A stretch of 41,598 nucleotides of DNA from a virus. The notes under the pieces were generated by a model, which worked only from the letters and a program-made list of their open reading frames with translations, was not told the DNA's origin and did no database searches. The position numbers and the translations under genes are program-made. Shown here in pieces: positions 1 through 41,598 of this stretch. The stretch covers positions 1-41,598 of the IMG/VR virus record IMGVR_UViG_3300005613_000147; one strand, 5' to 3'. Numbering within the stretch: the first letter of the stretch is position 1; each line of letters begins with the position of its first letter.

Positions 1-1
1 C

Positions 2-1663
2 TTGGCACAAGACCCTGAACTTCTGTCGTTAGTTAAAGCTCAAGCAGCAGAAGAACTTTCGGAGGCACGTAGCTTCCAATCCAAGGCACAAGCGGAGTAC
101 CGCAATTTAATTTCTGCCGAAGCGGATGAAGTTATTGGTACCTTAAGGAAAGAAGCAAATACTGTACAAGCAGCTGCTGAAAGTGACTTTGGTCCTCAGT
201 CATACCTTCAGTCGGAAGGTTACATTGCAGCTGATAATTTAGTCGATCAGCACCAAGCCAGGGTACTGGGGCGCATCGACCAATTCGCTAATGCTGCTAA
301 CCCTGCAGAGGATCAAGCCACTGGTCGAGTCAAGATGGCTCTTCAGCGTAACGAAGATGTCAATCTGGCTGCCATTGAGATGGCAGAAGATGCTGTTGAT
401 TCCCAAATTGCAAAAGCAGCGCAAGGTGATCCAACCGTTGCCAGCGTCACTGATTTAGATAGTGCAATCAACCAAGCAGCTTCTACGCTGCCAGATGGTT
501 TACCTCTCGATCAGGCTGAACGTTTACCTAAAGATCCGTGGTCAGGATCCGCAACAGTACCTGGGCCTCAAAGATCAATTGCATCTTCTATTGAAACAAA
601 ATTATTACCCAGCGCTGCAGTAAGTCCTCGAGAAAAATCACAGCAATTCTTGCAACAACGTTTTGAAGAACTTGGTGCCGTTGTGCCAAGTCCTACTCGA
701 AGAGAGCGTATTTTAAGTGCTGATCCTGCATTAGCAGAAGCTTATGAACTTTACGCCTCTACGGGAGACCCATCTGTTTTGAGCCGTCTTTCTGAAGCCC
801 CTTCTTCTCCAATCAACGTTACCTTAAGAGAACAATCTGAATTTGTTTCTCCAGAAGTTGCTACCAAGAGCTTGTATAAACCAGGTGTTTATCCTGAGTA
901 TGTTGGAGATTTGATTGAAAAAGACATTGAATTAACAAATCAAATCTCTTCTCTTTCTCAAGAAAAATTAAATATTGCTGCACGCAAAAAAGAATTAGGC
1001 GAACAAGAGCTAATGCTCAAAAATGCAATGGCTCAAGAGCCCGTAGAGCGCGACTCTTACAGCCGGATGCTGGGCAAAGTTAAATATGAGCAGCAAAATC
1101 TTCCTTCTCCTGAATCTTTAAATGTAGATATTGGCGATGCAATGGCAGAACGTGACTTTACACGCGTTCAACTTGAATCAGCTGAAAACCTTGGACCACG
1201 GTATAAATTAATCTCTCGTGAAGAAGGTACTCGTGCTTTTTATGAACAAACCCCTGAAGGTCAAATAATTCCAGAAACACTTGAAGTACGTGGTGGAAGG
1301 CCTTCTGTAGAACTTGAGCTTAAAAAAGGTGGTGGAAGAGGCGCAGCTGAATATGATCCTTCGGGTCAAACTGGTAGCAAAAAAGGAACTTATGGGATTG
1401 AGTCAACAAAGTATCCTCAAGCAACTTCTGCTCAACGTCCTACTCAATACACAGCAGATGAGTTAGTGCAAGAAGCATTAGAACAAGCAACTGCTTCTCT
1501 GGAAGGTGACGTACCCATTCCCCCTCCGCAACAGCAAGTTAGTCGTCAGTTTGGTCCTAGAGCTTCCAAACAATCTTTAGTTGCTTCTGAGATAGCACGT
1601 CGAGCTATGATAGAGGGACGTGATGTTAAAGAAGCTCTTCGCAAAGGAGGCTTTGGTATTTAA
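2..1663 (+). CDS. Large helical virion-like protein, 5' partial
   Basis: The reading frame is open from the left edge, so the true start probably lies outside the window; the first usable codon is TTG at base 2. The 553 visible residues begin with an Ala/Glu/Gln-rich helical stretch (about residues 8-50). A charged coiled-coil-like segment follows near residues 303-343 (motif ISSLSQEKLNIAARKKEL), and the C-terminus is low in complexity and rich in Gln, Pro and Gly. I see no enzyme motif. It heads a tightly spaced plus-strand run and stops two bases before the next gene. Its size, composition and place upstream of the packaging genes suggest an internal virion or tail protein, but this is inference and I do not recognise a family. 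Confidence 0.7.
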   Translation: MAQDPELLSLVKAQAAEELSEARSFQSKAQAEYRNLISAEADEVIGTLRKEANTVQAAAESDFGPQSYLQSEGYIAADNLVDQHQARVLGRIDQFANAANPAEDQATGRVKMALQRNEDVNLAAIEMAEDAVDSQIAKAAQGDPTVASVTDLDSAINQAASTLPDGLPLDQAERLPKDPWSGSATVPGPQRSIASSIETKLLPSAAVSPREKSQQFLQQRFEELGAVVPSPTRRERILSADPALAEAYELYASTGDPSVLSRLSEAPSSPINVTLREQSEFVSPEVATKSLYKPGVYPEYVGDLIEKDIELTNQISSLSQEKLNIAARKKELGEQELMLKNAMAQEPVERDSYSRMLGKVKYEQQNLPSPESLNVDIGDAMAERDFTRVQLESAENLGPRYKLISREEGTRAFYEQTPEGQIIPETLEVRGGRPSVELELKKGGGRGAAEYDPSGQTGSKKGTYGIESTKYPQATSAQRPTQYTADELVQEALEQATASLEGDVPIPPPQQQVSRQFGPRASKQSLVASEIARRAMIEGRDVKEALRKGGFGI

Positions 1664-1665
1664 TC

Positions 1666-1884
1666 ATGGCTGAAAAGAAAAAGAAAGACAAAAAGTGGAT
1701 TCAAGGCATGGAGATGAAGGAAGGTGCCTTCACTGCCAAAGCCAAGAAACGTGGTATCACCACTGCTCAGCTTCAGGAAAACGTTCTTGCCAATCCTGAA
1801 AAGTACGACGAGAAAACCGTCAAGCAAGCTAACCTTCGCAAGACGCTGGTAGGATTAAAGAAAAAGAAAAAAGCTAAGGAATAA
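1666..1884 (+). CDS. Small Lys-rich basic protein (72 aa)
   Basis: A 72-residue protein with lysine clusters at both ends (KKKKDKK near the start, LKKKKKAKE at the end). A short helical core contains GAFTAKAKKRGITTAQLQ. The stop codon overlaps the next start as TAATG, so it is probably translationally coupled. No conserved catalytic feature is visible. It is one of seven small, very basic proteins scattered through the window. A nucleic-acid-binding role (DNA condensation in the head, or host chromatin binding) is inferred from charge only. Confidence 0.75.
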   Translation: MAEKKKKDKKWIQGMEMKEGAFTAKAKKRGITTAQLQENVLANPEKYDEKTVKQANLRKTLVGLKKKKKAKE

Positions 1885-2540
1885 TGGCAAAGGACGCCAG
1901 GTTAGATCTAGGCCGTTATATCCAGAATCCCTTCAACCGACGTGGACAGATCCCTAAGCGGTTGGATTTTGATGACTTGTTTCGGGCTAAACCTGAAACC
2001 GGTGATTACCCCTGGAACCCCTCTCGCTTTAATGAGCGCGACCTCCTGAAGCGTTCAATGACCCGCAAGGTCACTTTGAACCCAGATCTTAATTTCGTTG
2101 GTAACTCACCGTTCTTTGATGAGAACGAAGACGTTCAAGCAGGATACGAATTATTTGAAGGCCTGGGACGATTCAACCGACCTTTAGATTATGACTTCAA
2201 CGAAGGTAGGGCACGTACTGAACAACGCCCTCAAAATCAACCTGATTTTAATGCTGAATGGATGGAAGCATACAAGATCAGTCCCACTTTGAATCCAGGT
2301 AAGATGGCAAAGAATCCTATGCCACGCCTTCGTAATCCCGACCCCAATGGCTATCTGATGGCGATGGCTGAACGTCGTGCTGAAAATGAAGTGGAAGATA
2401 AACCATCAATTGCTCAACTTCTTGATCGCGAAGGTTTAATTAAAGCTCAGCAAGCTAAAGCAGAAGAAAAACAAGGAGAAGAAACCGCAGACGAAAATGA
2501 AACAGAAACAAATATTTCCCCAGGCAAAACCTTAGAGTAA
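1884..2540 (+). CDS. Hypothetical protein (218 aa)
   Basis: Starts at the ATG that overlaps the preceding stop. The N-terminal half is rich in Arg, Asp, Asn, Pro and aromatic residues (NPFNRRGQIPKRLDFDDLF), with little predicted secondary structure. The C-terminal 60 residues are acidic and helical (EEKQGEETADENETETN). No family recognised. It sits in a co-directional block of probable virion genes and is followed by a 39-base gap containing a TANAAT promoter-like box. Confidence 0.7.
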   Translation: MAKDARLDLGRYIQNPFNRRGQIPKRLDFDDLFRAKPETGDYPWNPSRFNERDLLKRSMTRKVTLNPDLNFVGNSPFFDENEDVQAGYELFEGLGRFNRPLDYDFNEGRARTEQRPQNQPDFNAEWMEAYKISPTLNPGKMAKNPMPRLRNPDPNGYLMAMAERRAENEVEDKPSIAQLLDREGLIKAQQAKAEEKQGEETADENETETNISPGKTLE

Positions 2541-2547
2541 GCAACGA

Positions 2548-2553
2548 TAAAAT
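2548..2553 (+). promoter_or_regulatory. TANAAT promoter-like box (TAAAAT)
   Basis: TAAAAT in an A-rich gap, 32 bases before the start of the next gene. It matches the -10 consensus used by primary sigma factors and recurs before many genes in this window. I see no clear -35 element. Confidence 0.4.
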
Positions 2554-2579
2554 AAAAGTATTAAATAGATGACGTAGTG

Positions 2580-3131
2580 ATGCTGGCGGGAAGGTTAAAA
2601 CCTGTTATTGATCTCTTGAAAGCAGAAGGAGGCAAAGAACTTCTCAAGGGATCCATACCTGGTGCAGTAATTACTACTGGTTTAAGCACGCTGACGACAG
2701 GCAATCCTTTCGCAGGTCTTTTGATTGGTGCTGCTGACTTAGGTCTTAGCTTTGGTGCATCAAGAGCGCTATCAGGTCTTAAAGGTAAGCAGATCCTTGG
2801 GATGCCACTTGCTGGCAAATATGTACATGTTGCAAGTCCTGAGCAATTAGTCGGTAAGAAGGGTCAACCCTTAAAACAAATTAAAACTGATATTCTGCAA
2901 TCTCAATACGAACAAAGCATTCCTCAAACAATCGGGCAGCTAGCAGGCAGTGTTGCAGCAGTAACTACACTTGAACCTCGCCTCATGCCCCAACCTGTTA
3001 GTGAATCACAGTACGTAACACAAGCTCAGCAGCTTGGGCAGCAAGAAATGCTGAATCGCATGTATGCACCACCCGATACAGCTGACGGCACTTTATATCA
3101 ACTTCAAGGTCTTCCCCAGAGGGTCGTGTAA
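2580..3131 (+). CDS. Gly/Ala-rich probable membrane-active virion protein
   Basis: The ATG at 2580 is directly preceded by an in-frame GTG (2577), so translation may start at either; there is no clear Shine-Dalgarno sequence. The protein has about 183 residues. Two Gly/Ala/Leu-rich hydrophobic segments lie near residues 24-62 (PGAVITTGLSTLTTGNPFAG and following) and one near residue 121 (TIGQLAGSVAAVTTLEP). The stop overlaps the next start as TAATG. This pattern occurs in phage proteins that enter or cross membranes, but no family is recognised. Confidence 0.65.
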   Translation: MLAGRLKPVIDLLKAEGGKELLKGSIPGAVITTGLSTLTTGNPFAGLLIGAADLGLSFGASRALSGLKGKQILGMPLAGKYVHVASPEQLVGKKGQPLKQIKTDILQSQYEQSIPQTIGQLAGSVAAVTTLEPRLMPQPVSESQYVTQAQQLGQQEMLNRMYAPPDTADGTLYQLQGLPQRVV

Positions 3132-4147
3132 TGGCTTTATTACGTGATTTAAAAACGGGATGGAGCGAAGCCCTTAAATACATGAATCAACGTGTGCAAC
3201 CTGAGGTTGTGCGCGGAGAAGTGGTTCGAACTCCTGATTATCGTCACAGTGTTGCAGATCCTCGGTTTAACCGAGCAATGCGAGAAGGCTATAAAACTGT
3301 TGATGAATCTGGAAAACCACAAACAGTTAATGCCCCTTTAAAGAATCCAGCTGAATTTGCTGGGGCGTACGCTGCTCGGCTTCTGACTGACGTAGGTACA
3401 GATTCCACACGTCAGTTTTATTGGCGGTACAACCACCCAATGGCACTGGCCGAAAAAGCCATTGAGCAAGCTGTTCCTCAGTTAGCAGACATTCAAAGCC
3501 CGACTAAACGTGCTGCAATCACATTGGGAATCAGTGCACCAATTGCCGCATCCCTTGGCACTTTTGACGTTACTAATCCTCAGGAACTATTCCGTCCTAA
3601 AGGTTACGCTCAGTCTTATGCAGAGAAAGGTGCTGAAGATCGCAGAGAAAGTGCTGAGCTAGGTATGGAGTTATTTGATCGCTTCTTCCTTGGTCGCCGT
3701 GGTCGACCTCTGAAATATGAAACTGCAAAACAAGATATTCCTGATTTAACTCCTGAGCGTTACAAGCGTGTAATGCAACACCAGTACCAAGATCGTGGTC
3801 TTCTTGGCCTTGGTATTGTTAAGGGAACCATGGAAAATATCGAGGGTTACCCAGAAGCTCGTATTGTTGGTTTCCCAGTCGGTTTACAGGCTGCCGGTGC
3901 TTTGGCTGGTGGCGTTGTTGCTGCACGTCAAGCTCTTAAGGAACCGCCAAAGGTTACAAAAACCATTGGTAAGCAAGAAGTTAAAATTGCTGGCACCCCT
4001 TTAAGTACCCGTGCGAAAGCCGGAATTGTGTTAGCTGGATCCTTGGCTGGTGCAGTGACCGGAAACCTGGCAAACCGTGCAATTGCATCAATGAATAATA
4101 GTCCTGAAAAATTGCCTTCTACGCTTGAATATCAACAAGGTGTTTAG
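3131..4147 (+). CDS. Hypothetical structural protein with Gly/Ala hydrophobic segments (338 aa)
   Basis: Starts in a TAATG overlap with the preceding gene. Residues 1-140 are soluble and charged. Hydrophobic small-residue segments follow near 135-150 (LGISAPIAASLGTF), 247-266 (VGLQAAGALAGGVVAARQ) and 295-318 (GIVLAGSLAGAVTGNLANRA). They resemble amphipathic or membrane-inserting helices. The neighbours on both sides have similar Gly/Ala segments, which suggests a group of internal or ejected virion proteins. No enzyme motif is seen. Confidence 0.65.
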   Translation: MALLRDLKTGWSEALKYMNQRVQPEVVRGEVVRTPDYRHSVADPRFNRAMREGYKTVDESGKPQTVNAPLKNPAEFAGAYAARLLTDVGTDSTRQFYWRYNHPMALAEKAIEQAVPQLADIQSPTKRAAITLGISAPIAASLGTFDVTNPQELFRPKGYAQSYAEKGAEDRRESAELGMELFDRFFLGRRGRPLKYETAKQDIPDLTPERYKRVMQHQYQDRGLLGLGIVKGTMENIEGYPEARIVGFPVGLQAAGALAGGVVAARQALKEPPKVTKTIGKQEVKIAGTPLSTRAKAGIVLAGSLAGAVTGNLANRAIASMNNSPEKLPSTLEYQQGV

Positions 4148-4152
4148 GCTGA

Positions 4153-4158
4153 TAAAAT
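4153..4158 (+). promoter_or_regulatory. TANAAT promoter-like box (TAAAAT)
   Basis: TAAAAT in the 37-base gap between two structural genes, 27 bases before the GTG/ATG start pair of the next gene. No -35 element is apparent. Confidence 0.4.
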
Positions 4159-4184
4159 TAAACTAAATAGATAAAACAAGAGTG

Positions 4185-4895
4185 ATGTTATTGGTCGATT
4201 TTCAAAACTTGTTGAATCAAGCACGCCAGCAAGCTACTGCAGGTGGTCGCAGAGTCGCAGAAGCTGCAGCTACTCCTAGAGGCACTCGCGTTGCTGGCCT
4301 TGCTGCTCCGATTGCGTACGGTGCAGGAAGCCTTGCCCAAGGTGATCTTGCCCGTGGTGTAGGCGAGATTGGCGGCGGTGCTCTTGGTGCCGGTTTAGTT
4401 GGCGGTCTTGCTAGCGCACTCGAAAAAGGCGGCGCTAAAGGGAAGCTTGCTGGTGGCGCTCTCCGTCTTGCTGGTGGCCTTCTCGGCGGTGCAGTTGGCG
4501 GTGGTGTTTTAGGCGGCGCTGCTCAAGCTGCACAGGATGTCGTTGGTGCTGTTACCCGTGGTCAGATGACCCGTGGTGAATCGCCCAGCATTGTCCCTGG
4601 TGCCGGTGGCAAAGGAATCGAAGGTTTTACGACCAGCGACATTGAGCGTATTGTAATGCTCAATCCCAAGGGCGCTGAACAGCTGATGCCTACGTACAAC
4701 CGTATGCGTGATGCTGACATGAATCGTCAGATGCAGTTAAACCAGCAGCTTGGTCAACTCACTGGTGCGTTGAACCAGCAGAAGTACATGGCTCAGCTTG
4801 CAGGCGGCGCTCAGTCCGAATCTGGTGCAACGACCCGCAGCATCTTGACCGCTGCTAATCCCTACGCTCAATCCGCTTTCCAATATAGGGGTTGA
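4185..4895 (+). CDS. Glycine-zipper-rich protein (236 aa)
   Basis: As at 2577/2580, the start is a GTG-ATG pair (4182/4185). Residues 33-120 are an extended run of Gly/Ala/Leu with GxxxG-like spacing (GEIGGGALGAGLVGGLASAL, then LAGGLLGGAVGGGVLGGAA). This is typical of glycine zippers, which pack as transmembrane or pore-forming helices. The last 90 residues are polar and helical, with many Gln and Met residues. A role as a membrane-penetrating or ejected virion protein is plausible but inferred. It is followed four bases later by the next gene. Confidence 0.65.
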   Translation: MLLVDFQNLLNQARQQATAGGRRVAEAAATPRGTRVAGLAAPIAYGAGSLAQGDLARGVGEIGGGALGAGLVGGLASALEKGGAKGKLAGGALRLAGGLLGGAVGGGVLGGAAQAAQDVVGAVTRGQMTRGESPSIVPGAGGKGIEGFTTSDIERIVMLNPKGAEQLMPTYNRMRDADMNRQMQLNQQLGQLTGALNQQKYMAQLAGGAQSESGATTRSILTAANPYAQSAFQYRG

Positions 4896-4899
4896 TCTA

Positions 4900-5310
4900 A
4901 TGGCTGAGTTTTCTTTAGCCGGTAAGTATCCATTTTTGATGGATCCAGCCTTCAAAGGGTTGTCTCCTGAGATACAAAAACAAGTATTTGCAGGAGAAAC
5001 AGCTGGCGCAGAAACCCGTGAACTTGGAAACATCCTTCGAGAAATGAGGGACCCTGAGTTTATGCGTCAACAACTGCAGGTTGCTTCTGAGTTCGATAAA
5101 GAACGCATGAAGGAAGCAGGAAAGTACAAGATGCTTTTCGATCTTCCTGAGCGTTTAATTCAAGCCGCTACTCTCCCTGGACAACTTGCAGCAGAAGGTT
5201 CTCGTGGTATCGCTGCATCCATGATGCAAGCAGGCCAACAGATCCCTCAGCTTGTTAGTTATACGCCGCGTAATTCCTATAGCTATACACCTACTCGTTA
5301 CTTTCAGTAA
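4900..5310 (+). CDS. Hypothetical protein with LAGKYPF N-terminus (136 aa)
   Basis: A 136-residue, mostly helical protein with a conspicuous N-terminus (SLAGKYPFLMDPAF) and a Tyr/Thr/Pro-rich tail (SYTPRNSYSYTPTRYF). The LAGKY motif recurs at the start of the frameshifted gene at 11183, hinting at a shared targeting or interaction peptide. No family recognised. It lies between the glycine-zipper protein and another helical protein, so a virion role is likely by context. Confidence 0.65.
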   Translation: MAEFSLAGKYPFLMDPAFKGLSPEIQKQVFAGETAGAETRELGNILREMRDPEFMRQQLQVASEFDKERMKEAGKYKMLFDLPERLIQAATLPGQLAAEGSRGIAASMMQAGQQIPQLVSYTPRNSYSYTPTRYFQ

Positions 5311-5329
5311 CTTAAGTTAAACTAAAGGG

Positions 5330-5929
5330 ATGGCATTTAACTTCTCGCCAGATTTATACAAGAAAGCTTATGGCAGCTCACCTTTGGTTGATATTGGCTT
5401 TGCTTACGGTTCATCATCTGGCGATCTAAGTGGAGGAGCAAACAAAGTCGGAGGAGGCATGGCATTTGATCCCGTTACTTTAGGTTTAGGCGTTGCTAAC
5501 ATTGGCGCTGGCCTTTTTACCGCAGGACGAGCAAGTCAAACTCGTCGTGATATTGCAGCTGCTCAGATGGCAGCCGCTGGTGATCAGCTGAAATGGCAAA
5601 CGCAACTTGCGCGTGAATCCCAGAAAGCAGGGTTTGCACAAGATATTGCTAACCGTGTTTTTGGTTCCACAGTTGCTCCCGATCTCGAGCTTGGCCGCCA
5701 GCGTGAAGCTGCGATGTTTGCAGCAGGTCCCCTAGGCGAACGTCAACTCGCATTAGATGTCGAGCGTGGTCGTCGGGAGATGGGCTTAAAAGGCTCTGCA
5801 GAAGCCAAGAAACTTCGCCAAGAACAGCGTAGGGCAGAATTAAAGCAAGCCTTAGCTGAGCGTCAGGGACAGATGGCTGGCATGTTTGGCCGCATCGCTC
5901 CTGTCGATGTAAGTACTTTATTTGTGTAG
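5330..5929 (+). CDS. Helical virion-like protein with one hydrophobic segment (199 aa)
   Basis: The N-terminal 45 residues are Gly/Ser/Tyr-rich. A Gly/Ala hydrophobic helix follows (residues about 45-66, DPVTLGLGVANIGAGLFTAG). The rest is a long Gln/Arg/Ala-rich helix ending in a coiled-coil-like stretch (KKLRQEQRRAELKQALAERQ). This resembles internal virion proteins of podoviruses in composition only. It is 10 bases from the next gene, which has an AGGAG-type ribosome site at its start. Confidence 0.65.
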   Translation: MAFNFSPDLYKKAYGSSPLVDIGFAYGSSSGDLSGGANKVGGGMAFDPVTLGLGVANIGAGLFTAGRASQTRRDIAAAQMAAAGDQLKWQTQLARESQKAGFAQDIANRVFGSTVAPDLELGRQREAAMFAAGPLGERQLALDVERGRREMGLKGSAEAKKLRQEQRRAELKQALAERQGQMAGMFGRIAPVDVSTLFV

Positions 5930-5939
5930 GAGTTAAATC

Positions 5940-6839
5940 ATGGGCGGCGGCGGCAAAACAAAGGTTAAATACCAAGCTCCTCCAATCCAAAAAGACAATA
6001 CTTTTGAGAAGTATATGTCATATCAGCAGGAACGTGAGGCTGCTGCTGAACGCCGTGCCGCACAAGAACGTGCAGAAGCCGCAGCAAGAGAAGCAGCTCG
6101 TAAAGAAGCTGCAGAATCTGCTTACGGTGGCTTGCGCAGTGGCGTTGAATCCCAACTTCGTCAAGGTTTAATTACTTACGCTGATGCTACTGGTCAGCTG
6201 CGTGATTACGCTGCCAAGTATGACTTAGGTCCCAAAGAGGGTGCCGTTGCTGATCTCACTAAGATCTACACGGAAGAGCTTCTTCCGGGTCGTCGTACTA
6301 CCGGCATCTCTGCGGCGTACGAAGAACTTCTTGGACGCCAAGCAACAGAAGAAGAAAAAACCAAGTCCCTGGAGCGTTTCCAACAGGGTTATTACAGCTC
6401 TGTGCAGGACCTGAAAGATTCTCTGGTTAAGAGCACCGAGTATCAAGATAAGTTCAATCAGAGCTATCTTGATAACTATTACGACACGATGTTTGGCAAA
6501 CAGACTGTCGATGAGGCTGGCAAGAAAACCGGACAACGCTTCTTCACCTTTGATAAATCCTTATTACCTACCTATAAAGGTACGGATCTCGAAGGACGCG
6601 CTCAGATTAAAACCCCAGAGTTTGCTGATAAGTTCACTGGAACGCCCGCAGAAATCGAGTCTCAGCTCCAGAATGTTCGTGACACTCGTCAATACCTCTA
6701 CAGTGCCGGTTTAACCAACCTCCAGGGTGAGATTGATAAAGAAACCCAGAAGTTAAAGAATGAAGGCGCTAAAGAACTTCAGAGGGTGAAATCACAAGGT
6801 GATATTTATCAATCCCTTGTGGGCTCGTTCTCTTTCTAA
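5940..6839 (+). CDS. Structural protein with DUF4214-like segment (299 aa)
   Basis: ATG at 5940 is preceded by AGGAG at 5928-5932. The N-terminus begins MGGGGK. A long Ala/Glu/Arg helix follows (residues 30-60). Residues about 122-172 contain YEELLGRQATEEEKTKSLER and a later LKDSLVKSTEYQDKF. That pattern (a Y..LLGR..... helix followed by a segment ending in S-x-E-Y/F) is like the DUF4214 repeat found in bacterial and phage surface proteins. The C-terminus is a charged coiled coil. A virion role is inferred from context; the DUF4214 resemblance is by eye. Confidence 0.65.
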   Translation: MGGGGKTKVKYQAPPIQKDNTFEKYMSYQQEREAAAERRAAQERAEAAAREAARKEAAESAYGGLRSGVESQLRQGLITYADATGQLRDYAAKYDLGPKEGAVADLTKIYTEELLPGRRTTGISAAYEELLGRQATEEEKTKSLERFQQGYYSSVQDLKDSLVKSTEYQDKFNQSYLDNYYDTMFGKQTVDEAGKKTGQRFFTFDKSLLPTYKGTDLEGRAQIKTPEFADKFTGTPAEIESQLQNVRDTRQYLYSAGLTNLQGEIDKETQKLKNEGAKELQRVKSQGDIYQSLVGSFSF

Positions 6840-6853
6840 AAGAATGGGCCTGT

Positions 6854-6859
6854 TATAAT
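6854..6859 (+). promoter_or_regulatory. TANAAT promoter-like box (TATAAT)
   Basis: A perfect -10 hexamer, 24 bases before the ATG of a strongly codon-biased 59-codon gene. This is the best-looking promoter in the left third of the window, consistent with strong expression of that gene. No obvious -35 element. Confidence 0.5.
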
Positions 6860-6882
6860 TACTTTAGTCAAACGTAAGTTAC

Positions 6883-7062
6883 ATGTCCTCCCCCGTTCCT
6901 GCCGGCCAGTCTGCCGCCGAAAATTACTTCGATATCAATAAGTTCGAACAACTCCTCAAGCGCCTGGAAGCCTCCAAGGGTCGCCAGCAGCGTCAGAAGT
7001 CCCTCGAGGGTCGTCGTGACATCTGGGCTGGTGGTCTCGCTTCCATGATGAGCAATTTCTGA
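6883..7062 (+). CDS. Small abundant-looking protein (59 aa)
   Basis: A complete 59-codon frame from ATG 6883 to TGA 7062, with a perfect TATAAT upstream. Its codons are strongly biased to C-ending forms (TCC, GCC, CTC, ATC, TTC, with CGT for Arg), as in the major capsid gene and the gene at 15996, and unlike the A/T-ending neighbours. The protein is helical and basic (EQLLKRLEASKGRQQRQKSL) with a short hydrophobic C-terminus (IWAGGLASMMSNF). The bias suggests an abundant virion component, perhaps a cement or minor head protein; function unknown. Confidence 0.65.
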   Translation: MSSPVPAGQSAAENYFDINKFEQLLKRLEASKGRQQRQKSLEGRRDIWAGGLASMMSNF

Positions 7063-7082
7063 TAAACTGATTCCGTAGAACA

Positions 7083-7382
7083 ATGGTCGTAGGCGCTGAA
7101 ACACCAAAAGCAGGACAAGTAGGTATGACATCTGCAACCCCTTCAGTACCAGCAGGGCAGACTGATGTCGACGATTGGTTCGACTTAGACAAGTATCGCC
7201 AAGCTGCTGGCGTTGCCTACGAATTTTCCAAGAAGAAAATGGAGACCGCTGGTGAACAAGAACGAGAAACCATCGGTAAAGGCGCAAAAGAGCAGCGTAC
7301 TTCCGCAGAGCAGCAACAGCAGTTCAGGGAGAAAGACGAGGCACGAGACTACGGTCAGGCCCAACGAGCTTATCGATATTGA
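7083..7382 (+). CDS. Hypothetical helical protein, possibly first half of a frameshifted gene
   Basis: A 99-residue protein: a polar N-terminus, then a charged helix (KYRQAAGVAYEFSKKKMETA, then EQQQQFREKDEARDYGQAQ). It ends TAT TGA inside the next gene. The next frame shows coding character only after about 7355, where this one stops, and has no convincing start there. The two may therefore form one product joined by a +1 shift near TAT-TGA-G (7377-7383). If separate, the overlap is at least 130 bases. Confidence 0.6.
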   Translation: MVVGAETPKAGQVGMTSATPSVPAGQTDVDDWFDLDKYRQAAGVAYEFSKKKMETAGEQERETIGKGAKEQRTSAEQQQQFREKDEARDYGQAQRAYRY

Positions 7383-7869
7383 GCTGTTTGATACTTGGGT
7401 TGACAACCTTGATGCGTCGACCCAAGAATCATTCTGTGCTTTTGCTTCCGATAATTACTCGGTAATCGAAATTTATCTTTACGCACGTTTCCTTGGGTAC
7501 CAAGGGAGTATTTCTGCGTGTGATCTTTGGGTAAAAGATCATTATCACAAGCCTGATCACCGCAAGAAACTTCTGTATGAAATTGATGAAATGCAGGAGG
7601 ACGTACGTAAGCTCCGTGAAGACGTAGAGAACGGTTGCGTCAAACGTGATGCTGGCGTTGCACGTATTGCTTCCATCCAACGTGAAATTCGTGGTCATAT
7701 CGACCAGGTAGAAAAGTTTACTTCCATCAAAGATCGCAAGGGTCTCTTGATGGCTGGTGCTGATCGTGCAATTCGTGAACTCATGTTTATCTTCAAAGAT
7801 GATCCGATTGAGATCCCCTTGGAAGAAGCAACAATGAGTGTGTGGGCACGTATGCAGCTTGAAGAATAA
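7252..7869 (+). CDS. Candidate small terminase or packaging protein
   Basis: The frame is open from ATG 7213; GTG 7252 has GGAG seven bases upstream and is chosen here with low certainty. The first 35-45 residues are low-complexity and probably a shadow of the overlapping gene. The convincing part starts near ELFDTWVDNLDASTQESF. It then has a helical core (LYARFLGYQGSISACDLWVK) and a long coiled coil (EMQEDVRKLREDVENGCVKR). Position two genes before terL, helical-then-coiled-coil build and size fit a small terminase, but no HTH or family is firmly recognised. Confidence 0.55.
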   Translation: MNKNEKPSVKAQKSSVLPQSSNSSSGRKTRHETTVRPNELIDIELFDTWVDNLDASTQESFCAFASDNYSVIEIYLYARFLGYQGSISACDLWVKDHYHKPDHRKKLLYEIDEMQEDVRKLREDVENGCVKRDAGVARIASIQREIRGHIDQVEKFTSIKDRKGLLMAGADRAIRELMFIFKDDPIEIPLEEATMSVWARMQLEE

Positions 7870-7908
7870 ACCGCGTTAAGATAGTTTTAAATCAAATAAC
7901 GTATATTA

Positions 7909-8193
7909 ATGGGCACTAAAACAGACCTTGCGTCAGGTCCTGGGAAGCGTCAGATGGCGCTAGAAGGTATACGAATGCGACAAGAACGTATTCGTCAACG
8001 CAGAGATCAGGGCGAAGGAAATCAGGCTGGTGAAGCGTCGTTTTCCCCTGGCATAGCACCTCCCAGTTCTCCTGTTGCCCGACAAGAACAACGTGGCGCA
8101 GGCATTGCTTTTGGCCCTGGACGTGCAATGCGCGTTCCTCCTGCTGATAGCCCTGAGTACCAGCAAATGCTGGAACGTTTCCGTAGAGGTTAA
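7909..8193 (+). CDS. Hypothetical Arg/Gly/Pro-rich protein (94 aa)
   Basis: ATG at 7909 follows a 39-base AT-rich gap. The N-terminus is a basic helix (GIRMRQERIRQRRDQGEG), the middle is Pro/Ser/Gly-rich, and the last ten residues are helical (EYQQMLERFRRG). It stops five bases before the next small gene. No family recognised; it is probably a packaging-region accessory protein by position only. Confidence 0.6.
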   Translation: MGTKTDLASGPGKRQMALEGIRMRQERIRQRRDQGEGNQAGEASFSPGIAPPSSPVARQEQRGAGIAFGPGRAMRVPPADSPEYQQMLERFRRG

Positions 8194-8198
8194 AACTA

Positions 8199-8360
8199 AT
8201 GGCTAAAGGTAAAATGCCTCCTCAGCTTCTTGAGTACTTCAAGAAAAAAGAAGCCAAGAAAGAGGACGGTACTGAGATGAATGATAAGGAAAAGCGTAAA
8301 GCTGCCTTAGATAAAGCCCGTAAGTACAAAGAGCAAAAAGGCAAAAAGGAAGAAAAATAA
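8199..8360 (+). CDS. Small Lys/Glu-rich basic protein (53 aa)
   Basis: A complete 53-codon gene from ATG 8199 to TAA 8360. Roughly a third of its residues are lysine (e.g. YFKKKEAKKEDG, then KARKYKEQKGKKEEK). The stop codon forms the start of a 9-bp inverted repeat that separates it from terL. It belongs to the set of small basic proteins in this phage; nucleic-acid binding is inferred from charge only. Confidence 0.65.
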   Translation: MAKGKMPPQLLEYFKKKEAKKEDGTEMNDKEKRKAALDKARKYKEQKGKKEEK

Positions 8361-8387
8361 GATAGCATCAAGTAACAAGCTATCTTA
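8358..8387 (+). repeat. Hairpin immediately before terL start
   Basis: Perfect 9-bp inverted repeat: TAAGATAGC (8358-8366) and GCTATCTTA (8379-8387) with a 12-base loop. It includes the TAA of the upstream gene and ends five bases before the terL GTG. No T-run follows, so it is not a classic terminator. It occupies the place where a ribosome-binding site would be expected, so a translational or mRNA-processing role is possible. Confidence 0.6.
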
Positions 8388-8392
8388 GTTCC

Positions 8393-9919
8393 GTGCCGAG
8401 TTATACGCACCTTGCCTATCGTCGTAATGCGCGGGCTGCGGCACGTAACCAACAAATCAAGAAGCCAAAGAACGCGAAGGACCTTGAGAAGGCTCGTGAA
8501 GACTTTGGCTTTTTCTGTGAGTATGTAGCAGATAAGCCACCTGCCACCCATCACCTGGATTGGCATCGGCATTTTGTTACCAATGAAGATAGTAGTTGTT
8601 TAATAAAGATTGCTGGACCGAACGTTGATCTCCTGGCTCCCCGTGGTTCAGCTAAATCAACGGTCTTGGGTCTACTGACTGCATGGGCTATTGGCATCCA
8701 CACTCATGCCAAGATGCCGCTGCAGATTCTTTACTTGTCGTACACGGTTGATATTGCACGATCCAAGTCAGCAACCATTAAACACATCATTGAAAGCAAA
8801 CGGTACCAAGAGGTCTTCCCTTCTGTTCGCTTGATGAAGAACGTCACCAGTAATGAGTACTGGTCAATTGATCACAAGTTTGCTGGTATTGACACCACTG
8901 GTGATGAACAATTCACACTCTGCGCTGCAGGTCTAAAGGGTTCCGTGACCTCCAAGCGTTCGCACCTGGTAATGATTGATGACGCCATTAAGTCAGCTGC
9001 GGATATCTCCAACCCTGACATCAGGAAACAGATGCAGGACAACTGGAATGCTGTGATTGCACCGACGATGTTTGAAGGTGCCAGGGCGATCTGCCTTGGT
9101 ACTCGCTTTAGGCATGACGACATCCACTCCACGACATTCAACGAACAAAACAACTGGACTCAGATTGTTCTTTCTGCCATCCTCAACAATCCAAAGACTG
9201 GCGAAGAAGAGTCCTACTGGCCTGAGATGTGGTCACTGGAGTACTTGAAGGAGAAGAAACATCAAGCACCGATTGCCTTCTCATTCCAGTACATGAATCA
9301 GATCGTTCGTCAGAACGAGCTTTCTCTTGCACCAGAACTGATTGTTAAAGCAGAGATCTCAACAGAGTTCGACACGCTTGGCGTTGGTGTTGACCTTTCT
9401 GCTGGCACCAAGGAAAAGAATGACTACACGGTCATGATCTTGGGTGGTCGCATCGAAGATCGCATCCACATCATTGATTACAGACGGATCAGGGTGATGG
9501 GTAACCTCGAGAAACTCGATGCAATGAAGGAGCTTCTCAATGATTGGTCAGTGCTGGGGCAAGACGCTAACGGTAATTACTTCCCAACGTATTCGACGTG
9601 TGACATCTGGTCAGAAGCTGTCCAGTACCAGGCCTCCCTGGAAGCAGACTTCAAGCGGGTTTGCTTGAATAACGAAGGTCTCTACAACTTGATTTGGCAT
9701 CCAGTCAAAGGATTCCGTGCAGACAAGCTGGCACGTTTCCGTGGAATCATGGGCATGTTTGAAGACCGAAAGATTATCTTTAATCGTTATCGGAACTTCA
9801 CTAATCTCTTCGAGGAACTCACAAACTTCGGCGTAAGTAGTCATGATGACACGGTCGACGCGTTAGTATGGCTAGTGACAGGTCTTATGCGCAAAGGCCA
9901 ATTGCATATTGATTATTGA
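8393..9919 (+). CDS. terL: Terminase large subunit
   Basis: The motor and nuclease that cuts and pumps phage DNA into the prohead at the portal. In the 508 residues the N-terminal ATPase shows Walker A at about 83-90 (PRGSAKST) and Walker B at 191-197 (HLVMIDD). The C-terminal RNase H-like nuclease has an acidic residue at D334 (GVGVDLSAGT) and a late acidic cluster at 484-489 (HDDTVD). The start is GTG 8393, just after a hairpin and without a clear Shine-Dalgarno site; the length is normal for TerL. About 25 bases after its stop lies a second, degraded copy of its last 19 codons. The packaging-site type cannot be told from sequence alone. Confidence 0.95.
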   Translation: MPSYTHLAYRRNARAAARNQQIKKPKNAKDLEKAREDFGFFCEYVADKPPATHHLDWHRHFVTNEDSSCLIKIAGPNVDLLAPRGSAKSTVLGLLTAWAIGIHTHAKMPLQILYLSYTVDIARSKSATIKHIIESKRYQEVFPSVRLMKNVTSNEYWSIDHKFAGIDTTGDEQFTLCAAGLKGSVTSKRSHLVMIDDAIKSAADISNPDIRKQMQDNWNAVIAPTMFEGARAICLGTRFRHDDIHSTTFNEQNNWTQIVLSAILNNPKTGEEESYWPEMWSLEYLKEKKHQAPIAFSFQYMNQIVRQNELSLAPELIVKAEISTEFDTLGVGVDLSAGTKEKNDYTVMILGGRIEDRIHIIDYRRIRVMGNLEKLDAMKELLNDWSVLGQDANGNYFPTYSTCDIWSEAVQYQASLEADFKRVCLNNEGLYNLIWHPVKGFRADKLARFRGIMGMFEDRKIIFNRYRNFTNLFEELTNFGVSSHDDTVDALVWLVTGLMRKGQLHIDY

Positions 9920-9940
9920 TGGAACGTTTAAACCCATCCA

Positions 9941-10004
9941 GACGATTTTAGTTTGGTTGGTCACTGGTCTATCGAGGAAGGGTCAGCTTCATATTGATTA
10001 CTAA
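9941..10004 (+). pseudogene. Vestigial second 3' end of terL
   Basis: Codons from 9945 to the TAA at 10002-10004 read ILVWLVTGLSRKGQLHIDY. The real TerL ends ALVWLVTGLMRKGQLHIDY, so 17 of 19 residues match. Yet most synonymous positions differ (for example GTT TGG TTG GTC ACT against GTA TGG CTA GTG ACA, and TAC TAA against TAT TGA). Upstream homology fades into GACG with a one-base offset, and no start or full frame exists. The pattern fits the leftover tail of a diverged terL allele after recombination, not a fresh tandem duplication. Confidence 0.8.
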
Positions 10005-10039
10005 CCCTTAGAATTTAAAAAAAGGAAAAACGTTTTGCC

Positions 10040-10333
10040 GTGGGTCCGGAATACGTAGCGATAGCGTTAACTGCTTGTATCTCAGCATTAACCGGCGGTT
10101 CTTGGATTGCGAACCGCATTATGGATCGCCAAAAAGAAAGAATGGAACAGGCTTTTAGTTACATCAATTCGCAAAAAAGGCGGATTGATTGTCTAGAAGA
10201 TGACCTGAAACAACTGCCAATTGAATACGTTTTAAAGGTGGATTTTCTTAGGGAGATCCAGGAAATGCATGAGAACTTTAGACAAATCAACACTAAGCTT
10301 GATAAGCTAATGGAAAAGCTTTTGTCGAAATGA
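10040..10333 (+). CDS. Membrane-anchored coiled-coil protein (97 aa)
   Basis: GTG start at 10040 with AAAGGA upstream. One N-terminal transmembrane segment (residues 5-24, YVAIALTACISALTGGSWIA) is followed by a basic, then heptad-like helix to the end (MHENFRQINTKLDKLMEKLL). The design is like small phage membrane proteins of the holin, spanin or XhlA kind, but no family is certain. It overlaps the next gene by four bases (ATGA), so the two are coupled. Confidence 0.65.
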   Translation: MGPEYVAIALTACISALTGGSWIANRIMDRQKERMEQAFSYINSQKRRIDCLEDDLKQLPIEYVLKVDFLREIQEMHENFRQINTKLDKLMEKLLSK

Positions 10334-10512
10334 GCTACATCCTTGAGGTCCAGGAAGACGAAAACGGCGAGCCCTTTATCACTCTTCCTGATGAACTGAT
10401 CGAGGAACTTGGTTGGCTAGAAGGTGACCTCCTTGATTGGGATATTCGTGCCAACGGAATCATTCTAAGCAAAGTAAATGATTCTGCCGGTTACGAAGTT
10501 ATAGAAGAGTAA
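10330..10512 (+). CDS. AbrB/MazE-like small protein (60 aa)
   Basis: The sequence follows the swapped-hairpin AbrB/MazE pattern: a strand (YILEVQEDENG), ITLPDELIEELGWLEGD, then DWDIRANGIILSKV. In that family the fold binds DNA as a dimer or serves as an antitoxin. No toxin gene lies next to it. It is coupled (ATGA) to the membrane coiled-coil gene. It is acidic overall, unusual for a DNA-binding AbrB protein, so the role is uncertain. Confidence 0.65.
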   Translation: MSYILEVQEDENGEPFITLPDELIEELGWLEGDLLDWDIRANGIILSKVNDSAGYEVIEE

Positions 10513-10515
10513 AAT
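10510..10515 (+). promoter_or_regulatory. TANAAT promoter-like box (TAAAAT)
   Basis: TAAAAT overlapping the stop codon of the AbrB-like gene, 21 bases before the next ATG, which has GAGGA in the gap as a ribosome site. Confidence 0.4.
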
Positions 10516-10536
10516 AAAAATATTGAGGATAAGAGT

Positions 10537-10899
10537 ATGTATTACGGCGGTGAATCCAACGTCCCTGGTGCGCCAGGTAATCTGTTTGCCGGTGGACCCA
10601 GCTTTGATATCCCCCGTGGACCTGGTGCTTTAGGCGGTCGTTCAGAAGAGCAAATCCGTCGCCTTCAGCAGAGCATGCCCGAGAATCGTCAGCTGTTGGA
10701 CGAGATGCAGCGCCGTGGTATCACTCCAGGCGGCGGCCCTCAGCTTCCTCTTGCTGGTATCCCCGGCTCTAGCAATCTCCCTGGTGCTGTAGGAAACATG
10801 GGCGGCATTGCTAACGCAACGTTCTATGCTGGCCCCCAATTTAATCAACCTGGGAACGTTTCTCTTCCTGCCGGATTCCAAGGCAAGTACGTCTCCTGA
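10537..10899 (+). CDS. Gly/Pro-rich hypothetical protein (120 aa)
   Basis: ATG 10537 with GAGGA upstream. The protein is Gly/Pro-rich and largely disordered (VPGAPGNLFAGGPSFDIPRG), with one short central helix (QIRRLQQSMPENRQLLDEMQ). Its stop overlaps the next start (TGATGG). No family recognised. It resembles extended linker or minor virion proteins in composition only. Confidence 0.65.
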   Translation: MYYGGESNVPGAPGNLFAGGPSFDIPRGPGALGGRSEEQIRRLQQSMPENRQLLDEMQRRGITPGGGPQLPLAGIPGSSNLPGAVGNMGGIANATFYAGPQFNQPGNVSLPAGFQGKYVS

Positions 10900-11186
10900 T
10901 GGCACAAGACGATTCCAAATACACGAAACCTGAGCTTCGTGAGCGGATCAAAGACCGTGTGATGGCTGGCTCCAAAGGAGGAAAGCCTGGTCAGTGGTCT
11001 GCCCGCAAAGCTCAGCTCGTTGCTTCCGAGTACAAGAAAGCTGGTGGCGGGTACAAAGGCGGTGAAGGTGAGAAGCAAAAAGACTTGAAGAAGTGGGGCA
11101 AAGAAAAGTGGATGACCAAAGACGAGTACGAGAAGCGCAAGAAAGCCAAATCAGCAGCTAAGAAGTACAAGGAGAGTAAAAAATGA
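10899..11186 (+). CDS. Basic protein of the KGGKPGQWSARKAQL family (95 aa)
   Basis: It contains the motif SKGGKPGQWSARKAQLVASE followed by YKKAGGGYKGG and LKKWGKEKWMTKDE. I recognise this as a small family found in algal and viral genomes, I believe DUF5872, of unknown function. The C-terminal 30 residues are lysine-rich (KKAKSAAKKYKESKK). It starts in an overlap with the preceding stop, and its own stop overlaps the next start (ATGA). A nucleic-acid-related role is inferred from charge. Confidence 0.75.
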   Translation: MAQDDSKYTKPELRERIKDRVMAGSKGGKPGQWSARKAQLVASEYKKAGGGYKGGEGEKQKDLKKWGKEKWMTKDEYEKRKKAKSAAKKYKESKK

Positions 11187-11393
11187 AATTAGCCGGAAAA
11201 TACGCATACACTCCTGATTTTTTTTCCAAATCAACAGTTAATGCATTCACTTGCGGATCAAACAAACAATACTCAACTCAAAGAAGCATTATTGGATTTT
11301 CAATATCCTTTTAAATTAGAAGATTTAAAATCAAGTGGGTATTCTCCTGAAATCATGCAAACAGTTTTAAATGCTGTCACTGGAACTGCATAG
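11183..11393 (+). pseudogene. Small gene interrupted by a frameshift at a T8 run
   Basis: From ATG 11183 the frame reads MKLAGKYAYTPDFF and then hits a run of eight T (11218-11225), after which it becomes Ser/Thr noise and ends at 11314. Skipping one T joins it to PNQQLMHSLADQTNNTQLKE and later SSGYSPEIMQTVLNAVTG, ending at TAG 11391-11393, about 69 residues in all. The joined protein looks coherent and shares the LAGKY start with the gene at 4900. It is either a one-base insertion in the homopolymer, an assembly error, or productive slippage at the T8 run. Confidence 0.6.
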
Positions 11394-11394
11394 C

Positions 11395-11595
11395 ATGATT
11401 ATGCTTGCTCTGCTGCTTTCATTGACACATCCAGTTGATAACTGGCTTTTGTCGTGTGCTGAGTACCAAGCATTAACTCAACGTCTTTACGCAGATCCTT
11501 ACTTTGAAAGGCCAGCGAATCTTAGTCGTAGAAAAGAGATTCACGAAATTCTGAAATCACGTACTTCCGACGAATGTATTGAGGTGAACGCATAA
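11395..11595 (+). CDS. Small secreted or membrane protein (66 aa)
   Basis: ATG 11395, one base after the preceding stop. The N-terminus is hydrophobic (MIMLALLLSLTHPV) and would act as a signal peptide or membrane anchor. The remaining 50 residues are soluble, with two cysteines (C19 and C62), and helical (EYQALTQRLYADPYFERP). The stop overlaps the next start as TAATG. No family recognised. Confidence 0.55.
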   Translation: MIMLALLLSLTHPVDNWLLSCAEYQALTQRLYADPYFERPANLSRRKEIHEILKSRTSDECIEVNA

Positions 11596-11804
11596 TGGCT
11601 GACAAGGCAATTCAAAAGGGATACACTAAGCGTTACCTTCCAGAGAAGGCATGGGCCTCCTTGTCAAAAGAAGAGCGTGAGAAAACTGACCAAAAGAAAA
11701 GAGAAGGAAGTAAAAAAGGAAAACAATTTATTGCCAACACCGAGAAAGCGAAGAAAGCTGGTAAGGCAGCAAGAGCTGCTAAACGTTACCAGGAAAAAAA
11801 ATGA
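11595..11804 (+). CDS. Small Lys-rich basic protein (69 aa)
   Basis: A 69-residue, strongly basic helical protein (SLSKEEREKTDQKKREGSKK, then AKKAGKAARAAKRYQEKK). It is coupled at both ends: TAATG with the upstream gene and ATGA with the next. The C-terminal Ala/Lys pattern is histone-H1-like in composition only. It is one of seven such proteins here. Confidence 0.7.
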   Translation: MADKAIQKGYTKRYLPEKAWASLSKEEREKTDQKKREGSKKGKQFIANTEKAKKAGKAARAAKRYQEKK

Positions 11805-11947
11805 AGACTAAAAAACTTGTCAAAAACGCCCTGAAACATCCAGAGCTTTATGGACCTGCTGAGCTGGTATTCTTTAAGCGTTGGTTAGACTCGAAGAAGC
11901 GGACGAAGGCTGCTAAGATCAATAAAGATAAAAAGAAAGATAGTTAA
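11801..11947 (+). CDS. Small basic protein upstream of portal (48 aa)
   Basis: A complete 48-codon gene between ATG 11801 (four-base overlap upstream) and TAA 11947 (TAATG overlap with the portal). The protein has a short helical core with an aromatic patch (HPELYGPAELVFFKRWLDSK) and a lysine-rich tail (INKDKKKDS). Tight coupling on both sides argues that it is real despite its size. Function unknown. Confidence 0.65.
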   Translation: MKTKKLVKNALKHPELYGPAELVFFKRWLDSKKRTKAAKINKDKKKDS

Positions 11948-14307
11948 TGGCTGCCGGGGACGCTAAATCAAGGCTTAAGGAAATCATTGATTCCTACCTC
12001 GAGAGAGATGGTGGGACAATGATCGATACGGGCATTGTGGCGTCCCACCTTGCTCAGATGCGTATGTTCGGCATCCGTCAGGGTGTCGAGTTCTTTCCTG
12101 CGCAAGACAACTTTGGTAACCAGCGCAAGGACTTTATTGACCGCGTCATCAAATACAACTCAATTGATACTCGCTTAGATTCAATCTGGGATTACTTTCT
12201 GTGCGATGGTCAAGGTCTTTTTTACATCCGTCCTACTAAAAACAATTACCGTCTCTATTATTTCCGTAAGCACGAATATCGTAGTTACTACAACATTGAT
12301 GGCGAGCTGGATGAAGTTGTAGTCATCTACAGCTACAAGGTACGCAACGGTTTTGGGTACCAGCAAGACATTGAGATGAGCAACGTCAGCGGTCCCATCA
12401 ACATGGGTAACGGCGCTGCCAAACGCTACATCCGTCTTTCGATTAAGCGTAAAACAATTGAAGAAACTCACTCAGAAGGTGAGATTTCATTCGACACGAA
12501 CTACCAATCAGTCACTGGCAAAACTAAAAGCTTTAAAAATACACTCGGTTTTATTCCCTGCGTTGAGATCTTCAACAACGTCAAAGGATTCTCCAACGAA
12601 GGTTCTGGTGAATTTGACGCGTTAGCAAATCATATTTGTACGCATGACGAAATGGTCCGCACGATGCGGAAGAACATTCAGTTCTTTGGTAATCCAACTC
12701 TTCTTTCCTCCAGACCCAAGACTGACCTGATGGAACCGGGAGGTGACACTTCCGTTCAACGTCCTTCTATTGCAGCAAACTCTGGCTTTACTGGTTCTGG
12801 TGCTTTGAGCCAATCTCGGTTTAAGGCTGATCCTATTTATCGAGGTGGCTCTGACGGTCAGCTGCGAGTACCAAGGGTTATTGCAAACCTGGAGCCGAAT
12901 GACCGTGTTGGTTACATCGTTCCTGATGCCATCACTGGTGACCAAAACTCGTTTGCTCGTCAATATCGAGAAGAGATTCGCACCGCTCTTGGCGGTGTTG
13001 ACGAACTTTCAATCTCTGCTGGTGTCACCGCAACTGAATACAAGTCGTTGTTTGGTCGCGTTGCCGCAACTTCTAAAAAGAAAGCAATTTCAATTTATAC
13101 CTACGGTATTTGCCGTTGCTTAGAATTAATTCTTTTCCAAGAGGAACGTATTTTCCGTGACACGTTAGCAGCTGCTGCAGGCTTAGAGAAACCTCTTGAG
13201 CTTCCAGAGACTGCCACGGAAGAAGATCTTCTCATGTACGACGACGCAATGTCGATGTATGAAGAGAAAGTCAAGCAGTTGATGATGGCTTGCTTGAGGA
13301 CCCAACAGATTCCACCCGGAGTTTTAGGTTTAATTCCTGATGGTGACGTAACAATGCAGTGGCGTTGGTTAGGTCCTGTTTACGAAGATTCGACGCAAGA
13401 TATCTTAAATAACTCTATTGTCGTAAGAAATCTGCAAGAATTAGGTGTTGATAGCATTGAAGCACTGAAATACCTCTTCCCGTCTAAGACGGATGAGGAG
13501 CGGGCCGCGATGCTATCGGGGTTCCCGTTCAGGATGGTGAACGAATTACAGGGTGCATACTCTCAGTTCGCTCGCCTCGTGGGGGGGATGATGCAGACCC
13601 CTCACCCGCAATCACCGGATTTACCGATGGCTGCGGATCCGCGATTGGATTTGACCCCATATCTGTATCGCACCCTAGAAGCATTACAAAAGGAGATGAG
13701 TTATGCAGGACGCTACCGTCCAATCGATCCCACAGACGAGCCCAGCACCAGCGGCCGTCGCGCCCAGCAGCTACGTGGCGGCAGCTCCGGCACCAGCAGC
13801 ACCGGCGGCACCGGCACCAGTGGCTTATCAGGTGGGTACGAGTTACCCCCAAGCGGTACCTCAGGCAGCCCCCAGCTACCAATCAGCCCCTACTCAGTAC
13901 GCCCCCCAATCCCAACCGGTGGAAACCTCGGCGGGGAATCCTTGGGAATCGGCGTTCAACAAGGTGGTGAACCTGCTGAGCGCACCAGTCCAGTCCCCGT
14001 TCCAGGGTCAACCGTCGCCTCAGACGACCGAGTTTACCCCGGCCAACTACGGACAGCCCAGCAGCCAAGCTACGCAACAATCGGCTCCGCTGACCTGGTC
14101 TCCCAGCCAGGAATCCTCGCCCAATTATTCCCAAACCTCCTCGACTCCCTCATTGGAGCAAATCGCGGACCTGGTGGGAATGAGCCAGGAAAGCCGTCAG
14201 GTGATGGACGCGTTCGGGATCGAAACTCCGGCTCTTCTGAACAACTACGCCCTAAACCTCGAGGGAATGCTGGACAGCGCCGTCGAGTGGGGAAATCGCG
14301 CAGCTAA
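11947..14307 (+). CDS. Portal protein, with C-terminus overprinted by the scaffold-like gene
   Basis: The ring at the head vertex through which DNA is pumped and to which the tail attaches. The call rests on length (786 residues), position after terL and before the capsid gene, and portal-like sequence in the first 560 residues (RVIKYNSIDTRLDSIWDYF; EFDALANHICTHDEMVRTMR; PDGDVTMQWRWLGPVYEDS). Residues after about 585 change to Ser/Gly/Pro-rich low complexity (SSGTSSTGGTGTSGLSGG). They are read out of frame with the gene starting at 13703 for 605 bases. The core portal probably ends near residue 585; whether the tail is useful or merely tolerated is open. Confidence 0.8.
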   Translation: MAAGDAKSRLKEIIDSYLERDGGTMIDTGIVASHLAQMRMFGIRQGVEFFPAQDNFGNQRKDFIDRVIKYNSIDTRLDSIWDYFLCDGQGLFYIRPTKNNYRLYYFRKHEYRSYYNIDGELDEVVVIYSYKVRNGFGYQQDIEMSNVSGPINMGNGAAKRYIRLSIKRKTIEETHSEGEISFDTNYQSVTGKTKSFKNTLGFIPCVEIFNNVKGFSNEGSGEFDALANHICTHDEMVRTMRKNIQFFGNPTLLSSRPKTDLMEPGGDTSVQRPSIAANSGFTGSGALSQSRFKADPIYRGGSDGQLRVPRVIANLEPNDRVGYIVPDAITGDQNSFARQYREEIRTALGGVDELSISAGVTATEYKSLFGRVAATSKKKAISIYTYGICRCLELILFQEERIFRDTLAAAAGLEKPLELPETATEEDLLMYDDAMSMYEEKVKQLMMACLRTQQIPPGVLGLIPDGDVTMQWRWLGPVYEDSTQDILNNSIVVRNLQELGVDSIEALKYLFPSKTDEERAAMLSGFPFRMVNELQGAYSQFARLVGGMMQTPHPQSPDLPMAADPRLDLTPYLYRTLEALQKEMSYAGRYRPIDPTDEPSTSGRRAQQLRGGSSGTSSTGGTGTSGLSGGYELPPSGTSGSPQLPISPYSVRPPIPTGGNLGGESLGIGVQQGGEPAERTSPVPVPGSTVASDDRVYPGQLRTAQQPSYATIGSADLVSQPGILAQLFPNLLDSLIGANRGPGGNEPGKPSGDGRVRDRNSGSSEQLRPKPRGNAGQRRRVGKSRS

Positions 14308-14677
14308 CACCATTAAGGGTTACGCCGAATTTGCTGTTGGTGAACACCAAGAGAACCTGGCGTATAACGAGATTCTCACCAACCCCGACGTTCTTAGCGA
14401 TTACACGCTGAAGTTCTTCGGTCCTGAGGGTCCGTATCCCGTTTACGAAAACGAGGCCCAACTGGAGACCCGTGGTTATCCCACTGCTCCGGTGAATAAT
14501 GCGATGGCTCAACTGAGCGAAATGCCCGCTCCTCCTGCCGCTGCCGCTCCTCAAGCACAGGGTGATTTCTGGGGTGGCTTTAGCGAGCAAATGGCCCGTG
14601 ATCCCCAAAACGCCTGGCGTCTTCTGAACCAGGCTCAACCCCAAGCCGTTGCAAACAAATTGTTTGTAATGGAGTGA
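13703..14677 (+). CDS. Scaffold-like protein, overlapping the portal gene
   Basis: ATG 13703 has an excellent ribosome site (AAGGAG at 13688-13693, seven bases before). The protein has 324 residues. The first 60 are Ala/Pro-rich (VAAAPAPAAPAAPAPVAYQ) and the next 75 are Gln/Ser/Pro-rich. A helical domain then runs from about residue 150 (SLEQIADLVGMSQESRQVMD; LLNNYALNLEGMLDSAVEWG) and a helical C-terminus ends the protein. Position between portal and major capsid and this build fit a scaffolding or head-assembly protein; there is no protease motif. The first 201 codons lie inside the portal frame. Confidence 0.7.
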   Translation: MQDATVQSIPQTSPAPAAVAPSSYVAAAPAPAAPAAPAPVAYQVGTSYPQAVPQAAPSYQSAPTQYAPQSQPVETSAGNPWESAFNKVVNLLSAPVQSPFQGQPSPQTTEFTPANYGQPSSQATQQSAPLTWSPSQESSPNYSQTSSTPSLEQIADLVGMSQESRQVMDAFGIETPALLNNYALNLEGMLDSAVEWGNRAANTIKGYAEFAVGEHQENLAYNEILTNPDVLSDYTLKFFGPEGPYPVYENEAQLETRGYPTAPVNNAMAQLSEMPAPPAAAAPQAQGDFWGGFSEQMARDPQNAWRLLNQAQPQAVANKLFVME

Positions 14678-14684
14678 TGAGTAT

Positions 14685-14709
14685 GTCGGTAATTGAATAA
14701 ATTACCGAC
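14685..14709 (+). terminator. Hairpin between scaffold and capsid genes
   Basis: Perfect 10-bp inverted repeat: GTCGGTAATT (14685-14694), loop GAATA, AATTACCGAC (14700-14709). A smaller repeat follows (AGACAT / ATGTCT, 14731-14746). There is no T-run directly after the stem, so it may be a weak terminator, an mRNA-stabilising hairpin or a processing site ahead of the capsid message. Confidence 0.55.
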
Positions 14710-14712
14710 TGC

Positions 14713-14718
14713 TAAAAT
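14713..14718 (+). promoter_or_regulatory. TANAAT promoter-like box (TAAAAT)
   Basis: TAAAAT just after the 14685-14709 hairpin and 79 bases before the GTG start of the major capsid gene. This gives a longer leader than elsewhere. Placement after a hairpin suggests a separate capsid transcript. Confidence 0.4.
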
Positions 14719-14796
14719 TTGTGTTAGATAAGACATGCCAATGTCTAAATCTTTCACCCATTAAACACTTCCTGCGACACTGGAGGATAAAACAAA

Positions 14797-15960
14797 GTGT
14801 TCATCGATAACGATTTTCCAAAGATTCTTGGTGCGGAACTCTATCGTCCCCACCCTGCTTACATCGCGGAAATGGCGGTTGAGCCCGTGGTTGTCCACGA
14901 CTTCACCCGTCAGCCTGGTCAAACCGTTCAGCTGGATCGCTACAAGTTCTGGGGAACCCCTGGTACTAAGGACAGCCGCGAGCGTATTGCTGACCAGACC
15001 ATTGGTACTGCCAACAGCCGCAACATCACCAAGGAGAAAGTCCTGGTGGTGCTTAAGGAATACACCGGTCCTGCGGACCCGGGTGATCCCACCCAGCCCA
15101 GCACCTTCAAGATTGCTCGGGAAACTCTGGTTACCGCCCAGCGCCTGCTGCTGGACACCGGCAACCTGAACATGTTCCACCAGAGCATCGGTTCTCTGAC
15201 CCTGCTCGACGACTATCGTCGTTGGCGTGACCGCGTCTTCATTGACGAACTGTCTAAATCTGAAGCCAACGGTGCTGCCTCTGGTTCCCAGGGTGGTTAC
15301 TACTTCGCTGGTGGTAAGACCAAGGATTCCTCTGGTCGTATCTCCTACACCGCCGCTGAGTACACCGCTCAAGTCCAGCAGTTCTCGGTTGCTACCGACC
15401 TTCTGACCACTGTTAAGGACCTGCGTAAGCGCAACGTTCCTACCTTTGCTGATGGTCTGTATCGCTGCATTTGCGATCCCACCTTCATGATGCACCTGCG
15501 TCGTGATGCCGACTTCCGTGAGATCGCTCGTTACGCTGGTAATCCTGGTCAAGGCATGTACATGGGTAACCCCATGATGCCTAACAACTCCAGCTTCTAC
15601 ATGGGTCCCCAGGCTGGTCAGGCCTACTTCCTGGCTGGTGAGCCTGTGATGCCTACTGGCGTTCAGTTCGAAGGTGTGAAGTTCTTCGAGTCGACCAACT
15701 TCCCCTCCAAGAGTGTTACCGCTTCCTTCGACGACGGTTCCTCTTACGCTTCCCAGGAAGTTGCTCAGGGTTACTTCTTCGGTCCTCAGTCTATTGGCGT
15801 TGGCATCGGCGGCCCGAACGCTCAGGTGCTCATCAACAACAACGATGACTTCAGCCGTTTCATCATCCTGATCTGGCAACTGTACGCTGGCTTTGAGATC
15901 CTGAATAAGGACTTCGTCACCACCGCCTACAGCTTCGTCTCTGATGACGGCGTGCTCTGA
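14797..15960 (+). CDS. Major capsid protein
   Basis: GTG 14797 is preceded by GGAGG at 14782-14786. The call for this 387-residue protein rests on position after portal and scaffold, typical size, and very strong C-ending codon bias, the mark of the most abundant phage protein. Its sequence has the mixed alpha/beta character of HK97-fold capsids (VQLDRYKFWGT; RNITKEKVLVVLKEYTG; FLAGEPVMPTGVQFEGVKFF; FSRFIILIWQLYAGFEIL). Resemblance to the N4 gp56-type capsid group is a guess by eye. No capsid protease gene is seen nearby. The bias also creates a long open antisense frame, which I regard as spurious. Confidence 0.85.
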   Translation: MFIDNDFPKILGAELYRPHPAYIAEMAVEPVVVHDFTRQPGQTVQLDRYKFWGTPGTKDSRERIADQTIGTANSRNITKEKVLVVLKEYTGPADPGDPTQPSTFKIARETLVTAQRLLLDTGNLNMFHQSIGSLTLLDDYRRWRDRVFIDELSKSEANGAASGSQGGYYFAGGKTKDSSGRISYTAAEYTAQVQQFSVATDLLTTVKDLRKRNVPTFADGLYRCICDPTFMMHLRRDADFREIARYAGNPGQGMYMGNPMMPNNSSFYMGPQAGQAYFLAGEPVMPTGVQFEGVKFFESTNFPSKSVTASFDDGSSYASQEVAQGYFFGPQSIGVGIGGPNAQVLINNNDDFSRFIILIWQLYAGFEILNKDFVTTAYSFVSDDGVL

Positions 15961-15995
15961 TAATTAATTGTTACTTCATTACATAGGTAAAGATA

Positions 15996-16796
15996 ATGAC
16001 CTATTTGTCCTCTAAGAAGATCTACCCGGGTAACTGGGCAGAGCCTCTGAACGGCTGGTACAGGAACATTGATACCAACGATTCCGGTACCAACGACGCT
16101 TCGAAGGGCGGCCCCACTGCTGTGTTGGCCGTCCCCGGTTGGAAGTACTTCCAGCAGCGTGGTTACGTGGCTGTTACCGCCACCTCTGGTGGTGGTGCAG
16201 TGGCAGAAGCCAGCGTGATCGTTCCTTCCCCTTACCGGAATGACGACACCCGCCCCAACATCACCGGCATGGTGATCTCTGGTAACTCCACCACTCCTGC
16301 CTACGTTTATCGCGCCACTATCTCCGTGGCTTCCGGTTGGGGTGATGGCCGCGTTGCTTCCGGCGTCTACGCCGCTACCGGCAACGTGATCACCTTCTGC
16401 CGCGATTCCAGCGGTCCTGTGGCCTCCACCGGTGTTGGTGAAGCCATCGCCCAGGCAAACCTGACCTCCACCACCTCTGGCACCCAGGCTGGCGAAATCT
16501 TCTTCGCTGGTGGCGCTGCTGCTTACAGCACCCTGCCCTTCCTGACCGCTACCGGCGCTGCTGGTGTGGTGCAGTCCGGTGTCTACCGTCAGACCACCTC
16601 GTCTGAAACCTTCAAGGTCTTCGCTCGTAGCACCACCACTGGTCTTGCAACCTCTGGCGGTTTCTACATCTCCAGCGGTGACTCCTCTGCCAGCAAGACT
16701 GGTTACCTGGTTGTGGAAGTTTGCTACATCCAGCCCGACACTGCTGCTGGTTACGAAGATATCGACGGATATCTCGAAGGCCGCACCGTTAGCTGA
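15996..16796 (+). CDS. Abundant head protein, possible capsid decoration protein (266 aa)
   Basis: It follows the capsid gene by 35 bases and shares its strong C-ending codon bias, so it is probably made in large amounts. The protein is rich in Gly, Ser, Thr, Ala and Val with repeated short beta-strand-like segments (VAVTATSGGGAVAEASVIVP; TGLATSGGFYISSGDSS) and no catalytic motif. This composition is common in head decoration or fibre proteins. A related composition is seen in the protein at 21242. Function inferred from position and bias. Confidence 0.7.
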   Translation: MTYLSSKKIYPGNWAEPLNGWYRNIDTNDSGTNDASKGGPTAVLAVPGWKYFQQRGYVAVTATSGGGAVAEASVIVPSPYRNDDTRPNITGMVISGNSTTPAYVYRATISVASGWGDGRVASGVYAATGNVITFCRDSSGPVASTGVGEAIAQANLTSTTSGTQAGEIFFAGGAAAYSTLPFLTATGAAGVVQSGVYRQTTSSETFKVFARSTTTGLATSGGFYISSGDSSASKTGYLVVEVCYIQPDTAAGYEDIDGYLEGRTVS

Positions 16797-16808
16797 ATAA
16801 GTTAAACT

Positions 16809-16833
16809 AGGACCAGGAATTATCTCTGGTCCT
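16809..16833 (+). repeat. Hairpin at the start codon of the HhH-domain gene
   Basis: Perfect 8-bp inverted repeat AGGACCAG (16809-16816) and CTGGTCCT (16826-16833) with a 9-base loop. It ends one base before the ATG at 16835. Only weak T-richness follows (TTATGCTTTATC), so terminator function is doubtful. It covers the ribosome-binding region, including the only AGGA sequences. It may limit translation or partly terminate transcription after the abundant head genes. Confidence 0.6.
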
Positions 16834-16834
16834 T

Positions 16835-17245
16835 ATGCTTTATCAGCACAAAAAGACTGGCACACGAGTAAAAGTTGTTAGCGAATGGGATGATGGCGAT
16901 TGGTTCATGGTCGAAGACCAGGACGGTCGCCTCTTCACTGCTTATAAAACTGAGCTTCAGCCAGACGAAGAAGCAACCAAAAAGGTTAAAACGCTTCAGG
17001 TAAAAGATAAGGCAGCCAAAGAAGAACCCCGTTCCTTCCCGCCTGATACTCGCCTCAACATCAATGGGGCGACCGCCCAGATGATCGCAGATCATATTAA
17101 GGGCATCGGCCTTAAGACAGCTCGGGAGATTAAAGATCTCCAGATGTCCTTATCGGGTGAAAGATTTAACAATCTCGAACAGCTGAAGCAGATCAAGCGA
17201 GTTGACTGGGATTCTGTAATAGCGGCTAATCTAATCCGCGTCTAA
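16835..17245 (+). CDS. Helix-hairpin-helix domain protein (136 aa)
   Basis: The N-terminal half is a small beta-type domain (TGTRVKVVSEWDDGDWFMVE). The C-terminal half resembles tandem helix-hairpin-helix motifs of the ComEA kind: LNINGATAQMIADHIKGIGL, then KTAREI and FNNLEQLKQIKRVDWDSVI. HhH motifs bind DNA backbone without sequence preference. The only in-frame ATG lies directly after a hairpin. It is the last gene before a strong terminator. A role at the head vertex or in DNA handling is inferred. Confidence 0.7.
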   Translation: MLYQHKKTGTRVKVVSEWDDGDWFMVEDQDGRLFTAYKTELQPDEEATKKVKTLQVKDKAAKEEPRSFPPDTRLNINGATAQMIADHIKGIGLKTAREIKDLQMSLSGERFNNLEQLKQIKRVDWDSVIAANLIRV

Positions 17246-17261
17246 TCTCATCTCCTTCTAG

Positions 17262-17284
17262 CCCCTGGGAAACCAGGGGTTTTT
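17262..17284 (+). terminator. Rho-independent terminator closing the capsid operon
   Basis: CCCCTGG (17262-17268), loop GAAA, CCAGGGG (17273-17279), then TTTTT followed by GCTTTT. A GC-rich 7-bp stem with a GNRA tetraloop and T-tract is a textbook intrinsic terminator. It is the clearest one in the window and ends the transcript carrying the capsid genes. Confidence 0.93.
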
Positions 17285-17289
17285 GCTTT

Positions 17290-17295
17290 TAGAAT
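17290..17295 (+). promoter_or_regulatory. TANAAT promoter-like box (TAGAAT)
   Basis: TAGAAT directly after the terminator T-tract and 15 bases before the ATG of the next gene. The terminator-promoter order marks a transcription-unit boundary. Confidence 0.45.
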
Positions 17296-17310
17296 AAAAA
17301 GAAAAAGATA

Positions 17311-17997
17311 ATGGCCGGATTAATTCCATTAGGAAGAATTGCTGCTGCGGGTGAGGATATCTTTCCTACCACCGCTCCTCACCTTGATGTACGTGTAATC
17401 CCGCAGTTTGGTCCGCAGAAAGGTAAGAATATTGATCCACAAACTGCTCGTACGCTTCTGCAGAACATTGTTGTAGGAGAGAGCAGGACTCCTTTGGTCC
17501 AGCAACAAGGTGATCAGTGGAAGTGGAATTACGAAATTACTTCTCCTTTTGGTCAACGCAAGGCACCGGTTCCAGGTGCTTCTACGTATCACCGTGGCAT
17601 TGATCTTGGTATTGACCCTCAGAACATTGCGTATAAGGGTATGGGTACCTATACCCCTGGCGAAGGGTTTGGCACACTAAAAACCACTGATCCCCAAGGC
17701 AATCCATACGAGATTCAGCTGCTTCATACCAAACCTGGTAAGCAAGCCTCCATTGCTCCTCAAGTTGAAAGTAAAGCGCCTCCCAAAGAAGAAAGAGATG
17801 CGCGTACGGAAGATATCCTTAAAGCATTTCTTTATGGAGCTGGAATGCAAGGAGAAAAGCCAAAGACGTTACAGCAACAACTCAAAGAACAAATCGTTGG
17901 TGGTGTAATTTCTCAAGCCTTAAATCCCCCTAGTTTTCTTTCTTCTTACGCGACAACTAGCCCCATGATGCCTAACTTTGGTCAACTTTTGGGTTGA
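17311..17997 (+). CDS. M23-peptidase-like protein (228 aa)
   Basis: Residues 76-140 follow the LytM/M23 endopeptidase pattern: ITSPFGQRKAPVPG, then YHRGIDLGI with the HxxxD zinc-ligand motif (H94, D98), and later IQLLHTKPG, where the second histidine of the usual HxH is H139. The usual HxH appears incomplete, so activity is uncertain. M23 enzymes cut peptide cross-links of peptidoglycan and occur in phage tails. The domain is short and the C-terminal 80 residues are a polar tail. Downstream of the capsid operon, it could be a tail-associated wall-penetration factor. Confidence 0.6.
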   Translation: MAGLIPLGRIAAAGEDIFPTTAPHLDVRVIPQFGPQKGKNIDPQTARTLLQNIVVGESRTPLVQQQGDQWKWNYEITSPFGQRKAPVPGASTYHRGIDLGIDPQNIAYKGMGTYTPGEGFGTLKTTDPQGNPYEIQLLHTKPGKQASIAPQVESKAPPKEERDARTEDILKAFLYGAGMQGEKPKTLQQQLKEQIVGGVISQALNPPSFLSSYATTSPMMPNFGQLLG

Positions 17998-18008
17998 TTA
18001 CTTTCTTT

Positions 18009-18014
18009 TATAAT
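18009..18014 (+). promoter_or_regulatory. TANAAT promoter-like box (TATAAT)
   Basis: A perfect TATAAT, 23 bases before a GTG start that has AAGGAG at 18023-18028. Confidence 0.45.
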
Positions 18015-18036
18015 TGAATGACAAGGAGTACTAGAA

Positions 18037-18498
18037 GTGCAGCTTTCTGACTTCGACAAAAGTAGGGTCAGGTATCACCTGGGATACTTCACTGTTTCAG
18101 TTCCAGCGGGTGATTATGCTCGTCTGGAAGAAGCAATGAATACCATCCCGGACTCCTTCTTCTACGACAAGATCACAATCCAAATTGGACGTTGTGATAC
18201 TGCAGAGAAGAAAACTGAAGTTGCAACTTCTCCCTCGACTCGCCTTGAAAGCATCGCTGGTGACGTGGATCGTACGATTCGATCCAGCAATGCAAAAGAA
18301 GCACTAAAGGTTTGGGACGAGATTTACCTCTACGAAACCAACCGCCTTGCTGGCATTCTTTACGTTCCTAACTACAAGGATCCGTTCCAAGCTCGTTATC
18401 GCTACGAACGATCCGGCGCTGAATTCATCCAGGCATTACCTGGTCCTGCTGACACTGCAGTAGGTTCTCGTATTTATCTTCATCAGGTTTGGCGGTAA
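18037..18498 (+). CDS. Probable neck or connector protein (153 aa)
   Basis: GTG 18037 is preceded by AAGGAG eight bases upstream. The protein has a mixed alpha/beta composition (RVRYHLGYFTVSVPAGDYAR; YDKITIQIGRCDTAEKKTEV; EALKVWDEIYLYETNRLAGI), with no enzyme motif. Proteins of this size after the capsid genes are often head-tail connectors or stoppers; that assignment rests on position only. Its stop overlaps the next ATG as TAATG. Confidence 0.65.
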   Translation: MQLSDFDKSRVRYHLGYFTVSVPAGDYARLEEAMNTIPDSFFYDKITIQIGRCDTAEKKTEVATSPSTRLESIAGDVDRTIRSSNAKEALKVWDEIYLYETNRLAGILYVPNYKDPFQARYRYERSGAEFIQALPGPADTAVGSRIYLHQVWR

Positions 18499-19376
18499 TG
18501 GGTAAGCTATTCCAACAACTTCTGAGGCCCCTTGGAAGTGTTTCTTCTGCTTTTAATAGAATTTCTGGACCTACTTGGGCAAAAACAGTAGGCGCTGGTT
18601 TATTGGGAGGAGGCACTTCTATTGCTGGTTCTGTTGGCAATCTTCTGTTCTTAGAAGGCTCTACTCCTCAGGGCGCAGATCCATATGACCGGTGGCGGCA
18701 GCTGGGATATTCATCCAAGAATGATATGATTCAACGCGTTAGTCGGCAGCTTCAAGTACCCGGTCTACCGACGGACTATAAGCAAACTGAATTGCAAGCA
18801 GGAGAAGCAGCAGAAGCCTTCCGCCCCGGTGCAGGTTTCCCTGGTCAACAAGCTGCAGATCGTGCTTATCAGGCAGAGAAAAGCAGGGTTGCTCAACTTT
18901 CTGCTCAAGATGAGTTAGCAAAGAAATACAATGTTGCTGACCTCACCAAGGCCTACAACACTGCTTCTACTCCAGAAGAGAAAGAGAAGATCGGCCTTCA
19001 GATCTGGGCAACGACCAACCCTCAACTCGCAGCAAAGCTGAAGCCTGGTCAGCTTGGATACGAAGAAACGCAAGCCGTTGCAGCATCCCAAAGCCCCTTG
19101 GGAGGAGCAATGCAAGCTGCAGGCAACATGCAGTTCTCTGACAAGATTTCCTTTGGTGGCGTCCCCGCCACTAACTTTGGCGTTGATATTCAGACTCCTC
19201 TAACTGGCTACACCGTTCCCAATGTTCCCCAAGTTGGAATCACAGAATCCTTCAAGGGAACCACACCTGGCGGCATTTCTTTTACGGAAGCAGCTGAGCT
19301 TTTTAAAGGACAACTCCCTGGTCAAGCCGACGCAGCAGTCTTGAAGAAAATCTTTGAACAAGGCTTGAAAAAATAA
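18498..19376 (+). CDS. Hypothetical virion protein (292 aa)
   Basis: ATG 18498 overlaps the preceding stop; an in-frame TTG nine bases upstream is less likely. The N-terminus has a Gly-rich hydrophobic segment (TVGAGLLGGGTSIAGSVGNL). The middle is Gln/Ala/Glu-rich and helical, and the C-terminus contains FTEAAELFKGQLPGQADAAV. No family recognised. Neighbours suggest a tail or internal head protein. Confidence 0.65.
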   Translation: MGKLFQQLLRPLGSVSSAFNRISGPTWAKTVGAGLLGGGTSIAGSVGNLLFLEGSTPQGADPYDRWRQLGYSSKNDMIQRVSRQLQVPGLPTDYKQTELQAGEAAEAFRPGAGFPGQQAADRAYQAEKSRVAQLSAQDELAKKYNVADLTKAYNTASTPEEKEKIGLQIWATTNPQLAAKLKPGQLGYEETQAVAASQSPLGGAMQAAGNMQFSDKISFGGVPATNFGVDIQTPLTGYTVPNVPQVGITESFKGTTPGGISFTEAAELFKGQLPGQADAAVLKKIFEQGLKK

Positions 19377-19589
19377 AAGACTTGGCATTGCATAGCATGT
19401 AAGACCAACCAGCTGGACACGAATCTTTGATTCACGGGAGCCAGTGTTGTTGCCTTAATCCCATGACCCTCTGTCCCAATTTTGTCAAACGTCTTGCCAC
19501 CGCAGTAAGCCTGGTTGTTTCTGTACAAGCTGTGTTTACTCCTGGTCTCAAGGCAGAGTCAAATTGGGTAGGAGAATAAGGTAGTAAAG
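19377..19589 (+). other. Intergenic stretch with one possible tiny signal-peptide gene
   Basis: 213 bases without a convincing gene. A 38-codon frame at 19463-19579 encodes a basic start and a signal-peptide-like stretch (RLATAVSLVVSVQAVFTPG) ending in an AxA-like site and ESNWVGE. It stops 10 bases before the endolysin gene. It lacks a Shine-Dalgarno site, so I rate it at about one in four of being real. A short inverted repeat (GAATC-TTT-GATTC, 19424-19436) is also present. Confidence 0.3.
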
Positions 19590-20291
19590 ATGACTGAACG
19601 TCAAATCCTAGAACAGTTCCGCAAGACACCCGCAGGCCAAAAACTTCTAAAGACCATTCGGTTTGCAGAAGGAACAGCCGGTCCTAAGGGGTACCAAACA
19701 ATGTTTGGCGGTGAGAAGTTCTCGGACATGAGTCGTCATCCCGACAAAGTTGTTAAGAGTGGCGGATACTCCAGTGCAGCGGCAGGTGCTTACCAGTTCC
19801 TCCCTGGCACTTGGCAAGGGCAAGCATCTCGCTTGGGTTTAAAGGGCTTTGGTCCAGAGGACCAAGATATTGCAGCCCTTGGCTTGGCTCGTAATCGTTT
19901 GATGGATATCGGTGGTCTTGCCACCGTTCAGAAAGAAGGTTTAAGCCAACGTGTGGCTGCTGCACTGTCACCTGAGTGGGCATCGTTCCCAACAGAAACC
20001 GGACGTAGTTACTACGGACAACCAGTTAAATCTCTTTCAAAACTCCAAGAGGTTTATGGTCAGGAGATTGCGCCTCCGGCTCCGGCCCCTGTTGCTGCAG
20101 CGCCAAAACAGGAGGGCAGAAGTGTGGAAGACATCATTTCTTCTTCTCTTGGATTAAAAGAAAAACCTGAATTTAATTTGAAACAACAATTAACTCAGGG
20201 GTTACTTCAAGAGGCACTCAAAGGCGTAATTGCTCCTCTTGGATTATTTTCAAATATTCCGTTTCGTCCATTGCCTCCTATTAATTTCTAA
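19590..20291 (+). CDS. Lambda R-type endolysin / transglycosylase (233 aa)
   Basis: A muramidase-like enzyme that cleaves the glycan backbone of peptidoglycan. Residues 20-150 match the phage lambda R pattern: IRFAEGT with the likely catalytic Glu at E27, FGGEKFSDMSRHP, SAAAGAYQFLPGTWQ, and FGPEDQDIAALGLARNRL. An Ala/Pro linker (PPAPAPVAAAP) then leads to a helical tail of about 50 residues (LKQQLTQGLLQEALKGVIAP), which is extra relative to lambda R and resembles the tail of the M23-like protein at 17311 (LQQQLKEQIVGGVISQAL). The shared tail suggests both anchor to the same virion partner. Confidence 0.8.
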   Translation: MTERQILEQFRKTPAGQKLLKTIRFAEGTAGPKGYQTMFGGEKFSDMSRHPDKVVKSGGYSSAAAGAYQFLPGTWQGQASRLGLKGFGPEDQDIAALGLARNRLMDIGGLATVQKEGLSQRVAAALSPEWASFPTETGRSYYGQPVKSLSKLQEVYGQEIAPPAPAPVAAAPKQEGRSVEDIISSSLGLKEKPEFNLKQQLTQGLLQEALKGVIAPLGLFSNIPFRPLPPINF

Positions 20292-20293
20292 AC

Positions 20294-20557
20294 ATGGCTC
20301 GCTTTGCTGAGTATATTAATGCAGACTACTTGCCCGGCGAGGTTTACTCAGCTGGGCTTAGTGGTTATGGAATGAAGCCACAAGAGCAAACTGAATACAT
20401 TGCTCAGAAACGGTTTAAGTTCAAACCAAAAGAAAATGGTGGTGAATACTTCCAGCAATTTTTAGCTCTTCAAAACAATCCTCAATTACTTGGCCAGCAG
20501 GCCTTTAGCTCTTCCCCTGGCTTCTTTAATGCCATGGCAAAGTTTGGTGGTCAATGA
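20294..20557 (+). CDS. Hypothetical protein (87 aa)
   Basis: ATG 20294, two bases after the endolysin stop. A small soluble protein with aromatic and Gln-rich character (YINADYLPGEVYSAGLSGYG; EYFQQFLALQNNPQLLGQQA). No family recognised. Tight spacing suggests co-translation with the endolysin and the same structural module. Confidence 0.6.
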   Translation: MARFAEYINADYLPGEVYSAGLSGYGMKPQEQTEYIAQKRFKFKPKENGGEYFQQFLALQNNPQLLGQQAFSSSPGFFNAMAKFGGQ

Positions 20558-20560
20558 GGC

Positions 20561-20566
20561 TATAAT
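20561..20566 (+). promoter_or_regulatory. TANAAT promoter-like box (TATAAT)
   Basis: A perfect TATAAT followed by ACAAAAGAA and a GTG GCA TTT AAA TAA mini-frame (20590-20604). It points into a reverse-strand HNH gene, as if a promoter and start region had been separated from its target (the gene at 21242) by insertion. Confidence 0.4.
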
Positions 20567-20605
20567 TAACAAAAAGCGGTACAAAAGAAGTGGCATTTAA
20601 ATAAT

Positions 20606-21178
20606 TTAAAGCGCATTTGGATTTGTTTTAAGTTTTGCAAAAGCTTTTTCCAGGGGCCAATCTTTGTTTAATCTCTTTTGCATAGATTGAGGAGAAATTC
20701 CTACCTCACGAGCCCAGTCCGCAATACACATTGTTTTTCCTTCAAAAGTATAAAGACGCGTGGCTCGTTTGCCTCCACGATTACGAGTTTGTTCCTTATG
20801 CGTAGCCCAACGGCAATTTTTTTTGCAATAAGCTTTATTATTGTCAACTCTTTCTAGTTCCATTTTTGAATGTGTTTTTAATCCCATATCCTTTAAAAAA
20901 TTTTCAAAGTTTTCCCAAGACGGGTCATAGGTAATACCTCTTCCTCCATAGCGAGGATATGCATTGTGGCTTGGATTGTTACAACGATTTTTCATTGCGT
21001 TCCAAGAGGCGTATTCGCTCATTTTATTTTTCCAACCTCCGTGCTTATATGCACCGCAAGATTTTGAGCAAAATACGTAGCCACGTTGTTTTAAGCGTTT
21101 TCTACAAGTTGCTGCGGCGTTACCAAAGTGCTCAAATTTTTTGCCGCAAGAAACACAATTAAAAACAGTTTGCACCAT
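20606..21178 (-). CDS. HNH-type homing endonuclease with N-terminal zinc finger (190 aa)
   Basis: Start taken at ATG 21178; an in-frame GTG at 21205 is possible. The N-terminus has a zinc-ribbon-like CxxC (C8, C11) and a later C37/C41 pair. The core has YASWNAMKNRC, YGGRGITYDPSWENFENFL, LERVDNNKAYCKKNCRWAT and KEQTRN, a common phage and bacterial HNH-type family. The C-terminus has a helix-turn-helix-like segment (IADWAREVGISPQSMQKRL). It is the only minus-strand gene between 2 kb and 24.3 kb and is AT-rich, both typical of an inserted homing nuclease. It splits TATAAT at 20561 from the gene at 21242. Confidence 0.8.
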   Translation of the reverse strand: MVQTVFNCVSCGKKFEHFGNAAATCRKRLKQRGYVFCSKSCGAYKHGGWKNKMSEYASWNAMKNRCNNPSHNAYPRYGGRGITYDPSWENFENFLKDMGLKTHSKMELERVDNNKAYCKKNCRWATHKEQTRNRGGKRATRLYTFEGKTMCIADWAREVGISPQSMQKRLNKDWPLEKAFAKLKTNPNAL

Positions 21179-21241
21179 TAGAATAAATAAAGTTTCTGGA
21201 GACACCTACCAATTTAGCAGAGGTAAGGTGTTTAGTGTGTC

Positions 21242-22024
21242 TTGAGCTCGACATCAACGAACAAACAGCCATTATTGGTTGATCGTCCGTTATTTGACTC
21301 GGTCCGAGTAACTACTCAGACCGTTGGTAGTGCAGCTTCTAATACGCTGTTTGTGCAAGGCGGCCAAGCTCCTTCGATCTTGGTCGATATGGACGCTGCG
21401 TTGAGTGAAGATAATAACAGCGGTGGTGTCATTGATTCCATCACGATTGTTCGTAATGATTTCCATCGTGCTGCTGATTACGTTGTCAGCTCTGGCACTT
21501 CAGGTACCGTCATTTCCATTACGAGCGGTCAAATTATCAACGTCACTAATACCGGTGTTCTTACTGGTTTAGCCGCTGCTAGTGGCGTTGGTTACTACAC
21601 CTACACCGGTGCCACCACTCTGACTGGCGTTAACACCGCTCTGCAATACTCCGGTGGTACCGCAACCGGCTTTAGCTACCAAGGCGTTGCTTACGGTTAC
21701 AAGCCTGCTGTTACATTCGCCTTCTACCACACTCGCAATACCACAACGCCGATTCCTGCATCTGGTGACTACCGCCTCTTGTTCTCCAAGACGGTCCCAG
21801 CTGATAGCGGTGTGGTGGACTGCTCGGATGTGATGCCTCAGCTGGCAACTCCCGTCGTTCAGGCTGGCAACACTGCTGGCTTAGGGGCTACTGCTCCTCT
21901 CCGCAACAAGGGAATCTACCTGGAGCGTGGCGACCGTATTTACGTTGGTGTCTTCCCTGACGGTCCGAACATCTCTGGCTACACCGCTGGCGCTCATATT
22001 TACGCAGAAGGCGGCTTCTTCTAA
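21242..22024 (+). CDS. Beta-rich structural protein (260 aa)
   Basis: TTG start at 21242 is the first in-frame start after a stop. A weak GAGGTAAGG lies 15 bases or more upstream. The protein is rich in Gly, Thr, Ser and Val (VVSSGTSGTVISITSGQIIN; GYYTYTGATTLTGVNTALQY), ending in LERGDRIYVGVFPDGPNISG. This fits a tail, fibre or decoration protein. The C-rich codon choice in its second half suggests substantial expression. No family recognised. Confidence 0.7.
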   Translation: MSSTSTNKQPLLVDRPLFDSVRVTTQTVGSAASNTLFVQGGQAPSILVDMDAALSEDNNSGGVIDSITIVRNDFHRAADYVVSSGTSGTVISITSGQIINVTNTGVLTGLAAASGVGYYTYTGATTLTGVNTALQYSGGTATGFSYQGVAYGYKPAVTFAFYHTRNTTTPIPASGDYRLLFSKTVPADSGVVDCSDVMPQLATPVVQAGNTAGLGATAPLRNKGIYLERGDRIYVGVFPDGPNISGYTAGAHIYAEGGFF

Positions 22025-22026
22025 TC

Positions 22027-23643
22027 ATGGCGAAAAGGCGTGGAAGCTCTTTTGGGGCAGTCCGCAACAGCAAAGGGAATACTTTTGATACCTTTTCGCG
22101 TGCAGAAGACTTTGGTCCCAGTAACGTACAACCGATAAGGACAGAGTTCTCCAAAGGCTCGGTCCCTGATTCGATCTACTCTGCAAACAGAGAATCAGCT
22201 TGGTCTCGCTGGCGGCGAGGCTTTGAGTTGTACTGCAATACGCTCGCAGACAACACTTACAGCTACCCGTTTGATTACGCGCTTCCACTACCGCCAGGAA
22301 CCGTAATTCCTCCTGGAACTAATCCACCAAAGATCCCTGGTGTCTTCCAAGGTTTCCCAACAAAGAACAAAGAGTTTGGGATGCACTGGGCAGGTGTGCG
22401 TACTGCAGGCAGTCTCCGGTTCGATAACATCCGTGACTCCGGTAGCAACCCGTCTCCGATTGCGTCCGTCACTGAGGATGAAAACTATTGGTACGTCACC
22501 CTCAGCGGAGCCTGGAGCGCAGCCAATCCTCTTCCTCCACCGTTGTACATTCCGCCGGTTGTAATCGGTGGTCAAACCATTGTCCCCGCCCAGTATCCAA
22601 TCAACGGTGAAATCTTGGAAGATCGGATTGTTGCCGTTGGTGGCACTCCAATCAACTCTGAGACTATTGATCCTGCCACTCAGACGCGTTATGGATACGT
22701 TCAGGCTGTCCTTGTATCAACAGACGAAAAGACCGGCGTCCTGACGCTTCAGAAGCAAGGTTCAGTTGAGTCAACTTCTGATGCAGTCTTCCGTACTCCC
22801 TCATCTACTGCACCTCATGTTGGTCGGTTCCTGATGACTGGTACACGGTATTGCTGCTCTTGCCAAGACTTCACTCGTCGTGACTATGCCTACATGATGG
22901 GCCTTGGCAAAGGGAACCAGAAGGTCTTCCCACGCACCAGGGCAGCAACCATTAAGCCTGGTCGCTACGAGATCATGACTCTTGGCGGGCAGGTCGATAA
23001 CAGTGCAATGACCAGTGCCACGGTCAATCGTGGTATGCAGGTGGTTGCACCTGATGCCCAATATAATATTCCTCCTACAGTCACACCAAACTCCTCAGTA
23101 GTACCTGGAGCACTACGTGATAATCCGGGTGTGTTTAGGGACTTTGGTAAGCAATACACCAGGAATACGCCTCTTCCTTCCCTAGAGGGAGCAGTGTCAG
23201 AAGGCCCGCCAAGCTTTAATGACTATTCGACCAGACGTAATGCAGACGGTTCATACACCATTACTTCTCTCACTGACTTCTGGTCGCCTCTTCTCGATGA
23301 GTTGCGTTACTGCAAACACATCTATGCAATGAAATTTACCGAGAAAGTCTTCCCACCAGAACCGTCAGACCTTCCTGTTGACATGGGAAGCATCACAGAG
23401 TGGGAGCAGAATCTCGTCGCTCAAGCAGCTAAAGACAATGAGAAAGCAGGTTACAGCCTTGCAGCAAGAGGTTTGTCGATCATGGATGTACCTCCATACA
23501 ACTGCCAGGCACCAATGATGATGCCAATGATGCAGAAATTGTTTAACACCCCATCAACCTTTGTATTGATGTCAGGCTTTACGATGTTTGATAAGAATGG
23601 ACAAGCCTATGTTCCAGCACAAGGTGGTACACCGGGGGTCTAA
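22027..23643 (+). CDS. Structural protein with a widely split SWIM-like zinc motif (538 aa)
   Basis: ATG 22027, two bases after the preceding stop. Basic N-terminus (AKRRGSSFGAVRNSKGN) and Pro-rich segment near 85-110. A beta-rich middle contains TRYCCSCQDFTRRDYAYM with C277-x-C279. About 150 residues later comes LRYCKHIYAMKF with C429-x-H431. Together these match SWIM zinc-binding motifs (CxC...CxH, CKHI.A), but with a very long insertion. The C-terminus is Met/Pro-rich (MMMPMMQKLF). A large tail or baseplate-type protein is likely; the function of the zinc site is unknown. Confidence 0.7.
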   Translation: MAKRRGSSFGAVRNSKGNTFDTFSRAEDFGPSNVQPIRTEFSKGSVPDSIYSANRESAWSRWRRGFELYCNTLADNTYSYPFDYALPLPPGTVIPPGTNPPKIPGVFQGFPTKNKEFGMHWAGVRTAGSLRFDNIRDSGSNPSPIASVTEDENYWYVTLSGAWSAANPLPPPLYIPPVVIGGQTIVPAQYPINGEILEDRIVAVGGTPINSETIDPATQTRYGYVQAVLVSTDEKTGVLTLQKQGSVESTSDAVFRTPSSTAPHVGRFLMTGTRYCCSCQDFTRRDYAYMMGLGKGNQKVFPRTRAATIKPGRYEIMTLGGQVDNSAMTSATVNRGMQVVAPDAQYNIPPTVTPNSSVVPGALRDNPGVFRDFGKQYTRNTPLPSLEGAVSEGPPSFNDYSTRRNADGSYTITSLTDFWSPLLDELRYCKHIYAMKFTEKVFPPEPSDLPVDMGSITEWEQNLVAQAAKDNEKAGYSLAARGLSIMDVPPYNCQAPMMMPMMQKLFNTPSTFVLMSGFTMFDKNGQAYVPAQGGTPGV

Positions 23644-23867
23644 TGGCTGAGTTTGGTGAGATTACAGATGGAACATTTGTTCTATCCCCAGAGCAACAAG
23701 CTGTTCGGAAATATGGCTTCAGTGAGATCAAAGCCAGTGGGATCCCAACGGTTTATCACGTTGGTGATGTGGTCAACCTACCGTACGCCTCAGGTGAAAT
23801 CTCGTCCATCGAGGCAATCGGCTTAGCATGGGCAGCTTTCTCTAGCGGCGTAGCACCAGAAACTTAA
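23643..23867 (+). CDS. Hypothetical protein (74 aa)
   Basis: Starts in a TAATGG overlap with the 538-residue protein and is probably its partner. A small acidic protein (EITDGTFVLSPEQQAVRKYG; EISSIEAIGLAWAAFSSG). No family recognised. Its stop codon lies in the TTAACA of a possible promoter for the recombinase-like gene. Confidence 0.6.
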   Translation: MAEFGEITDGTFVLSPEQQAVRKYGFSEIKASGIPTVYHVGDVVNLPYASGEISSIEAIGLAWAAFSSGVAPET

Positions 23868-23913
23868 CATAAACTTTATTAATGTATACTTGTATTAAGT
23901 CTCACGAGACTTA
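23864..23913 (+). promoter_or_regulatory. Promoter with overlapping 18-bp palindromic operator
   Basis: TTAACA (23864-23869) and TATACT (23885-23890), spaced 15 bases, form a plausible promoter. Six bases further is a perfect palindrome TAAGTCTC-AC-GAGACTTA (23896-23913), placed over the expected transcription start. It precedes the recombinase-like gene. It could be an operator for the nearby helix-turn-helix protein, a recombination site or an RNA hairpin. Confidence 0.5.
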
Positions 23914-23932
23914 TTAAGCATTCCTTTACCCC

Positions 23933-24409
23933 TTGCGACCTGGAACCACTGACCGTTATGGTCTGGTTGTCCAGCTCATCTCAGATATGACTCACCAACC
24001 GCCTGTGGATCAGCGGATTGTTGACGAGTACTTCCAGCTGATCTCCCATCGCAAAACAAAAGACGTAGCTTGGCTTTACGCCATGGTCGCTACCTATGGT
24101 CTCAAGCCTGAAGAACTAGAAGGGTTCACCTGGGCATCAGGCTTTACACTCTGTATCAAAACTCGTAAGCGCCCCGTTTCTCCCCTTCACCCCCAGTGGG
24201 CTTTCCTCTTTGAACTCAAAGAAAAACAGCCCCGCGATCTGCGAAGCTGCTGGTCGTCCCTCTGTTCATCCCTCTACAGAGCTATTGCGTACCAGGATGT
24301 TCAGATGAACATCACTGATCTGCTCTTAGCTCACGGACTCCGTAAAGCCCATGACAAGCATTTCAAGCAGCAGAAGGCATCTTCCCCTGCTTATGCAGTT
24401 GCTTCCTGA
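23933..24409 (+). CDS. Tyrosine-recombinase-like protein, truncated (158 aa)
   Basis: TTG 23933 is the first in-frame start; ATG 23990 is an alternative. The sequence resembles the catalytic half of cyanobacterial and phage tyrosine integrases: LYAMVATYGLKPEELEGFTW (box I, with Lys58 where Arg is expected), FTLCIKTRKRPVSPLHPQW (strand pair with basic residues) and LLAHGLRKAH (HxLR at 134-137). It ends soon after, without the usual second histidine and catalytic tyrosine. It is therefore probably inactive or repurposed. Its 3' end overlaps the opposing helix-turn-helix gene by 47 bases. Confidence 0.55.
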   Translation: MRPGTTDRYGLVVQLISDMTHQPPVDQRIVDEYFQLISHRKTKDVAWLYAMVATYGLKPEELEGFTWASGFTLCIKTRKRPVSPLHPQWAFLFELKEKQPRDLRSCWSSLCSSLYRAIAYQDVQMNITDLLLAHGLRKAHDKHFKQQKASSPAYAVAS

Positions 24410-24581
24410 CTGCGCCAACATGCCAGCGATAGCTGTCACGCGAACGAGTCTCTGGGAAAGCAGCGAAGTGAGGACCCAGCTTTAGGGTGCCATCATCCCG
24501 GTACTTGAACAGGGTTTTGCGGTCGATACCAAGGAGATCTTCCGCTTTCTGGACAGAGACCCATCCGTTGGTGGTGGTCAT
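24363..24581 (-). CDS. Excisionase-like helix-turn-helix protein (72 aa)
   Basis: ATG at 24581, read leftwards. The N-terminus has a helix-turn-helix (WVSVQKAEDLLGIDRKTLFK) followed by a wing-like segment (YRDDGTLKLGPHFAAFP) and RDSYRWHVGAVRKQL, as in small MerR/excisionase-type DNA-binding proteins. The layout resembles the larger protein at 32814. It converges on and overlaps the recombinase-like gene. Upstream of its start are inverted repeats at 24604-24628 that could be autoregulatory sites. Confidence 0.7.
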   Translation of the reverse strand: MTTTNGWVSVQKAEDLLGIDRKTLFKYRDDGTLKLGPHFAAFPETRSRDSYRWHVGAVRKQLHKQGKMPSAA

Positions 24582-24603
24582 GGCGTGGAAAAACGCTTAC
24601 TGA

Positions 24604-24628
24604 CGTACCGTAGTGGGTACGAATACCC
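24604..24628. repeat. Overlapping inverted repeats between divergent HTH and HNH genes
   Basis: CGTACC (24604-24609) pairs with GGTACG (24616-24621), and GGGTA (24615-24619) pairs with TACCC (24624-24628). The central GGGTACG can therefore pair either way. Three alternating half-sites in a divergent control region suggest an operator array for the adjacent HTH protein, or alternative RNA hairpins in its leader. Confidence 0.5.
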
Positions 24629-24690
24629 TGTCAATAGTCTTAAAGAAACTTTTATCTCTATTCTTTCCCGTGAGAAGTATGTGGGGAAAT

Positions 24691-24696
24691 TAGAAT
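24691..24696 (+). promoter_or_regulatory. TANAAT promoter-like box (TAGAAT)
   Basis: TAGAAT, 22 bases before the HNH gene start. It would drive the HNH gene and the coupled 888-residue protein. Confidence 0.45.
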
Positions 24697-24718
24697 AAAT
24701 TAACGGCAACTAAAGAGT

Positions 24719-25084
24719 ATGTTCAACTGTGAACAGGATCCCGTCGCCCTGCTCATTGAATTAACTCCCAAGTTAGCGAAGAAACGTTATCGACAATCCA
24801 TATACGAAGCCTGGAACCACTGCTGCGGTTACTGCGGAGAAGAAGCTACTTCCCTTGACCACATCATTCCCAAGTACAGGTCAGGCTCGTCAAACCGAAA
24901 CAATTTACTCCCGAGCTGCCAGCGCTGCAATTGCAACAAATCCAGCCAGGATCTAGACGTTTGGTATCCGCAGCAAGAGTTTTATTGCCATAATCGGCAC
25001 GCTAAAATAAAGAATTGGATGGACCAGGAGATGATCGACATCTTCTCCTACTGTCCGATTGACCCGCAACCTCTAGCCAGCTGA
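24719..25084 (+). CDS. HNH endonuclease (121 aa)
   Basis: A compact zinc-type HNH nuclease. C36-x-x-C39 (CCGYCGEE), LDHIIPKYRSGSSNRNNLLP with H48 and N61/N62, then C67-x-x-C70 (CQRCNCNKSSQD). This is the McrA-like HNH with both CxxC pairs and the N...K ending. Its stop overlaps the start of the next gene (TGATG). Phage HNH proteins either assist packaging beside terminase or are homing nucleases; the distance from terL favours the latter. Confidence 0.85.
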   Translation: MFNCEQDPVALLIELTPKLAKKRYRQSIYEAWNHCCGYCGEEATSLDHIIPKYRSGSSNRNNLLPSCQRCNCNKSSQDLDVWYPQQEFYCHNRHAKIKNWMDQEMIDIFSYCPIDPQPLAS

Positions 25085-27750
25085 TGGGCCTCGTCTATAA
25101 CGTTAAGGATAAAAAGTTTGACGTCTCGTACGAGAAGACCGATTACAAGACTGATCGTAAAACCAATGCGCCAACGTCTGAAACGTACCACATAATCTGG
25201 GGTAACGGCGGGTACATTACCTATTTCAGCACCCAGCCCCCCAACGAAGGCAACTTTAAGGACGCTAAAGGAAGTACAAGCGTCACGACTGGCACGTCAG
25301 GTAAGGGTGGTGATTTCGTAGATTTGTTGGTTGGCGCTGGTGCAAATAAAGACAGCGCATCAGGTTTTTCTAATAGATTTAACCAGTCGATTACTCGAAA
25401 TATACAAAATTATGACGCAAATATAAACAACGATAGGCTAAATAAGATTGCTAAGGCCGACAATGCTGAAGGCCAAAGATACAATAATGCCTATAACACA
25501 GTATTAAAAACAGCAAGCAATACGCGAGGTGGCGACTACACTGATATGCGCCAATTGGTTAGAAACATCAAGGGCGTAGACAGTAAAACCTTAGCCAATT
25601 TAGAGAAAGATTATAAGCGTTTTTACCAAACGGAAAAGCTTCAAACCTGGGATTCAGGCCTTGGGGCGAAACCCCCCTATGGGGATTTTGACGGTAAGTA
25701 TTACGGTAAGACTTACACAGACGTTTCAGATACGTGGAAAAACGCAGTTGCCAACGACGACATTGACATCACAGAACGATACGTTAATGAGAATGGCTTT
25801 TATTTAAACCACTACACAAACCAGGGAAAAGCCGCAGGCAATCGTGGTAACGCACCAGAGAAGACAAGTGCCGCAACAGAATATCTTGAAAAGAAACCAA
25901 CAGATAAAGACTTGCAAGATGTACGCAATCTGCAGTTAGGCGTTGATACACAGACACAAGCAGAAAGGATTTTAAACATCCCCCAGGTTGCAGAGCAGTG
26001 GGATCTGGCTAAACGGAATGATCCCTACTGGAGAAAACTAGGAAAAGAATATTTTCTTGATGTAAATAAACCAGATGAATTTGCTACGTTATTCCGTTTA
26101 TCTGATAGGCCGGAAGATAAACAAGTCAGCCTTGATTACAACATTAATGCTGGTTACGGTATTACTCAATTAGAAGACGCGTTAAACGAAGCAGTTGGTG
26201 AGAAGGCGACTGTTGATGTCAAGAAATTTGGTGCTTTGGCCCAGGATGTTTTAAAAGAAACAATCAATGAGATGAAGCAGGCTAAAGCCAAAGAAGAGAT
26301 ACTGGATCTTTTTAGAGGTTTTAGTGGCTTCAGTGAAATAATGGATATCAACTCACAGCTAAGCAATTCCATCCTTGGCGACACTGGTGTTGGTGGCCTT
26401 CTTTCTTTCACCTCTGGAGGCAAAGCAGAAGAATCCCTGGAGAAAAGCTTGCAGGGAATCACGGGCATTGGAAATAACGCTACATACAACTGGCAGCAAT
26501 GGTTTGATACTGAATTAAAGAAACGTTATGAAGAAGATTTAGAGCTTGGTTATACCACTGCAGAGGCAGAAGATAAAATCAAAATTGAAGCTGACTTTGC
26601 ACGTCAATTTGTAGATGATTATTTGATTCCTCGTTTTGATACTTCTCGTTCCATGGATGAATTTGTTGAGTATCTTGATATCAGGCAAGAAGAGCAAAAC
26701 CCGTTCCAAAGTCAAGACATGGTGAACGCTGTCAACCTTGTTGCTGATTTACGTGCCCAGCGTTATTTGGATGATATTAAAACTAAGTCTGATCGGTATT
26801 TTGATTCTGAGTTTTATTTTAATCCTGTCGGAGATAAAGCTAGAGAAACTGCTTATGCTGATCAAGCAAAAACTGTTGCAGAGGACTGGGAAGCAGCAAA
26901 GGCTGGCGATGAATACTGGGCTCAGCAAGCGTATCGTTTTGCAGTTAATGTCAACGATAAAGATGCATTTGCTCGAATGCATTTCCAAATTAAAGGACAA
27001 GGTAGAGGTTATGACGCTGCAGAAGATATTCTGAACGCTGGCAAAGTTCAAGATGAGATCTACAACAATATTCTGCCTGCGCTTAAAGAAGAAGCACTTA
27101 AACAAGGTTCTGTCTTTGGTCAGTTCATCACACCAGAAGAATTTGCTGATGAGATGCTTAAGGGCCTCGATCCAAACGACAAGTCAACCTGGGACGAAGT
27201 TCTCCAGCGTTATGGTTTGACTGATTTCAAAGGAACTGTTGAAGAACTGAAAGAATATATTGTCGAAACACTGCGTACTGGTTCTGCTCAGAAGATCCGA
27301 GAAGAAATTAAATTCCTTAATGAAAAACGCCAGCGTCCTACACAGGAAGTTCTTGGTCTTACCTACATCGAAAGACCAGAAGACTATAAAGATGAACAAG
27401 CCAAAGGTGATACTAAGCTTTACAAAGTATTTCAATCAGCTGGTTATCAAGGAACAGAAGACGAGTTTTACGAAAAATTCTTCCCTGATTTAGAACGCAG
27501 TGAACAAACTCTTCTTACTAAAGCAGGCAGTAACGATGCACTTGAGTCTTATGGCCTTGATTTAAATGACCCATTCGCATCTCTTGGTACTATTGAAAGT
27601 TTCTTTGATGACACTCCTATTACCGATGAAGGAACAACTAAAGAATCGAGTTTCTTCAGCGTAGGATTAGATGATGAAGACGAGGATTACAAGTCTAAAT
27701 CCGGCGAAAAAATCCTTGGTGAATTTACTTCGATGTTTAAAGGGCTCTAA
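25084..27750 (+). CDS. Very large hypothetical virion protein with internal duplication (888 aa)
   Basis: Coupled by TGATG to the HNH gene. The N-terminal 60 residues form a beta-type domain (VYNVKDKKFDVSYEK; YHIIWGNGGYITYFSTQ). The rest is highly charged and helical. Two segments, at about residues 302-340 and 598-636, are clearly related (VAEQWDLAKRNDPYW against VAEDWEAAKAGDEYW, with similar continuation). The C-terminus is acidic (GLDDEDEDYKSKSG). No transmembrane run or tape-measure-like repeat is obvious. It is the second largest protein here; a tail or internal ejection protein is a guess. Confidence 0.75.
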   Translation: MGLVYNVKDKKFDVSYEKTDYKTDRKTNAPTSETYHIIWGNGGYITYFSTQPPNEGNFKDAKGSTSVTTGTSGKGGDFVDLLVGAGANKDSASGFSNRFNQSITRNIQNYDANINNDRLNKIAKADNAEGQRYNNAYNTVLKTASNTRGGDYTDMRQLVRNIKGVDSKTLANLEKDYKRFYQTEKLQTWDSGLGAKPPYGDFDGKYYGKTYTDVSDTWKNAVANDDIDITERYVNENGFYLNHYTNQGKAAGNRGNAPEKTSAATEYLEKKPTDKDLQDVRNLQLGVDTQTQAERILNIPQVAEQWDLAKRNDPYWRKLGKEYFLDVNKPDEFATLFRLSDRPEDKQVSLDYNINAGYGITQLEDALNEAVGEKATVDVKKFGALAQDVLKETINEMKQAKAKEEILDLFRGFSGFSEIMDINSQLSNSILGDTGVGGLLSFTSGGKAEESLEKSLQGITGIGNNATYNWQQWFDTELKKRYEEDLELGYTTAEAEDKIKIEADFARQFVDDYLIPRFDTSRSMDEFVEYLDIRQEEQNPFQSQDMVNAVNLVADLRAQRYLDDIKTKSDRYFDSEFYFNPVGDKARETAYADQAKTVAEDWEAAKAGDEYWAQQAYRFAVNVNDKDAFARMHFQIKGQGRGYDAAEDILNAGKVQDEIYNNILPALKEEALKQGSVFGQFITPEEFADEMLKGLDPNDKSTWDEVLQRYGLTDFKGTVEELKEYIVETLRTGSAQKIREEIKFLNEKRQRPTQEVLGLTYIERPEDYKDEQAKGDTKLYKVFQSAGYQGTEDEFYEKFFPDLERSEQTLLTKAGSNDALESYGLDLNDPFASLGTIESFFDDTPITDEGTTKESSFFSVGLDDEDEDYKSKSGEKILGEFTSMFKGL

Positions 27751-28139
27751 TGTCTGAGAAACATAAGAAAGCTGCTAAAGCGGCAAAGTCATATAAGAAA
27801 GGTCAAGAGCTAAAAGAAAGCCTGACTCCTAACAAGCCAGTGCGTACTCCTGGTCATCCCACCAAGAGTCATGTGGTCCTTGCCAAGGAAGGAGACAAGG
27901 AGAAAGTCATTCGTTTTGGGCAGCAAGGCGTAGAAGGTGCAGGCAAAAATCCCAAGACTGAAAAAGATAAAGCACGCAAGAAGTCATATTACGCTCGTCA
28001 TAATGCACAAGATCCGAGTCCCGACAAATTCTCTGCACGATACTGGAGCCATAAGACGAAGTGGATGATTTTAAGTGGTGTATTAGGGGCTGATGCGATT
28101 ATGCAATGCCTTCATCATGCTGGAATCATGTTGACGTAA
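27750..28139 (+). CDS. Basic protein with YYARHNAQDP...SARYWSHKTKW motif (129 aa)
   Basis: TAATG overlap with the 888-residue gene. Lys-rich N-terminus (KHKKAAKAAKSYKKGQELKE), a middle with SHVVLAKEGDKEKVIRFGQQ, and KKSYYARHNAQDPSPDKFSA followed by RYWSHKTKW. The last part is a signature of small phage proteins of unknown function that I have seen annotated only as hypothetical. A short hydrophobic C-terminus follows (ILSGVLGADAIMQCLHHAG). Possibly a DNA-associated virion protein. Confidence 0.75.
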   Translation: MSEKHKKAAKAAKSYKKGQELKESLTPNKPVRTPGHPTKSHVVLAKEGDKEKVIRFGQQGVEGAGKNPKTEKDKARKKSYYARHNAQDPSPDKFSARYWSHKTKWMILSGVLGADAIMQCLHHAGIMLT

Positions 28140-28196
28140 ATAGGCGTGCCAGACGCACTGTTTCTTGTTAGATCGACAAAGTTACGCACTTAAATC

Positions 28197-28313
28197 ATGC
28201 GCAAAGGTTCCACTACTTTCCAATCAGGTCCTCCGAAAAAAACGAAGCAGGGCCAGGGGAAGCACTCAAAACCAAATCACGGAAGAAAAAAAACTCGAGG
28301 TCAGGGTAAATAA
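28197..28313 (+). CDS. Tiny basic protein (38 aa)
   Basis: A complete 38-codon gene from ATG 28197 to TAA 28313. Sequence begins MRKGSTTFQSGPPKKTKQ and ends HGRKKTRGQGK; it has no acidic residues. Similar Arg/Lys/Gly mini-proteins with a GPPKKTKQG-like core occur in cyanophages as far as I recall. Its role is unknown; nucleic-acid binding is inferred from charge. Confidence 0.6.
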   Translation: MRKGSTTFQSGPPKKTKQGQGKHSKPNHGRKKTRGQGK

Positions 28314-28347
28314 TTGTGTATGATTGGGGATAATAATAGTTATCCTC

Positions 28348-29013
28348 ATGTCTGATTTTTCGCATGCCGTTAACTTGATTAGTAAGTACGAAGGCTATAG
28401 CGAAAAAGCATACCCAGACCCAGACTCAGGTGGAGAACCCTACACCATTGGTTACGGAACTCAGTTTTATCCTGATGGAACTCCTGTAAAGCAGGGACAG
28501 CGTTGCAGTAAGCAGAGAGCACTCGAATATCTTTTCCACGAAGTTCAAATTATTGATACCCAGCTCGCCAAGTTAAACCTTGGGCTTGATGATCATATGC
28601 GTCAAGCTTTGATCTCGTTTATCCACTCGATTGGCTGGGAACCTTTCTTTTACAGCTCTATCGTCGACCTTATTGAAATTGAAGACTTCTGCTCAGTAAC
28701 CAAAGAAATCTCCAACTGGATCTTCGATGCAGACCACAAGGTGATCGGTGGTCTTCTGGATCGGAGACGAGAAGAAGTCAACTTATTCCTCTATGAAGTT
28801 GATGCCAATCCCTGGGCCTCCACTGAGATCTTGCTTGCTGCATTCCGTAATTATGCAGATGCGCCCCACGAAGTAAGGGCAATTCGAGAACTGGAAGCTA
28901 ACATCAGTCCTTACATCCTTTCCAAGTTTGCCAACGATTTTTGTGTGGTGAACAATCCTTGGGATGACTTCAGCCAGGAGGAGTTGGACTCTATCTTTAA
29001 TACTTGGTCTTAG
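28348..29013 (+). CDS. GH24-type phage lysozyme (221 aa)
   Basis: A muramidase that hydrolyses the N-acetylmuramic acid to N-acetylglucosamine bond. The start is taken as ATG 28348; TTG 28324 is possible but less likely. The active-site region is LISKYEGYSEKAYPDPDSGG with Glu15 as catalytic acid, followed by Asp24/Asp26 and PYTIGYGT with Thr33, the T4-type E-D-T triad. LGLDDHMRQALISFIHSIGW matches the helical lobe. About 80 C-terminal residues beyond the domain are acidic and helical, ending DDFSQEELDSIFNTWS. It is one of four wall-directed proteins in the window. Confidence 0.85.
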   Translation: MSDFSHAVNLISKYEGYSEKAYPDPDSGGEPYTIGYGTQFYPDGTPVKQGQRCSKQRALEYLFHEVQIIDTQLAKLNLGLDDHMRQALISFIHSIGWEPFFYSSIVDLIEIEDFCSVTKEISNWIFDADHKVIGGLLDRRREEVNLFLYEVDANPWASTEILLAAFRNYADAPHEVRAIRELEANISPYILSKFANDFCVVNNPWDDFSQEELDSIFNTWS

Positions 29014-29016
29014 AAT
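29011..29016 (+). promoter_or_regulatory. TANAAT promoter-like box (TAGAAT)
   Basis: TAGAAT overlapping the stop of the lysozyme gene, 26 bases before the nblA-like ATG; AGGAAG between them serves as ribosome site. This would give nblA its own promoter. Confidence 0.45.
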
Positions 29017-29042
29017 AAAAAGAACAAAGACCAGGAAGTGTC

Positions 29043-29336
29043 ATGGATCGATCAGTCGAACCGCGGGAATTCCAACTTCCATTGGAATTGCAGTTCTCAA
29101 TGCGCAAAGCAGAACTTGCAGCGCAAGAGATGACGTGGGAAGAGCTGTACGCCGCACTTCTTAACCTCTACCACCAGCGACTGATGGAGTGGTACGCCGT
29201 CAAAACTCTGATGGCAGAAGAGGAAGTTGATATTGACTTCGACATCCCCACCGACCTGGAGTTGGCAGAACTCGCTGCCGCCTGTGTGATGTCAGGCGAC
29301 GACGAAGAGGATGAAGGTGAAGTTCTTCCTTTCTAG
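29043..29336 (+). CDS. nblA: NblA-like phycobilisome degradation protein (97 aa)
   Basis: NblA proteins act as adaptors that bring phycobilisome subunits to the Clp protease, and some freshwater cyanophages carry a copy. Residues 8-56 fit the family: FQLPLELQFSMRKAELAAQE, then MTWEELYAALLNLYHQRLME and YAVKTLM. This parallels the cyanobacterial pattern LSLEQQF..R....V..MS..QA..FL..LY.Q.......Y..LL. It is longer than typical NblA (about 60 residues) by an acidic C-terminal tail (VDIDFDIPTDLELAELAAA). Its stop interlocks with that of the opposing DUF3310 gene in CTAG. Confidence 0.7.
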   Translation: MDRSVEPREFQLPLELQFSMRKAELAAQEMTWEELYAALLNLYHQRLMEWYAVKTLMAEEEVDIDFDIPTDLELAELAAACVMSGDDEEDEGEVLPF

Positions 29337-29650
29337 CTGCTCTGCGTTTCGTCTAATTGAATAAGTCTATCGAGATACCACTGTGCCTTCTTCAGTGATT
29401 CTGTCCCGCCTTTATGCCTCTCACGCCAAATATACTTCTGGATGTTTCCTTTCAGAAATCCCCGATACTCCTCGTTGGTTAGGGCTGACTCGATTGCTTC
29501 AATACATTCGACACATCCTCCGTCCGTATAGTGCGGAGGATGAGAGACCATATCCGGAGTAATGACCGGGGGCTCTTCTTTTGTTGCCCAGGGAACAGGG
29601 CACACACCGCCAGGGCATTCACTGACAGGTTCAAAAAAATCTCTTGGCAT
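29333..29650 (-). CDS. DUF3310 (SaV-like) protein (105 aa)
   Basis: Residues 35-97 match the DUF3310 signature: VSHPPHYTDGGCVECIEAIE, then YRGFLKGNIQKYIWRERHKG and LKKAQWYLDRLI. This family is widespread in phages and is linked to nucleotide metabolism, but its reaction is unproved. The N-terminus is Pro/Cys-rich (SECPGGVCPVPW). It runs convergent to nblA with overlapping stops. Confidence 0.85.
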   Translation of the reverse strand: MPRDFFEPVSECPGGVCPVPWATKEEPPVITPDMVSHPPHYTDGGCVECIEAIESALTNEEYRGFLKGNIQKYIWRERHKGGTESLKKAQWYLDRLIQLDETQSS

Positions 29651-29663
29651 CTTTAAAAGTTGT

Positions 29664-29669
29664 TAAAAT
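29664..29669 (+). promoter_or_regulatory. TANAAT promoter-like box (TAAAAT)
   Basis: TAAAAT between the divergent DUF3310 gene and the broken HNH gene, 16 bases before a TTG start for the latter. Confidence 0.4.
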
Positions 29670-29684
29670 AAAAGGGTAGCAGAG

Positions 29685-29995
29685 TTGGCGCTCTCTACCC
29701 ACGGCAACCAGACTAATTGGTCACATGATGCATTAACAGCAAAAAGACGTGCCCAGAAGAAACAAGCAATACCCCTTGGGTAAACATGAAAGCTGTCGCT
29801 GAAATTTATAAGCAAGCTTCTGCTCTCACAAAGAAAACAGGCGTCTTGCATTGCGTTGATCATATTTATCCACTGCAAAGCAAGTACATGTGTGGTTTAC
29901 ATGTAGAAACAAATTTACAGATTTTAACTAAACCTGTAAATTCTATCAAAGGAAACCGCGCTTGGCCCGGCCAGCTCGACTGCCAAAAGGATTAA
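29685..29995 (+). pseudogene. HNH endonuclease split by a frameshift at a CCCC run
   Basis: From TTG 29685 the frame reads to NQTNWSHDALTAKRRAQKKQ and AIPLG-stop (TAA 29781-29783). Stepping back one base at CCCC (29772-29775) continues as PWVNMKAVAEIYKQ, then VDHIYPLQSKYMCGLHVETN and LQILTKPVNSIKGNR. Together they match the common phage HNH layout (short zinc-less N-part, PPW, then HIxPL...GLH...NLQ...N..KGNR). The single base missing from the C-run explains the break. It could be decay, a sequencing error, or -1 frameshifting. Its stop interlocks with the opposing gene in TTAA. Confidence 0.75.
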
Positions 29996-30345
29996 CGCAC
30001 CATACCCCGGCGCTTGGCAGACAACATCAGCTCATCTTCATCTGGTTCACCAAGTTCCAGAAGTAACGTTTTGGGTTTGGGGCTTGCACCCATCTCAAGA
30101 CCTTCCTCAGCACTTGGGATGTAACCAGTCAGGCCAGGACGTTTTTCACCACCTTCTAATGCAAGATTAGTGCGCTCAAGGCCTTGCTCAGTTGCTACTA
30201 AACCGCGATTAAAATGGTCATACAGCGGAACATCGTTTTCTTCATTGGCAAGAGGTTGACCAAAATCTTCTTCAAAATTAAGGCAACGGCACTTCACTTC
30301 GTCTTGCACGAAGCTATCTAAAAAGCCAGCAGCACCGTGGTACAT
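29992..30345 (-). CDS. Hypothetical protein (117 aa)
   Basis: ATG at 30345. An acidic protein with two cysteines near residue 20 (VKCRCLNFEEDFGQ), a Gly/Glu/Pro-rich middle and a short acidic-basic end (EPDEDELMLSAKRRGMVR). No family recognised. It is divergent from the gene at 30385 and convergent with the broken HNH gene, sharing the TTAA stop overlap. Confidence 0.6.
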   Translation of the reverse strand: MYHGAAGFLDSFVQDEVKCRCLNFEEDFGQPLANEENDVPLYDHFNRGLVATEQGLERTNLALEGGEKRPGLTGYIPSAEEGLEMGASPKPKTLLLELGEPDEDELMLSAKRRGMVR

Positions 30346-30384
30346 GATATTTAAGGCTTGATTTATTCCTCTTACAATAATACT

Positions 30385-30765
30385 ATGGCAAATTTGTTTA
30401 GTCCTGAAGAAGATCCTCGGCGCTTACCTGGTACATCAGGTGCTGAGCTTACGGATCTAAATCCGGAGCAGGCTTACGACACCGACTTACGTCGCGTTGC
30501 AGAAGAAGATCGCTCTGCTACTGAATCGGTAAACGACCGGCAAGGACGTGTTGCCAAATTCATGCGAGCAGCAAAATCAGCTGGTGCCTACAGACAGCGT
30601 GCTGGTATCGATGAACCGACAATTCGTGGAAGAACTCCGCGTAACCCAGCAACAATCGATGGTACTGAACTTCCCAGCATGGGAGATACCATTGGGCGAG
30701 TAGGAAGCACTAATTACGCGGATAAACCTCTTCCCAGGTCTGGCACTTTTTACGGCTTTAGTTAA
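30385..30765 (+). CDS. Hypothetical protein (126 aa)
   Basis: Start chosen at ATG 30385; TACAAT lies only seven bases upstream, so that box can serve this gene only with a leaderless or alternative start. The protein is polar, rich in Arg, Asp, Thr and Pro (SPEEDPRRLPGTSGAELTDL; VNDRQGRVAKFMRAAKSAGA), and mostly disordered. No family recognised. Its stop interlocks with that of the dCTP deaminase gene in TTAA. Confidence 0.6.
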   Translation: MANLFSPEEDPRRLPGTSGAELTDLNPEQAYDTDLRRVAEEDRSATESVNDRQGRVAKFMRAAKSAGAYRQRAGIDEPTIRGRTPRNPATIDGTELPSMGDTIGRVGSTNYADKPLPRSGTFYGFS

Positions 30766-31349
30766 ACTTGCGAGAAGACAATTTCAGCCGGTTGATCCTG
30801 ATACTTGCCTTTCCGATCCTGGTAGCTGGTAATGCAAGGAGCACCACGATAGAAGAGGAGTTGAGTTATCCCTTCATTTGCGTAGATGCGATTGAAGAGA
30901 CCAGTGCAGTTACTAATTTCCAGGGTCAAGTACCCTTCCCACCCGCTTTCAGCTGGCGTGATGTTGACCAAAATGCCGGAGCGTGCATACGTCGATTTAC
31001 CCACAGCAACGACAGTAACGTCCCGTGGGAGCTTTAGACGTTCTTGTGCAACGCCAAGACAATAACCGTACGGAGGCAACAGGAAGTATTGACCCCGCTC
31101 ATCTTCCAGAAGATCAGTTGGCTTCAGGATGTCAGGATCAAAATTCTTTGGATCACAGTCACCAGCTTGCACTTTGCCAAAGATCAGGCATTGCTTAGGT
31201 GACAAACGGATGTCATAACCGTAGGAACTAAGGCCGTAGCTGAGAAGTTTGCGATCATTTTCCGTGCTGACCAGGTGGTCAACGAACGGTTCAATCATTT
31301 GATTTTTTTCTGCCAGTTTCTTAATTTCCCAGTCGGCTAAGACGCTCAT
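30762..31349 (-). CDS. dcd: dCTP deaminase
   Basis: Converts dCTP to dUTP on the way to dTTP; common in phages that raise thymidine supply. In the 195 residues, SSYGYDIRLSPKQCLIF is the substrate-site strand, VGKSTYARSGILVNITPAE the nucleotide-binding segment, and GWEGYLTLEISN carries the catalytic Glu (E144). The NEGITQLLFYRG segment and C-terminal YQDQPAEIVFSQV complete the trimeric Dcd fold. ATG 31349 is preferred over TTG 31361. It is the last gene of a minus-strand run starting at 33227. The family also contains bifunctional deaminase-dUTPases, which sequence alone does not separate here. Confidence 0.9.
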   Translation of the reverse strand: MSVLADWEIKKLAEKNQMIEPFVDHLVSTENDRKLLSYGLSSYGYDIRLSPKQCLIFGKVQAGDCDPKNFDPDILKPTDLLEDERGQYFLLPPYGYCLGVAQERLKLPRDVTVVAVGKSTYARSGILVNITPAESGWEGYLTLEISNCTGLFNRIYANEGITQLLFYRGAPCITSYQDRKGKYQDQPAEIVFSQV

Positions 31350-31382
31350 AACCTTGATCAATCGCTCATAAGTATAGGGAAT

Positions 31383-31970
31383 TCAGCAAAGAATACGTCC
31401 TTTTTCTGAGTAGATATCCAGGAATCTTTCGACTGCTTCTGCAGAGGAATCCATTGGTGGCAAATAAACCAAAAGCGAAGTACAGGTCTTATGTTTGTCA
31501 ATGCCTGTGCTGGTATGTTTCAGCAAAATAGGGGCAGTTTTTAAGACACAAATTGGAAAATCAAAGATCTTCTGCTCGTATCGGATCATGTCCGGGCAGT
31601 TAGAAAAGAAAAGACCCTCCTTTACCTCTCGTGCCATCCAGCTTCTGTACAATTTTCGGAACCAAACAGCATGAGAAGACACCAAAGTTGGAGACGATGA
31701 GCGTGTCATCTTCCAACGGTCGTTCTTTTTATCCCAAAAGTACGCACCACTGGGCGGAAACAGGTAAACACTTCCGTACCACTGCTGGCAATTCAAGCCA
31801 TCATCCGATGGCGTGTAATATTCCTTGGCTTCAACGTACTCATTAGCAACCTTGGAGCTTGCAACATCCAAATCAATGCCTTGCAACAGTCCATGAGCGG
31901 ATGCCACAAGGTCATAATTGGTGATTAACTCCCGATCTTCGACGTGAGCACGAATATTCGGGAGGCCCAT
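31383..31970 (-). CDS. Dam-like phage methyltransferase homologue with altered catalytic motif (195 aa)
   Basis: The layout resembles the phage DNA N6-adenine methyltransferase (Dam) family: GIDLDVASSKVANEYVEAKE, YYTPSDDGL, then GSVYLFPPSG where active enzymes have NPPY/DPPY. Here the motif is FPPS (residues 71-74), lacking the aromatic residue that stacks on adenine. Later segments (AVWFRKLYRSWMAREVKEGL; FFSNCPDMIRY; FPICVLKTAP) fit the same fold. It may be inactive or act on a different substrate. It overlaps the upstream gene by one base and lies 22 bases from dcd. Confidence 0.6.
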   Translation of the reverse strand: MGLPNIRAHVEDRELITNYDLVASAHGLLQGIDLDVASSKVANEYVEAKEYYTPSDDGLNCQQWYGSVYLFPPSGAYFWDKKNDRWKMTRSSSPTLVSSHAVWFRKLYRSWMAREVKEGLFFSNCPDMIRYEQKIFDFPICVLKTAPILLKHTSTGIDKHKTCTSLLVYLPPMDSSAEAVERFLDIYSEKGRILC

Positions 31971-32356
31971 CAGCTGTCAGTCACTTTGTTATAGTCCACT
32001 TCACAGTAGCGCATGCCCTGCTTGTCATTAATCAAGTAACCAGCCTTTTCCTGGGGGTCAATCTTCTGTGCAGCCTGGAGAATACGACGTAAAGTCTCTG
32101 CCATGTCGCCGTCATTGTCCCGTTCGCACTCCTCTTGAGCTGCGTTGATCTCCTTGAGAGTCAAGAAGAACATAGAGCGGGACATATTTTCAGGCTGGAA
32201 CACCATCACGCCGGGACCTTCGTGCTCCCACATCTGGCAATAGTGCTTACCCATGTCGCCAAGGATCAAACGCACCGTTGCGTCCAACATCTTTGCTTTG
32301 GTTTCGTCCAGCTCAGAACCGATGACCGATGCGATGAGTTTTTCCCGACGATTCAT
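31970..32356 (-). CDS. Hypothetical protein (128 aa)
   Basis: A soluble helical protein with no family I recognise (ASVIGSELDETKAKMLDATV; MFFLTLKEINAAQEECERDN; ETLRRILQAAQKIDPQEKAG). It overlaps the upstream gene by four bases and the downstream gene by one, so it is part of a tightly coupled minus-strand operon with the helix-turn-helix protein, Dam-like protein and dcd. Confidence 0.65.
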   Translation of the reverse strand: MNRREKLIASVIGSELDETKAKMLDATVRLILGDMGKHYCQMWEHEGPGVMVFQPENMSRSMFFLTLKEINAAQEECERDNDGDMAETLRRILQAAQKIDPQEKAGYLINDKQGMRYCEVDYNKVTDS

Positions 32357-32811
32357 TGTTTTAAAAGCCCTTGCCGCGCTAACGATTCAATTAGTTTATC
32401 GGTTGGTTGATATAAAACGACCATTTTCCCCAAAACTCCCCGTCGTTTAACCAGTTTTCCGTCTGCATCCCGAACTTTGTCGAGTTCGCCAGAACGAATA
32501 AGGTACTCGGCAACGCAACGCAACCGTCTTTTTAGGGGTAATTCCGCTTGTGGAAATTTGCCGCATATGGTATCTGCCTGCATATCCTGGAAGGCAAGCC
32601 TGAGTCTGTTGGCTAGCGTCATTCCAGAGTTTGCGTCCTCTTCTTCGTAATTTTTTAAGTTTTTCAGGTACCGTTGTAGGCACCCATCATCAAAGGATCC
32701 TTCGGGGGGAATGAACATTTCCAACTGCCAAGAAATTGACACCGGAAGCAACTCTCGATAATTCTCGAGTGTTACATCTTCAATCTCGAAGCCTTTGAAG
32801 CGATGGGCCAT
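32353..32811 (-). CDS. Hypothetical protein (152 aa)
   Basis: A mostly helical protein (GCLQRYLKNLKNYEEEDANS; MTLANRLRLAFQDMQADTI; LKRRLRCVAEYLIRSGELDK) with a beta-hairpin-like end (GVLGKMVVLYQPTDKLIESL). The segment around RCVAEYLIRSGELDKVRD resembles a winged-helix domain by eye, but I do not assign a family. It starts two bases after the helix-turn-helix gene and overlaps the next by four. Confidence 0.6.
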   Translation of the reverse strand: MAHRFKGFEIEDVTLENYRELLPVSISWQLEMFIPPEGSFDDGCLQRYLKNLKNYEEEDANSGMTLANRLRLAFQDMQADTICGKFPQAELPLKRRLRCVAEYLIRSGELDKVRDADGKLVKRRGVLGKMVVLYQPTDKLIESLARQGLLKQ

Positions 32812-32813
32812 GT

Positions 32814-33227
32814 TTACAACGCATCAAAAGACTTTGTTTCATACATGTTTGATTTGGGTTTGCGGTAGTCAGCCAAGGTGAGATCAGGGTTTCTGGCAAA
32901 GGAGCGCACCAGATTGTTCCAGGGAATCCGAATAACAGCCTTCTTACTGGGATTTGGAGAAGCATTGACGTAATGAATGCCTTCCACCCAACCTTTCTCA
33001 GGTGTTTTGCGGCCAATTGCCATCCAGTTCCGTAGCGTCTGATCGGAAACGCTCAGTCTCCTGGCGCACTCTTCCGTTGAGATGTATTCGTCGGCATACG
33101 CTTCAGGGTTGAGAACGTCCGTTTCACCACTTTCGTAACGGCTATGCCACATGGAAGAAAGTACGTTCTTAATTCCACGGAGTTCTGATGCAATATCTTC
33201 TAAACCCTTTCGAATTCCGTAGGCCAT
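32814..33227 (-). CDS. Helix-turn-helix DNA-binding protein with coiled-coil N-terminus (137 aa)
   Basis: First gene of the minus-strand operon. Residues 1-35 form a probable coiled coil (IRKGLEDIASELRGIKNVLS). Residues 48-68 are a helix-turn-helix (ISTEECARRLSVSDQTLRNW). A wing-like part follows (EKGWVEGIHYVNASPNPSKK, then VIRIPWNNLVRSF). The HTH-then-G.HY layout matches the smaller protein at 24363. Being first in its operon, it may be an autoregulator; a terminase-small-subunit or excisionase role cannot be excluded. Confidence 0.7.
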   Translation of the reverse strand: MAYGIRKGLEDIASELRGIKNVLSSMWHSRYESGETDVLNPEAYADEYISTEECARRLSVSDQTLRNWMAIGRKTPEKGWVEGIHYVNASPNPSKKAVIRIPWNNLVRSFARNPDLTLADYRKPKSNMYETKSFDAL

Positions 33228-33280
33228 AACGACAATTCTTTTGGTTAGATGCTAACGTGTGGGAAAAGGTCTTTGCAACA

Positions 33281-33568
33281 ATGGAAGAGCAGGTTCCCCC
33301 CAGTCAATCTCCTGCAATGGCACAGATTACGCCTGAACAACTAAAAGCAATGAAGGCGCGTGCCAGAGAGCTTGCACTGCAACAAACAATTGCACAGCAA
33401 GCGGCTGCACCTAGAGAGCAACCTCAAGTTGTTTATGTCCGTCGCAACTTAACCGTTGCAGAAATCCTGGTTGTGTTAGCAATTTCTTGTGGAATTGTAA
33501 CAGGAATTCAAGGCGCATGGCATATTGCAACCAATGTTTTGCCTCGAATTGAAATTAAGGTTCGCTAG
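33281..33568 (+). CDS. Single-span membrane protein (95 aa)
   Basis: ATG 33281 with AAAAGG 11 bases upstream is preferred over the in-frame GTG 33257. Residues 20-45 are a basic/Gln-rich helix. One transmembrane segment follows near residues 62-88 (TVAEILVVLAISCGIVTGIQ) with a short tail. Directly upstream of the tail-fibre locus and divergent from the HTH operon. It might be a lysis or fibre-accessory membrane protein; no family recognised. Confidence 0.6.
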   Translation: MEEQVPPSQSPAMAQITPEQLKAMKARARELALQQTIAQQAAAPREQPQVVYVRRNLTVAEILVVLAISCGIVTGIQGAWHIATNVLPRIEIKVR

Positions 33569-33579
33569 ACAAACAGTTT

Positions 33580-33613
33580 TATAATTAAAGGTAAGGATAT
33601 GGCGTAAATGTAG
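33580..33613 (+). promoter_or_regulatory. TATAAT box and start-stop leader before fibre gene
   Basis: TATAAT (33580-33585) is followed by AAGGTAAGGA (33588-33597). That ribosome site is best spaced for ATG 33600, which reads ATG GCG TAA. An ATG TAG pair (33608-33613) follows, and then the GTG (33614) of the fibre gene. Ribosomes would begin on a two-codon frame and reinitiate at the GTG, an arrangement that can limit expression. Confidence 0.5.
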
Positions 33614-35377
33614 GTGGCAAATCGCAGAATCAGCGAATTCCCTGCGATTAGCGGGATTGATATTAACGAGCAGGATCTGTTGACGCTTATCCACGTCTTT
33701 GAGGTGGACCCGGCGCTTCGTAATAAGAAGATTACCTTTACGGAGTTTAGAAATTATTTAGATCAATATTACGTAAATATTACAGGTGAGATCATTGCTG
33801 GTGACATCACCATCACCGGCAACCTCACCGTTAGTGGTGCAACCTCTCTAAATACTGTTACCAGTACTGGCCTCGCCACCTTCAGTGGTGTTGTTGTTCA
33901 AAACAACCTGACCACCACTGGAACCATCAGTGGCACTGTCATCACTGGTGACACGGCAGGCTTTACGACAGTTACCGGTACAACCATTACCGGAACCACA
34001 ATTCTTGCTACCAGTGTAACTGGTGTCAGTGGAGTTTTTACTGATCAAGTCAGTGGAGCAACCGTTACCGGTATTAATTCTAACTTCACTACCGGTACGT
34101 TCCAAACACTGATTGCAGGTAGTCACACCACCACGGGTGATCACACCGTCAGTGGAAATCTCAGGGTTAGTGGCTCTGGTTTCTTTGCTTCTGGCATCAG
34201 TGTTACCGGTACCGTCAGCGGCCAGACGATTACTGGTACTGCGGTTCAAGCAACCAACATCACCGGTATAACCGTTGTTGGCACCACCACCGTCTCTGGT
34301 GCAACCGTTACAGGAAACTTTGTTAAAGCAACGACTGTCACTGGAATCAGCGGTGTCTTTACGACTCAGCTCTCTGGAGCCACCATTACCGGTAATTCGA
34401 TTCAGGGCAGTGTTATCACTGGTAATACTGCTGGTTTCACCACAGTTACCGGAGCGACCACCACTGGTACGACTGCAAACTTTGCAACACTTTCTGGAAC
34501 CGTCGTTACTGGCAACACCGTTCGAGCATCCACAATTACTGGCTTAAGCGGGGTCTTTACCTCCCAGCTTTCTGGCGCAACCATCACAGGTGATACGGTC
34601 AAGGTTTCTACCATCACTGGTGTAAGCGGCGTCTTTACCACTAATCTGTCCGGCGCAACGGTCACCGGTACTAACTCCAACTTCACCACAGGTACGTTCA
34701 AAACACTGATTGCAGGAAGTCACACCACTACTGGTAATCACACAGTCTCTGGAAACCTTTTTGTAAGCGGCTCTGGTTTCTTTGCTTCTGGAATTAGTGT
34801 TACTGGTACCGTCAGCGGTCAAACCATTACGGGCACTAATGTCCAAGCAACCAATATTACAGGCGTAACCGTCATTGGTACGACTAGTGTTTCCGGCGCA
34901 ACCGTCACTGGTGATACTGGTCGTTTCACTCAAATTACAGGAAATACAGCCACATTTAACTCCACACTGTCTGGTGTAACAATCACTGGGACAACGGCTA
35001 ATTTCACCAGTGGTAACTTTATTGATCTGTTTGCAGTCAACCAGACCTTTGGTGGAGACTTAACCTTCTCTGGTAACACCCTTACTAAAGGTAATGGAAC
35101 CTTTGAGTCTGGTGTAACAGTTACTGGCACACTCAGTGGCACCACAATTACCGGTACTAATGTTCAAGCGACCAACATTACTGGTGTAACCGTTGTTGGC
35201 ACCACGACAGTCTCTGGTGCAACGATTACCGGCAACACGGCTAAATTTACTAATATCACTGGCGGCAAACTTGAAGTAACAACTCCCTCTGGTGCAACAC
35301 CAGCTATTGTTTGCTCCGGTGTTGTTTCTGGTGATGCAACCGGTTTTAGGATCAAGGGTCCCTTAATTATCTTGTAA
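33614..35377 (+). CDS. Repetitive tail-fibre-like protein (587 aa)
   Basis: After an 80-residue head domain (ISEFPAISGIDINEQDLLTL) the protein is built of short beta-type repeats with SGATITG or TGTTVTG cores (VSGVFTTQLSGATITG). A longer block recurs three times (FASGISVTGTVSGQTITG and kin, near 34140-34320, 34730-34920 and, shortened, 35090-35240). This fits a trimeric beta-helical fibre shaft. It ends abruptly with a small domain (PAIVCSGVVSGDATGFRIKG) and has no S74 chaperone. The next fibre gene shares the repeat type, so this may be a shaft subunit or a partial duplicate. Confidence 0.8.
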   Translation: MANRRISEFPAISGIDINEQDLLTLIHVFEVDPALRNKKITFTEFRNYLDQYYVNITGEIIAGDITITGNLTVSGATSLNTVTSTGLATFSGVVVQNNLTTTGTISGTVITGDTAGFTTVTGTTITGTTILATSVTGVSGVFTDQVSGATVTGINSNFTTGTFQTLIAGSHTTTGDHTVSGNLRVSGSGFFASGISVTGTVSGQTITGTAVQATNITGITVVGTTTVSGATVTGNFVKATTVTGISGVFTTQLSGATITGNSIQGSVITGNTAGFTTVTGATTTGTTANFATLSGTVVTGNTVRASTITGLSGVFTSQLSGATITGDTVKVSTITGVSGVFTTNLSGATVTGTNSNFTTGTFKTLIAGSHTTTGNHTVSGNLFVSGSGFFASGISVTGTVSGQTITGTNVQATNITGVTVIGTTSVSGATVTGDTGRFTQITGNTATFNSTLSGVTITGTTANFTSGNFIDLFAVNQTFGGDLTFSGNTLTKGNGTFESGVTVTGTLSGTTITGTNVQATNITGVTVVGTTTVSGATITGNTAKFTNITGGKLEVTTPSGATPAIVCSGVVSGDATGFRIKGPLIIL

Positions 35378-35401
35378 GATATGGGGCCATGCAGTATTTA
35401 G

Positions 35402-35941
35402 ATGCAAGCAAAGCCGCTTCCTCCCTTGAATTTGGTTGAGCAGTATTTAAGACTAGATTCAACAAGCCCTAGCGGATTACGTTGGATTAAGCGTCCTTCA
35501 CCTGCTGCAGACAAGGGAGATATTGCTGGATATTTGCACCAAAACTCGGGTCGGTGGGTGGTAAAATTCAAATCAAAACTCTATCTTGCTTACCGTATTG
35601 TTTTTTATTTAAAAAACAGAAAAGATCCAGGGGGCCTTCAGATTGATCATATTAACGGAGATTCGAGTAATAATCACGTTAGAAACTTAAGACTTGCCAC
35701 GCCACAGCAAAATTGCGCGGCACGCATAAAAACAAGAAAAAAAAATGGACAAAAACCATCAAAATATAGAGGCGTCAAATGGGATTCAGCGCGGAAAAAG
35801 TGGAAAGCATACATTACCTATAAGTTGAAAAGGATTGAGCTGGGACGTTTTGAAACAGAAGAAGAAGCCGCAATGGCTTATGACAAAGCAAGCAAAAAAT
35901 TGAATGGCGAGTTTGCTTTTCTTAATTTACCGTCAACGTAA
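35402..35941 (+). CDS. HNH endonuclease with AP2 domain (179 aa)
   Basis: An HNH nuclease (GLQIDHINGDSSNNHVRNLR followed by LATPQQN; H83, N90/N91) fused to an AP2 DNA-binding domain at residues 121-176 (KYRGVKWDSARKKWKAYITY; GRFETEEEAAMAYDKAS). This pairing is typical of mobile homing nucleases in phages. It is AT-rich compared with its flanks and sits between two related tail-fibre genes, just 24 bases after the first. A homing origin and a role in fibre-locus exchange are inferred. Confidence 0.9.
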   Translation: MQAKPLPPLNLVEQYLRLDSTSPSGLRWIKRPSPAADKGDIAGYLHQNSGRWVVKFKSKLYLAYRIVFYLKNRKDPGGLQIDHINGDSSNNHVRNLRLATPQQNCAARIKTRKKNGQKPSKYRGVKWDSARKKWKAYITYKLKRIELGRFETEEEAAMAYDKASKKLNGEFAFLNLPST

Positions 35942-35951
35942 TTTTTTCAGT

Positions 35952-35957
35952 TAAAAT
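35952..35957 (+). promoter_or_regulatory. TANAAT promoter-like box (TAAAAT)
   Basis: TAAAAT 10 bases after the HNH-AP2 stop and 20 bases before the ATG of the long fibre gene, in an A-rich leader. Confidence 0.45.
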
Positions 35958-35977
35958 AAAGAAAAAGTATTAAAAAC

Positions 35978-38968
35978 ATGGCCTACGGTGAATTAAAGGT
36001 TGATTCAATTACTTTCACTGATGGTGGCAGTGATACCACTGTTTCGGTTTCTGGTTTAGTTCAAAATCCAACTTTTAGTGGTGACATTACTGTTACCGGA
36101 ACCATTTCTGGTGATGTCATCCAGGGGGGCACACTTGTTTCCGGAGCAACCGTAAGTGGCACTGCTGGTGAATTTGGCACAATTACAGGTAACACTGCAG
36201 GATTTACTACCGTTACAGGAACTACCGTCACTGGCACCACGGCAAACTTTGTAACTGTTTCTGGTACGACCGTAACTGGTAATGCGGCGCAGTTTACAAC
36301 ACTGACAGGTGGCACTGCAGGATTTACCACGGTAACAGGAACCACTATTACTGGTGGAACTGGTCAATTCACATCTATTACAGGTGGTACGGCTGGATTT
36401 ACTACCGTTACAGGAACCACTGTTACTGGTACCACGGCAAACTTTGCCACTCTATCTGGCACTACGGTTACCGGTGGAACGGGACAATTTACATCACTAA
36501 CAAGTACAACTGCAACTATTACGTCAGGTGTGTTTGCCTCTGGTACTGCGGCAGCACCTTCTATTTCTGTTGGCACCACAGACAACGGTATTTATTCGCC
36601 CGGCACAGATCAAGTAGCGGTAGCAACTAATGGGACGGGGAGGTTGTTTGTTGATGCGAGTGGGAATGTTGGGGTTGGGAACGACTCCCCCGGAGGGCAA
36701 TTACACGTTGGGGATTCATTAAGTTTCTACGACTCAGGTGCCAACACTGTTATTGCTGATAACGGCACCCATCAGCGCCTCGTATTGGCGGCAGGAAGTA
36801 CGTTCGTAACTGATATTCAATTTAGGAGGACTACAGACACGGCAAACAAGGGAATTGTTCGGTATGACGCAAGCGATAATATGCGTTTATACACCGACGG
36901 CAGCGAACGCCTGCGTATCACGTCCGATGGCAAAGTAGGCATAGGGACTAGTTCGCCGAGCTTTTTGTTGCATCTTGACGGTGGAAATATGCACCGCACC
37001 CGCAGTGCGACGGGAACTTTAGCTACACCTCAAGAAGATGCTCTTGTTACTTACGGCAACGCATCAACTGCTTATGGCGGTATCTATGCGCTTAATAGTT
37101 ATGCAACTGACTCTAGCACTCAATTAGCTTTTAAAATTACTGACGGGTCTTCTAACACGACTGAAGCACTACGCATCGATTACTCAGGCCGAGTAGGTAT
37201 AGGAACTAGTTCGCCCGACGCAGCATTAGATGTAAGAAAAGATGGAACAGGTCAAAATCTGCAAATTTGGCGATCTGATTTAGGTACTTACGACAGAAAT
37301 ATAATACTTGAAAGCCCGGCTTCAGACTCTGCAACAGAGCCTTTTAGTTTTTCAACAGGCAATTCACTTGCAGTCAAAATTGACGGCAGCGAAAAAGTCA
37401 GGATCGGCAGCTCAGGCAACGTAGGGATTGGGACTAGTTCGCCAAATGCGCCCCTCTCAGTTATTGGCACAACTGACCAAACTTTTACAAACAACCCATA
37501 CAACGTTGAGATTTCCGATGATCGAAGCTATGCGGCTGGGGTGGGAGGTGGAATCTCCTTTAGGGCTAAGTATAACGCTGCGGGAGCATACTCAAACATC
37601 GGATTTATTTCTGGCATCAAAGAAAATGGCACCGATGGCAGCTACGCAGGCGCACTTGTTTTGGGTACGCGCACTGGAGGTTCTGGCGGTGGCTCGATGG
37701 AGCGTGTCCGTATAGATTCCTCAGGGCGTGTAGGGATTGGCACTACGAGCCCTCAAGTTCCACTTGAAGTGTATCGTGGCCCCACGGAAGGCGATATCTT
37801 AAGACTCTCTGGCAGCACAGATGGTAATGTTCGATTTCTAACGTTTTCAACTGAAACAGCAGGCAGTTTTTCGGGTGCATTGCATAGAGCTACAATAGAT
37901 TCAAATTTTGGTACGTTTGCATTTTCAAATCTCAGTGGAGAACGCGCCCGCATCGACTCCAGCGGCAGGCTCTTAGTTGGTACGTCTACTGCGCGTGGTG
38001 GTTTTGATAACAACAGTAGTGTTTCTGCCAACCTTCAAGTTGAAGGAGCTGGTACAGCAGCAGGTGGTACAAGGACAGCACTTGCCGTAATCAATAACGG
38101 AAGCGCGGACGCTGACAGTGCCGGACTTTATTTGGCACGATCTGGTGGTACTGCTGTTGGAAGTTTTACTGCTGTTACTGCAGACGACATTCTTGGGCGG
38201 ATTACGTTCAGTGGAGCGGATGGGACCGAGTTTGTCCCTGGCGCGTCCATTGAAGCAGTCATTGATGCAACCCCTGGCGCTAATGACATGCCAGGCCGCC
38301 TAGTGTTCTCCACTACTGCGGATGGGGCGAGTTCTCCGACGGAGCGGATGAGGATTGATAGCGCGGGTATTGTAACTATTGGGCAGAGTGCGACAACTCA
38401 GCCGGGCAACGGAAACACAACTGTAGGACTTTCGCTTAGCCCCAGTGGAACTATATTTGTATCTCGCTTCGATACCATTGCTGCCTTATTTAATGTAAAT
38501 GCAGATGTAGCGCTTGTTTCGTTGCGCCGATCAGGTCTTCAAGTCGGCACCATCTCCGTCACCACCACAGCCACCGCCTACAACACCTCCTCCGACTACC
38601 GCCTCAAGGAAAACATCACTCCAGTATCTGACGGCATCACCCGGCTGCAGCAACTGAAGCCCAGCCGCTTCAACTTCATCGCGGATCCCACCAAGACGGT
38701 TGACGGCTTCCTTGCTCACGAGGTGCAGGACATTGTTCCTGAAGCCATCACTGGTGAGAAAGATGCGGTGGACGACGAGGGCAATCCTCAGTACCAAGGT
38801 ATCGACCAATCCAAGCTGGTGCCGCTGCTGACGGCTGCGCTGCAGGAAGCTATCGGACGTATTGAAACTCTGGAAGGCATGGTTGCCGTTAACAACATCA
38901 CAATTGATGAACAGCAACATCAACTCTCTACCTTGGCAGCCCGCTTGACTGCCCTTGAAAGCGCGTAG
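35978..38968 (+). CDS. Tail fibre with C-terminal peptidase S74 chaperone (996 aa)
   Basis: Largest protein in the window. Residues 1-200 share the TVTGTTANFATLSG repeat type with the upstream fibre gene. Residues 230-800 carry at least six spaced copies of a GKVGIGTSSP-type motif, a common fibre repeat. Residues about 872-996 form the S74 intramolecular chaperone: SDYRLKENI with the Ser872/Lys877 dyad, FLAHEVQDIVPEAITG and QSKLVPLLTAALQEAIGRIE followed by a coiled coil. S74 domains trimerise the fibre and then cut themselves off before Ser872. DNA of the S74 part is C-richer than the rest, suggesting modular exchange. Confidence 0.92.
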   Translation: MAYGELKVDSITFTDGGSDTTVSVSGLVQNPTFSGDITVTGTISGDVIQGGTLVSGATVSGTAGEFGTITGNTAGFTTVTGTTVTGTTANFVTVSGTTVTGNAAQFTTLTGGTAGFTTVTGTTITGGTGQFTSITGGTAGFTTVTGTTVTGTTANFATLSGTTVTGGTGQFTSLTSTTATITSGVFASGTAAAPSISVGTTDNGIYSPGTDQVAVATNGTGRLFVDASGNVGVGNDSPGGQLHVGDSLSFYDSGANTVIADNGTHQRLVLAAGSTFVTDIQFRRTTDTANKGIVRYDASDNMRLYTDGSERLRITSDGKVGIGTSSPSFLLHLDGGNMHRTRSATGTLATPQEDALVTYGNASTAYGGIYALNSYATDSSTQLAFKITDGSSNTTEALRIDYSGRVGIGTSSPDAALDVRKDGTGQNLQIWRSDLGTYDRNIILESPASDSATEPFSFSTGNSLAVKIDGSEKVRIGSSGNVGIGTSSPNAPLSVIGTTDQTFTNNPYNVEISDDRSYAAGVGGGISFRAKYNAAGAYSNIGFISGIKENGTDGSYAGALVLGTRTGGSGGGSMERVRIDSSGRVGIGTTSPQVPLEVYRGPTEGDILRLSGSTDGNVRFLTFSTETAGSFSGALHRATIDSNFGTFAFSNLSGERARIDSSGRLLVGTSTARGGFDNNSSVSANLQVEGAGTAAGGTRTALAVINNGSADADSAGLYLARSGGTAVGSFTAVTADDILGRITFSGADGTEFVPGASIEAVIDATPGANDMPGRLVFSTTADGASSPTERMRIDSAGIVTIGQSATTQPGNGNTTVGLSLSPSGTIFVSRFDTIAALFNVNADVALVSLRRSGLQVGTISVTTTATAYNTSSDYRLKENITPVSDGITRLQQLKPSRFNFIADPTKTVDGFLAHEVQDIVPEAITGEKDAVDDEGNPQYQGIDQSKLVPLLTAALQEAIGRIETLEGMVAVNNITIDEQQHQLSTLAARLTALESA

Positions 38969-38982
38969 TCCCCTTCACTAAA

Positions 38983-39153
38983 ATGTTTAAACCAACAGAG
39001 CATAAAGTAAAAGAATGGGTTCGTGATTCGAATCACAATGAGCCGATGTTTTATCAGGTTGCTTGTGCAGCTGCTGAGTGGGGTTACCGACAACGTTGTC
39101 TTGAACAACTCAGTGAGTTAGGGCGGGAGATGGAAGCTTCTGAATCCCAGTAG
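38983..39153 (+). CDS. Small hypothetical protein after fibre gene (56 aa)
   Basis: A complete 56-codon gene (ATG 38983 to TAG 39153) with TAAAAT overlapping its start. The protein is helical and charged (KVKEWVRDSNHNEPMFYQVA; EWGYRQRCLEQLSELGREME) with two cysteines. No family recognised. It may be a fibre-associated or accessory protein. Confidence 0.55.
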   Translation: MFKPTEHKVKEWVRDSNHNEPMFYQVACAAAEWGYRQRCLEQLSELGREMEASESQ

Positions 39154-39197
39154 TCTTTGACGTTACTGGGGCTGAGTTGACTTGAGTAAGGATCTGC

Positions 39198-39216
39198 TGT
39201 AGTGTGAGTCACTACA
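39198..39216 (+). terminator. Hairpin downstream of fibre module
   Basis: TGTAGTG (39198-39204), loop TGAGT, CACTACA (39210-39216): a perfect 7-bp stem followed by AAGCTTTAAAA. The T-content after it is low, so it is a weak terminator candidate. It separates the fibre module from the TACAAT box of the next unit. Confidence 0.45.
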
Positions 39217-39232
39217 AAGCTTTAAAACCTGG

Positions 39233-39238
39233 TACAAT
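39233..39238 (+). promoter_or_regulatory. TANAAT promoter-like box (TACAAT)
   Basis: TACAAT in GGTACAATAAAAG, 23 bases before the next ATG and shortly after a hairpin. Confidence 0.45.
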
Positions 39239-39261
39239 AAAAGAAAATTTCTACTAATCAA

Positions 39262-39570
39262 ATGGCCACCACATTTTCCTGGCGTATTGCCAACATGGAG
39301 AGGGAGACCGCTGACGGTTTTGTGTTTACCGTGCACTATACCGTTAATGCAGAAGACGGTACTTACTCTGCAGGAGCCTACGGATCTCTGGGCCTGGAGC
39401 GTCCTGACAACTTGATTCCTTTTGATCAACTCACTGAAGAAACTGTGGTTGGTTGGGTAAAAGAAAAGTTTGGTGCTGAGAAAGTTGCTGAAATTGAGGC
39501 CGCACTTCAAGCACAGCTTGATGAAAAACATGCACCTTCAAAAGCTGCTGGTGTGCCCTGGTTCAATTGA
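39262..39570 (+). CDS. Conserved small phage protein of the ERETADGFV...GWVKEKFG type (102 aa)
   Basis: The sequence (FSWRIANMERETADGFVFTV, then YTVNAEDGTYSAGAYGSLGL and EETVVGWVKEKFGAEKVAEI) belongs to a short phage protein family that is very well conserved across phages of marine and freshwater bacteria, I believe DUF7936. Its function is unknown. Beta-rich first half and helical second half. It lies between the fibre module and the lysis cassette. Confidence 0.8.
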   Translation: MATTFSWRIANMERETADGFVFTVHYTVNAEDGTYSAGAYGSLGLERPDNLIPFDQLTEETVVGWVKEKFGAEKVAEIEAALQAQLDEKHAPSKAAGVPWFN

Positions 39571-39603
39571 GCTATAGTTTAGGTAACACAGCCGTTACTT
39601 AAA

Positions 39604-40701
39604 ATGACTATTAAATTAACCGATGCGGCAAAGTACTACAAGGAACTGCCGCATCAACTTGCTGCCTGGAATTATTTACAAGAGCAACTGACAAAAGAAC
39701 AGCTTGATGAGTTCGCTGAACTTTATCGCTCTACTGTAGATCCCAAACCTGTATATCAAAATACATGGAATGGGATCCGGCAAGCGGCATCAGATTCTGG
39801 TGCCAAATTCCCTGAAGTTGTTGCAGCGCAGTGGGCACTTGAATCTGGATGGGGTAAGCATACCTCAGGTAAACACAACTACTTTGGCTTGAAAGGTAAA
39901 GGTGGCACTGTTGTCGATACTCAGGAATATATCGATGGACAATGGGTCACCATCAAAGATGGGTTTATTAATTTCCCAGACATTTATTCTTGTGTCCAGT
40001 ACCTAGTTAATCGTTGGTATAAAGATTTTGATGGGCACCAAGGAGTTAACCGTGCTGCCAACCGTAATGAGTGTGCCAAACTTCTTGTAAAGGAAGGCTA
40101 CGCAACAGATCCTGATTATGCAGATAAGTTGATGCAAATTATGGATCGTGAATGCAAAACCAATCCCCCTGGTGGAAAAGTATTAGACGTTCCGTATTTC
40201 TATCAGCTTGATAACCAAAGTGGATATGGCTATCGAGAATGTTTCTCATCTAGCTGTGCAATGATCGCCGCCTACTACGGCATGGTTGATACAGATGATG
40301 AGTACAATAAAGTCCGTGCAAAATTTGGTGACAGCACAGAAGCAACAGCTCAAATCAAAGCTTTACAACATCTGGGACTAACAGCGTGGTTTGGTACCAA
40401 GGGGAATACTGAATTTCTTGAAAATCAAATCAAAGAGTGTCATCCTGTTGCAGTTGGTTGGTTGCATTACGGATCTGCTAGTGCACCAAAAGGCGGGGGG
40501 CACTGGACATGCTGCATTGGATTTGATAAAGATCACATCATCATGAATGATCCTTACGGTGAAGCTGACCTTGTTAATGGTGGTTACGTTTCTACTGAAG
40601 CAAAGCGTGGTGTTGGTGTAAAATACAGCCGCAAGAATTGGTTACGCCGTTGGGAAGTAGAAGGCAAATCAACTGGGTGGTACCTAGCCGTCAAACAATG
40701 A
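39604..40701 (+). CDS. Two-domain endolysin: GH73 glucosaminidase plus C39-type peptidase (365 aa)
   Basis: N-terminal glucosaminidase domain (about residues 50-185) with FPEVVAAQWALESGWGKH, catalytic Glu80, then NYFGLKGKG and INFPDIYSCVQYLVNRW. C-terminal papain-like C39 domain (residues 193-365): VLDVPYFYQ, YRECFSSSCAMIAAYYG with Cys213, GGGHWTCCIGFD with His300, and MNDPYGE supplying Asn315/Asp316. One domain would cut glycan and the other peptide bonds. A 52-residue protein is coupled downstream (ATGA), and a holin-like gene converges just after, completing a lysis cassette. Confidence 0.88.
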   Translation: MTIKLTDAAKYYKELPHQLAAWNYLQEQLTKEQLDEFAELYRSTVDPKPVYQNTWNGIRQAASDSGAKFPEVVAAQWALESGWGKHTSGKHNYFGLKGKGGTVVDTQEYIDGQWVTIKDGFINFPDIYSCVQYLVNRWYKDFDGHQGVNRAANRNECAKLLVKEGYATDPDYADKLMQIMDRECKTNPPGGKVLDVPYFYQLDNQSGYGYRECFSSSCAMIAAYYGMVDTDDEYNKVRAKFGDSTEATAQIKALQHLGLTAWFGTKGNTEFLENQIKECHPVAVGWLHYGSASAPKGGGHWTCCIGFDKDHIIMNDPYGEADLVNGGYVSTEAKRGVGVKYSRKNWLRRWEVEGKSTGWYLAVKQ

Positions 40702-40856
40702 AAGTAAATAAAAACCCCGATATTAAAGTAAATGTTTGCTATGAATTGAAAGACGAAAGGAAATGCCTCACCCTGTCAAAGGATGAGGCTTATGCCTTAC
40801 GTAAAGCAATCGAAGGACAGAATGGTTGTGTTTGGTGGTACCAGCCTGTTAACTGA
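40698..40856 (+). CDS. Small hypothetical protein in lysis cassette (52 aa)
   Basis: ATG 40698 overlaps the endolysin stop by four bases. The protein is beta-hairpin-like then helical (VNVCYELKDERKCLTLSKDE; AYALRKAIEGQNGCVWWYQP) with three cysteines. No family recognised. Its TGA (40854-40856) directly abuts the stop of the opposing holin-like gene. Confidence 0.6.
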   Translation: MKVNKNPDIKVNVCYELKDERKCLTLSKDEAYALRKAIEGQNGCVWWYQPVN

Positions 40857-41021
40857 TCACTTTTGCTTAGCTTTACCAACAGCCAGAGCAAAAAACTCAA
40901 TTACTTTGTAAATTTTGCCAAGGATGTTATCGTCTTTGGGAGTGGGGGTAGCAGCAACAACGATTGATGCAGCAGCGTGGAGCGCTAAAGCGAACTCGAT
41001 AATTTCGTTAAATTTGTCCAT
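40857..41021 (-). CDS. Holin-like small membrane protein (54 aa)
   Basis: ATG at 41021 with a TAGAAT box on the minus strand (41050-41045) 24 bases upstream. Two short hydrophobic helices (IIEFALALHAAASIVVAA and VIEFFALAVGK) flank a turn (TPTPKDDNILGKIY), with a charged start and a lysine-rich end. Small phage holins with a TPTPKDD-type turn have this layout. Position next to the GH73-C39 endolysin, on the opposite strand, supports a role in forming membrane lesions for lysis. Confidence 0.65.
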   Translation of the reverse strand: MDKFNEIIEFALALHAAASIVVAATPTPKDDNILGKIYKVIEFFALAVGKAKQK

Positions 41022-41096
41022 GGGTAACCTGTGGGCTTACCTTTATTCTATAATCACCTATCAAATTCTTCATCATGAGGAACGAAGGGTTTATAC

Positions 41097-41598
41097 TTAT
41101 TTTTTTTCTGTTTCTGTTTCCCAGAAATATTCTTCACTTTCTCCTAACCTTCCCCATTTTGCATTGGGGTACTCCACGTTAAAGTATCGAGTGGAGACAA
41201 GGAAGTCGGGAGTTTTGGTCGTTTCGGGCGACAGAGAAGGATCAATAATACGGCATCGGTTGTTTGGATACGCCGCATACTGACCGTTTTGCAGCTCAAT
41301 AATGTTGAAGGATTTGTGTTCGTCAGGGACCTCTGAGAAGGTAAGGTCTGTGCTGTCACGGTTGCTGTTGTAGCTATCAATAGTGAAGAGATAGTTACCA
41401 GACACACAGCCATGTGTCTTGGTACGTACCTCCCAGCCCATTGTGTAGGTAAGATTTTTTTCCAGTAACGTAATATCATAACTAAAACAATTCCAGAATT
41501 GTAGTTCCTCTAAAGGTAAATCAGGTTCAGGATTTTGTGGTTTTTTAGGAGAATCCGAATCCCATGCTAGAAAAGCTGAGATTGGTAATTTGTCATAT
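41097..41598 (-). CDS. Hypothetical protein, 5' partial at right edge
   Basis: The minus frame ending at 41097 is open through ATG 41441 and on to the window edge without a stop. It reads, among others, LPISAFLAWDSDSPKKPQNP and LQFWNCFSYDITLLEKNLTY before MGWEVRTKTHGCVSGNYLF. The upstream part looks coding, so the internal ATG is unlikely to be the start and the gene continues beyond the window. At least 167 residues; soluble, beta-rich and acidic. No family recognised. Confidence 0.65.
   Translation of the reverse strand, partial: YDKLPISAFLAWDSDSPKKPQNPEPDLPLEELQFWNCFSYDITLLEKNLTYTMGWEVRTKTHGCVSGNYLFTIDSYNSNRDSTDLTFSEVPDEHKSFNIIELQNGQYAAYPNNRCRIIDPSLSPETTKTPDFLVSTRYFNVEYPNAKWGRLGESEEYFWETETEKK

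Follow-up and report, generated by a model that had tools for sequence, protein, structure and literature searches.

Mobile endonuclease ORFs (mORFs) have been described in the fungal mitochondrial genes atp6, atp9, cox2 and nad3 of Glomus sp. and atp6 of Allomyces macrogynus (PMC3630166). According to the available text of that source, the endonuclease ORF lies at the 3′ end of a gene, a foreign C-terminal end is fused to the gene in frame, and the native end is displaced downstream, leaving the protein nearly unchanged. Displaced native ends are 91-98% identical to those of close relatives and inserted ends 64-81%; the enzymes are LAGLIDADG or GIY-YIG endonucleases and the elements are about 1 kb long. 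In phages, freestanding homing genes such as seg and mob of T4 and the T5orf172 and IPA-HNH genes of ICP1 are found beside terminase genes (PMC10448857). As presented in the available parts of that article, they are small nuclease genes next to an essential gene, often a terminase gene, patchy in presence and carrying flanking sequence along; a replacement gene end is not described there, and 'recod' occurs 0 times in its main text. Truncated HNH endonuclease genes are common in lactococcal skunaviruses (56/268), and an HNH gene located between terL and portal is described as well (PMC12724721, in the sections available); 'duplicat' and 'recod' occur 0 times in the main text of that paper, which mentions no duplicated or recoded target-gene end. 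Finally, the home-and-rescue gene drive HomeR, a synthetic, Cas9-guided system engineered in Drosophila, rescues an essential gene by means of a recoded 3′ end, 22 or 27 residues long, which also withstands cutting and restricts gene conversion with the native allele (PMC7968924, in the sections available). Our search of the open-licence PMC literature, in which an absence is weak evidence, found no phage homing endonuclease with a recoded target-gene end, and the accessible portions of PMC3322345 and PMC1524935 contain none.

We analyzed a 41,598-nucleotide stretch of viral DNA, IMG/VR record IMGVR_UViG_3300005613_000147 (hereafter the window), in which the gene of the large terminase subunit, terL, is followed by a second copy of its own 3′ end (Table 1). 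The terL product ends in ...LVWLVTGLMRKGQLHIDY, and the second copy (TTA...TAA) encodes LVWLVTGLSRKGQLHIDY followed by a stop, with 17 of 18 residues as in the terL end. This 18-residue match has a BLOSUM62 score of 91, versus a maximum of 42 in 300 shuffles. At the nucleotide level the copies are 72% identical over 53 nt at a spacing of 85, and a comparison of the 19 codons from Leu to the stop showed 6 identical, 12 synonymous (including the stop codon) and 1 non-synonymous. An independent assembly, IMGVR_UViG_3300005512_000388 (L003/L083), carries this tandem too; compared with the window over 11.6 kb, it shows 10 mismatches and 2 gaps (99.9% identity). The duplicated, recoded terL end announced by the original prediction is therefore real, with the residues kept, the codons mostly different and the tandem seen twice. 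It does not follow the terL stop immediately, as had been claimed, but after an intervening stretch of 28 nt (9920-9947), and it lies in the +1 frame relative to terL.

Table 1. Features of the terL region of the window
Feature	Position	Strand	Evidence
terL	8393-9919	+	508 aa; PHROG terminase large subunit, E 2.8e-75
Native terL body	8393-9846	+	PHROG match; 93% to L006 body
Foreign 3′ end with recoded codons, in use as the in-frame end of terL	9847-9919	+	HDDTVDALVWLVTGLMRKGQLHIDY then stop; identity to L006 falls
Vestige of a putative HNH homing-endonuclease gene	9919-9951	+	ATG overlaps terL stop (TGATG); MERLNPSRRF then stop
Displaced native terL 3′ end, out of frame, untranslated as terL	9948-10004	+	54/57 to L006
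Native leader and downstream gene	10005-10333	+	Continuous with displaced end
Downstream gene	10040-10333	+	97 aa; best PHROG match phrog_462 'lipoprotein'

A scan for TerL of viral contigs, many of them partial, gave 598 confirmed stretches, of which the best 80 were taken as loci. Among these 80 loci, the terL end is in tandem in L003 and single in the other 79, and the closest terL body is that of L006, with 93% of body columns identical. The native terL end of L006 matches the downstream copy of the window at 54 of 57 positions but the in-frame end at only 37 of 57, and it is followed, as the downstream copy is, by the same leader and gene, which are also contiguous with the native terL end in L005 and L007. 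Identity between the window and L006 shows no drop until about position 9847 and falls sharply there, to 0.63 in the last 51 nt of terL and 26/42 in the last 42 nt. Blastn aligned the window with L006 in two segments, 8196-9885 (91.7%) and 9947-10370 (96.5%); the foreign sequence is limited to about 100 bp, and both flanks are L006-like. Because the intact end of L006 matches the downstream copy and continues into the same leader and gene, the native end is the out-of-frame copy, now displaced, and the foreign end is the one in frame. It had been assumed that the second copy was a newcomer behind the true end; the comparison with L006 reverses these roles.

Full-length versions of the locus were found in related phages. 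A degenerate pattern for the terL end followed by TGATG matched 19 viral contigs: in 12 of them an ORF beginning M(E/K)R(L/V)NP comes straight after terL, in six the native downstream gene is found there, and the remaining one is L083. A profile scan with the endonuclease matched 42 viral loci, 40 of which have the terL end directly upstream of the endonuclease gene, the exceptions being L134, which begins inside the gene, and L143, which is unrelated. A second terL end, or remnant, follows the endonuclease ORF in 39 of the 39 loci examined (the 42 less L134, L141 and L143); L134 does show a second terL end, and L141 ends inside the ORF. The full element consists of a recoded replacement end for terL and, after it, a gene for an HNH-type endonuclease of 142-162 aa whose start usually lies within the terL stop codon (TGATG or TAATG); on its right it is flanked by the host's native terL end. 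The replacement end covers the last ~25 codons of terL and the whole element about 0.5 kb. The element also occurs in a second subfamily of terL, about 65% identical (L115, L116, L117, L120 and L121). A junction pattern matched 33 contigs, with one new partial element (L156) and one chance match (L152), and the only degenerate ORF among the inspected contigs was that of L083.

The endonuclease ORF matched phrog_3106 'HNH endonuclease' (E 6e-31) and has the invariant motif C..CGY...ALDFDH...C..CH; its Pfam HNH match was weak, at 19.5 bits below the gathering score of 21.4. From its sequence, we predict that the enzyme is of the HNH type. The AlphaFold model had a pLDDT of 82 and a pTM of 0.64; a fold search of the PDB with this model gave no matches at E ≤ 0.001, and a search by sequence found no related solved structure. 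A search of prokaryote genomes for relatives of this HNH gene gave 83 pattern stretches, none of them confirmed. We also looked for a duplicated gene end beside related HNH genes in EFA-2, KP34, 536_P3, SH1, CRP-9 and Spooky, and none was convincing: EFA-2 and KP34 scored 32 versus shuffle maxima of 29 and 31, and the other four phages scored below theirs. The positive controls, 7 of the 41 terL-associated loci, all stood out (73-98 versus at most 39 in shuffles). As these six phages have no convincing duplicated gene end, the replacement-end design is not general for this HNH family.

In the window, the spacer between the two copies corresponds to the start of the endonuclease gene (ATGGAACGTTTAAACCCA). 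TGATG is followed here by GGAACGTTTAAACCCA, and the first 18 nt match the endonuclease starts of L110 and L130 at 17 positions and those of L104 and L111 at 15, and the TGATG junction is the same as in full-length elements. The vestige keeps 10 codons, with an interior of about 130 codons deleted; it is only about 20-33 nt long, with an ambiguous right edge where the final bases might instead be part of the native terL end. The replacement end of L110 has the same last residues as that of the window (GLMRKGQLHIDY). Of all in-frame terL ends (tails) that were compared, the 12 nearest to the window tail come from endonuclease-bearing loci, with 63/72 identical positions for L102 and 56/72 for the nearest element-free locus. 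Given a spacer that matches the endonuclease start and the intact elements of the relatives, the window is very probably a deletion derivative of a putative homing endonuclease element that carries a recoded 3′ end. In viral_contigs, no exact-DNA donor was found for the window tail or spacer, both of which occur in L083 only, and L083 was also the only other short-spacer deletion derivative. No relative had near-identical tandem copies, which the original prediction had named as the mark of a simple duplication or an artefact; the only other tandem is that of L003/L083, a genome 99.9% identical to the window, and its copies differ as those of the window do.

Tails and remnants have separate histories. 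When comparisons were binned by terL-body identity from 0.75 to 0.95, remnant-to-native identity was 0.70, 0.75, 0.77, 0.83 and 0.94, and that of native ends was 0.70, 0.76, 0.88, 0.92 and 0.99. The rise for remnants was weaker than for native ends in the top bins, with 14, 8 and 1 comparisons in the three highest remnant bins, and tail identity was flat across the same bins (0.63-0.70). The remnant beat the tail against the nearest element-free relative in 22 of 35 comparisons, with 4 ties, and in 9 of 17 at a body identity of at least 0.8; the contrast between remnant and tail is clear for close relatives only. The binned identities, native-like for the remnant and pointing to a separate history for the in-frame tail, bear out the earlier claim that each copy had been under protein-level selection when the two were joined.

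Codon usage was compared between 29 distinct element-bearing tails, including that of the window, and 70 distinct element-free ends. The Val codon GTA in LVW was present in 25/29 element-bearing tails and 1/70 element-free ends (Fisher p 3e-18), Thr ACN at DDxVDA in 20/29 and 5/70 (p 7e-10), and a GGC codon in 18/29 and 4/70 (p 6e-9); these p values ignore relatedness, with no phylogenetic correction. The window tail has the element-specific codons ACG, GTA and CTT. The element-type Thr codon at DDxVDA is also present in the terL ends of the element-free L014, L026, L056 and L008-L010, which might represent donor lineages or alleles that are resistant or have been cured. Correlations over 28 distinct elements link the first 27 nt of the tail to the endonuclease (partial r 0.39, p 0.007) rather than to the terL body (partial r 0.15, p 0.12), and link the remnant to the terL body (0.81) rather than to the endonuclease (0.02). 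In the same 28 elements, the last 45 nt of the tail track the body more than the endonuclease, so that the tail did not travel with the element purely as one block; this may reflect conversion, or adaptation to the TerL of the host.

A recoded replacement end is also found at a second insertion point. L142, whose endonuclease is 39% identical, has a 76-codon replacement end that differs from its remnant by 40 synonymous and 7 non-synonymous codons, 29 being identical, so that the design is present at this second point as well, although its remnant beat its tail in only 40 of 79 comparisons. In several loci (L105-L107, L114, L116, L120, L124 and others) the endonuclease ORF does not stop before the displaced terL end but reads through into it in a different frame (negative gaps), so that the C terminus of these endonucleases is partly encoded by terL DNA. 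In L123 (3227-3410) and L129, about 180 bp of extra DNA lies between the endonuclease gene and the terL remnant, with a small ORF (TIILDTQEFLEEITQD...) that is a possible cargo of the element. In L118, the unusual residues YLLTGLMR, a rare protein variant, are encoded by both tail and remnant, for the most part with different codons.

The layout of the relatives corresponds to that of the fungal mORFs, with a foreign end in frame, an endonuclease ORF next and the native end displaced; in the window, tail and remnant are present and the ORF is down to 10 codons. By analogy, the phage element would work like the fungal mORFs, although enzyme, genome and target differ and we do not count it among them: it has an HNH-type enzyme, resides in terL of phage contigs, measures about 0.5 kb and recurs in some 40 contigs with shared codon-level markers. 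With freestanding phage homing genes, it shares its form as a small, predicted nuclease gene by an essential gene, the carriage of flanking sequence, the same insertion point in a conserved gene and a patchy presence, the distant L142 using a second point; unlike them, it replaces the 3′ end of its target. The decaying HNH genes of skunaviruses resemble the decayed HNH gene of the window. The element resembles HomeR in that a recoded 3′ end, of about 25 residues in terL, would restore an essential gene; it is natural, and its cutting, immunity and limitation of gene conversion would have to parallel those of the synthetic drive.

The architecture, foreign tail, native remnant, endonuclease vestige and patchy distribution are read from the DNA itself, and we infer the cutting, the homing, the immunity through recoding and the order of events as follows. 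A selfish endonuclease gene would insert into the 3′ end of terL and bring its own recoded replacement ending. The endonuclease would cut an unoccupied terL near the conserved HDDxVDALVW codons, a motif that we take to be part of the TerL nuclease active site, and the break would be repaired from the element-bearing genome, so that the element is copied in. The replacement end would give a full TerL at once, and the displaced native end would be retained as right-hand homology. Because the replacement end is recoded, neither re-cutting nor repair stopping before the endonuclease gene would be expected, the recoded tail withholding homology ahead of that gene. In the window, an internal deletion would then have taken nearly all of the endonuclease gene, with the replacement ending staying in use. 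We consider it likely that these loci form a natural 'home-and-rescue' class in phages, in which minimal homing genes target the catalytic codons of an essential gene, carry a recoded rescue end that both resists re-cutting and blocks incomplete repair, and have spread across terL subfamilies that are ~65% identical. The duplicated terL end would then be what a selfish element leaves at its loss stage, and the other stages of its life cycle, unoccupied and occupied, are seen in relatives. Full elements look like a natural counterpart, in an essential phage gene, of the recoded-rescue design of gene drives, and their dozens of natural recoded versions make it testable whether recoding acts against cutting, against incomplete repair or against both. 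In addition, the 3′ end and the body of terL, which commonly serves as a phage marker gene, can differ in history.

Phage genomes are mosaic, and ordinary recombination might have inserted the terL end of a related phage illegitimately, together with a downstream piece and without any mobile element; the window tail does resemble the terL end of an about 80% related phage. We regard this as improbable for the window, given that only about 100 bp are foreign between L006-like sides, that the spacer is the start of an endonuclease gene (17/18) and that some 40 contigs show this junction, in this very position, with a full endonuclease gene, and the full elements of the relatives already refute it as a general cause. 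A single crossover with another phage was rejected, the insert being flanked on both sides by L006-like sequence. Of the two routes that had been proposed for the duplication, allelic replacement by recombination with a related phage and a mobile element bringing a recoded gene end, the second is what the relatives display, with a recoded terL end, TGATG and the HNH endonuclease gene, and the native terL end. An intein or group I intron in terL was also rejected, as the terL frame stops at its own stop before the insert.

Alternatively, the HNH gene might have been domesticated as a packaging nuclease that acts together with TerL, and its capture would have produced the duplicated end as a by-product. 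HNH nucleases next to terminase genes can be packaging components, as documented in the accessible sections for HrdP, present in 89/89 skunaviruses (PMC12724721), and for the HK97 case discussed in PMC10448857. Here, the endonuclease gene was not found in any of the 79 nearest element-free terL loci (next 60 nt inspected; best 80 of 598), where a packaging-associated gene would be conserved throughout the phage group. Its presence on the terL tree is patchy, with 12 changes, at least 8 of them forced by well-supported branches, in a quick tree of 122 rows, 39 with the element (window included) and 83 without, the latter chosen as nearest to the window. The endonuclease has also been lost in the lineage of the window, and a packaging role leaves the recoded terL end unexplained, which makes this reading very unlikely. 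That the two similar copies lie side by side because the terL end was duplicated locally and then diverged is barely credible: it is the translated copy that has diverged and the untranslated one that agrees with L006 (54/57), the reverse of expectation, the differences are mostly synonymous and an endonuclease start lies between the copies, so that the L006 comparison already refutes it. An assembly artefact, conceivable in metagenome contigs, has a negligible probability, as two assemblies with 10 differences over 11.6 kb share the tandem and about 40 other contigs have the architecture with full elements.

Two further observations were made in and near terL. In Synechococcus phage S-EIV1 (L002; KJ410740.1, about 4775-5775), terL is annotated at about 846 codons and has an insert of about 330 codons after the residue corresponding to residue ~199 of the TerL of the window. 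By eye, this insert starts with CLVGDT, ends with HNFIANGFNVLNC and is intein-like with an HNH-like region, and would be a second kind of mobile element in terL. Lastly, a conserved leader (10005-10039; roughly CTTAGAATT, then an A-rich run) separates, in many relatives, the native terL stop from the next gene, which starts with GTGGG..., and may be a promoter or ribosome-binding region.

Follow-up and report, generated by a model that had tools for sequence, protein, structure and literature searches.

The scaffold of lambda (C/Nu3) and of similar phages is produced from a start that lies inside a longer morphogenesis gene and in the frame of that gene. In T7, genes 8, 9 and 10 encode the portal, the scaffold and the capsid in that order. 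Out-of-frame overlap on the same strand, with the second gene either embedded or overlapping, is known from the spanin genes Rz and Rz1 of dsDNA tailed phages, whose products form one functional complex (PMC6139136); the second gene of these overlaps is often missed by annotation, and discussions of their origin have considered stop loss and disorder (PMC6139136). Overlaps longer than 50 nt are present in 61% of dsDNA virus genome annotations (PMC7017920). Long same-strand overprinting of two morphogenesis genes in a tailed dsDNA phage seems to be undocumented in the literature that we searched, which yielded no report of a long same-strand portal/scaffold overlap, most subscription journals lying outside that search.

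Here we describe such a pair in a stretch of viral DNA of 41,598 nucleotides (IMG/VR record IMGVR_UViG_3300005613_000147, referred to as the window), in which ORFs and PHROG matches give the gene order terminase, portal, scaffold-like gene and major capsid protein. The portal gene contributes its 3' quarter and the scaffold-like gene its 5' 60% to the shared DNA, and we conclude with high confidence that this overprinted, doubly constrained pair is genuine and is present in every S-EIV1-type cyanophage examined. The overlapping pair appears to be ancient, and from the selection acting on each frame we infer that both products are translated.

Gene layout and identity of the two proteins

The features of the locus are collected in Table 1. 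The earlier note had reported an overlap of 605 bases, a perfect AAGGAG start site within the portal frame, 201 codons over which both frames stay open, and 25 scaffold codons ending in T that pass without a portal stop before the 26th. An ORF check reproduced the coordinates to the base, located the start site and counted 201 scaffold codons in the overlap; the count of T-ending codons was also exact, the 26th (GCT followed by AAC) forming the portal stop.

Table 1. Features of the portal/scaffold-like locus, in positions of the window
Feature	Positions	Strand	Basis or remark
Terminase large subunit (context)	8393-9919	+	phrog_38, E 2.5e-75
Portal protein gene, 786 aa	11947-14307	+	ORF, phrog_20475, phrog_64, Foldseek PDB ranking
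Portal body, residues 1-586, nearly all outside the overlap	11947-13704	+	last predicted helix 570-586
Shine-Dalgarno AAGGAG of the scaffold-like gene, within the portal frame	13690-13695	+	7 nt upstream of the ATG
Scaffold-like gene, 324 aa, read in the +1 frame of the portal	13703-14677	+	ORF, conserved start, scaffold-frame constraint
Out-of-frame overlap, 605 nt (scaffold residues 1-201; portal tail from residue 586)	13703-14307	+	
Conserved segment of the portal tail, residues 713-736, GSADLVSQPGILAQLFPNLLDSLI	14083-14154	+	invariant columns, windowed rates, deep alignment
Portal C-terminal end, Gly/Arg-rich, of variable length	14155-14307	+	deep alignment
Scaffold-like C-terminal part, outside the overlap, predicted helical, closing on conserved KLFVME	14308-14677	+	
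Major capsid protein (context, directly downstream)	14797-15960	+	phrog_1357 major head protein, E 9e-17

The portal gene lies between those of the terminase large subunit and the capsid protein. Its product matches phrog_20475 ('head and packaging, virion structural protein') over residues 5-746 (E 1e-294), and 21 of 24 members of the family hit phrog_64 ('portal protein'; best E 8.9e-5); two further portal families, phrog_533 and phrog_104, gave weak matches to the portal family, and Pfam gave no hit for the portal protein. The AF2 model of the portal is of low confidence (pLDDT 34.5), and only the Foldseek ranking of that model is informative: each of the top seven PDB matches is a portal (E 4.7e-4 for the best, with low TM-scores), and those of T7 and other podoviruses are among the best. 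The 'portal' label has gained independent support from phrog_64, with some support from the Foldseek ranking. The portal body evolves with a dN/dS of about 0.12.

The downstream protein is probably a capsid scaffold, as judged from gene order and predicted architecture only: its gene follows the portal and sits immediately upstream of the major capsid gene, and in its low-confidence model an N-terminus that is mostly unstructured, beginning with MQDATVQSIPQ, is followed by helices at residues 151-238 and 289-320. PHROG and Pfam searches with this protein gave no family match, and a Foldseek PDB search of its model gave no meaningful match. Because scaffolds diverge fast, the lack of a match to known scaffolds lowers confidence in the name and not in the role, and we call the protein 'scaffold-like'. 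The models of both proteins are of low confidence as a result of shallow alignments of about 80% identity.

The capsid gene of S-EIV1 (9251-10477 of its locus, L082; 60784-62010 of KJ410740) appears to be misannotated: in a tblastn search the capsid protein of the window matched S-EIV1 at 60859-62007 on the plus strand with 85% identity, but in GenBank the first part of this region is covered by a minus-strand hypothetical protein (AHV82227) and the remainder by a fragment on the plus strand (AHV82228). In the window, an open frame of 372 codons lies antisense to the capsid gene (14761-15879, minus strand); such a frame reaches at least 300 codons in 29 of the 39 relatives with a complete capsid gene and is probably an effect of codon bias. 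The window genes at 22027-23643, 25084-27750 and 33614-35377 had no PHROG match at E 1e-3; with several large genes unmatched, the structural proteome of this lineage is largely uncharted.

Conservation and selection in both frames

The window belongs to the lineage of Synechococcus phage S-EIV1 (portal 82% and capsid 85% identical), an isolate from a high Arctic lake with a genome of 79 kb (KJ410740). The S-EIV1 group constituted 3.3% of cyanophage content in the ocean viromes of one study (PMC5332604), and the doubly read portal/scaffold DNA belongs to a common and widespread cyanophage lineage. Relatives were taken from five scans of IMG/VR viral contigs, one scan of GTDB genomes and one isolate, with the best 80 matches of each scan. 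Among the matches listed, 302 pairs were complete (199 distinct), with portal bodies 71-100% identical to that of the window, and both frames are open in all 302. In the 199 distinct pairs listed, the overlap measures 506-644 nt, the portal 755-799 aa and the scaffold-like protein 314-340 aa, and portals ending near residue 585, a case that the earlier note had raised, are absent. The five viral-contig scans gave overlapping pairs exclusively, and the GTDB scan gave one more overlapping pair and one truncated fragment, among the matches listed. No outgroup without the overlap was found among these matches, and in a set of 50,697 phage records S-EIV1 alone was clearly related.

Not one portal-frame stop occurs in the overlap of the 199 distinct complete pairs among the matches listed. 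The third same-strand frame carries stops in all 178 distinct pairs examined for this, indicating that the region is not simply poor in stops. A single motif, CAAAAGGAGATGAG[TC]TATG, does duty for both the portal frame and the start of the scaffold and is likewise kept in 178 of these 178 pairs. In an incomplete locus (L107, 7930-7944), a TAG no more than 20 nt from the contig end is the sole portal-frame stop seen in the family, and represents either a sequence error or a real exception. A portal fragment with 72% identity (L154, 4067-4399) lies inside a Puniceicoccaceae metagenome bin and most likely comes from a misbinned phage contig.

For the window alone, the probability that the portal frame stays free of stops for 201 codons is 5.4e-5, if the scaffold protein is taken as given and codon usage is that of the phage. 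With the skewed, T-poor codon usage of the overlap itself it is 0.012, a very conservative figure, because selection on the portal frame would itself yield avoidance of T. By this latter figure a single genome is suggestive only, and it is the comparative evidence that settles the overlap question. When synonymous codons were shuffled within columns, preserving each scaffold protein and the codon content of each alignment column, 36 portal-frame stops were expected (minimum 28 in 300 shuffles) and none was observed. When the overlap of the window was evolved neutrally along the real 94-leaf tree with the scaffold frame alone constrained, portal-frame stops arose in 90-94 of the 94 leaves in each of 20 runs. 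That portal-frame stops are scarcer than expected by chance, as the earlier note had roughly estimated, is supported by the codon-usage probability of 5.4e-5, by the 199 stop-free pairs and by the simulation.

Substitutions were mapped by parsimony on the tree of the portal body and classed by their effect in both frames; these are our own frame-resolved counts in the spirit of OLGenie, and are distinct from OLGenie itself. In the overlap, with rates expressed relative to doubly silent changes, those that alter the portal and are silent in the scaffold (SN/SS) stand at 0.36 (bootstrap interval 0.27-0.53), those that alter the scaffold and are silent in the portal (NS/SS) at 0.25 (0.18-0.37), and those that stop the portal and are silent in the scaffold at 0.04. 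In the control regions, where one frame is free, the corresponding depletion disappears: pseudo-portal-altering changes stand at 1.13 and pseudo-stops at 1.29 in the scaffold C-terminus, which has no portal, and pseudo-scaffold-altering changes at 0.95 in the portal body, which has no scaffold. A 180-sequence tree with deeper lineages gave 0.38 for the portal and 0.29 for the scaffold, relative to body dS. Doubly silent changes in the overlap proceed at 0.93-0.98 of body dS. The overlap is thus no mutational cold spot, and a low regional mutation rate or RNA structure was rejected as the cause of the silent-site constraint. Parsimony undercounts multiple hits chiefly in the fastest classes, so these ratios are conservative; the scaffold C-terminus has a dS of about 0.69 of the body value, and with this as the reference the depletion in the portal frame is less marked, at about 0.54. 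The suggestion in the earlier note that the portal tail may be selected is borne out by these rates together with the absence of stops from all 199 pairs, as is constraint in the portal frame taken by itself.

These results bear directly on two simpler accounts of the locus, both of which we consider extremely improbable. The earlier note had offered as its alternative that the portal frame stays open simply because the region it enters is stop-poor and Pro/Ala-rich; on this account the scaffold region, rich in Gln as well, would leave the portal with a tail of tolerated junk. Stops are indeed rarer in such a region, since the N-terminal part of the scaffold-like protein is 55% A/S/P/Q, and the probability of 0.012 for the window alone leaves some room for this account. 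However, neutral evolution would have placed stops in nearly all relatives and the distinct pairs listed have none, and the rates of portal-altering and portal-stopping changes lie far below those of the control, which refutes the run-on reading. Conversely, the portal tail alone might be real and the scaffold-like protein might start near or after the portal stop, as in GenBank AHV82225; the deposited annotation of S-EIV1 does begin the gene just past that stop. Against such a late start, scaffold-altering changes are depleted in the overlap to about a quarter of the doubly silent rate, compared with no appreciable depletion in the control portal body, the AAGGAG and ATG at 13690-13705 are invariant, and the segments NPWESAF and YPQAVPQ are kept in the scaffold frame in most deep relatives. 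A pair in which both frames are coding throughout the overlap is thus the reading that we retain.

The portal tail and the origin of the overlap

The profiles of constraint differ along the overlap. At 13748-13792 the scaffold frame is the more constrained (0.16, versus 0.52 for the portal), and this order is reversed at 14063-14152, where windows give SN values of 0.28 and 0.27 versus NS values of 0.44 and 0.46. Accordingly, over 13748-13837 the scaffold frame dominates and the portal is a variable Gly/Ser linker (SN 0.52-0.66), and over 14063-14152 the portal frame dominates, encoding SADLVSQPGILAQLFPNLLDSL, and the scaffold is a changeable Ser/Gln/Pro string. The portal tail, which includes the region around SADLASQPGILAQLFPNLL, consists largely of G/S/P/T. 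It carries a conserved hydrophobic segment, ADLxxxPxiLAQLFPNLL, which the scaffold frame does not explain and whose LFPN core and neighbouring residues are invariant in a 45-member alignment. Most tails are positively charged at the end, with a net charge of about +7 over the last 60 residues; this Gly/Arg-rich end is partly or wholly missing in two relatives (L271 and L277) and in S-EIV1. By itself the tail matches phrog_20475 over tail residues 1-160 (E 1e-30), so this family independently includes the tail. From its sequence, the tail looks like a linker, then a short segment that is conserved, then a basic end that can be dispensed with.

We propose that ribosomes would make the low-copy portal from its own start, and that independent initiation at the internal AAGGAG would make the high-copy scaffold; conservation of the start motif strongly implies that initiation at this internal ribosome-binding site is separate. 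The shared DNA would encode two flexible segments, and it is because both are flexible that one DNA could satisfy both. In known phages the C-terminus of the portal points into the head. The tail may act as a disordered tether of roughly 200 residues in the head interior, whose hydrophobic segment DLxxxPxiLAQLFPNLL would dock the scaffold or a further inner-core protein as its most likely partner, and thereby seed assembly at the portal vertex. A long flexible tail, a conserved hydrophobic segment and an adjoining gene that is likely to encode a scaffold together suggest such docking, which we put forward tentatively, as a step with slightly less than an even chance of being correct. A more specific idea, and a rather unlikely one, is that in head assembly the portal tail binds the N-terminus of the scaffold, or that both bind one shared partner; if it were true, one stretch of DNA would encode both sides of the portal-scaffold nucleation interface, and the supply of portal and scaffold would be tied together. 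With a genome of 79 kb in S-EIV1, pressure on coding space is a weak explanation for the overlap, which makes a functional or regulatory link the more interesting one.

Both frames could be coding and the tail still have no specific partner, serving as internal filler, as a DNA-contacting tail or as a plug of the channel. The basic tail ends and the large share of relaxed G/S/P/T sequence described above are what such a tail would look like, yet the basic end can be lost and the hydrophobic LFPN segment is invariant, a combination that points to a specific contact; we regard a partnerless tail as unlikely, although a serious candidate. For the origin of the overlap, loss of a portal stop that originally lay just after the last helix, near the scaffold ATG, is probably the right account, and is favoured by the position of this ATG, which falls where the final predicted helix of the portal body ends (residues 570-586, in a low-confidence model), as would be expected if stop loss had joined two abutting genes. 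Alternatively, the portal tail may be the older part, and may already have been long when the scaffold gene gained a start further upstream within it. The helices predicted for the scaffold do lie in good part outside the overlap, and codon usage fits marginally better in the portal frame (-0.23, versus -0.28 in the scaffold frame), but this difference is within one standard deviation and codon usage is uninformative as a guide to the older frame; we doubt this reverse order, while granting it a fair hearing beside an origin by stop loss.

Comparison with known systems

The portal-scaffold-capsid order of the window is that of T7 genes 8, 9 and 10; in T7, however, about 100 nt separate the end of gene 8 from gene 9, and the two do not overlap. 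In lambda C/Nu3, the two proteins are read in the same frame and share residues, whereas the frames of the window pair differ and no residue is shared. The spanins Rz and Rz1 are lysis proteins and have no homology to the pair described here, which is concerned with capsid assembly. The closest counterpart is S-EIV1 itself (KJ410740), which has the same gene pair: the body of its portal (AHV82224) is 82% identical, and its scaffold ORF (7754-8731 of locus L082) starts inside the portal gene at the same motif as in the window. GenBank places the start of this scaffold (AHV82225) 576 nt too late, at an ATG that follows the portal stop, and the overlap was thereby hidden. Gene calling that is averse to overlaps can therefore truncate a real gene, here in the sole isolate genome found.
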